Part shown: positions 1 to 32,942 of the stretch, one piece after another
Layout: every line of letters starts with the position of its first letter
How positions within the stretch are numbered: position 1 is the first letter of the stretch
Notes under the pieces: generated by a model
What the model saw: only the letters and a program-made list of their open reading frames with translations
Databases searched by the model: none
Told to the model about the DNA's origin: nothing
From: Armatimonadota bacterium
GTDB taxonomy: Bacteria; Armatimonadota; Fimbriimonadia; Fimbriimonadales; Fimbriimonadaceae
DNA length: 32,942 bases
Assembly (NCBI GenBank): GCA_016223145.1
Contig: JACRPN010000017.1
Location: 2,780-35,721 of the forward strand
Direction: 5' to 3'
Program-made: the position numbers and the translations under genes

Positions 1-137
1 TCGCCTCGGTGACGGATTCGCTGGGTCGCAACCAGCAGGCGCAGCTCGTTTGGGCCGGCCTCCGCGGAAACCGCTTCGGCTGCGTAGTGTGGGGTGACTC
101 CTTCGCGGGTCAGCCAGTACCCGTCGGTGAACTTCAT
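1..137 (-). CDS. GH31 alpha-xylosidase/alpha-glucosidase, N-terminal fragment
   Basis: Only the first 45 codons are inside the window; the gene runs off the left edge on the minus strand. The translation begins MKFTDGYWLTREGVTPHYAA and continues into VATQRIRHRG. This is the typical N-terminus of YicI-type glycoside hydrolase family 31 enzymes, which release xylose or glucose from the non-reducing ends of xyloglucan-type oligosaccharides. The catalytic (beta/alpha)8 barrel is outside the window, so substrate cannot be judged. The ATG follows a GAGGGG purine run directly, so spacing is very short. It lies 23 nt downstream of the DnaA-like gene, and the two may be cotranscribed. No signal peptide is visible, so the product is probably cytoplasmic. 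Confidence 0.72.
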   Translation of the reverse strand, partial: MKFTDGYWLTREGVTPHYAAEAVSAEAGPNELRLLVATQRIRHRG

Positions 138-160
138 CCCCTCAATTCTGGCTGGATCGA

Positions 161-1228
161 CTAGCGCACGGCTCGCAGGGTCGCCTCGGCAAGGGCTTCG
201 TCGACCTGTTGCCGTTCACCTCCGGCGATCAGGTTCGCTTCGACGTCGAGTGCCTGGTGATAAACCCTTGCCTGGGAGAGCCCAGAATAGCGCGCGACGT
301 CCACTTCCGAAAGCTTGGCGAGCCGGAGCATCCCATAGATCGCCAGCGAATCGGCCGGCGAGGATTGGGCCGTGGTCTTGACGAGAACCTGCGAGGCATC
401 GGATATCGCATCGCGAAGATCCCACCCCGAATCGGAAACCAGGAACGGGTTAAGCACTCCGCAGGCCCTGACCGACCCCAGGTTGCCAAGCCAAGTCGAC
501 CCTTCGAGTTTCAGCCGCTTCAAAGCCCCCATCATCGAGCCCCCGCTCCCGCCCAGGCGGGAAGCCAGAAGGTCGGCCAGGCCAGGATCGAGACGAAGCC
601 GCAGCGTCGCCGCCATTTTGCTCATCACCTGCTTCCTTTCTTCAAGGCTCGGCGGCGCGATGTGCGAGAGCAGCCACTCGCGCTTGTCGGGCAAGATCTT
701 CTTCGCCCATGCGGCTTCGCTCTCGGATGTGAACACCAAGAACGTGGGCCGTCGGGCCTTCATCCGACGTTCGAGCGCGAGCTGAAACCGCAGTCGGCAT
801 CGCGTCCGCTGAAGCACCTCTTGGACGTCGTCGAGCAGGACGGGAAGGTGCGGGTTTGGCAAGCTGGGGCTAGAAAGCCAGTCGACCGCAGACTGCGCCG
901 CGACCTTTCGTGAGGACGCCGATCGGCGCATCTGTTGGGCGGCGGCCTGAACCAGGTGGGTCTTGCCCCATCCGCTCGGGCCGATGAGGCAGGCAAAGTC
1001 CACCAGGCCATTGGCGAACAACTGGGACATCTGGAACGCTTCGACGTTGGAGTCGAACACGGCGAAGGTGGAAAAGCCGCTCCGGACGGTGGGAATCTCT
1101 TTGCCCGCCAACGCGTCTTTCTGGCTCGCGATTTGATCCTCCCTGATTCCTGCTACTGCCACCGTTCCCTCATGAGCGCGCCTTGTTGTGTTCCGCCCCG
1201 TGCTGCGCTTCCCTTGAGCATTGTTCAT
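161..1228 (-). CDS. DnaA/Hda-like AAA+ ATPase, divergent
   Basis: A 355-residue protein resembling domains III-IV of the replication initiator DnaA. After a basic, probably disordered N-terminus comes a DnaA-type lead-in (FSTFAVFDSN, residues 52-61), Walker A GPSGWGKTH (83-91), Walker B VLLDD (130-134), a sensor I-like FTSES (166-170) and a lid region ending GGSMMGALKRL (229-239). In DnaA the lid carries the sensor II arginine (VRELEGALNR type); here that position is not Arg. The C-terminal helix-turn-helix region (about 306-330, DVARYSGLSQARVYHQ) lacks the DnaA GGRDHTTV-like signature, so binding to DnaA boxes is doubtful. DnaA domain I is absent. ATG 1228 was chosen because upstream codons read basic, non-protein-like sequence. 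It could be an Hda-like regulator or a lineage-specific paralogue; I do not think it is the main DnaA. Confidence 0.7.
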   Translation of the reverse strand: MNNAQGKRSTGRNTTRRAHEGTVAVAGIREDQIASQKDALAGKEIPTVRSGFSTFAVFDSNVEAFQMSQLFANGLVDFACLIGPSGWGKTHLVQAAAQQMRRSASSRKVAAQSAVDWLSSPSLPNPHLPVLLDDVQEVLQRTRCRLRFQLALERRMKARRPTFLVFTSESEAAWAKKILPDKREWLLSHIAPPSLEERKQVMSKMAATLRLRLDPGLADLLASRLGGSGGSMMGALKRLKLEGSTWLGNLGSVRACGVLNPFLVSDSGWDLRDAISDASQVLVKTTAQSSPADSLAIYGMLRLAKLSEVDVARYSGLSQARVYHQALDVEANLIAGGERQQVDEALAEATLRAVR

Positions 1229-1368
1229 CCGCCCTGAAGATGGGGTCAAGAGCACGAATTGCCGCCTCACGGGCAAATAAGAACTACTTCCTTCGCTTTT
1301 TGGCCCTTCCCGCCCGATTACACGCTTTTTCACATTGTGGCGAATGAGGTTTCCCCCAACTTTTCCGC

Positions 1369-2631
1369 CTACTTGTGCTCTATAGTTTTCCAGAATCGGG
1401 GGAAAACAAAGCCGGGGCTGTGTTCGGGCCGGTGGCACGCGTTGCAGGATTCGGGGCCGGCCTTTGGCATCTTGGCGGTGCTGGGATCGGCGACATGGGC
1501 GGCGCCGGGCCCATGGCAGCTCTCGCACCCCACTCCCGCGAGCGCAGGGGTGTCCTTGCGGGATCGGAAGCCACGCTCGCTGTTTATCCCCACGACGTGG
1601 CAGCCCACGCACTCAGGATCGCGGGCGTGCCCGACCTTCTCCAGGGCGTCGAGCGCCTTGGCGTGCTGGCTGGCACGCCAGGTTCGGTGAGCCGAAGTGT
1701 GGCAGGGCGCGCAGGCAGCCGAGCCCGCGAAGGGCTCGGTGGGGCGGCGAGGCAGCCGGGAAAGCAGGTCCTCCTCGGAGACCTGCAGGAGGTAGTCCTT
1801 GTAGATTCTGGCGGCGTCGGCGTCTTCAGCGATCTGCCACCCGACGTCGACGGCCCTGTAGCTCGTGACAGATCCTTTCGAGATGGTCAGAACAAGCTCG
1901 TGCAACCCCTGACTTCCCGGCGAGACCAGCCATGTGGAACCCACCTTTTCAGGCGTTGCGGGGGGATCGCCCTTGCTCTGGTAGACGATGGCCAGAAACC
2001 CCGGAACTGAGGCGGCCAGGCCCTTGGCCTCGCCGAACGAGCCTTGAAGCAAGAGCACGGCCCGCGCGCGCGAAGCCTTGGCAGCCGCAAGCAACCTGCG
2101 GGCCGCCGCGATCGGCTCCAGGGATCGCTCGCCCAACGCTTGACCGAGCGCCGAGCTTCGCATGTCGATGGAACCCGTGATCAGGCCGTGCCTCGAGGTC
2201 CAGGCCTTGAGTTCGTTCGTTTCGGAGGGATCGAGCGAGGTGCACACGAACCGCTCGCCGCTGAGCTGCTGAAGTGAGGTGGCCGCGCCCCTGGGCAGCC
2301 GGGCCTCGTCGAGGCCAAAGCCGATCGCGGAGGCGCCGACCTGCTTGAAGATTTGCGCCGCCGCCTCGGCCTTCAGCATGTCTTGCCGTCCAAAACCGCC
2401 CACCAGGCTGCCGTTCTCGACGATCACGGCGCGCTTGCCTTTGGCCAGGGCCCGGATCAGCGCGGCTCTCCGCTGAATCCCCCCAGCCATCGGCTTGGTG
2501 CAGCCGCAAGGCGCCAGGTAGCCGACGCTGTTGCCGCCGATGAGCAGAAGCACTTCGTCCTTGCGCCCCTGCTGAGCCAGGGCCGCCGACCCCCAAACCA
2601 GCGCCGCCAACCCCAGGGGCCAGACCTTCAT
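1369..2631 (-). CDS. Secreted tetraheme cytochrome with 5'-nucleotidase-like N-domain
   Basis: A 420-residue exported protein. Residues 1-20 (MKVWPLGLAALVWGSAALAQ) form a signal peptide. The N-terminal half resembles the UshA-like metallophosphatase-fold domain found in some bacterial c-type cytochromes, with a conserved PCGCTKP (41-47) followed by GGIQRRAALIR. The usual metal-binding Asp/His motifs of phosphatases are not evident. The C-terminal third has four CxxCH heme sites at 307-311, 341-345, 369-373 and 396-400, plus SQHAKAL (321-327) whose His could be an axial ligand, as in cytochrome c554-type proteins. It is therefore likely a periplasmic electron carrier or multiheme oxidoreductase; the donor and acceptor are unknown. 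Its ATG overlaps the TGA of the upstream DUF1573 gene (ATGA), so the two are translationally coupled. Confidence 0.8.
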   Translation of the reverse strand: MKVWPLGLAALVWGSAALAQQGRKDEVLLLIGGNSVGYLAPCGCTKPMAGGIQRRAALIRALAKGKRAVIVENGSLVGGFGRQDMLKAEAAAQIFKQVGASAIGFGLDEARLPRGAATSLQQLSGERFVCTSLDPSETNELKAWTSRHGLITGSIDMRSSALGQALGERSLEPIAAARRLLAAAKASRARAVLLLQGSFGEAKGLAASVPGFLAIVYQSKGDPPATPEKVGSTWLVSPGSQGLHELVLTISKGSVTSYRAVDVGWQIAEDADAARIYKDYLLQVSEEDLLSRLPRRPTEPFAGSAACAPCHTSAHRTWRASQHAKALDALEKVGHARDPECVGCHVVGINSERGFRSRKDTPALAGVGCESCHGPGAAHVADPSTAKMPKAGPESCNACHRPEHSPGFVFPRFWKTIEHK

Positions 2632-4319
2632 CGCACAACCGCTCGGAAGGGCACCACGATCTTCGGCTGCCTCTTGTCGTCCGTCGTGATCGTCAACGTG
2701 GCCCGAAGCATCCCGTAGTCCGACTTCCCGTCGTACTGGACCGTGACCCGGTACTCCCAATCCTCTCGGGTTGGCGCCGCAGACAAAGTAAGGAACGGGC
2801 TATCGGACTGCAGCCGCACGATCTTGAACCCGGAATTGGGCCGCGTAATCGAGAAGCTGAACCGCTTGGGCGACCGTTCGATTTCGCCGGCATTGAGGCT
2901 CTCGGGCATCGCCAAGATGCCGTTTTGCACCTGGATCGGACGGTTCAGATATTCGAACTTGTCGCCGTTCTTGCGAAGAGCCGTGGCCGAATTCGTCTTC
3001 ACGATGAGCGTCGAGAAAGACCGCCCCATCGGAAGGCCAGCCCCATAGTCGATCACGATGCGATAGCCCTTTCGCGGCTTCTCTGGCTCGTTCATGTCCG
3101 GATCGGCAAGAACCCCCTCCCAGGGGGTGACCGTCAGGCTGGCCTCGACGCCCGAAATGTCGGCGTCTTCCAGTTCAAGGCCACTTCCTGGCGTCGGGAT
3201 GAAATACACCGTGTGCAAGCCGCCGTTGGCGCCGAGCAGCGCCACATTGCCGTTCGGCGATAAGAAGCGGTAGAGCGCCTTGACGTTCATCCGGATCGGC
3301 ACAAGAACGGTTGGCCGTTCAGGGTCGTTGGTGTGCAGAAGAACCTTCTTGTGCAGTTCTCCCACAAACTCGGTCGTGTCCACTTTGAGCTGGACCAGCG
3401 CTGTGCCGCCGGTCGCGACGATTCCCGGCTGGCCGGCCACGACGCACCCGCAATCGGGCTCGACGCGCAGGCGCAGGGGCGCGGTGCCGACGTTGGTAAC
3501 CTGCAAGGATAGCCCCACAATGTCGCCCTGCAAGGCTTCGCCGCCGCGAACCTCCATTGGGTCGACCCGGATCTCGGCCCTGGCCACAGCGATTGGGGTC
3601 TTGGTCTGGACGGCGCGCCGCAGCATCTCGACCGTCGCAAGAACCTGCTTGGTGAGCGCCGCCTCGCGGTTGTTGACCGTATTCGGCCGAAGCGACGAGC
3701 TCTCGATCCTGGTCGTAAACGTGCCCGCGCCGAGCGAGCGCGAAAGCCCGTAGTAGCTGGCCAACGTGAAGCCCACCTCGTTGAACACGTCGGTGGCCTC
3801 GCACACCAGTGCTTTGGGACCACGCTTCAGCGCCAGAACGGTCTCGATCCTCGGGTCCTTGGGGCTCTCGGAGAAGAAGCGGACCGCGCCTGCCGGGGTC
3901 GGCGTGTCGTCGTTGGGCGGCAATGTGGGTTCAAACGAGAAGCGCAGATCGGCCGGCTTTCCAATCGACCATTTCAGGTCCGGCACAGCCCGCTTCCAGG
4001 CTTTCAGGGCCCGATCTCGAGCCTCTGTGAACTCCGCGCGGCGCGCCTTTGGCGCCTTGGAGTCGTCCCAATCGATCTTGATTGCGGTCTTGGGAAGCTG
4101 CCCGAGCGCCGCACGGGCGCCCGCGAAATCCGACTTGGAGAGCAGCTCTTCGACTCGCACAGCGGCGCGCAAGAAGTACTCGTTTGCGCCTGCGGGAAGA
4201 TCGGGAGCGACGATCGGCGGCGCTTGCGACTTGGCCTGCGCGGGCGGCTGCGCGACCGTTTTGGCGGCTCCTTGCGCGGCAAAGGGATGGAGGGTCAAGA
4301 CGGCAATCAGACTCAGCAT
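2628..4319 (-). CDS. Secreted DUF1573 domain protein
   Basis: A 563-residue protein with a hydrophobic N-terminus (MLSLIAVLTLHPFAAQGAA) consistent with export, although it lacks basic residues. An in-frame TAG lies 15 nt upstream of the ATG, which fixes the start. The centre has a DUF1573-type immunoglobulin-like domain: LQVTNVGTAPLRL, then the hallmark DCGCV, then LHTNDPERPTVLVPI. A second beta-rich half follows, with TLTITTDDKRQPKIVVPF at the C-terminus. Before DUF1573, the stretch FNEVGFTLASYYGLSRS looks like a metzincin zinc helix (HExxHxxG) whose histidines are replaced by Asn and Phe. I read this as a possible dead protease domain, which is an inference. It is cotranscribed and coupled (4-nt overlap) with the tetraheme cytochrome and may scaffold it at the cell surface. 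Confidence 0.75.
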   Translation of the reverse strand: MLSLIAVLTLHPFAAQGAAKTVAQPPAQAKSQAPPIVAPDLPAGANEYFLRAAVRVEELLSKSDFAGARAALGQLPKTAIKIDWDDSKAPKARRAEFTEARDRALKAWKRAVPDLKWSIGKPADLRFSFEPTLPPNDDTPTPAGAVRFFSESPKDPRIETVLALKRGPKALVCEATDVFNEVGFTLASYYGLSRSLGAGTFTTRIESSSLRPNTVNNREAALTKQVLATVEMLRRAVQTKTPIAVARAEIRVDPMEVRGGEALQGDIVGLSLQVTNVGTAPLRLRVEPDCGCVVAGQPGIVATGGTALVQLKVDTTEFVGELHKKVLLHTNDPERPTVLVPIRMNVKALYRFLSPNGNVALLGANGGLHTVYFIPTPGSGLELEDADISGVEASLTVTPWEGVLADPDMNEPEKPRKGYRIVIDYGAGLPMGRSFSTLIVKTNSATALRKNGDKFEYLNRPIQVQNGILAMPESLNAGEIERSPKRFSFSITRPNSGFKIVRLQSDSPFLTLSAAPTREDWEYRVTVQYDGKSDYGMLRATLTITTDDKRQPKIVVPFRAVVR

Positions 4320-4328
4320 CGCTGTAGG

Positions 4329-4334
4329 AACCTA
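4329..4334 (-). promoter_or_regulatory. TANNNT -10-like element before the DUF1573 gene
   Basis: Read on the minus strand the sequence is GGGG-TAGGTT, followed by 9 nt and then the ATG at 4319. A -10 at this distance would start transcription a few bases before the ATG, giving a nearly leaderless mRNA. No Shine-Dalgarno and no TTGACA-like -35 is visible. The same arrangement is seen at several other genes in the window. Confidence 0.4.
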
Positions 4335-4450
4335 CCCCGAAGTGCCTCGACCGTGGGGCGGCCGGCTGAAAGCTGCCCCCGATCGACTAGCACTGTAAGA
4401 CATACGTCCGACCCAAGGGTAGCGTGACGCCAAACTTCGGCAAGGCGAAC

Positions 4451-5266
4451 TCAGCAGGGCTTGGAGGCCCAAAGGCGCGCCGTGTGAGCGCCTGCGTGCC
4501 AGCCTTCCTCGTAGCGGCGAACCTCTAGGCCCGCAGCAAGCTCTGGCAGTTCGCCTTCGGCCAGAACGAACCGCTCGCGTCGGGGTTTCCCATGGTATTG
4601 GCGGTGGATTTCCGTGAACGTCTCCACCACGAGGCTTCCCCCGGGCGCGAGCCAATTGGCGGCCGAGGCAATCAGGGGACGATGCAGATAGCGGAAGCAG
4701 GTGATCAGGCCCAGTTCTGTCGTCGCCGGCTCAAAACCCGTCTCCAAATCTGCTTCCACCCAGTTCACGCGGGGAGCGCTCGAGATGCCGTACAGCGCCT
4801 CCATCTGTCGGGCCGCGGCAAGCGCCTTGGGGAGCACGTCTATGGCCTCGACCCGCCAGCCCCAACTGGCCAGAAACACCGCCTCCCGCCCACTGCCACA
4901 ACCACAATCCAGCGCCCTTCCGTCCGCCGCGATCAAAGGAGCGATCTCCTCCAAAAATGGGTTTGGCCGCCAAAGCCGCCGCGGCTCGTACCCTTTTGCG
5001 GGCGCCATCCTCTCTGGTGCCGCCGTTCCCAACCTGCCCAAGTCGGAAAGCGCCTTTAGCGCCCGTTCGAGGAGCTCCCCTTCGGCCACTACCGCCATCG
5101 GAGCGTCCCGTGGACCAAGCTCGGAGGTGCGCTCTCCAAGCTCCTCGAGGGGGATGTTGCACACGCCCGCGTAAGGCTTGCCGAGCGCCTGAGCCGAGGG
5201 ACGCGGGTCCCAAAGGTCGGTCCACGACGGCAAGGGAAAGGGCGGTTGCGAAGCGGATGGGGTCAT
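4451..5266 (-). CDS. Rhodanese-like domain fused to SAM-dependent methyltransferase
   Basis: A 271-residue protein. Residues 14-80 read like a rhodanese fold (WTDLWDPRPSAQALGKPYAG, then NIPLEELGERTSEL). The active-site loop, which normally has Cys after a VVxC strand, reads VVAEGE, so the catalytic cysteine is missing. Residues 95-271 are a class I methyltransferase: motif I LDCGCGSGRE (119-128), motif II with acidic EAIDV (140-144), and GLITCFRYLHRPL followed by LAPGGSLVVETF, as in TehB-like or ubiquinone/thiol methyltransferase relatives. The substrate is unknown. ATG 5266 is preferred; a TTG four codons upstream (5278) is possible. The gene ends about 130 nt before the DUF1573 start and probably has its own promoter. 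Confidence 0.75.
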   Translation of the reverse strand: MTPSASQPPFPLPSWTDLWDPRPSAQALGKPYAGVCNIPLEELGERTSELGPRDAPMAVVAEGELLERALKALSDLGRLGTAAPERMAPAKGYEPRRLWRPNPFLEEIAPLIAADGRALDCGCGSGREAVFLASWGWRVEAIDVLPKALAAARQMEALYGISSAPRVNWVEADLETGFEPATTELGLITCFRYLHRPLIASAANWLAPGGSLVVETFTEIHRQYHGKPRRERFVLAEGELPELAAGLEVRRYEEGWHAGAHTARLWASKPC

Positions 5267-5656
5267 GCGGACACCCAATCATGGCTCAAAGGGGTGGCAA
5301 GGCGGCCGATAGAATCGGCGCAAGAACCCCCTCCCGGACCATGCTCGGCGCCACCGTCAGCACGGGTCCGACATGGCTGAGTCGAGGGTTTCCCCGGGCC
5401 GGCGCGGATGGCAGCAAGAGATGATCATGTGGGGCTGCCTCGCGGTTCCCGGGGTCCAGCTTGGGCGCTAGTTCCTTCGAGCGCTGAGCAGCGCCGTATA
5501 AGGACTCCGGTTAGGCCCGAAGGGCTGACCTGTTGAAGCATAGGGCGAAGCCCTGGCCAAAGGAGCAGATTGAGAACGAGCCCTGGCGGGGCGGCCTACG
5601 CACCCTAACAAACGCCCCAAAACAGGAATCCAGCCACACGCGGAGAACTTCTCCGC
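5267..5656. other. Divergent intergenic region with a GC-rich repeat
   Basis: 390 nt lie between the divergent methyltransferase and BNR-protein genes. I see no convincing coding sequence. The promoters of both genes must lie here, but no clear -35/-10 pair stands out. The right part (about 5510-5600) holds the hairpin repeat described separately. A GGAGA Shine-Dalgarno at 5642-5646 sits 10 nt before the BNR-protein ATG. Confidence 0.6.
5514..5600. repeat. Intergenic hairpin repeat with GAA triloops
   Basis: Two adjacent mini-hairpins share a GAA loop: CCC-GAA-GGG at 5516-5524 and AGGGC-GAA-GCCCT at 5542-5554. They are followed by GAGCCCTGGCGGGGCGGCCT (5579-5598). The style resembles short dispersed intergenic elements seen in other GC-rich bacterial genomes. 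Only this copy is in the window, so the boundaries are approximate. Confidence 0.5.
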
Positions 5657-8344
5657 ATGAAGCGATCCTGTCTCGGCGCGGCGCTCGGCGCGCTTGCCCT
5701 TTCCGCTACGGTCCAAGCCCAAACGGTCCCGGCTTCAGCCTATGCGGGCCTCCAGTGGCGGTGTATTGGCCCCCATCGTGGCGGCCGGACGGTCGGCGCG
5801 GACGGCGACCCGAACAAGCCGAACGTGCTTTACATCGGCGTCAACAATGGCGGCGTCTGGAAAACCACGGACTACGGACGCACCTGGAACCCCATCTTCG
5901 ACTCTGCGCCGACGGGATCTGTGGGTTGCCTGGCAGTGGCTCCGAGCGACCCAAAGACGATTTATGTGGGCAGCGGAGAGGGCTTACAGCGGCCCGACTT
6001 GAGTGTGGGGGACGGTATCTACAAGACGACGGACGGCGGCAAGACCTGGAAAAACATGGGTCTTTCGGATGGACAGCAGATTTGCCAAATCACCGTGCAC
6101 CCAAAGGACGCGAACAAGCTGTTCGTTGCCGTGCTAGGGCACCCTTACGGTCCCAATGAGACGCGCGGCGTCTTCCGGAGCCTGGACGGCGGAAAGACCT
6201 GGAAGAAGGTCCTTTACAAGGATCAGGACACGGGCGCGACGGCCGTGCTCATGGACCCCAAAGACCCCAACACACTCTACGCCAGTCTCTGGCAGGCAAG
6301 GCAGGGACCTTGGGAGAACGGACAGTGGCAGGGCCCGGGCAGCGGGCTCTATAAATCCACGGACTTCGGGAACGCCTGGAAGCCGATCATGAACGGCCTT
6401 CCGACCTTCGCTCAGGGCCTTGGCCGCATCGGCCTGGCGGTATCGCCGAGCAACCCGAAGGTCCTGTACGCGACCGTTGACTCCCGCCAAAAAGGTGGGA
6501 TCTATCGCTCAGAGGACGCCGGTGCCCGTTGGGTATTTCGAACAGGTGAAGCCCGAGTTTGGGGACGAGGTTCGGACTTTGCCGAGATCGACGTAGACCC
6601 TCGTGACCCGAATATCGTTTATACAAGCGCCATTGCTATGTATAAATCCACAGACGGCGCCAAGACTTTTCGCGCCATCAAAGGCGCCCCCGGTGGCGAC
6701 GACTACCACACGCTTTGGATCAACCCCAAGAACCCCGATGTCATGCTGACGTCGGCGGACCAGGGCGCAGTCGTGACCGTCAACGGAGGTGAGACCTGGA
6801 GCAGTTGGTACAACCAGCCGACGGCCCAGTTTTATCACGTAAGCACCGACAACGACGTCCCCTACAACGTGTATGGCGGGCAGCAGGAATCGGGCTCTGT
6901 GGGCATCGCCAGCCGTGGCCGCGACGGACAAATCACGTTTCGCGAATGGCATCCGGTCGGCGCAGGCGAATACGCCTATGTCGCCGCCGATCCGCTCGAT
7001 TCGAACATCGTCTATGGCGGGGGCTACGGGGCGAGCGTGTCCAAATATGACAAAAGGACGGGCCTGGTCGAGAGCCTGCGTCCCCCGGGAAGTCACCGGG
7101 CCCTGCGCACGTCGCCTTGCCTCTTCTCGACGGTTGACCCCAGAGTGCTCTTTTTTGGGACGGAGTGCGTGTTCAGTACATCAGATGGCGGCAAGACCTG
7201 GAAACAGCTCAGCCCCGACCTTTCACGCGACAAGCCCGACTGGGTGCCCGAGAGCATCGGTGTCTATAGGACCCCTGAGATGTCGACCATGGCTCGCAGA
7301 GGGGTGGTCTACGCGATCGCGCCTTCAAAGCAGACCATCGACACGGTCTGGGCGGGCACAGACGATGGGCTGATCCATGTGACCAATGACGGCGGAAAGA
7401 CGTGGGCCAACGTCACGCCGCCGGCCCTGAAAGGTTGGATGAAAGTGAGCCAACTCGATGCCGGGTCCTTCGACAACGGGACCTGCTATGCGGCGATCGA
7501 CGCGATGCGCATCGACGACTGGCGTCCTCACATCTTCATCACGCACGATGGCGGCAAGTCTTGGGCTGAAAAGGTGAACGGCATCCCTGCGAACGAAGTG
7601 GTGCGAGCGGTTCGAGAGGACCCGGTACGTAAGGGCCTGCTCTATGCAAGCACCGAGCGGACGGTTTACTTCTCGCTGGATGACGGCGAACACTGGAACA
7701 GCCTTAGGCAGAACCTGCCAGGCACCTCGGTCCGGGATATCGTTGTGAAGGGCAACGACTTGGTGATAGGCACCCACGGAAGATCGTTCTGGATTTTGGA
7801 TGATATAAGTCCTCTTCGTCATATTGGACTTATTGACGTCAGAAGTTCTCCGCTGCTCTACCCACCAAGCCCCAGCTATCGGATTCCGTGGAACCTGAAC
7901 ACCGACACTCCGCTACCGCCCGAGGAACCGGGTGGCAAGAACCCGCCGGACGGCGCGATCCTGTACTACGGACTGGCGAAGGATGCTGACAAGGTCGAGC
8001 TGGACATCCTGGACTCTTCGGGCACTGTCGTCCGCCACTACTCGAGCGACGACAAGCCGCCGGTGATCAACGAATCGCAGCTTCAGATCGCCAGCTACTG
8101 GATTCGGCCCTTTCAGCCCCTCTCGAAGGCTGCCGGCATGCACCGGTTCGTTTGGGATCAGCACGCTGGGGGCGGCGGCGAAGGCGGGAGGGGCGGCTAC
8201 CCGATGACCGCGATCCTCAACGACACTCCGGCGTACCCGGGGCCGTGGGTTCCGGCCGGGACCTACACGGTGCGCCTGACGGTCGATGGCAAGTCGCAAG
8301 AAAAGACACTCGAGCTTAGGCCCGATCCAAGGGTCAAAGGATAG
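5657..8344 (+). CDS. Secreted sortilin/VPS10-like BNR-repeat protein
   Basis: An 895-residue exported protein with signal peptide MKRSCLGAALGALALSATVQA. Residues about 30-710 are a beta-propeller type region with many Asp-box/BNR motifs of the form S/T-x-D-G-G-K-T-W, for example TTDYGRTW (70-77), TTDGGKTW, SLDGGKTW, TSDGGKTW, TNDGGKTW and THDGGKSW. Degenerate copies such as SEDAGARW and SLDDGEHW also occur. The family is usually annotated as WD40/YVTN/BNR-like or 'glycosyl hydrolase', but enzymatic activity is unproven and a binding or extracellular role is as likely. The C-terminal 180 residues contain a Pro-rich linker and a beta domain (ILYYGLAKDADKVELDILDS) of the FlgD-like type common in these proteins. 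The start has a GGAGA ribosome-binding site at good spacing. It is monocistronic in appearance. Confidence 0.85.
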   Translation: MKRSCLGAALGALALSATVQAQTVPASAYAGLQWRCIGPHRGGRTVGADGDPNKPNVLYIGVNNGGVWKTTDYGRTWNPIFDSAPTGSVGCLAVAPSDPKTIYVGSGEGLQRPDLSVGDGIYKTTDGGKTWKNMGLSDGQQICQITVHPKDANKLFVAVLGHPYGPNETRGVFRSLDGGKTWKKVLYKDQDTGATAVLMDPKDPNTLYASLWQARQGPWENGQWQGPGSGLYKSTDFGNAWKPIMNGLPTFAQGLGRIGLAVSPSNPKVLYATVDSRQKGGIYRSEDAGARWVFRTGEARVWGRGSDFAEIDVDPRDPNIVYTSAIAMYKSTDGAKTFRAIKGAPGGDDYHTLWINPKNPDVMLTSADQGAVVTVNGGETWSSWYNQPTAQFYHVSTDNDVPYNVYGGQQESGSVGIASRGRDGQITFREWHPVGAGEYAYVAADPLDSNIVYGGGYGASVSKYDKRTGLVESLRPPGSHRALRTSPCLFSTVDPRVLFFGTECVFSTSDGGKTWKQLSPDLSRDKPDWVPESIGVYRTPEMSTMARRGVVYAIAPSKQTIDTVWAGTDDGLIHVTNDGGKTWANVTPPALKGWMKVSQLDAGSFDNGTCYAAIDAMRIDDWRPHIFITHDGGKSWAEKVNGIPANEVVRAVREDPVRKGLLYASTERTVYFSLDDGEHWNSLRQNLPGTSVRDIVVKGNDLVIGTHGRSFWILDDISPLRHIGLIDVRSSPLLYPPSPSYRIPWNLNTDTPLPPEEPGGKNPPDGAILYYGLAKDADKVELDILDSSGTVVRHYSSDDKPPVINESQLQIASYWIRPFQPLSKAAGMHRFVWDQHAGGGGEGGRGGYPMTAILNDTPAYPGPWVPAGTYTVRLTVDGKSQEKTLELRPDPRVKG

Positions 8345-8361
8345 CTAGGGAGAGACGACGA

Positions 8362-8409
8362 CACAATAGTTGCAATAATGTGAATATTTATATGATTGCG
8401 ACTATTGTG
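8362..8409. promoter_or_regulatory. Inverted-repeat operator/promoter of the ArsR-type gene
   Basis: CACAATAGTTGCAAT (8362-8376) is mirrored by ATTGCGACTATTGTG (8395-8409), a 15-bp inverted repeat with one mismatch and an 18-nt AT-rich spacer. The segment is strikingly AT-rich against the GC-rich surroundings. TATGAT (8391-8396) could be a -10, which would place the repeat across the promoter. The HTH gene starts 24 nt downstream, so autorepression is the simplest reading. Confidence 0.6.
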
Positions 8410-8432
8410 CTTCCGGCAGCGTCTCATCCTTG

Positions 8433-8942
8433 ATGCTGCCACCTGAAAGAACTCATGTCGTAACCAGCGTTCTCGAGTTGAAGGCGCTCTCTCATGAGCT
8501 TCGTCAGCGGCTGCTTGAGCAATTCTGTGGCGAACCCCTGACGGCCAAGCAGGCGGCAAAAGCGCTCGGGGAGCCCCCAACCAAGCTCTATCACCATGTG
8601 GCTTGCCTGGAAGCTGCTGGACTCATCCGCCTCGTTGAAACGCGGCCCAATCGAGGAACGACAGAGCATTACTTTCAGGCAAACGCCCAGGCATTTCGGA
8701 TTGGCGACCGGTTACTAGGAAATCCACTGCACATGGGGTCGGAGACGAAGGGCGAGCCCCCCGAAGCCATGAATGCCGAAGATGCAACGCGAAGGGCCGT
8801 GCTGTTCGAAGTGAAGATGCATCTGGACGACCAGGAACTGCAACTGTTTCAGGAGAAGCTCTCGGAGTTCATAGCCTTCTTCGCAGGGCCACCTTCGCCG
8901 GGTGCCAGGGCGGCCACAGTCGTTTTGTACGGAGCTTCCTGA
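8433..8942 (+). CDS. ArsR-type winged-helix transcriptional regulator
   Basis: A 169-residue protein. Residues about 10-85 form a winged HTH of the ArsR/HTH_20 kind: LKALSHELRQRLLEQF, then LTAKQAAKALGEPPTKLYHH as the HTH, then LEAAGLIRLVETRPNRGTTE as the wing. The C-terminal half (DQELQLFQEKLSEFIAFF) is helical and probably dimerises. No Cys-rich metal site of the classical ArsR/SmtB type is visible, so it may sense something other than metal. ATG 8433 was chosen; a TTG directly before it is an alternative. It is convergent with the hydrolase gene 38 nt downstream, so its target is probably its own promoter plus unlinked genes. Confidence 0.82.
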   Translation: MLPPERTHVVTSVLELKALSHELRQRLLEQFCGEPLTAKQAAKALGEPPTKLYHHVACLEAAGLIRLVETRPNRGTTEHYFQANAQAFRIGDRLLGNPLHMGSETKGEPPEAMNAEDATRRAVLFEVKMHLDDQELQLFQEKLSEFIAFFAGPPSPGARAATVVLYGAS

Positions 8943-8980
8943 ATGCCGTCTTGATTCATTGGGCGTCTTCGGCAGGTTCG

Positions 8981-9877
8981 TCAAGGGTTCTTCGCCAAAT
9001 CCAGCATCTTCCAAATGTCTGCCAGGTGTCGGGCATGCGTCATGTGGGCAGGGCCATCGGTGCCGCCGTATCCCCAAAGGTGAAAACACCCGCTATCGAA
9101 ACGCTCGATTAGGGGAAACTGGCCGTCGAGGGTCGCCGAGCATTCGCCCCTCTCTACCGGCTTCACCATCCCACCGGCGGCTTCGGCCAACGCCCTGCCG
9201 CACTCAAAGGTGCTGGCATAGGGCGTCACGATCTGCGAATAGGTCGCGACGAACGTCTTCTCGCGACGCATGGCGGCTTGCGCAAGGGGGAGCCAGCAGA
9301 GAATGTGCTCTGGATCGGGCTTTCTCGCGGCTGAGGCTGGATCGATGCCGCCATACATCGAATCGGCGAGCACAACGCGCCGCATGAGCTTGAAGGCCCC
9401 CGGGTCCTTCACAAGCTCCCGAACTGCGCCATACCCGGCGGAGAAGCTCGTAATGTCCAGGTGCGCGATCTTGGACACCTTATCGAAGCCTCTTCTCTGG
9501 AGCTCGGCAAGAACCCGGTCCATCCATCGCTTCAGACGACCCTTATCCTCAAAACTGCGCTGATAGATGGCCGACCCCTCACCGGGATAAAAGGCGATTA
9601 GGGGGCCGTTAAGGCCGCGATCGACGTGTTCCTGGATAGCATGCCACTGGGCCGAGTGAAAGTGGATCGTGAGCGTAACCTCTTCGCTTTTTGCTATCGC
9701 CGTCGGCAGGAACAGCGTGTATTTGCGGTCGCCGTCCTCGATCTCCAGGGTCTCGCCAGGCAGGTCGCCTCGCGGTGCGATTGTGCGGGCCGGCATCGGC
9801 GGAGGAAGGGGCAGTCGGAGCGGACGCGCCTCGCCCTGAGGCAGGGCGGAGCAGACCAGCATAGGCAGGGCCAACAT
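8981..9877 (-). CDS. Secreted alpha/beta-hydrolase-like protein
   Basis: A 298-residue protein with a short hydrophobic leader (MLALPMLVCSALPQGEA), possibly a signal or lipoprotein sequence (LVCS), though no basic residue precedes it. TLTIHFHSAQWH would be the oxyanion-side strand. SFSAGYGAVRELV is a nucleophile elbow (S-x-S-A-G rather than G-x-S-x-G). VVLADSMYGG supplies a candidate Asp, and GGTDGPAHMTHARHL near the C-terminus a candidate His. It is probably an esterase or peptidase-like hydrolase of unknown substrate. TAAACT lies 10 nt upstream of the ATG, consistent with a leaderless transcript. It is flanked by a convergent ArsR-type gene and, upstream, by a methyltransferase on the same strand. 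Confidence 0.65.
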   Translation of the reverse strand: MLALPMLVCSALPQGEARPLRLPLPPPMPARTIAPRGDLPGETLEIEDGDRKYTLFLPTAIAKSEEVTLTIHFHSAQWHAIQEHVDRGLNGPLIAFYPGEGSAIYQRSFEDKGRLKRWMDRVLAELQRRGFDKVSKIAHLDITSFSAGYGAVRELVKDPGAFKLMRRVVLADSMYGGIDPASAARKPDPEHILCWLPLAQAAMRREKTFVATYSQIVTPYASTFECGRALAEAAGGMVKPVERGECSATLDGQFPLIERFDSGCFHLWGYGGTDGPAHMTHARHLADIWKMLDLAKNP

Positions 9878-9887
9878 CTTGGACGTC

Positions 9888-9893
9888 AGTTTA
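9888..9893 (-). promoter_or_regulatory. TAAACT -10-like element before the hydrolase gene
   Basis: On the minus strand GGC-TAAACT stands 10 nt before the ATG at 9877. The same hexamer precedes htpX, metG and the TTG-start regulator gene in this window. Confidence 0.4.
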
Positions 9894-9927
9894 GCCGCCG
9901 GAAACTGCCAGTGCTTTTGGTGAGGGC

Positions 9928-9948
9928 GCCCAGGCGAGACGCCTGGGC
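9928..9948. repeat. Perfect 9-bp inverted repeat between hydrolase and methyltransferase
   Basis: GCCCAGGCG (9928-9936) and CGCCTGGGC (9940-9948) are separated by AGA. A stable hairpin would form 28 nt downstream of the methyltransferase stop codon. No T-run follows, so it is either a non-canonical terminator or a dispersed palindromic repeat. Confidence 0.55.
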
Positions 9949-9975
9949 TACATCTGGCCTGCTCGTGCCCCGGTG

Positions 9976-10791
9976 CTACTTCTTGACCGCGATGATCTCC
10001 ATCACGCTCGGCGTGAACACCATCGCGTGGGGATCGCTCTGCAGCCCCTCAAAGAACAATGAAATCGCTTGGCCGCGGGCGGGGGTCAAGTAGCCAAGGT
10101 CCACGAGACGCTGCAGCCCCACCTGCTCCCAGACCCACGGCCACTGCCAGAAGTAGTCACGCTTGGTGATCATCTCGTGGTGGACACGGATGCTCTTGAC
10201 CTCAAACCCGACCTCGCGGAGCCACTTGGGAACCTTGAGTCCGATGTCCGGCTCGCCCCCGCCCGCACGCCAACTCTTGACGACGGCTTCCTTGAACTCC
10301 CGGAACTCGGGCGCCGTCGGCTCGACGTTGTAGGCATCGTAATCGTAGTATTCAAACGCCACGAAGGTTCCACCTGACCGCAAACTACCCGCGACCTTCT
10401 CCAAGACCTCCCGGGGCTTGGAAACAAACGACAGCACCCACCGGCAGAACGCGCCGTCAGCGCCAATCTGGGGCAGGGGGTCGAGATCCAGGTTGGCTTC
10501 CAACGTCTCTAGGTGCGAGAGCCCCCGCTGGTCCCGACGCACCTCCAGAGCTGAAAGGAAACGCGCTGACTGGTCCACGGCAAGGACCTTTCCGCTTGAT
10601 TCCACGATCTCAGCCAGATCGATGGCGGCATATCCTGGCCCACAACCTATATCGATCAGCATCTGCCCGACTCGGAAGCCGGCTCGATGCCAGGCGTCGG
10701 TAACTTTCGGCCGCCACACCCGGTGCTGCATCCCCAGGCGCTCGATCTCGTCGTCATGGGTCCCAAGCACGTACTCGCGTTCGGTGGACAT
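9976..10791 (-). CDS. Class I SAM-dependent methyltransferase
   Basis: A 271-residue soluble protein. Motif I LIDIGCGPGYAAIDLAE is near residue 50, followed by VLAVDQS (motif II), DGAFCRWVLSFV (motif post-II) and SLRSGGTFVAFEYYDYD (motif III). The architecture is that of UbiE/Methyltransf_25-type enzymes acting on small molecules. The aromatic-rich C-terminus (YFWQWPWVWEQVG) may line the substrate pocket, but no substrate can be named. The ATG at 10791 starts MSTEREYVLGTHDDEIERLG; codons upstream are not protein-like. It is divergent from the GH127 gene with 110 nt between start codons, so the two share a promoter region. No good Shine-Dalgarno is present. Confidence 0.8.
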   Translation of the reverse strand: MSTEREYVLGTHDDEIERLGMQHRVWRPKVTDAWHRAGFRVGQMLIDIGCGPGYAAIDLAEIVESSGKVLAVDQSARFLSALEVRRDQRGLSHLETLEANLDLDPLPQIGADGAFCRWVLSFVSKPREVLEKVAGSLRSGGTFVAFEYYDYDAYNVEPTAPEFREFKEAVVKSWRAGGGEPDIGLKVPKWLREVGFEVKSIRVHHEMITKRDYFWQWPWVWEQVGLQRLVDLGYLTPARGQAISLFFEGLQSDPHAMVFTPSVMEIIAVKK

Positions 10792-10901
10792 AGGCTTGGG
10801 TTGTACCCGGCGAGTTGGGGACGATGACGGGATGATGCAATGAAGAGATGAGGAGCAGAGACCACGGGCGAGTCGATAGGTGACCTTGCCCATAATCGGA
10901 C

Positions 10902-13223
10902 ATGGTCTGTGCTGCGATCAACCTCTTCGTGCTATGCGTCGTTTCGGCGCAGCCGCAAGCCATTCCTGACAAGGTCAAGCCGGCAGCCTATCCCTTTGCG
11001 CCGTCGCGGGTGAAGCTGCTCGACAGCCCGTTCAAGGTCGCGCAAGAGGCAGATAAGAAGTACCTGCTGAGCCTCGAACCGGAGCGATTCCTCTCTTGGT
11101 TTCGCAAGAACGCGGGCCTGGAACCCAAAGCCCAAAACTACGGCGGCTGGGAGAACCAGCAGCTCGCAGGGCATTCCCTCGGCCACTATCTCACCGCATG
11201 CGCCACCATGTTCCAAAGCACAGGCGACACGCGCCTAAAGGACAAGGTGGACACCATCGTCGCTGGCCTCAAGGAGTGTCAGGACAAGCGCGGAGATGGC
11301 TACATTGCGGCCCTTCCGGGCGCTGAGACCCTGTGGGCGACCATCAAAGCGAACGGGCAATTGCGCGGCAGGGGGAGCCACATCAACGGCTATTGGGCGC
11401 CCTGGTACACGCTCCACAAGCAGTACGCCGGCCTCCTCGACGCCTATACCTTGTGCGGCAACAAGATGGCCCTCGAAGTCTGCAAGAAGTTCGCCGATTG
11501 GGCCATCGACGAAACGTCGAACCTTACCCCTGAAAACTGGCAGAACATGCTGGACGGCGAGTTTGGCGGCATGGCCGAATCGCTCGCGGACCTATACGGG
11601 CTAACCGGTGAAAGGAAGTACCTGGACCTGGCGAACAAGTTCCATCACAGCGCCGTCATGGATCCGCTCGAAAAGGGCGAGCGCAAGCTGGCCGGGCTCC
11701 ATGGCAACACGCAGATCCCCAAAGCGATCGGAGCGGCCCGCGAATATGAGCTGACCGGCGAAGTCCGCTTCCGCAAGATCGCCAAGAACTTCTGGGACCA
11801 AGTGATCGAGGACCACACCTACGTGATTGGCGGCAACACCTCAGGCGAGATCTTTGGACCGCCGAAGCAGCTTTCCAACCGCCTCACCGACAACGCGTGC
11901 GAAACCTGCAACACCTACAACATGCTCAAGCTCACGCGGCACCTCTTCACCTGGTCCCCGAGCGGGAAGCTGGGCGACTACACCGAGCGGGCGCTCCTCA
12001 ACCACATCCTGGCCTCGCAGAACCCCGAGACCGGCATGATGTGCTACTACGTCTCCATGCAGCCGGGCGGGAGGAAGGCGTTCAGCTCGCCGACCAACGA
12101 CTTCTGGTGCTGCGTGGGCACCGGGATGGAGAATCATGCCCGCTACAGCGACTCGCTGTACTTCCACAACGGAAACAAGCTGTGGGTGAACCTGTTCATC
12201 CCGTCAATGCTCGACTGGAAGGAGCAGGGCGTTCAGGTCAAGCAGCAGAGCGCCGTGGACGGCAGCCGCACCACCCTCACCTTCACCTGCCAGAAGCCGG
12301 TGCGCGCCGACGTTCTCGTTCGCATCCCTGCTTGGAGCGCCATAAAGCCCGAAGTCAGAGTCCAGGGCGAGCTGACGAACTACCGGACCCGCGAGGGCTT
12401 TGCCGTCCTCGACGGAGGGATGATCAAGACCGGGCTCAAGATCGAAGTTCGGTTCTTCCCCACGCTCAGGATCGAACCGACTCCGGATGACCCCAAGAAG
12501 GCCGCCATCTGCTTCGGGCCGCTCGTGTTGGCGGGGGTCTGGGATAGCGGCACTTCGCAGCCGGGCTCTCAAAGCCCGGTGCCGGCGATGGTCACTTCCG
12601 GCAAGCCCCTCAGTCAGTGGATCGTTGGAGACCCATCCGATCCAGGGACCTTCAGGACGACCGGCGTGGGGCAGCCCGTTGACGTCAAACTGATGCCTTT
12701 CTACCGGGTGGTGAACCAGAGGTACTCGGTCTATTGGGACCTGCTCTCGGAGGCTGATTACGCCAAGCGCGAGGCCGACCGGAAGGCCGAAGCCGAGCGA
12801 CTTGCCGAGCTGGACTCGCGCTCGATCGACCAAGTGCGCACCGGGTTCCAGAACTCGGAGCGCACGCACAACCTGCAATCCGACCGGAGTTCTACCGGCG
12901 ACTTCAACGGTCGGCGGTATCGCCATGCGGATGGCTGGTTCAGCTACGAACTCAAAGTGGACCCCGATGGCCCCAATGAGCTGATGCTCACTTTTTGGGG
13001 CAGCGACGGCGGGCGCGCGTTCGACGTGCTCATCGACGACAAAGTGCTTGATACCGTGCGCCTGCGCGGCGAGAAGGTCAATGCGTTCTTCGACAAGGTG
13101 TGGCGACTGGATCCGAGCACGACGAAGGGCAAGTCCAAGGTCACGGTCAAGCTCTTGGCGCATCAGGGCAGCATTGCCGGCGGGCTGTTTGGAGTGAGAA
13201 TGGTACGGTCGAAAGTGGACTGA
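10902..13223 (+). CDS. GH127 beta-L-arabinofuranosidase (DUF1680), exported
   Basis: A 773-residue protein with an N-terminal signal (MVCAAINLFVLCVVSAQPQ). It matches glycoside hydrolase family 127: WENQQLAGHSLGHYLTACA, then INGYWAPWYTLHKQYAGLLD, then ACETCNTYNMLKL and FWCCVGTGMENHARY. In characterised GH127 enzymes a Glu and three Cys bind zinc and one Cys is the nucleophile; here Glu334, Cys336, Cys403 and Cys404 fit that set. Glu316 in GEIFGP is a candidate acid/base. So the enzyme looks active on beta-L-arabinofuranosides of plant glycoproteins or pectin; the related family GH146 cannot be excluded. The C-terminal region (about 620-773) is a beta-sandwich ending GGLFGVRMVRSKVD. A palindrome inside the gene (12561-12579) is listed separately. 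CATAAT lies 5 nt before the ATG; there is no Shine-Dalgarno. Confidence 0.85.
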   Translation: MVCAAINLFVLCVVSAQPQAIPDKVKPAAYPFAPSRVKLLDSPFKVAQEADKKYLLSLEPERFLSWFRKNAGLEPKAQNYGGWENQQLAGHSLGHYLTACATMFQSTGDTRLKDKVDTIVAGLKECQDKRGDGYIAALPGAETLWATIKANGQLRGRGSHINGYWAPWYTLHKQYAGLLDAYTLCGNKMALEVCKKFADWAIDETSNLTPENWQNMLDGEFGGMAESLADLYGLTGERKYLDLANKFHHSAVMDPLEKGERKLAGLHGNTQIPKAIGAAREYELTGEVRFRKIAKNFWDQVIEDHTYVIGGNTSGEIFGPPKQLSNRLTDNACETCNTYNMLKLTRHLFTWSPSGKLGDYTERALLNHILASQNPETGMMCYYVSMQPGGRKAFSSPTNDFWCCVGTGMENHARYSDSLYFHNGNKLWVNLFIPSMLDWKEQGVQVKQQSAVDGSRTTLTFTCQKPVRADVLVRIPAWSAIKPEVRVQGELTNYRTREGFAVLDGGMIKTGLKIEVRFFPTLRIEPTPDDPKKAAICFGPLVLAGVWDSGTSQPGSQSPVPAMVTSGKPLSQWIVGDPSDPGTFRTTGVGQPVDVKLMPFYRVVNQRYSVYWDLLSEADYAKREADRKAEAERLAELDSRSIDQVRTGFQNSERTHNLQSDRSSTGDFNGRRYRHADGWFSYELKVDPDGPNELMLTFWGSDGGRAFDVLIDDKVLDTVRLRGEKVNAFFDKVWRLDPSTTKGKSKVTVKLLAHQGSIAGGLFGVRMVRSKVD
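12561..12579. repeat. Palindrome inside the GH127 coding sequence
   Basis: CCGGGCT (12561-12567) and AGCCCGG (12573-12579) flank a CTCAA loop. It encodes GSQSP in a loop-like stretch (GTSQPGSQSPVPAM). It may be a small in-frame copy of a palindromic repeat or chance; only the 7-bp stem supports it. Confidence 0.3.
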
Positions 13224-13276
13224 AAGAAGTTCAGCACGAATAGGTTTGCCGTGAGAATTCCGGCCCTGCCGAACGT

Positions 13277-15034
13277 ATGGATAGGAAGATGCCGAACGAC
13301 CAAGAGTCTTCAGCCCTTGCCCTGTTGGCGCACGTCGAAGCCCTCGCCCCGGAGGACCCTCGCCTGCGCAACCACTTTGCTGCGCTTCGTGCCCGCATCG
13401 CAAGCGATGAGGTCGAGCTCGATGAAAAGCGGCAGCTCGTCGCCGAATACGAGCAGGCCTACGAGAAGCTGACCTCGCCCGCCAATCGTTTGGGTGTGTT
13501 TCTGGAATGGCTTGAGGAAGGCCGCGCGATGGTCGCCCTGGGGGACACGGAATATGTGGCGCAGGTCGACCCCAAGCTGCCGGTGTCCGAGCTTGCGGCC
13601 GGCGTTCGAGTGCGGCTCAACGAAGCCTATGCTGTAGTCGGCATCCAGCCGCCTGCGATCGGCGGTCCGATCACTAAGGTTGCTTCTGCCTTGGACGATG
13701 GCCGGCTCAGGCTCGGCAACGACACGCCCGGATCGGAAGGTCGGCTGGTCATCCGGGCCGAAGCGCTGAAGGAGAGCCCGATCCAGGCCGGTGACGAGGT
13801 CCGCGTCGAGCCGAGTGGACGCGTCGCCATCGAGCACTTCCCCAAGCAGGAGGTCCGGGACTTCTTCTTCGAAGACGTGCCCGAACTCCCGTGGGAGAAG
13901 ATCGGCGGGCAGAAGGAGGCCATCCAGCTCATCCGGGACACCATCGAGCACCCTCTGCTCTATCCAGAGATTTACAGCCGCTTCGAAAAGAAGCCGATCA
14001 AGGGAATCCTGCTCTTCGGGCCCCCGGGATGCGGCAAGACCCTGATCGGAAAAGCCGCCGCCTATAACCTGACCCGCGAATACGCCAAGCGCGTCGGGCA
14101 CGAGGTCAAGGAGTACTTCATGTACATCAGCGGCCCCAAAATCCTGAACATGTGGCTCGGCGAGACCGAGCGTATGGTCCGAGAGATCTTCTCGGTCGCG
14201 CGAGAAAAGGCGAAAGAGGGGCGGCTGGTGTTCGTGTTCATGGACGAGGCCGAATCGGTGCTCCGCACGCGCTCCAGCGGAAAGTGGCTGAACATCAGCA
14301 ACACCGTGGTGCCGCAATTCTGCGCGGAGCTTGACGGCTTGGTGTCACTCGAAAACGTGGTGCTGATCCTCACCTCAAACCGGCCCGACTACATCGATCC
14401 GGCGGTCCTCAGGCCCGAGCGGATCGATCGCAAGGTCAAGGTGGGCCGTCCTGACAAGGCCGCGACGATGCAGATTTTGGACATCTATCTGCACGCCGGA
14501 ATCCCCCTCGATCCGGGTGAGCTGGCCAAGTTCGACGGAGACATCGACTGCGCCCGCGCGCACCTGATCGAAGAGGCGACGACTCACATCTGGCGTTCCG
14601 CAAAGGAAACCGAGTTCCTACGCGTGTTCATGAAGAACGGCAGCACCGAGACGCTGTATCGCCGCGACCTGGTCAGCGGCGCCCTCCTCAAGTCCATCGT
14701 GGACCGGGCGAAAGACCTGGCGATTCGAAGAGCAATAGCCGACGTAGGGATGGAGGGGCCAAGGGACAGAGGGACAAAGGGACGTAGGAACAAAGAAACC
14801 GTAGCCGCAGGTTCGGTGCCTGCGCCAAAGGGCAATAGCGCCTCCCACGGGGTTTCGCTCGAAGACCTGAAGGCCGCCATTGACGCCGAGTACAAGGAGA
14901 ACGAGATATTCCCGAAATCCGATACTCAGGAAGACTGGCTGAAGCTCCTCGATTACGAGCCCGAAAACGTGGCCTCGGTGAAGCCGATCAGCCGGGATCG
15001 GGGAAGTGAATACGTTCGGAAAAACGTGATGTAG
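13277..15034 (+). CDS. arc: ARC/Mpa-type proteasomal AAA+ ATPase
   Basis: A 585-residue unfoldase. Residues about 30-68 form an N-terminal coiled coil, 85-190 tandem OB-like folds (LPVSELAAGVRVRLNEAY; ALKESPIQAGDEVRVEPSG), and 205-480 one AAA+ module. The module has Walker A GPPGCGKT (248-255), Walker B VFVFMDEAE (318-326) and arginine-finger region RPERIDRK (379-386). This order is that of Mpa/ARC, the hexameric ATPase that feeds the bacterial 20S proteasome. The C-terminus reads EDWLKLLDYEPENVASVKPI and ends EYVRKNVM, not the GQYL docking tail of Mpa. Residues about 495-517 are a low-complexity insertion encoded by repeats (14761-14826). No proteasome subunit, pup/UBact-like gene, dop or pafA is adjacent. 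An ATG four codons in (13289) is an alternative start. The M14 gene follows after 22 nt. Confidence 0.85.
   Translation: MDRKMPNDQESSALALLAHVEALAPEDPRLRNHFAALRARIASDEVELDEKRQLVAEYEQAYEKLTSPANRLGVFLEWLEEGRAMVALGDTEYVAQVDPKLPVSELAAGVRVRLNEAYAVVGIQPPAIGGPITKVASALDDGRLRLGNDTPGSEGRLVIRAEALKESPIQAGDEVRVEPSGRVAIEHFPKQEVRDFFFEDVPELPWEKIGGQKEAIQLIRDTIEHPLLYPEIYSRFEKKPIKGILLFGPPGCGKTLIGKAAAYNLTREYAKRVGHEVKEYFMYISGPKILNMWLGETERMVREIFSVAREKAKEGRLVFVFMDEAESVLRTRSSGKWLNISNTVVPQFCAELDGLVSLENVVLILTSNRPDYIDPAVLRPERIDRKVKVGRPDKAATMQILDIYLHAGIPLDPGELAKFDGDIDCARAHLIEEATTHIWRSAKETEFLRVFMKNGSTETLYRRDLVSGALLKSIVDRAKDLAIRRAIADVGMEGPRDRGTKGRRNKETVAAGSVPAPKGNSASHGVSLEDLKAAIDAEYKENEIFPKSDTQEDWLKLLDYEPENVASVKPISRDRGSEYVRKNVM
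14761..14826. repeat. Octamer repeats plus hairpin inside the ARC gene
   Basis: Four consecutive octamers, AAGGGACA, GAGGGACA, AAGGGACG and TAGGAACA (14761-14792), are followed by a hairpin element starting GTAGCCGCAGGT and ending GCCTGCG (about 14801-14824). Both parts recur outside genes at 22511-22526 and 22628-22651. The insertion keeps the reading frame and encodes the linker around GPRDRGTKGRRNKE. Confidence 0.65.
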
Positions 15035-15044
15035 GTCCTCGCGG

Positions 15045-15050
15045 TAACCT
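15045..15050 (+). promoter_or_regulatory. TAACCT -10-like element before the M14 gene
   Basis: GCGG-TAACCT ends 6 nt before the ATG at 15057, at the distance expected for a transcript starting on the start codon. It lies in the 22-nt gap after the ARC stop codon, so the M14 gene may have its own promoter as well as readthrough. Confidence 0.4.
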
Positions 15051-15056
15051 GCCTTC

Positions 15057-16847
15057 ATGCCGCAGATCGCTTTCGACCGCTATTACCGATACGAAGAGCT
15101 CACGGGGCTCCTCAAGGCTTACGAGGCGGAGTATCCCAATCTCGTCTCGGTGGCTTCGATGGGCAAGTCCTTCGAGGGCCGGGACATCTGGGTCGTTGCG
15201 GTCACCAACAAGGCCACCGGGCCCGCCGAAGAAAAGCCCGCCTTCTGGTGCGACGGCAACATCCACGCGAGCGAGGTCAGCGCCAGCACGACGGTCTTGC
15301 ACTTGTTGAACAAGCTGTGTTTGGGCTATTCCGGAAAGCCGCCAGACAGGTCCGAGAAATCCGACTTGTCCGACAAGATCAAGCGGCTCCTCGACACCCG
15401 GGCCATGTATCTGGTACCTCGCCTCAACCCAGACGGCGCCGAGTGGGCGCTGGAATCCCCGCCCCGCATCATCCGTTCCTCCACCCGCCCCTACCCCTAC
15501 GACGAGGACGACCCCTACGGCATCGAGCCAAAGGACGCCGATGGCGACGGGCGCATCCTCTGCATGCGCATCAAGGACCAGAACGGGCCTTGGAAGGTCT
15601 GCGTGCAAGAGCCCCGCATCTTGGAGCGACGCGACCCGACCGACGTCGGTGGCACGTATTTCCGAGTCCTGCCCGAGGGCCTGATCCACAACTGGGACGG
15701 CATGACCATCAAGGACCGAAAGCGCAAGCAGGGCCTCGACATGAACCGCAACTTCCCGAGTGCCTGGAGGCTGGAATTCGAGCAGCATGGCGCGGGGCCC
15801 TTCCCCACCAGCGAACCGGAGATCCACGCGCAGGTCAAATTCATCGCCGAGCACCCGAACATCTGCGGCGCGGTGTGCTTCCACACCTTCAGCGGCGTGC
15901 ACCTGAGGCCGCCCAGCCGCATGCCCGATGACGACATCCCGCCCGAGGACCTTTGGGTCTTCCAGAAGCTTGGCGACAAAGGCAAGGAGATGACGGGGTA
16001 CCCGGCCATCAGCAACTTCCACGAGTTTAAGTACCACCCGAAGGAGGTCATCACGGGCGTGTTCGACGACTGGATGTACGAGCACCGCGGCGTGTACTCG
16101 TGGACGACCGAGATCTGGTCGCCGCAGCGCCAGGCGGGCATTACCGACTACAAGTACATCGATTGGTTCCGCGAGCATCCGGTCGAGCACGACATTCAAA
16201 TGTTGAAATGGTCGGACGAGAAGTTGGAGGGTAAGGGCTACGTCGACTGGTATCCGTTCAGGCACCCCCAACTTGGCGAAGTGGAACTGGGCGGCTGGGA
16301 CTCTCACTACGCCTTCCGCAACCCGCCGCCGCGATACCTGGAGGCCGAGGTTGCGCCGCTCGGCGATTGGTGCATCTGGCAGGCGCTTTGCTCCCCAAAG
16401 CTGGAGCTGAGAGAAGTTAAGGTTGAAAGGCTCCCCTCCCTTGGTTTTGCCGAAGGCGAAACTGAGGGAGGGGCCGGGGGAGGGAGACCAGTGGCCCGTA
16501 TCCGCATCGCCGTTCAGAACACCGGCTGGCTGCCGACCAACGTGACCAAGATCGGCACGGACCGCAAGCTCTGTAGGGGAGTCACTTGTGAGATTGCCAA
16601 GGAAGGAGAAGACCGCAATCCCGAGGGGAAGAGCGCGCCCGAATGGCTGATCAGCGGCGAACTGCGCCAAATCGGGCCGCAGCTTGTCGGCTGGAGCCAC
16701 ACGGCGCCGGGCGGATTCGGCTGGCACAGCGACCCGACCGACGACGTGGCCGTTTTCGAATGGGTCGTCCAGGGCCCGGGAACCTATGCGTTCGTCGCAA
16801 GGCACGATCGAGCGGGAGTCGTAAGGACTTCGGTCACGGTCGAGTAG
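15057..16847 (+). CDS. M14 family zinc carboxypeptidase
   Basis: A 596-residue protein. The N-terminal two thirds are an M14 peptidase: zinc ligands His70 and Glu73 in NIHASEV and His276 in CFHTF, with catalytic Glu352 in TTEIWSP. LVPRLNPDGAEW and LDMNRNFPSAW are typical substrate-pocket motifs. No signal peptide is visible (MPQIAFDRYYRYEELTGLL), which is unusual for M14 and suggests a cytoplasmic enzyme or one exported by another route. Residues about 458-476 (PSLGFAEGETEGGAGGG) are encoded by a long hairpin repeat and form a linker. After it comes a beta-sandwich of CARDB/APHP type (VARIRIAVQNTGWLPTNVT). It removes C-terminal residues from peptides. Lying 22 nt after the ARC unfoldase, it could trim peptides made downstream of it, which is inference. 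Confidence 0.85.
   Translation: MPQIAFDRYYRYEELTGLLKAYEAEYPNLVSVASMGKSFEGRDIWVVAVTNKATGPAEEKPAFWCDGNIHASEVSASTTVLHLLNKLCLGYSGKPPDRSEKSDLSDKIKRLLDTRAMYLVPRLNPDGAEWALESPPRIIRSSTRPYPYDEDDPYGIEPKDADGDGRILCMRIKDQNGPWKVCVQEPRILERRDPTDVGGTYFRVLPEGLIHNWDGMTIKDRKRKQGLDMNRNFPSAWRLEFEQHGAGPFPTSEPEIHAQVKFIAEHPNICGAVCFHTFSGVHLRPPSRMPDDDIPPEDLWVFQKLGDKGKEMTGYPAISNFHEFKYHPKEVITGVFDDWMYEHRGVYSWTTEIWSPQRQAGITDYKYIDWFREHPVEHDIQMLKWSDEKLEGKGYVDWYPFRHPQLGEVELGGWDSHYAFRNPPPRYLEAEVAPLGDWCIWQALCSPKLELREVKVERLPSLGFAEGETEGGAGGGRPVARIRIAVQNTGWLPTNVTKIGTDRKLCRGVTCEIAKEGEDRNPEGKSAPEWLISGELRQIGPQLVGWSHTAPGGFGWHSDPTDDVAVFEWVVQGPGTYAFVARHDRAGVVRTSVTVE
16433..16473. repeat. Long hairpin repeat inside the M14 gene
   Basis: The arms 16433-16451 (starting CCCCTCCCTTGG) and 16455-16473 (ending GAGGGAGGGG) pair over all 19 positions as RNA: 16 Watson-Crick pairs and three G-U pairs, closed by a GAA triloop at 16452-16454. 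It is in frame and encodes a Gly/Glu-rich linker between the peptidase and its C-terminal domain. Confidence 0.7.
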
Positions 16848-16928
16848 CCCCATGAGAAAGGGCGAGAGTCCCAAGAACCTCGCACGATTGCTATCATCGT
16901 TATTGCAGTTCGTGCCGCTATTAAGATC

Positions 16929-17354
16929 GTGGCGCTGGAGAAGTCGTCGTTGAGCGCAGGTTTGAGCGAAAGAAAGGACCCGGCCGAGTTCGTCTTGGCG
17001 CGGAAGCAATGGATGACGTCCAGACCTCCCATCGGTGACCGAGACCTCGGCCTCTGGCAACTCGACTGCAAAGAGGTCTTCGAACAGCTGCCCTATGCGG
17101 AACACACTCGAGTCCAACGAGGGGAAAGCAGCTCCATCATGCTGGACGTGCAGGCCACGCTGAACCTCCCGGTGGAGGACTGGCAGTACGTTCGAGCCGA
17201 TTGCGAGAAGATCTGGAGCGAGGACCTGGCGGTGGGCCTTCGAGCCCTCCACTCCTGCCAGCTCCAGCAGACGACCCTCATCTTCAGCTTCGTCTGCCTG
17301 AACGGCCTGGGCGAATACCTCACCGGCCAATTCAGGGCCAAGCTGATCCGGTAG
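16929..17354 (+). CDS. Hypothetical protein, 141 aa
   Basis: I do not recognise this family. The GTG start opens MALEKSSLSAGLSERKDPAE when read as Met; an internal ATG at 17013 (MTSRPP) is an alternative. The composition looks like a real folded soluble protein: balanced charge, several Trp and Cys (DLGLWQLDC; DWQYVRADCEKIW; LHSCQLQQTTLIFSFVCLNG) and a strong G/C preference at third codon positions. There is no signal peptide or transmembrane segment. The open frame on the opposite strand is a mirror of GC-rich codons. The gene stands alone, 81 nt after the M14 gene and 41 nt before HMG-CoA lyase, on the same strand as both. Confidence 0.6.
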   Translation: MALEKSSLSAGLSERKDPAEFVLARKQWMTSRPPIGDRDLGLWQLDCKEVFEQLPYAEHTRVQRGESSSIMLDVQATLNLPVEDWQYVRADCEKIWSEDLAVGLRALHSCQLQQTTLIFSFVCLNGLGEYLTGQFRAKLIR

Positions 17355-17368
17355 GCCAAGTCCGGCAA

Positions 17369-17384
17369 ACCCGGAGAGCCGGGT
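17369..17384. repeat. Short hairpin between the hypothetical gene and mvaB
   Basis: ACCCGG (17369-17374) and CCGGGT (17379-17384) flank AGAG. It may end the upstream transcript, but no T-run follows. Its right arm abuts the putative mvaB -10 element. Confidence 0.4.
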
Positions 17385-17389
17385 AACGT
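17384..17389 (+). promoter_or_regulatory. TAACGT -10-like element before mvaB
   Basis: GGG-TAACGT ends 6 nt before the ATG at 17396, the same geometry as at the M14 gene, which suggests a leaderless mRNA. There is no Shine-Dalgarno. Confidence 0.4.
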
Positions 17390-17395
17390 GCTCGC

Positions 17396-18295
17396 ATGGT
17401 CCGCATCATCGAGGTCGGCCCCCGCGATGGGCTCCAGAACGAAGCCACCCCAATCCCAACAGAGTCCAAGCTGGCCTTTGTCGCCGCGCTGGCAGCCTGC
17501 GGGCTCGAGGAGATCGAGGCCACGAGCTTTGTCTCCCCAAAGTGGGTGCCCCAACTCGGCGATGCGGAATCCCTCTGGCCCCTGTTGCCGCCCGGACCCG
17601 AGTATTCAGCGCTTGTGCCAAACCTCAAGGGCCTTGAGCGCGCCCTCGCGCTCGGGGTAAAGCGAATCGCGCTCTTCACCGCGGCAAGCGACGCGTTCAC
17701 CCAGAAGAACATTCGCATGACGGTCGCCGAATCGCTGGCGCTGTTTCGCGAGGTGGTGGCTGCCTTTCGCGGGTCGGTCCCCGATGGCTGGATTCGTGGG
17801 TACGTCAGCACGGCGTTCGAATGCCCCTATGCCGGGAGGATCGCACCGGCGGCAACAGCCAAAGTCGCCCGTTCCTTGGCTGAGCTCGGTGTGGACGAGG
17901 TCGCGCTGGGAGACACGATCGGCGTGGCGGTACCGGCCGAGGTGCGCGAGCTCGATCATGCGGTTTTCGACGTTGTCCCCAGACCCATGATCGCCTACCA
18001 TTTCCATGACACGCGTGGCACCGCCATCGCCAACGTGGCGGCGGCGCTGGAGGACGGAGTTCAGGCCTTCGACGCCAGCGCGGGCGGGCTCGGGGGGTGC
18101 CCGTATGCTCCCGGTGCCGGAGGCAATTTGGCGACAGAAGACCTCGTCTACTTCCTGGAGCGAAGCGGGTTCGCTACCGGGGTGTCGCTGCCGGATCTGG
18201 CGCAGGCGACCCTTCCGGTGCTGCGGCTCCTTGGGCGGAGTCCGGCGGCAAAATCTCAACTTGCGGCCTTGGCCGCGTCGCCCCAAAAGCGATGA
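17396..18295 (+). CDS. mvaB: Hydroxymethylglutaryl-CoA lyase
   Basis: A 299-residue TIM-barrel enzyme of the HMG-CoA lyase family, which cleaves 3-hydroxy-3-methylglutaryl-CoA to acetoacetate and acetyl-CoA, the last step of leucine breakdown. The N-terminus MVRIIEVGPRDGLQNE has the catalytic Arg-Asp (R10, D11). EATSFVSPKWVPQLGD follows, then the metal-binding HFHDTRG, and the flexible signature loop GLGGCPYAPGAGGN with the conserved Cys235. Length is normal for the family. The C-terminal helix (LPDLAQATLPVLRLLGRSP) is also typical, which shows that the 122-nt tail-to-tail overlap with the membrane-protein gene on the other strand is genuine mvaB coding sequence. No other leucine-degradation gene is adjacent. 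Confidence 0.92.
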   Translation: MVRIIEVGPRDGLQNEATPIPTESKLAFVAALAACGLEEIEATSFVSPKWVPQLGDAESLWPLLPPGPEYSALVPNLKGLERALALGVKRIALFTAASDAFTQKNIRMTVAESLALFREVVAAFRGSVPDGWIRGYVSTAFECPYAGRIAPAATAKVARSLAELGVDEVALGDTIGVAVPAEVRELDHAVFDVVPRPMIAYHFHDTRGTAIANVAAALEDGVQAFDASAGGLGGCPYAPGAGGNLATEDLVYFLERSGFATGVSLPDLAQATLPVLRLLGRSPAAKSQLAALAASPQKR

Positions 18296-19118
18296 GCCCG
18301 ATCCCGATCACGGCGACCAGGGCCGTCGAAGCCCATTCTTCCTTGTTGAGCTTGAACTCGCGGAAGTTGACCGCCAGTACGCACAGCCCGATCGGAACCA
18401 GCGCGGGCAGCGGTCCCGCGAGCATCACGATCAGCATGTAGACCAGCAGCGTGGGCGCCAGCCAAAGGAGCGTTTGCCTGGCCCTCATCCCAAAGCGGAA
18501 GATGGCGACGAAGAACATCGCCATGAACAGAAAGTCCGCCGGGCCGACGTGCGCCGTCGCGGCCACCGGCCCAAACGTCGGGTCCTGCTGAACCTTGGGG
18601 ACGTGCCAGCCGATCGTGTCCAGCACTTTCGGCGCGACTTGAAGGATGATCTTGGTTGGGCCGATGGGGGTCAGCACCAGAAAGATGTCGATCGCCGCCA
18701 AGAACAAGGAAACCGGGAGCAGCAAGTTCTTCTCTTTGAGCAGCGTCGTCAGGAGAGCGCCGAGGCCCACGCACCAAACCATCAGCCCGGTCTGCCCCAA
18801 TGCCGCAAGAATAGCTGCCAACACACCCCTTCCACCCAGCGCCGAGGCATAGGTGAGGCCTACGTGCATCGCCACGCCGATCCCGATGAAGCCCCACGCG
18901 AGCCTGGGTGTCCAACAGTGGCTGGCGGCCCGGAAGATCGCATAGACGGGAACGGCGATAAACACAACCCCGATCAAAACCGCGAGGGGACGAACCAACG
19001 CGGCCGGGATGGGGACGAACGCCAGCGCGATGCTGAGCGCAGCTAGCGCTGCCAGCAAGGTGGCGAACGTCATGAGTCCGCCTGGTGATGGGTCTTGAGC
19101 GTGAGTTTCGCCTGCCAT
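18174..19118 (-). CDS. Polytopic membrane protein of unknown function
   Basis: A 314-residue protein with about eight or nine hydrophobic segments, among them FATLLAALAALSIALAFVPI, LAVLIGVVFIAVPVYAI, LMVWCVGLGALL, LLLPVSLFLAAIDIFLVLTP, FLFMAMFFVAIFRFGM, TLLWLAPTLLVYMLIVMLAG and STALVAVIGIGLIAFGA. I do not recognise the family. A conserved-looking loop, WHVPKVQQDPTFGPVAATAH, lies between segments five and six. The C-terminal tail is Pro/Ala-rich (SAQGAAAPEGSPAPDPAATP) and overlaps the mvaB 3' end by 122 nt on the opposite strand. ATG 19118 is given; ATG 19073 has a better ribosome site (AGGCGG) and may be the true start. It lies 18 nt behind the GT4 glycosyltransferase gene and probably shares its operon, hinting at envelope glycolipid or polysaccharide work. 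Confidence 0.72.
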   Translation of the reverse strand: MAGETHAQDPSPGGLMTFATLLAALAALSIALAFVPIPAALVRPLAVLIGVVFIAVPVYAIFRAASHCWTPRLAWGFIGIGVAMHVGLTYASALGGRGVLAAILAALGQTGLMVWCVGLGALLTTLLKEKNLLLPVSLFLAAIDIFLVLTPIGPTKIILQVAPKVLDTIGWHVPKVQQDPTFGPVAATAHVGPADFLFMAMFFVAIFRFGMRARQTLLWLAPTLLVYMLIVMLAGPLPALVPIGLCVLAVNFREFKLNKEEWASTALVAVIGIGLIAFGATRPRPQVEILPPDSAQGAAAPEGSPAPDPAATPR

Positions 19119-19136
19119 AACGTTTGACGCCCCGTG

Positions 19137-20330
19137 TCAGAGCAGGAGGCCCGTGGCCGCGCCGAGCGCTTCCGGGACTTTGGCGTCCAGCACCTGGTGG
19201 TACACGTTCAAGACGCTCTGGACCATCGTTGCGGCGCCCGCGTCTCGAACCGATTTGAGCGCCTCAGTCGACATCCGGGCGTGCATTTCGTCGTCTGCCA
19301 GCACGCGCAACACGCAGTCGGCAAAGGAACGGGCGTCGTTCGGAACGATGAAACCGTCAACCTGGTTGTCCACAGCTTCTCCGGCGCCGCCGCCCGCCAC
19401 CACGACCGCCGGCAGACCGTAGGCCATCGCCTCCTGAACCACTAGGCCCTGGGTCTCGGTGACCGAGGCAAAGACGAACAGGTCGGAGGCCGCATAGACT
19501 TCATCCACCGCCTCTCGCGGGATAAACCCGAAGAAACGAACGCGATCGCCGATGCCGAGCTGGCGCACCATCTCGTCGCATTCCCAGCGGTAAGGGCCGT
19601 CCCCCACCAGGCAAAGCCTCGCGTTGGGGTCCTTTTGGAACACGCGGGCGGCCATCTCGAAGAGGACCGTCAGGTTTTTCTCTCGCGCCAGTCTGCCCAC
19701 ATAGAGCAGCACCTTTTGGTCCGGCGCAAAGCCGAGCTTTCGGCGCATCTCGCTTCGATCGAGCTCGGCGCCGATGCGCCTGCTGGTGGGGATAATCGTG
19801 GCCGGGGTCGCCACCGAATGTCGCCTGAGCCACCGATAGGCAGCGTGGCTGGGCACAATGACGTGGTCCACGCTGCCGTAATAGAAGCTCGTGTGTTTGG
19901 CCATCTTGAAGCGCACATAGCGCCTTGGAAAATAGGGGATGTAGTGGGCGTAACGGTCGTACAGCGTGTGGTAGGTCGAGACGATCGGGATCTCGTGGGA
20001 CTGCGCCCAGCGCAGTCCCACAAACCCGAGCGTGAACGGCGTGTGGGTGTGGATGAGGTCGAACTCATGCCGCCGGAACTTGCGCAGAAGCCCAATAAAC
20101 GGCGGTACCGCGAGCGGGTAGCCCTTGGTCCATGGCGACTCGAACGCGCGGGTGCGATAGGTGTTGGCGTCGGGATCACGGTAACCCGGCGCCGCTGCCG
20201 TGAAGAGGTGCACCGAATGGCCCGCGTCTCGCAGGCCATGGATGAGCGTGTCAATGCTGATGCTGACCCCGTTCAGAATGGGCAGCGCGCTATCCGAGAA
20301 GATTGCGATGCGCAACCTCTCTCGGGGCAT
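19137..20330 (-). CDS. GT4 family glycosyltransferase
   Basis: A 397-residue GT-B fold enzyme. The N-terminal domain begins RIAIFSDSALPILNGVSISI, where the Gly-rich loop binds acceptor, and has LIHTHTPFTLGFVGL. The C-terminal Rossmann domain has VLLYVGRLAREKNL, LCLVGDGPYRWECD, FFGFIPREAVDEVYAASD and the donor site ASVTETQGLVVQEAMAYGLP. The closest known relatives by pattern are lipid glycosyltransferases (diacylglycerol glucosyltransferases, PimB/MgtA-like), which use nucleotide-sugars at the inner membrane face. Acceptor and sugar cannot be set from sequence. The ATG follows a GAGGAG ribosome site embedded in the last codons of the upstream HTH gene, 3 nt past its stop, so the two are translationally linked. 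Confidence 0.87.
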   Translation of the reverse strand: MPRERLRIAIFSDSALPILNGVSISIDTLIHGLRDAGHSVHLFTAAAPGYRDPDANTYRTRAFESPWTKGYPLAVPPFIGLLRKFRRHEFDLIHTHTPFTLGFVGLRWAQSHEIPIVSTYHTLYDRYAHYIPYFPRRYVRFKMAKHTSFYYGSVDHVIVPSHAAYRWLRRHSVATPATIIPTSRRIGAELDRSEMRRKLGFAPDQKVLLYVGRLAREKNLTVLFEMAARVFQKDPNARLCLVGDGPYRWECDEMVRQLGIGDRVRFFGFIPREAVDEVYAASDLFVFASVTETQGLVVQEAMAYGLPAVVVAGGGAGEAVDNQVDGFIVPNDARSFADCVLRVLADDEMHARMSTEALKSVRDAGAATMVQSVLNVYHQVLDAKVPEALGAATGLLL

Positions 20331-20333
20331 GGA

Positions 20334-20864
20334 TTACTCCTCGGGCAGCCGGCCGTGCTCCTCGACAAACCTGGCAATATTGCTTAGCCGGAAGCGCCGC
20401 TGGCCACCCTTGGTGCGATGATGGGACAGCCACTTTCGGTTCGTGTAGCGGCGAACGGTCGCCGGGCACACGCCGAGCAGGCGGCTCGTGTCTTCGAGAG
20501 AAAGCTCAGGATCGAGGAGGCGCCGGATCAGCTCATCGCGGCTCTCTTTGAATTCGCCTCGGTAGTAGTTGCTCGTCACGTTGTCGTCGAAGTACTTGTT
20601 CAGGAATTCGACGAGCTTGGGCAACTTCTCCCAGGTTCGATAGAGGTCCTCGCTGATGACGCTGGTGGTCTGCGGCTTGCGGCTGCGACGGGGTCTGGGC
20701 GCGCTCAGTTCGGTTTTGCGGAACCGTTTTGAGCCTCTTCCCGAACCTGCCAGGTACTCGCCGAAGTTGGGCACCTCGCCCTTGATCGGGGATTTGCCGT
20801 TGGCCGGCTTGTCGAGAAATGCGTTGTCGATGTAAGACTGCGGATCAAACTCTTTCTTTTTCAA
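20334..20864 (-). CDS. BldC/MerR-like HTH regulator, TTG start
   Basis: A 176-residue protein. The C-terminal 60 residues are a MerR/excisionase-type HTH: LSLEDTSRLLGVCPATVRRY, then TNRKWLSHHRTKGGQRRFRL and a final helix SNIARFVEEHGRLPEE, close to BldC and HTH_17 proteins. The N-terminal half is basic and probably disordered (GSGRGSKRFRKTELSAPRPR), and the middle (DLYRTWEKLPKLVEFLNKYF) is helical. There is no other Met or plausible ATG in frame, and TTG 20864 is preceded by AAGAGGA at 7-nt spacing, so TTG is the start. It heads an apparent operon with the GT4 enzyme and the membrane protein, and may control them through the palindrome over its promoter. Confidence 0.8.
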   Translation of the reverse strand: MKKKEFDPQSYIDNAFLDKPANGKSPIKGEVPNFGEYLAGSGRGSKRFRKTELSAPRPRRSRKPQTTSVISEDLYRTWEKLPKLVEFLNKYFDDNVTSNYYRGEFKESRDELIRRLLDPELSLEDTSRLLGVCPATVRRYTNRKWLSHHRTKGGQRRFRLSNIARFVEEHGRLPEE

Positions 20865-20895
20865 AACGGAATCCTCTTGAATTCTGGGGGTTTGT

Positions 20896-20907
20896 GGAGT
20901 TTACTCC
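20896..20907 (-). promoter_or_regulatory. TAAACT promoter element within a GGAGT/ACTCC palindrome
   Basis: On the minus strand the segment reads GGAGTAAACTCC. TAAACT is a -10-like hexamer, and GGAGT...ACTCC is a 5-bp inverted repeat around it. The start codon is 33 nt downstream with its own Shine-Dalgarno, so this transcript would carry a short leader, unlike the leaderless cases. The palindrome could be an autoregulatory operator. Confidence 0.4.
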
Positions 20908-20988
20908 CATGCAACCCGCGAATACCTGCACGGTTTCAACTTCGACGAGGGTTCTCTGTGAAGTTGGTGGCGCGACCTTCTTTCGCAG

Positions 20989-21609
20989 CTACACCGGAGC
21001 CGCTGAGGCTCCGACGCGCTTGACGAAATTTTCGACGATCCGGAACCCCTCTTGGGTTAGCGCCGATTCAGGGTGAAACTGAACGCCCTCGATTGGAAGG
21101 CTCTCGTGCCGCATACCCATCACCTCATCGTCGTCCTCTGAAGTGGCGGTGACGAAGAACCCCGGCGGCAACGAGTCGCGAGTCACGATCAGCGAGTGGT
21201 AGCGTATGGCGCTGAACGGGTTCGGCATACCCTCGAAAAGCCCCTTGCCGTCGTGCCGGACCATTGAGGCTTTGCCGTGCATGATCTTGTGCGCCTGGCG
21301 CACCACGCCTCCAGCGACGTACCCGATCGCCTGATGCCCTAGGCAGACGCCGAAGAGCGGCCGTTCGGCGATCTTGTAGCCTTCGCGCTCTGCTCCAGAG
21401 AGGTAGGCGGAAAGCACGTCCAGGCACACGCCCGACTCGGTCGGAGTGCAAGGGCCAGGTGAAAGCATGATCCCATCGGGCTTCAGCCCGACGATCTCGT
21501 CCATCGTGATCTCGTCGTTCCTGCGCACGACGATCTCCGCCCCGCACATCCCCAGGTACTGGACCAGGTTGTAGGTGAAGCTGTCGTAGTTGTCGATGAC
21601 GAGGATCAC
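20989..21609 (-). CDS. trpG/pabA: Anthranilate/aminodeoxychorismate synthase glutamine amidotransferase
   Basis: A 206-residue class I glutamine amidotransferase that supplies ammonia from glutamine to TrpE (tryptophan) or PabB (folate). The N-terminus ILVIDNYDSFTYNLVQYLG is diagnostic. PGPCTPTESG forms the oxyanion loop region. FGVCLGHQAIG holds the nucleophile Cys89, and GVQFHPES holds His179 and Glu181. The GTG at 21609 starts exactly where family members begin; the longer open frame upstream runs through the divergent gene and is not real. No trpE or pabB partner is next to it, so it probably serves both pathways or a distant partner. The gap to the HTH regulator downstream is 124 nt and contains that gene's promoter. 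Confidence 0.9.
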   Translation of the reverse strand: MILVIDNYDSFTYNLVQYLGMCGAEIVVRRNDEITMDEIVGLKPDGIMLSPGPCTPTESGVCLDVLSAYLSGAEREGYKIAERPLFGVCLGHQAIGYVAGGVVRQAHKIMHGKASMVRHDGKGLFEGMPNPFSAIRYHSLIVTRDSLPPGFFVTATSEDDDEVMGMRHESLPIEGVQFHPESALTQEGFRIVENFVKRVGASAAPV

Positions 21610-21637
21610 GAGCCTATTGTGACGCCTGAAGGTCGGA

Positions 21638-21643
21638 TAATAT
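21638..21643 (+). promoter_or_regulatory. TAATAT -10-like element of the pilin-associated-domain gene
   Basis: CGGA-TAATAT in the 60-nt divergent region. Shifted by two bases it reads GATAAT, one mismatch from the TATAAT consensus. It is 5 nt before an ATG at 21649 and 26 nt before the preferred ATG at 21670, which has its own GGAGG. Confidence 0.4.
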
Positions 21644-21669
21644 CTCCTATGGAACGGAGGTGGGTTCGC

Positions 21670-22512
21670 ATGTCTCGACTCAAATGGCTCCTGGCGACAG
21701 TGTCTCTTGCGTGCTTGGCGGCGGCCGGCTTTCAGGGCGCCTCGACGCCGGAACGATCGCTCAATGAGTTTGCGGCGGCGTTTGTCGCGGGAGATTTCGC
21801 CAAAGCCGTGACCTACGTCGTCGGCGGAAAACTCGACCCGCAGATGAGCATGATGGCAAACGCCATCAAGCAGCAGGGGCCGACGCTCAAACTCTCCAAG
21901 ATGGCCGTCAAACGAAACGGCGACAAAGCCACGGTGAATGTGACGGTCACGATGGGCAGCCGACAGGGAGGCAGTCATACCGAGGTCGAGGACGTCCCCA
22001 TGAAGCTCGTCGGGGGCAAGTGGTTGATCGTCCCCGCTTCGGGTGCCGATCCTGGGGCCGGGCGCAAGCCGATCCAAGGCATGGCGCAAATGCTCAGCCA
22101 GGGCATGAGGCCGCTGTTCCAAGAGGCCAAGAGCCGCGCGATGTCCACCACCGCGCTCAGCAACGTGAAACAGCTCGCCGTAGCGACCATCATGTACAGC
22201 AGCGACTACGATGACAAGTATCCGCCCACCGTTGGCGGATGGCACAAAGCGATTTTCCCTTACTGCAAAAACGAGCGCCTCTTCAAGGCGCCCGGCGATA
22301 AGGGCCAAGGCGACAGCTTCGCGCTCAATGCCTACGTGGCGGGCAAATCCTACTCGAGAATGGCCATGCCTTCCGACGTTGTGATGGTGTATCAGGGCAA
22401 AGGCCAGAAGCTGGCCTTCGATCAAACCGGCCGCGCCGCCGTTGCGTTCTGCGATGGCCACGCGCGGCTTGTAGACAGAGAGGCTGCGAAGAAGCTTCGC
22501 TGGAAACCCTGA
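21670..22512 (+). CDS. Secreted protein with pilin-associated (H-X9-DG-type) C-terminal domain
   Basis: A 280-residue protein with signal peptide MSRLKWLLATVSLACLAAAG. Residues 25-125 look like an NTF2/DUF4878-type domain (SLNEFAAAFVAGDFAKAVTY, later VPMKLVGGKWLIVP). Residues 160-280 match the C-terminal part of prepilin-type 'H-X9-DG' proteins: ALSNVKQLAVATIMYSSDYD, KYPP, then AVAFCDGHARLVDR. The usual N-terminal pilin helix with its GFTLIE cleavage site is replaced by the secreted domain, so it is not a pilin subunit. Function is unknown; a periplasmic or outer-surface role is likely. ATG 21670 has GGAGG (21656-21660) 9 nt upstream; ATG 21649 is the alternative. It is divergent from trpG/pabA. 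Confidence 0.75.
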   Translation: MSRLKWLLATVSLACLAAAGFQGASTPERSLNEFAAAFVAGDFAKAVTYVVGGKLDPQMSMMANAIKQQGPTLKLSKMAVKRNGDKATVNVTVTMGSRQGGSHTEVEDVPMKLVGGKWLIVPASGADPGAGRKPIQGMAQMLSQGMRPLFQEAKSRAMSTTALSNVKQLAVATIMYSSDYDDKYPPTVGGWHKAIFPYCKNERLFKAPGDKGQGDSFALNAYVAGKSYSRMAMPSDVVMVYQGKGQKLAFDQTGRAAVAFCDGHARLVDREAAKKLRWKP

Positions 22513-22526
22513 GGGACAAAGGGACA
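22511..22526. repeat. AGGGACA octamer repeats at the 3' end of the pilin-associated-domain gene
   Basis: GAGGGACA and AAGGGACA lie back to back, beginning inside the stop codon, followed by a degenerate AGGGGTCG. They match the octamers inside the ARC gene (14761-14792). Confidence 0.6.
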
Positions 22527-22565
22527 AGGGGTCGAGGGGACCGAAAAGGACTTCTGAGCCCGTGG

Positions 22566-22584
22566 GGCAGACTCTCAGTCTGCC
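22566..22584. terminator. GGCAGACT hairpin, possible terminator
   Basis: GGCAGACT-CTC-AGTCTGCC is a perfect 8-bp stem with a 3-nt loop. A near-identical hairpin sits at 25993-26013 after metG. Both lie between convergent genes, which suits bidirectional termination, but neither has a T-run, so a repeat-element origin is equally likely. Confidence 0.4.
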
Positions 22585-22585
22585 T

Positions 22586-22613
22586 GGGTGAGTTCGCCGA
22601 CTTGTCGGCGCAC
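22586..22613. repeat. CGCCGAC palindrome repeat, copy 1
   Basis: GGGTGAG, two variable bases, then CGCCGAC-TT-GTCGGCG and CAC. It matches copy 2 (22746-22773) at 24 of 28 positions; two of the four differences are the loop. Confidence 0.6.
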
Positions 22614-22627
22614 GCTCAATGCCGCCC

Positions 22628-22651
22628 GTAGCCGCAGGTCTTCAGCCTGCG
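22628..22651. repeat. GCCGCAGG hairpin repeat, intergenic copy
   Basis: GTAGCCGCAGGT, a variable loop, then GCCTGCG. It forms a CGCAGG/CCTGCG stem. The same flanks, with a different loop, occur in the ARC coding sequence at about 14801-14824. Confidence 0.6.
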
Positions 22652-22745
22652 TCCGAAGGAACCTATCTCATCAATTTGCGGAGGGCAAGATTCAGGCATC
22701 GGGCTTGACCGATCGGGTTAGCATCGCCGCGGCGGCAAGCCGCAT

Positions 22746-22773
22746 GGGTGAGAGCGCCGACAAGTCGGCGCAC
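22746..22773. repeat. CGCCGAC palindrome repeat, copy 2
   Basis: GGGTGAG, AG, then CGCCGAC-AA-GTCGGCG and CAC. See copy 1 at 22586-22613. The 289 nt between the two convergent genes (22513-22801) contain no credible gene; they consist mainly of these hairpin elements. Confidence 0.6.
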
Positions 22774-22801
22774 TCCCAGCCGCACTCCCGACGACCTCGG
22801 A

Positions 22802-23740
22802 TTACCCTTCCAATGAGGAGGGCGCATAGTTGCCTGCCAACCCCCGCAGCGCCCGAATGCGGTCCGCCGTAGAGGGGTGGGTGCTGAGCGCGTCATCGAG
22901 GCTCGCCGTGAGTTTGCGAATCGGGTTCACGATGTAGAGGTGCTCCGTGGCCCGGTTGGCGGCTTCGAGCGGCTCATGATCCTCTGAGATCTTCGTTAAG
23001 GCCGAAACAAGGCCCTCGGGATTGCGCGTGAGCTGCGCCGCAGTGGCGTCGGCCAGATACTCGCGCTGGCGGCTGACCGCCATATGGAGCAGTGCGGCAA
23101 AGAGCGGCGCCAAGATCGCGAGCAGAATCCCCAGGATCACAAAGATCGCATTGCCGCCGTTGTTATCGCTGCGGCTGCGACGGCCCCCGCCCCACCAAAT
23201 CGAACGCCCCAGGAAGTCCGCGAGGAGAGGAATGAGCCCTGCAACGAGCGCGATGGTGGTCATGAACCGAATGTCGAAATTGCGGATGTGGCCGATCTCA
23301 TGCGCGATCACCGCCTGAAGCTCCTCGCGGTTCAGCTTTTCCAGTAGACCCGTGGTGCAGCAAACCGTCGCGTGCTCGGGGTCCGGGCCCGTGGCGAAAG
23401 CGTTGGGCGCGGAGTCGTCGATCACCATCACCCTGGGCTTGGGGATCCCGGCGGCGATGGCCATCTCCTCGGTCACGTTGCTCAGGACCTGATCCTCAAT
23501 AGGGCTTGCTTCCCGCGCGCCCGAGATGGCGAGCACGATCCCGGGTCCCGAGAAGCGCGCGAGCATGGCCAGAAAGAGGCCGAGAACGCCGGCGCCCACA
23601 GCCCCAGCAAGCCACAGGTCGGGCTGATAATAGCCTGCTAGGACCGCGCCAAGCGCTGCGAGCAGCAGGACCAGGAAGAAGGCGTAGACGAAGCTGGCGC
23701 GCTTGTTGGCGGCAATCTGCTCGCGGAGGGTTCGCTTCAT
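22802..23740 (-). CDS. htpX: HtpX-like M48B membrane metalloprotease
   Basis: A 312-residue inner-membrane zinc protease that degrades misfolded membrane proteins. Two N-terminal hydrophobic segments (FVYAFFLVLLLAALGAVLAG; LAGAVGAGVLGLFLAMLARF) precede the catalytic domain. The zinc site HEIGH is at 147-151, with the third ligand in REYLADATA. PNAFATG (112-118) is a conserved HtpX motif. Further hydrophobic stretches follow the zinc site. The C-terminus STHPSTADRIRALRGL is typical. Length matches the family. TAAACT lies 12 nt before the ATG and there is no Shine-Dalgarno. It is divergent from metG across a repeat-filled spacer and convergent with the pilin-associated-domain gene. Confidence 0.92.
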   Translation of the reverse strand: MKRTLREQIAANKRASFVYAFFLVLLLAALGAVLAGYYQPDLWLAGAVGAGVLGLFLAMLARFSGPGIVLAISGAREASPIEDQVLSNVTEEMAIAAGIPKPRVMVIDDSAPNAFATGPDPEHATVCCTTGLLEKLNREELQAVIAHEIGHIRNFDIRFMTTIALVAGLIPLLADFLGRSIWWGGGRRSRSDNNGGNAIFVILGILLAILAPLFAALLHMAVSRQREYLADATAAQLTRNPEGLVSALTKISEDHEPLEAANRATEHLYIVNPIRKLTASLDDALSTHPSTADRIRALRGLAGNYAPSSLEG

Positions 23741-23752
23741 GGGTGCTGGAAT

Positions 23753-23758
23753 AGTTTA
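23753..23758 (-). promoter_or_regulatory. TAAACT -10-like element before htpX
   Basis: On the minus strand CCCG-TAAACT is followed by 12 nt and the ATG at 23740. It is the mirror of the metG element at the other end of the same spacer. Confidence 0.45.
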
Positions 23759-23782
23759 CGGGGAGGAAAGGGATTAGGTTTT

Positions 23783-23953
23783 GAGGTGTTCAGGTTGTCG
23801 GGTCTTGAGGTGTTCAGGTTTTGGGGTTGTGAGGTGTTCAGGTCTTTCGGTTGTCGCCCGGCCAGGCTGGTGGTTTGGACCGAGCCGATGAAGCCCCAAG
23901 CACCTGATAACCTGAGAACCTGAAAACCTATGCTCCAGAGAACCTGAACACCT
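23783..23953. repeat. AGGTGTTCAGGT direct and inverted repeat array
   Basis: GAGGTGTTCAGGT occurs at 23783, 23807 and 23831, exactly 24 nt apart. On the right side its complement AACCTGAACACCT occurs at 23941-23953, preceded by tandem AACCTGA octamers (about 23902-23930). The two halves could fold into a large stem. The array fills most of the spacer between the divergent htpX and metG genes. Confidence 0.75.
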
Positions 23954-23982
23954 GAGAACCCGGCCACTCTCCCCTCCCCCGG

Positions 23983-23988
23983 TAAACT
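23983..23988 (+). promoter_or_regulatory. TAAACT -10-like element before metG
   Basis: CCGG-TAAACT ends 9 nt before the ATG at 23998. There is no Shine-Dalgarno, consistent with a leaderless mRNA. Confidence 0.45.
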
Positions 23989-23997
23989 CCAGGCTCG

Positions 23998-25950
23998 ATG
24001 TCCAAGCAGACCTCCATCATGACGGCGATTCCTTATGTGAACGCGACGCCGCACATTGGGAACATCCTGACGGACCTGGCCGGAGACGTCTCCGCCCGGT
24101 ACTTCCGCATGCGCGGGCACGAGGTGTTTTTTCAGGCTGGGACCGACGAAAACGGCCTGAAGATCAAGGAGGCCGCCGAAGCCGCCGGGGAAGACGTTCA
24201 TGCTTTTGTGGACCGGATCGCCGCCCGATTTGTTGAGATTTTCGGCGGCATGAAGATCGAATACGACGGATTCGTGCGCACCGCCTCTGACGAGCACAAG
24301 GCCGTCGCACAGGAGTTCTTTCGGCGACTGCAGGCCGAGGGGCACATCACGACCGGCACCTATGAGGGGTGGTACGACGTTTCGACCGAGACCTTCTTCC
24401 GGGAGGCCGAACTCGTCGATGGCAAGTCGCCCGATGGCAACCCCGTGCGCTGGGTCAGCGAGACAAACTACTTCTTCAGGCTGAGCGCCTTTGAGGAGAA
24501 GCTTCTGAAGGCGTATGAATCCGGCGCGATCAAGATCGTTCCCGAAACGCGATTCAACGAGGTGATCTCGTTCATCAAGCAGGGCCTTCGCGACATCGCT
24601 ATTTCGAGGAGCAACCCCGGGTGGGGGGTGCCGGTTCCGGGCGACGATGCTCAGGTGATCTATGTATGGTTCGACGCTTTGATTAACTACATCACGTCGA
24701 CGGGCTGGCCAAAAGAGGGCTGGGAAGACCGCTGGCCGCCCGCGGTGCAATGGCTCGGCAAGGACATTCTGACCCGGTTCCACGCCACGCTTTGGCCCGC
24801 GATGCTGATGGGAGTGGGGTTGCCGGTGCCGCCCGTCATCGCGGCGCACGCCTGGGTGCTTTTGGGTGGCGAGAAGATCTCCAAGTCGAAAGGCAACGTG
24901 GTCGCGCCCCTGGAGCTGGCCGAGGACCTCGCTGCCCGCGCAGGTTGCACACAAGAAATCGCGATTGATGCCGTGCGGTACTACCTGACCGCCACGATGC
25001 CGTTCGAAAACGACTCCGTGTTCACCTATGAGGACTTTGACAAGCGCTACAACAGCGATCTGGCGAACGACCTCGGGAATGCCCTGAATCGGAGCCTCTC
25101 GATGGCGCACAAGTTTGTGGATGGCAAGATGCCGAACGCGCCGATCGAAGCAGAAGCTCAGGCTGCCATCGCGCAAGCCAAGGCCGGATTCGAGTCGGCG
25201 ATGGAGGGCTTCCGGCTGGAGCGAGCCATCGATGCGGCGATGGGGCTGGTGCGGTTTCTCAACAAGTACATCGACACCCGGGCGCCTTGGGCGCTCGCAA
25301 AGGCCGGCGATCCTGCATTGGCGTCGGTACTGGCCTCGATGCTCGCCTGCCTGCGAGCTGCCGAAGGTCTTGTGCGCCCCGTGGTGCCCGAGACGGCCGA
25401 TCAGATTGCCAAACAGCTTGGCTGTGCGCCGCTGTCCTCCTGGAGCGATATTGGAGCGGAGGGGGCCTTGCCGCCGGGGACGGAGCTCGGACGCCCGCAG
25501 CCGATTTTCCCACGATTGGAGACCCAAACCACAAAACAACAAGACAAGGAACACCCCAAGATGTGGACCCCAACCCCAGAAACGGCCCCCCCCACCGAGA
25601 CCAAGCACGCCGAGGCTGCGAACGATCTCATCGCCTATGAGGACTTTGCCAAAGTCCAGTTGCGGATCGCGCGGGTGCTCGAAGCCGAGCCCATCGAAGG
25701 GGCCGATAAGCTGCTGAAGCTGCAGATCGTCCTCGGCGACGAAAAGCGCCAACTGGTTGCCGGAATCCGGAAGGACTACGACGTGGCGGACCTGATCGGG
25801 CGGCAGATCGTGGTGGTGGCGAACCTCAAACCGGCCAAGCTGCGCGGCGTCGAGAGCCAGGGGATGCTTCTGGCGGCGGTGTCGGAGGATGGCGGAGCCA
25901 TCCTGCTCCAGCCGGACAAGGAAGCCCCCGAAGGCGGGAAGGTCAAGTAG
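23998..25950 (+). CDS. metG: Methionyl-tRNA synthetase with C-terminal tRNA-binding domain
   Basis: A 650-residue class I synthetase charging tRNA-Met. The HIGH motif appears as PHIGN (18-22) and KMSKS as KISKS (293-297). The zinc-knuckle cysteines of many MetRS are absent: the connective peptide reads YEGWYDVSTETFF where Cys-x-x-Cys is usual, so this is a zinc-free subtype. The anticodon-binding helical domain spans about 350-480. Residues about 505-545 are a Thr/Gln/Pro-rich linker, and 548-650 a Trbp111/EMAP-type OB fold (DFAKVQLRIARVLEAEPIEG, later LKPAKLRGVESQGMLLAA) that aids dimerisation and tRNA binding. An internal Met522 in the linker has AAGGA 10 nt upstream. A hairpin follows the gene. 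Confidence 0.95.
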   Translation: MSKQTSIMTAIPYVNATPHIGNILTDLAGDVSARYFRMRGHEVFFQAGTDENGLKIKEAAEAAGEDVHAFVDRIAARFVEIFGGMKIEYDGFVRTASDEHKAVAQEFFRRLQAEGHITTGTYEGWYDVSTETFFREAELVDGKSPDGNPVRWVSETNYFFRLSAFEEKLLKAYESGAIKIVPETRFNEVISFIKQGLRDIAISRSNPGWGVPVPGDDAQVIYVWFDALINYITSTGWPKEGWEDRWPPAVQWLGKDILTRFHATLWPAMLMGVGLPVPPVIAAHAWVLLGGEKISKSKGNVVAPLELAEDLAARAGCTQEIAIDAVRYYLTATMPFENDSVFTYEDFDKRYNSDLANDLGNALNRSLSMAHKFVDGKMPNAPIEAEAQAAIAQAKAGFESAMEGFRLERAIDAAMGLVRFLNKYIDTRAPWALAKAGDPALASVLASMLACLRAAEGLVRPVVPETADQIAKQLGCAPLSSWSDIGAEGALPPGTELGRPQPIFPRLETQTTKQQDKEHPKMWTPTPETAPPTETKHAEAANDLIAYEDFAKVQLRIARVLEAEPIEGADKLLKLQIVLGDEKRQLVAGIRKDYDVADLIGRQIVVVANLKPAKLRGVESQGMLLAAVSEDGGAILLQPDKEAPEGGKVK

Positions 25951-25992
25951 CAACGGCTACGGGTTTCGAGCTTCGTGATGCTACCTTCGGCA

Positions 25993-26013
25993 GGGCAGAC
26001 TGAAAGTCTGCCC
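25993..26013. terminator. GGGCAGACT hairpin between metG and the site-2 protease gene
   Basis: GGGCAGACT-GAA-AGTCTGCCC is a perfect 9-bp stem with a GAA loop, 43 nt after the metG stop and 25 nt after the convergent gene's stop. There is no T-run. It is nearly identical to the stem at 22566-22584, so it is both a candidate bidirectional terminator and a dispersed repeat. Confidence 0.45.
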
Positions 26014-26037
26014 TTCGGGAGGCCGCGTTCATGCCCC

Positions 26038-27129
26038 CTATCGCCGCTGCATAGCCTGCTGGAGCATCATGAATTCGGCCAAGTTTTCGGCGCTAACCAT
26101 GCCGACAAGGCGGTCCTCCTCAAAGACGAGCGCCGGAGTGCCGCTGGAAGATCCAATCGCCCTCAGGGCGTCCTCCATCGGTTGGTCGGGGACGAGCCGC
26201 GCGAATTGCCGGTCCATATGCCCAGCCACATAGCCCCATTGACCCTCTGAGGCGAGCCCGCGCACGATCCCGTCACGCGTGAGCAGCCCCAAAACCTCGT
26301 CGCCGACGACGATGGGAAAGCCCGTCTGCGAGCTCTTCAGCAGCAGGTCGGCCGCCTCTGAAAGAGTTGCGCCGCTGGAGAGGGTCTGGAAATCGGTCAT
26401 CATCGCCTCCGACACGCGCTTGCCCTCGATGATCGCGAGCCCGACGGCAGTCTGCACCTCCTGCCCCGCGCCGACGAAGACCAGCAGAGCGATCACGGTG
26501 AGCATGATGTTGTTGTCGACGAGCCCCCAAAACCCCATCGCCATGGCCATGAGCTGCGCGATCGCGCCGGACATGCGCGTCGCCTGCACTTCGGGGTACT
26601 TCAACGCCAAGAGCGCTCGGAGGACTCTGCCGCCGTCCATGGGGAGCGCCGGGATCAGGTTGAACAAAGGCAGGAACACATTCGCAGCGAACAGCCCTTG
26701 GAGGTAGGTCGCCTTTTCGAGATCGACCCCCGCACTGGGAGGCTTACCCTCGACAGCCACAGCGATCGGGTAGATCGCGAGCGCGATGAGAACGTTAACC
26801 GCGGGTCCCGCCAGGGCGATCCAGAGTTCCTCCCTGGGCTTGGGCCGAGTTTCGAGCATCGCCATACCGCCAACCGGATAAAGGGTCACGTCGCGCGTTT
26901 TGATGCCGAACCTCTTGGCGACCAGCGCGTGGCCGAATTCGTGGAGCACCACGCAAACAAAGATGGACGGCACAAGCAGGGCGTGGCTGCGGTCCTGCTC
27001 CCGATAAGCGAGCATCACCAGCCAGATCAGGAACAGCACAAAGGTGATGTGGAGCCGTAGCGGGATGCCAAACGGGTTGCCGATCTTGATCGACCAAATC
27101 GAGTCTCGGGTGGGACGTCGGCGCGCCAT
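26038..27129 (-). CDS. Site-2 protease (M50B, Rip3-like) with CBS domains
   Basis: A 363-residue membrane metalloprotease. Hydrophobic segments surround the zinc site HEFGH (63-67), and the third ligand Asp165 lies in NLIPALPMDGGRVLRALL, the family signature. GGMAMLE and LAGPAVNVLIALAIY are also typical. The C-terminal 130 residues form a pair of CBS domains (VSEAMMTDFQTLSSGATLSE; HMDRQFARLVPDQPMEDAL), which bind adenine nucleotides and gate activity in related proteins. Such proteases cut transmembrane segments of regulators; the substrate is unknown here. ATG 27129 (MARRRPTRDS) is preferred because family members start at this point and TATCTT stands 11 nt upstream. Confidence 0.88.
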   Translation of the reverse strand: MARRRPTRDSIWSIKIGNPFGIPLRLHITFVLFLIWLVMLAYREQDRSHALLVPSIFVCVVLHEFGHALVAKRFGIKTRDVTLYPVGGMAMLETRPKPREELWIALAGPAVNVLIALAIYPIAVAVEGKPPSAGVDLEKATYLQGLFAANVFLPLFNLIPALPMDGGRVLRALLALKYPEVQATRMSGAIAQLMAMAMGFWGLVDNNIMLTVIALLVFVGAGQEVQTAVGLAIIEGKRVSEAMMTDFQTLSSGATLSEAADLLLKSSQTGFPIVVGDEVLGLLTRDGIVRGLASEGQWGYVAGHMDRQFARLVPDQPMEDALRAIGSSSGTPALVFEEDRLVGMVSAENLAEFMMLQQAMQRR

Positions 27130-27140
27130 AGCTTGGCAAC

Positions 27141-27146
27141 AAGATA
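27141..27146 (-). promoter_or_regulatory. TATCTT -10-like element before the site-2 protease gene
   Basis: On the minus strand GCGG-TATCTT is followed by 11 nt and the ATG at 27129. It fits the TANNNT pattern at other genes. Confidence 0.35.
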
Positions 27147-27386
27147 CCGCCTGGTGGGCCTTCTTCCCTGAAGACGGGCCTAGAAGACCCTCACTCGGTT
27201 TGCCCGCCGTCAATTCTCCGCTCTTGGGACTGTTTGCATTTGGGCTCGGCGAGGTCGAAGAGCGATAGCCGGTGGCCGAGCTTAACGAGACCCCCCGTTT
27301 AGGGCCACCTCAAAGCCCACAACCCGGAGGGCTGCCAAAGGCTGGACCGCAGATTCCTCATCGCTCGCGTTCGGCGCAGAGCAGGA

Positions 27387-27406
27387 CCTCTCCAAGGCGG
27401 GAGAGG
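27387..27406 (-). terminator. Hairpin downstream of the rhaB-lutABC-aldolase operon
   Basis: CCTCTCC (27387-27393) and GGAGAGG (27400-27406) form a 7-bp stem with a 6-nt loop, 12 nt past the aldolase stop codon on the transcribed strand. No clear U-tract follows, so it is a weak or factor-dependent terminator candidate. Confidence 0.4.
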
Positions 27407-27418
27407 CGCTTCGAAAGC

Positions 27419-28174
27419 CTATAGCCCGCGGAGCAGGCGCTGGCGATAGTGCTCGTCCGGGCGCTTGTGGATTCGGGCGATGTCGGCCCCGGAGAACCAA
27501 TGAATCGGTGCGCCGGTCTGAATCGCGGCCAGCGTCACGCGGGCGGCTTTGACCGCCATACGGGTTGCCGACTCTATCTCGGCGACGCTTGCGCCCAAGG
27601 CGATGAGGCCGTGGTTCTGGAGCCAGATGGTCTTGGGGCATTCATCGGTGCGCTCGATGAAGGCCACGACCCGCTCGCGGATAACCCGTGCCAAGGGAAG
27701 GCCCGGGTCGGTGTAGGGAACAAATACGCTCTCGGGTCCGCAGCAAACGATCTCATCCGGAAACAGCCGCTTCTTTGCGAGTTCTTCCGCCTGCTCCAAG
27801 CAGAGCAAGGCGAGCAACGGGGTCGGGTGGGTGTGGCCAACGAACGCCACACCCGGCAACCGAAGCAGAAACGCGTGCATGAACGTCTCGACGCTCGGCA
27901 TGGCACCTCTTGCCGACTTGACCGTGGCGGCTTGCAAGGTCTGCTTAACCTGTGCATCGTCGAGGTCCGGGCCGTCCACCGCTGCCAGAATCGGACTGAA
28001 AGCAACCTCGGCTAGGCCCTGATCGTCGAGCTCTTCAAGGCTCTTGCCGCTGGCCTTGATCCAAAAGGTGGACTCGGTGGCGTGTCCGCTGGCGTTGCCC
28101 TCGGCGAGAATCGCAGCATCGAGCGCAGACGATCCCAGCGCTCTGGACAGTTGGATGACGTCGATCATCGCCAT
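27419..28174 (-). CDS. Class II aldolase, probable rhamnulose-1-phosphate aldolase
   Basis: A 251-residue class II (zinc) aldolase/adducin-fold enzyme. AEGNASGHATESTFWIKASG is the phosphate-binding N-terminal motif, as in RhaD-type domains of bifunctional rhamnulose-1-phosphate aldolase/dehydrogenases. Glu96 in SVETFMH is the likely catalytic acid. Zinc ligands are His114 and His116 in GHTHP and His188 in LQNHGL. Such enzymes cleave a ketose phosphate to DHAP and lactaldehyde. The family also includes fuculose and ribulose-phosphate enzymes, so substrate rests on context: it is the last gene of an operon headed by a rhamnulokinase-like gene, 40 nt after lutC. ATG 28174 is given; ATG 28168 is equally possible. 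Confidence 0.82.
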   Translation of the reverse strand: MAMIDVIQLSRALGSSALDAAILAEGNASGHATESTFWIKASGKSLEELDDQGLAEVAFSPILAAVDGPDLDDAQVKQTLQAATVKSARGAMPSVETFMHAFLLRLPGVAFVGHTHPTPLLALLCLEQAEELAKKRLFPDEIVCCGPESVFVPYTDPGLPLARVIRERVVAFIERTDECPKTIWLQNHGLIALGASVAEIESATRMAVKAARVTLAAIQTGAPIHWFSGADIARIHKRPDEHYRQRLLRGL

Positions 28175-28214
28175 GGTCAGGGTGATTATGATGGAGTGCG
28201 GGTTGCTGCCGTGC

Positions 28215-28757
28215 CTATGTGCGGAGGATCAACAGCTCGCGAGGGCCGTGCACGCCTTGAACGAGCACGCCCTCGATGTCGGCGGTTCGGCTAGCGCCGG
28301 TGACGAAGACGGAAGTCCTTGAGTCCATTTTCTCGATCGCCTCAGCCAAGGTTTCCACAATCGCCGAAGACTCGATGATGCAGATATGGGTCCATGGGGT
28401 GAGGCTGGCCAGGCGCCTCTTTCCGGGCCCCGCTGAGAGCAAGAGGCTGCCCGTTTCGGCAACCGCCAAGTCGGCCGTCGTGATGCCAACCTCGGCTTCC
28501 CACGGGTCTTCGGCAACCAGCCAAGGGAGCCCGGCGACGAAGGGCATGGCGTCTTCGTCGATGAGCGCAGGTCTACTCAGGAAGGGTTCCAGGTCGGCCG
28601 TACCGATCATGCGCCCTCCGAGGGGCTCGACCAATTGCTGGAACTGCTTCCAAAGCTCTGCTTCAGAGACGGCGCACCTTTGGCCAGGAAAGGCGCTCGG
28701 GTGGGCAGCACCGCTGCCCCTTGACAGGGCGCCTAGAATCAGGTCACGCTCGCTCAT
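28215..28757 (-). CDS. lutC: Lactate utilization protein C (LUD domain)
   Basis: A 180-residue LUD-domain protein, part of the LutABC complex that oxidises L-lactate to pyruvate. The N-terminus MSERDLILGALSRG is typical. ITTADLAVAETGSLLLSAGP and LTPWTHICIIESSAIVETL are the core LUD motifs, and VFVTGASRTADIEGVLVQGVHGP is the family C-terminal signature. It is shorter than many LutC proteins (usually above 210 residues), with the loss in the N-terminal half. The start overlaps the end of lutB by 14 nt, so translation is coupled. No cofactor Cys motif is expected here, since the Fe-S clusters lie in LutA and LutB. Confidence 0.9.
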   Translation of the reverse strand: MSERDLILGALSRGSGAAHPSAFPGQRCAVSEAELWKQFQQLVEPLGGRMIGTADLEPFLSRPALIDEDAMPFVAGLPWLVAEDPWEAEVGITTADLAVAETGSLLLSAGPGKRRLASLTPWTHICIIESSAIVETLAEAIEKMDSRTSVFVTGASRTADIEGVLVQGVHGPRELLILRT

Positions 28758-30111
28758 GCCACCACTTCCTGAAGTCTCGCCCCTGCTTTGAGGGAGCTTC
28801 TTTGAACTCGGTCCAGGACCCCAGCGCCGGGTTGGGCAGCGAGGAGGCATAGGGCAGAAGGGTCAGCCCGGTCCGCCAAGTTCTGGCATTGCTGGCGGCT
28901 CTGCCAAACCATTGCCAGGGGATTCCGTCGCGAACGACGCCCTTCTCGGCCGCCTCATGCCGAAGCTGCAGCAAGAGATGAGGGATCGGAATCTTGACCG
29001 GGCATACTTCCTCACACGCGCCGCAGAGCGAGGAGGCTTTCGCCAAGTCGCCATAGGCTTCGACGCCGTCCTTCGCGGGGGCGAGCACCGCGCCGATCGG
29101 GCCACCGTAGACGTGCCCGTAGCCGTGGCCCGAGGTCACGCGGAACACCGGGCATACGTTCTGGCAGGCCCCGCAGCGGATGCAGCGCAGGATGTCGCGA
29201 TAGGGGCCGTTCAGCACCTTGGAACGGCCATTGTCCACGAGAACCAGATGCACTTCCTCGGGCCCGTCTTCTTCATCGGCGCGCCTTGGACCGGAGATAA
29301 AGTGCATGTAGGTCGCGACTTTCTGGCCGGTGGAGGAACTGGCTAGGAGCTCTAGGAACACGGGAAGATCGCTCTCGGAGGGCAGCAGCTTCTCGATGCC
29401 CATAACGGCAATGTGGGTTTGCGGAGCGGTAGTAGAGAGCCGGTTATTGCCCTCGTTCTCAATGATGACGAGACGCCCCGTTTCGGCGACGGCGAAGTTC
29501 ACGCCGCTGATACCGGCAGCGGCACGCTGAAACTGGCCCCGGAGGTGCTCGCGAGCCTGAAGAGTCAGTTCGGCGGGGTCTTCGGTGTAAGGGCCAAGAC
29601 CGTCGCGGTGAAAGCTGCGCGCGACCTCGTAGCGGCTCTTGTGGATGATCGGCATCACGATATGGCTGGTGGTGTCGTGATCGACCTGGACCACAAACTC
29701 GCCAAGGTCCGTCTCAACCGGTTTGTAGCCCGCCTCTTCAAGGGCGTGGTTGAGGTGGATCTCCTCCGTGGCCATGCTCTTGCCCTTCGCCACGATGTCG
29801 CCTCTCTCACAGCGGTCAGCTAGAATACCTAGGATAATGTGCCTGGCCGATTCCGCGGTTGCAGCCCAGTGGACCCTGATTCCGTTTTCGACGCAGCGAG
29901 CTTCAAACTGAAGGAGCAGCTCGTGTAAGTGATCCAGCACCCACGCCTTCGTCTCAGCCGCCCACTGCCGCGCCTCTTCGGCTTGGCCACCAACGCCAAT
30001 CGCAAGAGCCTCTCTGCGCTGCTCGACCTTTCTGGAGGCTGCCTGGCGTACCGAGAATGTCCGGGCTTCCGACTGCGTCCGAGCGAACTCCTCGACGCGC
30101 GAACCCTTCAT
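28744..30111 (-). CDS. lutB: Lactate utilization iron-sulfur protein B
   Basis: A 455-residue LutB/YkgF-type protein. The N-terminal LUD domain carries GDIVAKGKSMATEEIHLNHA and GVNFAVAETGRLVIIENEGN. The C-terminal part has two ferredoxin-type 4Fe-4S motifs, CIRCGACQNVCPV and CGACEEVCPV, followed by the LutB tail (WQWFGRAASNARTW). It passes electrons from lactate oxidation, together with LutA and LutC. The true start is ATG 30111 (MKGSRVEEFARTQSEA), which overlaps the lutA stop as ATGA; sequence upstream in that frame belongs to lutA. The length is normal. Confidence 0.93.
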   Translation of the reverse strand: MKGSRVEEFARTQSEARTFSVRQAASRKVEQRREALAIGVGGQAEEARQWAAETKAWVLDHLHELLLQFEARCVENGIRVHWAATAESARHIILGILADRCERGDIVAKGKSMATEEIHLNHALEEAGYKPVETDLGEFVVQVDHDTTSHIVMPIIHKSRYEVARSFHRDGLGPYTEDPAELTLQAREHLRGQFQRAAAGISGVNFAVAETGRLVIIENEGNNRLSTTAPQTHIAVMGIEKLLPSESDLPVFLELLASSSTGQKVATYMHFISGPRRADEEDGPEEVHLVLVDNGRSKVLNGPYRDILRCIRCGACQNVCPVFRVTSGHGYGHVYGGPIGAVLAPAKDGVEAYGDLAKASSLCGACEEVCPVKIPIPHLLLQLRHEAAEKGVVRDGIPWQWFGRAASNARTWRTGLTLLPYASSLPNPALGSWTEFKEAPSKQGRDFRKWWHERA

Positions 30112-30815
30112 CCCGGGATGGCCTCCGCGAGGATTTGAGCGTAGTGCAACGTACGAAGCGGCAGGTTGTGCCTTTTGATTAGGCCGCCTAGGTGCATGAG
30201 GCACCCCATGTCTCCGCTGGCCAGCACCTTGGCTCCGGATTCCATCACGCTTTGGAGCTTGTCGAGACCGATCTGCTCGCTCAGCTTGCCGTGGGTCGCG
30301 GAGAACGCCCCGCCGAACCCGCAGCACTGCTCAAAGTGAGCGATCGGCAAGAGCTCGATCCCTGACACCATCCCGAGCAGACGTTCCTGTGAATCGCCTA
30401 GGTGGATCGCTCGGCCGTGGCAGGAGCGGTGAAACGCGACCTTCTGGCGATGCGTGATCCCTTGCGGCTCAAGCGGCCATCGGTCGACGCCCACGTGCCG
30501 CAGGAGGAACTCGGAGAGTTCATATGTCGGCGGCGGCGTGAGTCCCATCATCGGGTAGCCGTCGCGCAGCATGGCGGCGCAAGAGGCGCTGGGAACGACC
30601 ACGGGCTCATCCCCTGAGAAGACCTTGAGGCAGTGCTTGGCGACCTGTTTGGAGGCATCCCAATCTCCCGAGTTGAAGGGCGGCTGGCCGCAGCAGGTCT
30701 GGTCCTCGGGGAAGATCACCTGGCATCCGGCGTGCTCGAGCGCTCGCGCCGTCGCGACGCCGACCTCCCCATAAAAGGCATCGCAGAGGCAGGTGAGCAT
30801 CAGTCGTACGCGCAT
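30108..30815 (-). CDS. lutA: Lactate utilization protein A (CCG domains)
   Basis: A 235-residue LutA/YkgE-type protein with two cysteine-rich CCG domains: TCCGQPPFNSGDWDASKQVA, and later QCCGFGGAFSATHGKLSEQ, with extra cysteines in LTCLCD and SCHGR. These bind an iron-sulfur cluster as in heterodisulfide-reductase-like proteins. It forms part of the L-lactate oxidising complex. ATG 30815 (MRVRLMLTCLCDAFYGEVG) was chosen; it begins 1 nt after the rhaB stop codon, and the gene overlaps lutB by 4 nt. This spacing shows a single transcript with coupled translation. Confidence 0.93.
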   Translation of the reverse strand: MRVRLMLTCLCDAFYGEVGVATARALEHAGCQVIFPEDQTCCGQPPFNSGDWDASKQVAKHCLKVFSGDEPVVVPSASCAAMLRDGYPMMGLTPPPTYELSEFLLRHVGVDRWPLEPQGITHRQKVAFHRSCHGRAIHLGDSQERLLGMVSGIELLPIAHFEQCCGFGGAFSATHGKLSEQIGLDKLQSVMESGAKVLASGDMGCLMHLGGLIKRHNLPLRTLHYAQILAEAIPG

Positions 30816-30816
30816 G

Positions 30817-32190
30817 TTAGGGCTCGTACCTCCGGAGCTCCAAGCTGGCGTCGATGACAGCGGCAACCTCATCGAAATCTCTCAAGGCCCCCTGAGCCAT
30901 GAACTGCACCGCTAGGTTGCCTAACACAGTGGCCTCTTGCGGTCCCGCGAGCACGGTTCGTTGGCTGGCGCTTGCCAGATGCTGACAGAACGCTTCGCTC
31001 GCCGATCCACCCCCGGCCACGCGAACTTCGGTGAAGCGCCTTCCCAAGAGGCGCTCAATGTCATCAAGCTTGTGGCACGTGGTATCGACCAGGCTCAGCA
31101 GGGCTATGCCTGCCCACGCCTTGCTTCCCGTCTGGTTCTCGCCCAGTTGAGTCGAAACCGCTTCCAGCATCGACGCCGGGTTGAACAAGTTCGGATCGAA
31201 GAGGTCTAGCCGCCTCGCCTGGCCCAAGTCCGCCTCTTTGAGCCACTCCGAAACGGGAACGGACACGCCCAGGTCCGCGTGCAGCCGGTTGATCACGAAG
31301 AACCCGGGGATGTTGTCGAGGAACCGGACACGCCCGTCGACGGCGCGTTCGTTGGTGAGGTTGGCGCTTTCCGCCTCAGCGCTGGCCAGGGGAATCTCGG
31401 TGACCGCGCCAAGCAGTGACCACGTGCCTGCGTTGAGGAACGCGCGGTGCTCGCCGAGCGAGCCCAGACCGCACACTGCGGAAGCCGTGTCATGGCTTCC
31501 CACGCGTGCGACGGACACACCCTTCGCCGTACGACCCACGATCCGCCCCGGCAATTCGGGCTGTGAATCGGGAAGGGGCCAGCCTGCAAGCTCGAAAGCG
31601 CGGGCTGACCATCGCCCGTCGAGGCCCATGAGCTGGGTGGTCGAGGCCTGGGTCAGTTCGTGCCCCGATGGGGCGCCGAGCAGATGATGAAGCAGTTCAG
31701 GGAGGATCCTCCACTGAACGCCGCGCCGCGCCATCGCTGGGGTCTGCCGAGCCCGAGCGACGAGCTGATAGAAGGTGTTGAAGGGTTGATGCTGGATTCC
31801 CGTGAGCGCGTAGAGCTCATGCCGATAGGCTCGAAGCTCCTCGAATACCTGGCTGTGCAGAGGGTGCCGATAGCAGAGGGGCGGCTGGATCAGTTCGCCG
31901 TTCTCATCGAGGAACCCATGGTCCACACCCCAAGAGTCGATGCCAATGGTGGCGTCGGGTAGCGCCAGTGCGTGAGATTCAGCCTCGCGGCAAATCCCGA
32001 GCAGGGTCTCGGTGTTCCAGGCGGGTCCGAGTTCGGTGTCGAGAGGATCGTTGGAGCGCTGGCCGATCACCCGACAATAGATGCGCCCGTCCTCCAGCGT
32101 CCCTTCGGCAAAACGAACGGACGAAGCGCCAAGATCGACGGCGACGGCATGATGGATGGGGGATGCCACGGCTCTCGTTAGGTTTACCAC
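30817..32190 (-). CDS. rhaB: Rhamnulokinase (FGGY family)
   Basis: A 457-residue sugar kinase phosphorylating L-rhamnulose at C1. The FGGY fold is clear: AVDLGASSVRF (phosphate loop), IGIDSWGVDHGFLDENGEL with the catalytic Asp, YRHPLHSQVFEEL, ALTGIQHQPFNTFYQLVA, GTWSLLGAV and VAGGGSASEAFCQHLA (adenosine site). The GIQ-QPFNT motif and overall pattern match rhamnulokinases rather than glycerol or xylulose kinases. The start is a GTG at 32190, with an in-frame TAG just upstream. A perfect AGGAGG (32205-32210) lies 14 nt before it, longer spacing than usual; a second GTG at 32169 also fits. It heads the rhaB-lutABC-aldolase operon and is divergent from the ANTAR regulator. Confidence 0.88.
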   Translation of the reverse strand: MVNLTRAVASPIHHAVAVDLGASSVRFAEGTLEDGRIYCRVIGQRSNDPLDTELGPAWNTETLLGICREAESHALALPDATIGIDSWGVDHGFLDENGELIQPPLCYRHPLHSQVFEELRAYRHELYALTGIQHQPFNTFYQLVARARQTPAMARRGVQWRILPELLHHLLGAPSGHELTQASTTQLMGLDGRWSARAFELAGWPLPDSQPELPGRIVGRTAKGVSVARVGSHDTASAVCGLGSLGEHRAFLNAGTWSLLGAVTEIPLASAEAESANLTNERAVDGRVRFLDNIPGFFVINRLHADLGVSVPVSEWLKEADLGQARRLDLFDPNLFNPASMLEAVSTQLGENQTGSKAWAGIALLSLVDTTCHKLDDIERLLGRRFTEVRVAGGGSASEAFCQHLASASQRTVLAGPQEATVLGNLAVQFMAQGALRDFDEVAAVIDASLELRRYEP

Positions 32191-32413
32191 GCCACGCCCG
32201 ATTTCCTCCTACGGAAATGCGCGACGCGCGTTGGGTGAAGCGCGAAGCGATGGGACCCACCTCCCCCATTTAGGAGTGGTGTGCCGGTTCCCATCATCCC
32301 TCTATGCCATCCCCACCTCATCTCATCCTCTCCTCCCGGGAACTGAGCAGGCCTCCTGAGGTATCCTCATAGACTCAATAAGGCACAGCGCCGTGTCTCT
32401 TTTGGAGGCACCT
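32191..32413. other. Divergent promoter region of rhaB operon and ANTAR regulator
   Basis: 223 nt without a gene. It holds the rhaB Shine-Dalgarno (32205-32210), a small hairpin TGAGG-TAT-CCTCA (32357-32369) and the ANTAR gene's GGAGG (32404-32408). I see no clear catabolite or rhamnose-regulator operator. Confidence 0.45.
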
Positions 32414-32942
32414 ATGGCAACACAGATGCGTGTTTTGATTGCGGATGACGACCCCATCATCCGGTTGGACCTGAAGCAGATGCTCGAGAGCATGGGCTAT
32501 GCCATCGTCGCTGAGGCGGGCGACGGGCAGCAGGCGCTCAACCTCGCCCGGGAGTTCATGCCCGATATCTGCGTCTTCGACGTCAAGATGCCCGTGATGG
32601 ACGGCATCGACGCCTCGACCTATGTGACCACCGAGGGCATCGCGCCGGTGATCCTGCTCACGGCCTATAGCGATACCGAACTTGTGCAACGCGCCACCGA
32701 AGCCGGCGTGTTCGCCTATCTCGTCAAGCCGTTCAAGCCGAGTGATTTGGGTCCGGCGATCGAGGTGGCGAAGAAGTGCTACGACCGCTATCTTGAGGTC
32801 AATACCGAACTTACCGACGTGAAAGGGCGGTTCGAGGCGCGTAAGTCGATCGACCGCGCCAAGGGCATCCTCATGGACACTCTCGGCATCACTGAGGCGG
32901 AAGCCTATCGACGGATTCAGCTTCAGTCGATGAACGCCCGAA
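32414..32942 (+). CDS. ANTAR-domain response regulator, C-terminus off window
   Basis: At least 176 residues are visible; the gene continues past the right edge. Residues 1-125 are a CheY-type receiver: acidic pocket in MRVLIADDDPIIRLDL, phospho-acceptor Asp in DICVFDVKMPVMDG, Thr/Ser switch in ILLTAYSD, and Lys in YLVKPFKPSD. A short coiled linker (YDRYLEVNTELTDVKGRFEA) leads to an ANTAR RNA-binding domain, RKSIDRAKGILMDTLGITEA followed by EAYRRIQLQSMNAR. Such proteins (AmiR/NasT type) bind paired hairpins in nascent mRNA and prevent termination. The ATG has GGAGG at 5-nt spacing, one of the few strong ribosome sites here. No cognate histidine kinase is in the window. Confidence 0.93.
   Translation, partial: MATQMRVLIADDDPIIRLDLKQMLESMGYAIVAEAGDGQQALNLAREFMPDICVFDVKMPVMDGIDASTYVTTEGIAPVILLTAYSDTELVQRATEAGVFAYLVKPFKPSDLGPAIEVAKKCYDRYLEVNTELTDVKGRFEARKSIDRAKGILMDTLGITEAEAYRRIQLQSMNAR

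Follow-up and report, generated by a model that had tools for sequence, protein, structure and literature searches.

A dispersed hairpin repeat with a mirroring purine tail lies in frame in an M14 carboxypeptidase gene of an Armatimonadota bacterium

The insert in the M14 carboxypeptidase gene

The window, the whole 32,942-nt stretch of Armatimonadota DNA that was analysed, carries on its + strand a gene for an M14 zinc carboxypeptidase of 596 amino acids (15057-16847), identified by its open reading frame, by Pfam PF00246 (E 6.7e-45) and by orthologues. A hairpin element lies on the same strand, in frame within the 596 codons. Its pyrimidine-rich 5' arm (16433-16451, CCCCTCCCTTGGTTTTGCC) is defined by sequence, fold and family alignment, the GAA loop (16452-16454) by sequence and fold, and the purine-rich 3' arm (16455-16473, GGCGAAACTGAGGGAGGGG) by sequence, fold and stem covariation. 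Inspection of 16433-16473 and RNA folding bore out the original prediction of a 19-bp hairpin with a GAA loop and three wobbles: the two 19-nt arms pair at 19 of 19 positions, three of them as G-U. The minimum free energy of the RNA hairpin was -36.2 kcal/mol in a 61-nt stretch (z -4.15), and none of 200 shuffles was as good. Folded as DNA, the + strand reached -17.8 kcal/mol and the - strand -13.7 kcal/mol; the two are not equivalent, since what is a T-G wobble on the + strand corresponds to a C-A mismatch on its complement.

The inserted unit is longer than the hairpin, and the prediction had missed its 3-nt spacer and 12-nt mirror tail. The spacer CCG (16474-16476, + strand) was recognized in the alignment of copies, and the tail that follows (16477-16488, + strand, GGGGAGGGAGAC) is a candidate third strand, matching the 3' arm in 10 of 10 purine-motif triplets. 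It is this overlooked tail that identifies the type of element. Judged from the ends of the family alignment, in which the repeat consensus terminates in GGGAGAC, and from the gap in orthologues, the whole unit spans 16430-16489 on the + strand (RLPSLGFAEGETEGGAGGGRP, residues about 458-478), with ends uncertain by several bases. The arm-tail motif occurs once in the window and in none of 30 window shuffles.

The segment is absent from all 28 aligned M14 orthologues, which read ..VE-PIGNGAY-RIRF.. where the host reads ..VE-RLPSLGFAEGETEGGAGGGRPVA-RIRI.., and the net gain over a typical orthologue is 16 residues. Some residues of the loop were probably replaced, since orthologues mostly have 5 to 8 there and only about 3 are left here. 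This precise gap upholds the in-frame insertion of a palindromic repeat that had been proposed. AlphaFold modelled the protein with a mean pLDDT of 89. Residues encoded by the element (about 458-477) appear there as a loop of low confidence, falling below 50 at 467-474, which connects strand 449-459 to strand 479-488; the model thus predicts a disordered Gly/Glu-rich linker in a surface beta-turn. The linker had been placed exactly at the border between the peptidase and the beta-sandwich. In the model it sits one strand's length inside the C-terminal beta domain. The tryptic peptide expected from the sequence of the linker is LPSLGFAEGETEGGAGGGR(P).

A repeat family with matching arms and tails

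A BLAST search with a 68-bp stretch hit 44 places in the same genome, a 3.87-Mb Armatimonadota draft in 23 contigs that stands near Fimbriimonadales. A covariance model built from 27 copies gave 140 raw matches on both strands, which merged into 94 places, 92 of them with at least 8 of 10 basal pairs. The element is therefore a DNA repeat some 57-60 nt long, dispersed in about 90 copies over its own genome, in a census that rests on the matches and limited stretches around them and is not exhaustive. Neither outcome that the original prediction had named as speaking against an insertion was found: other genomic copies exist, as the 44 BLAST places and about 90 non-overlapping model matches attest, and no aligned orthologue has the linker. 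Within the order, the model matched 63 of 113 genomes (E 0.01); when 291 genomes of the phylum were sampled, matches at E 1e-4 were almost confined to that order. Named relatives are Armatimonadota draft genomes, mostly Fimbriimonadaceae or Fimbriimonadales. The relatives compared for copies were selected by the score of a model that included the tail, which biases the relatives found. A search of Rfam gave no family at gathering score, and sub-threshold matches to animal microRNA families were taken as chance.

Across the family, 98.8% of stem cells were paired, and 20 double-sided changes were counted against 5.1 in shuffles, a level reached in 0 of 500. True compensatory changes between members map to position 12 and to the apex of the stem. 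The wobbles are another matter. They had been read as compensating changes that reveal conservation of the hairpin within the M14 gene, a reading we reject: the tandem U-G/G-U pairs are nearly invariant family-wide (25-27 of 27 copies), are thus family consensus, and were therefore inherited on insertion.

Alignment of the copies showed that the bases 3' of the hairpin mirror the 3' arm, as in CTGAGGGAGGGG-TT-GGGG(A/T)GGGAGAC; in the window copy, arm, spacer and tail read CTGAGGGAGGGG-CCG-GGGGAGGGAGAC. The spacer is 2 nt long, usually TT, in most copies and 3 nt in the subset to which the window copy belongs. Subfamilies with other arms bear other tails (GAGGAGGGGG-TT-GGGGGTGGAGAC; AGGAGGAAGGGG-TT-GGGGATGGAGGTC), and arms of relatives, written 3' to 5' (GGGGGGAGAG, GGGAGGGGAG and GGGAAGGGGG), each come with a matching tail. 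Differing arm/tail pairs include GGGGAAGGAG/GGGGATGGAG, GGGAGGGGAG/GGGTGGGGAG and GGGGGGAGAG/GGGGGGAGAG. The tail base is mostly G where it faces an arm G and mostly A or T where it faces an arm A, and these are permitted triplets of the antiparallel purine motif. Because the purine tail mirrors the 3' arm, the strand could form a purine-motif foldback triplex (G.G-C, A.A-T, T.A-T).

The match was quantified in 163 copies with 27 distinct arms. They averaged 9.33 of 10 triplets against 8.47 when tails were permuted among copies (sd 0.06, max 8.65, 1000 permutations), and 142 of the 163 scored 9 or 10. With one copy for each of the 27 arms, the mean was 8.52 against 7.53 (sd 0.14, max 8.15, 5000 permutations). 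Because copies within a genome share descent, these figures are not counts of independent events. At the level of sequence, they show coevolution of arm and tail across copies.

Some copies have a longer form of about 79-86 nt, in which an extra inner segment (GCTTCCGAGTCCCG..CGGGAAG) lies between the arms and the outer stem and tail are unchanged (L033, L034, L036, L235, L236, L238, L239 and others). The hairpin is directly preceded by the dinucleotide AG in 66 of the genome's own 92 copies and in 22 of 23 copies of G012, a relative from another genus, and the two bases before the AG vary. TCCGG often adjoins the element in G012, and does so at own copies L007, L022, L029 and L030. It is found on both sides in 9 of 23 G012 copies versus 3 of 92 own copies, and may represent a terminal repeat or a favoured target.

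Copies inside other genes

About 17 genes of the genome carry in-frame copies with Pfam support. Five of the 17 encode aminoacyl-tRNA synthetases: a GluRS/GlnRS-type enzyme, LeuRS, a ValRS/IleRS-type enzyme, AlaRS and PheRS beta. The other hosts are the M14 gene, aconitase, a 6PGDH-like protein, GH2, a NosD/PKD protein, a MurC-Ddl fusion, GH20, an amidohydrolase (two copies), MazG, Ham1 and TrmD, together with a GH38-type protein, whose Pfam support is the weakest in the census. Both orientations occur among the in-gene copies. Insertion relative to orthologues was seen in M14, aconitase, TrmD, AlaRS and the GluRS/GlnRS-type gene; the aconitase gained 14-16 residues in an otherwise strongly conserved stretch, compared with seven orthologues. 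By sequence comparison, the element has what defines an in-frame palindromic insertion, namely a repeat within a gene, a frame that is kept and absence from orthologues.

Among the copies examined in G012, six genes were hosts of this kind, those for LeuRS, CysRS, MetRS, UvrA, GcpE and S-adenosylhomocysteine hydrolase. In both genomes a copy in LeuRS directly follows the same GVEFEM motif, and the hairpins are different. Further hosts are MnmG (G019), an acyl-CoA dehydrogenase (G009) and a glycosyltransferase (G092). On the assumption, drawn from usual protein lengths, that tRNA synthetases account for about 1.1% of coding sequence, 5 of 17 hosts corresponds to a binomial probability near 1e-6; for the smaller G012 genome, taking 1.6%, 3 of 6 gives a value near 1e-4. 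The apparent insertion bias toward tRNA synthetases is a lead rather than a result, because it was noticed post hoc and Pfam support favours conserved genes. Should it hold, it would raise the question of whether these genes attract the elements or the enzymes merely tolerate linkers.

Several loci are of note individually. A single 995-aa leucyl-tRNA synthetase frame of G012 holds five copies in both orientations (L290, G012:C1:1819100-1823000). In the only AlaRS gene found in the genome of the window (G000:C11:135138-138104), about 67 residues, the conserved ELCGGCHV motif among them, have given way to the element (L027, G000:C11:137622-137680) without loss of frame; either a true deletion or a misassembly at the repeat site could account for the gap. 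In TrmD (L003, G000:C1 near 211211), the element and a run of GCGGATT repeats together add about 36-42 residues relative to orthologues. Copies with a 3-nt spacer lie in genes in 6 of 7 cases versus 12 of 87 for the others (hand count; Fisher p about 1e-4). A coding subfamily defined by this spacer was nevertheless discarded; this is a tendency and not a rule, and many in-gene copies have a 2-nt spacer.

Interpretation and relation to other repeats

Copy number, insertion relative to orthologues, open frame, pairing and the coevolution of arm with tail are direct observations. The reading that we favour, and regard as probable, is that a dispersed repeat composed of a hairpin, a spacer and a mirroring purine tail, and capable of forming a foldback triplex, landed in frame in the M14 gene, where it is tolerated as a linker. 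A single strand would fold back twice to give an intrastrand purine-motif triplex, and this triplex, or a closely related single-strand fold, may be what is maintained in the element. We infer that the element acts as DNA on one strand, during replication or transposition, because the wobbles weaken the other strand. Its spread may be linked to single-stranded DNA, and our best guess is a single-strand or replication-linked process over cut-and-paste, since the net gains in M14 and aconitase fall a few residues below the length of the element. The host protein would be neutral to the linker. On a wider scale, foldback-triplex repeats may be a class of mobile DNA in which coevolution of stem and third strand preserves a triple-helical fold of the single strand, and which in Fimbriimonadales-type bacteria has repeatedly entered core genes in the form of in-frame linkers, most of all those for tRNA synthetases; we offer this generalization tentatively, with somewhat less than even confidence.

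A rather unlikely alternative would have a RAYT or an IS200-type Y1 transposase mobilize the repeat as a REP- or MITE-like element, with the tail as part of the recognition site. The genome does have 11 Y1-domain matches over the Pfam cut-off, among them one RAYT that passes the NCBIfam cut-off and another that falls short of it; moreover, the AG 5' of the hairpin in most own copies recalls GTAG tags, and one strand folds better than the other. However, no full GTAG tag is seen, the two bases before the AG being variable, and the element adjoins none of the 12 Y1 loci: a model search of these loci gave only one poor match, of 15.6 bits, at L075. Hairpins of another kind flank the two RAYT genes.

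An RNA hairpin acting in the mRNA, through stability, attenuation or pausing, with the DNA tail incidental, would agree with the high stability of the RNA fold and with G-U pairs that are tolerated as in many REPs. We consider it improbable, given that the tail coevolves with the arm though it has no Watson-Crick partner in the hairpin, that in-gene copies run in both orientations and that Rfam holds no family for it at gathering score. Purine-motif triplexes are chiefly a property of DNA.

It is very unlikely that a G-quadruplex (GGGAGGGGTTGGGGTGGG) is the conserved feature. A motif of four G3+ runs is present in 100 of the 163 copies, but in only 2 of the 37 that have the GGGGGAGG arm, and these still score about 9.6 of 10 arm-tail triplets; the complementary pyrimidine arm is also conserved.

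We give equally little credence to a domesticated peptide with a selected function. In the right half, sense copies in genes do mostly use a common frame (..ETEGG(V/A)G..), and the peptides encoded in M14 and in the 6PGDH-like gene are nearly identical. Yet one sense frame contains TGA, which limits the usable sense frames without any selection on the peptide; antisense copies encode quite different peptides (SPTPTPPSVSA..), the host proteins are unrelated, and the AlphaFold model places the insertion in a disordered loop. Finally, although the genome is a draft in 23 contigs and the arms are low in complexity, an assembly artefact or a chance hairpin is extremely improbable, as the reading frame and the surrounding gene are both intact, many copies stand in other unique contexts and the window shuffles produced no such motif.

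The favoured triplex-capable repeat combines two kinds of element that are already known, in-frame palindromic repeats and intrastrand triplex motifs. To our knowledge, the latter have been on record since about 2000, and no function for them has gained acceptance. The case for selection on such triplexes had come mainly from abundance, and varied arms with matching tails provide a direct evolutionary test; natural copies in essential enzymes also supply insertion sites with protein-level boundaries. Within the open-access literature, what is new is triplex repeats inside genes, arm-tail coevolution and the apparent tRNA-synthetase bias. Like PIT (Hoyne and Maher), TM and TMECO motifs, the element has a pyrimidine stretch, a purine stretch and a mirrored second purine stretch suited to a class II purine triplex, many copies per genome and a tie to local genome instability. 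With 10 of 10 triplets, the window copy lies within the PIT/TM range of 8-15 purine-motif triplets with at most 1 mismatch, and the second spacer (2-3 nt) lies within the loop limits of 1-6 nt (ITxF) or 0-10 (Hoyne). In contrast, the first loop, at about 21 nt against 3-6 in PIT/TM, forms a paired stem of its own, and the hairpin stem reaches up to about 20 bp, unlike theirs.

TMECO, printed as CCCTCNCCC N3-6 GGGNGAGGG N3 GGGNGAGGG, occurs 3610 times in 262 proteobacterial genomes, is always intergenic in E. coli MG1655 and is linked to local rearrangement (Holder et al. 2015, PMC4666352). The TM motif formed a stable triplex in vitro, and no stable triplex was detected in duplex DNA or by in vivo footprinting (PMC4666352). 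The present element is not TMECO: most of its arms read CCCCTCCCTTG or CCCCCTCCTTG and are followed by tails that match, and copies lie in frame in genes of Armatimonadota rather than intergenically as in E. coli MG1655.

Rickettsia RPE likewise are palindromic insertions, in frame in unrelated protein genes and encoding an extra segment, though in a different phylum; the parallel is drawn from their description. We know of no mirror tail described for RPE. The original view that in-frame palindromes were known in Rickettsia and would be new here is too narrow, as Di Nocera et al. (2013, PMC3733652) described in-frame REPs from several phyla, with tRNA synthetase genes and uvrA among the hosts. 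REPs of the GTAG and CGTC superfamilies (PMC3733652) are also short, dispersed, imperfect palindromes, some in frame and some in inverted pairs; the present element differs in having AG rather than GTAG at its foot, an extra 12-nt mirror tail and a location away from the RAYT genes of its own genome.

Other repeats share this genome. The hairpins that flank the REP-associated tyrosine transposase genes (L076 and L077; for example TGTAGCCCAGGCG..CGCCTGGGC) differ from the triplex repeat, and therefore the genome seems to hold ordinary GTAG-type REPs besides it. A second lineage-specific in-frame repeat lies in the M14 gene itself (15348-15377, + strand; RSEKSDLSDK, TCCGAC-type units, about 11 aa) and is absent from nearly all orthologues. 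Tandem units of the GTCNGAC type recur in the genome (window 15348-15377, L002, L016, L027, L187, L215, L220 and others), some of them apparently in frame in genes, for example as SDQSDKSD-like linkers in LeuRS.
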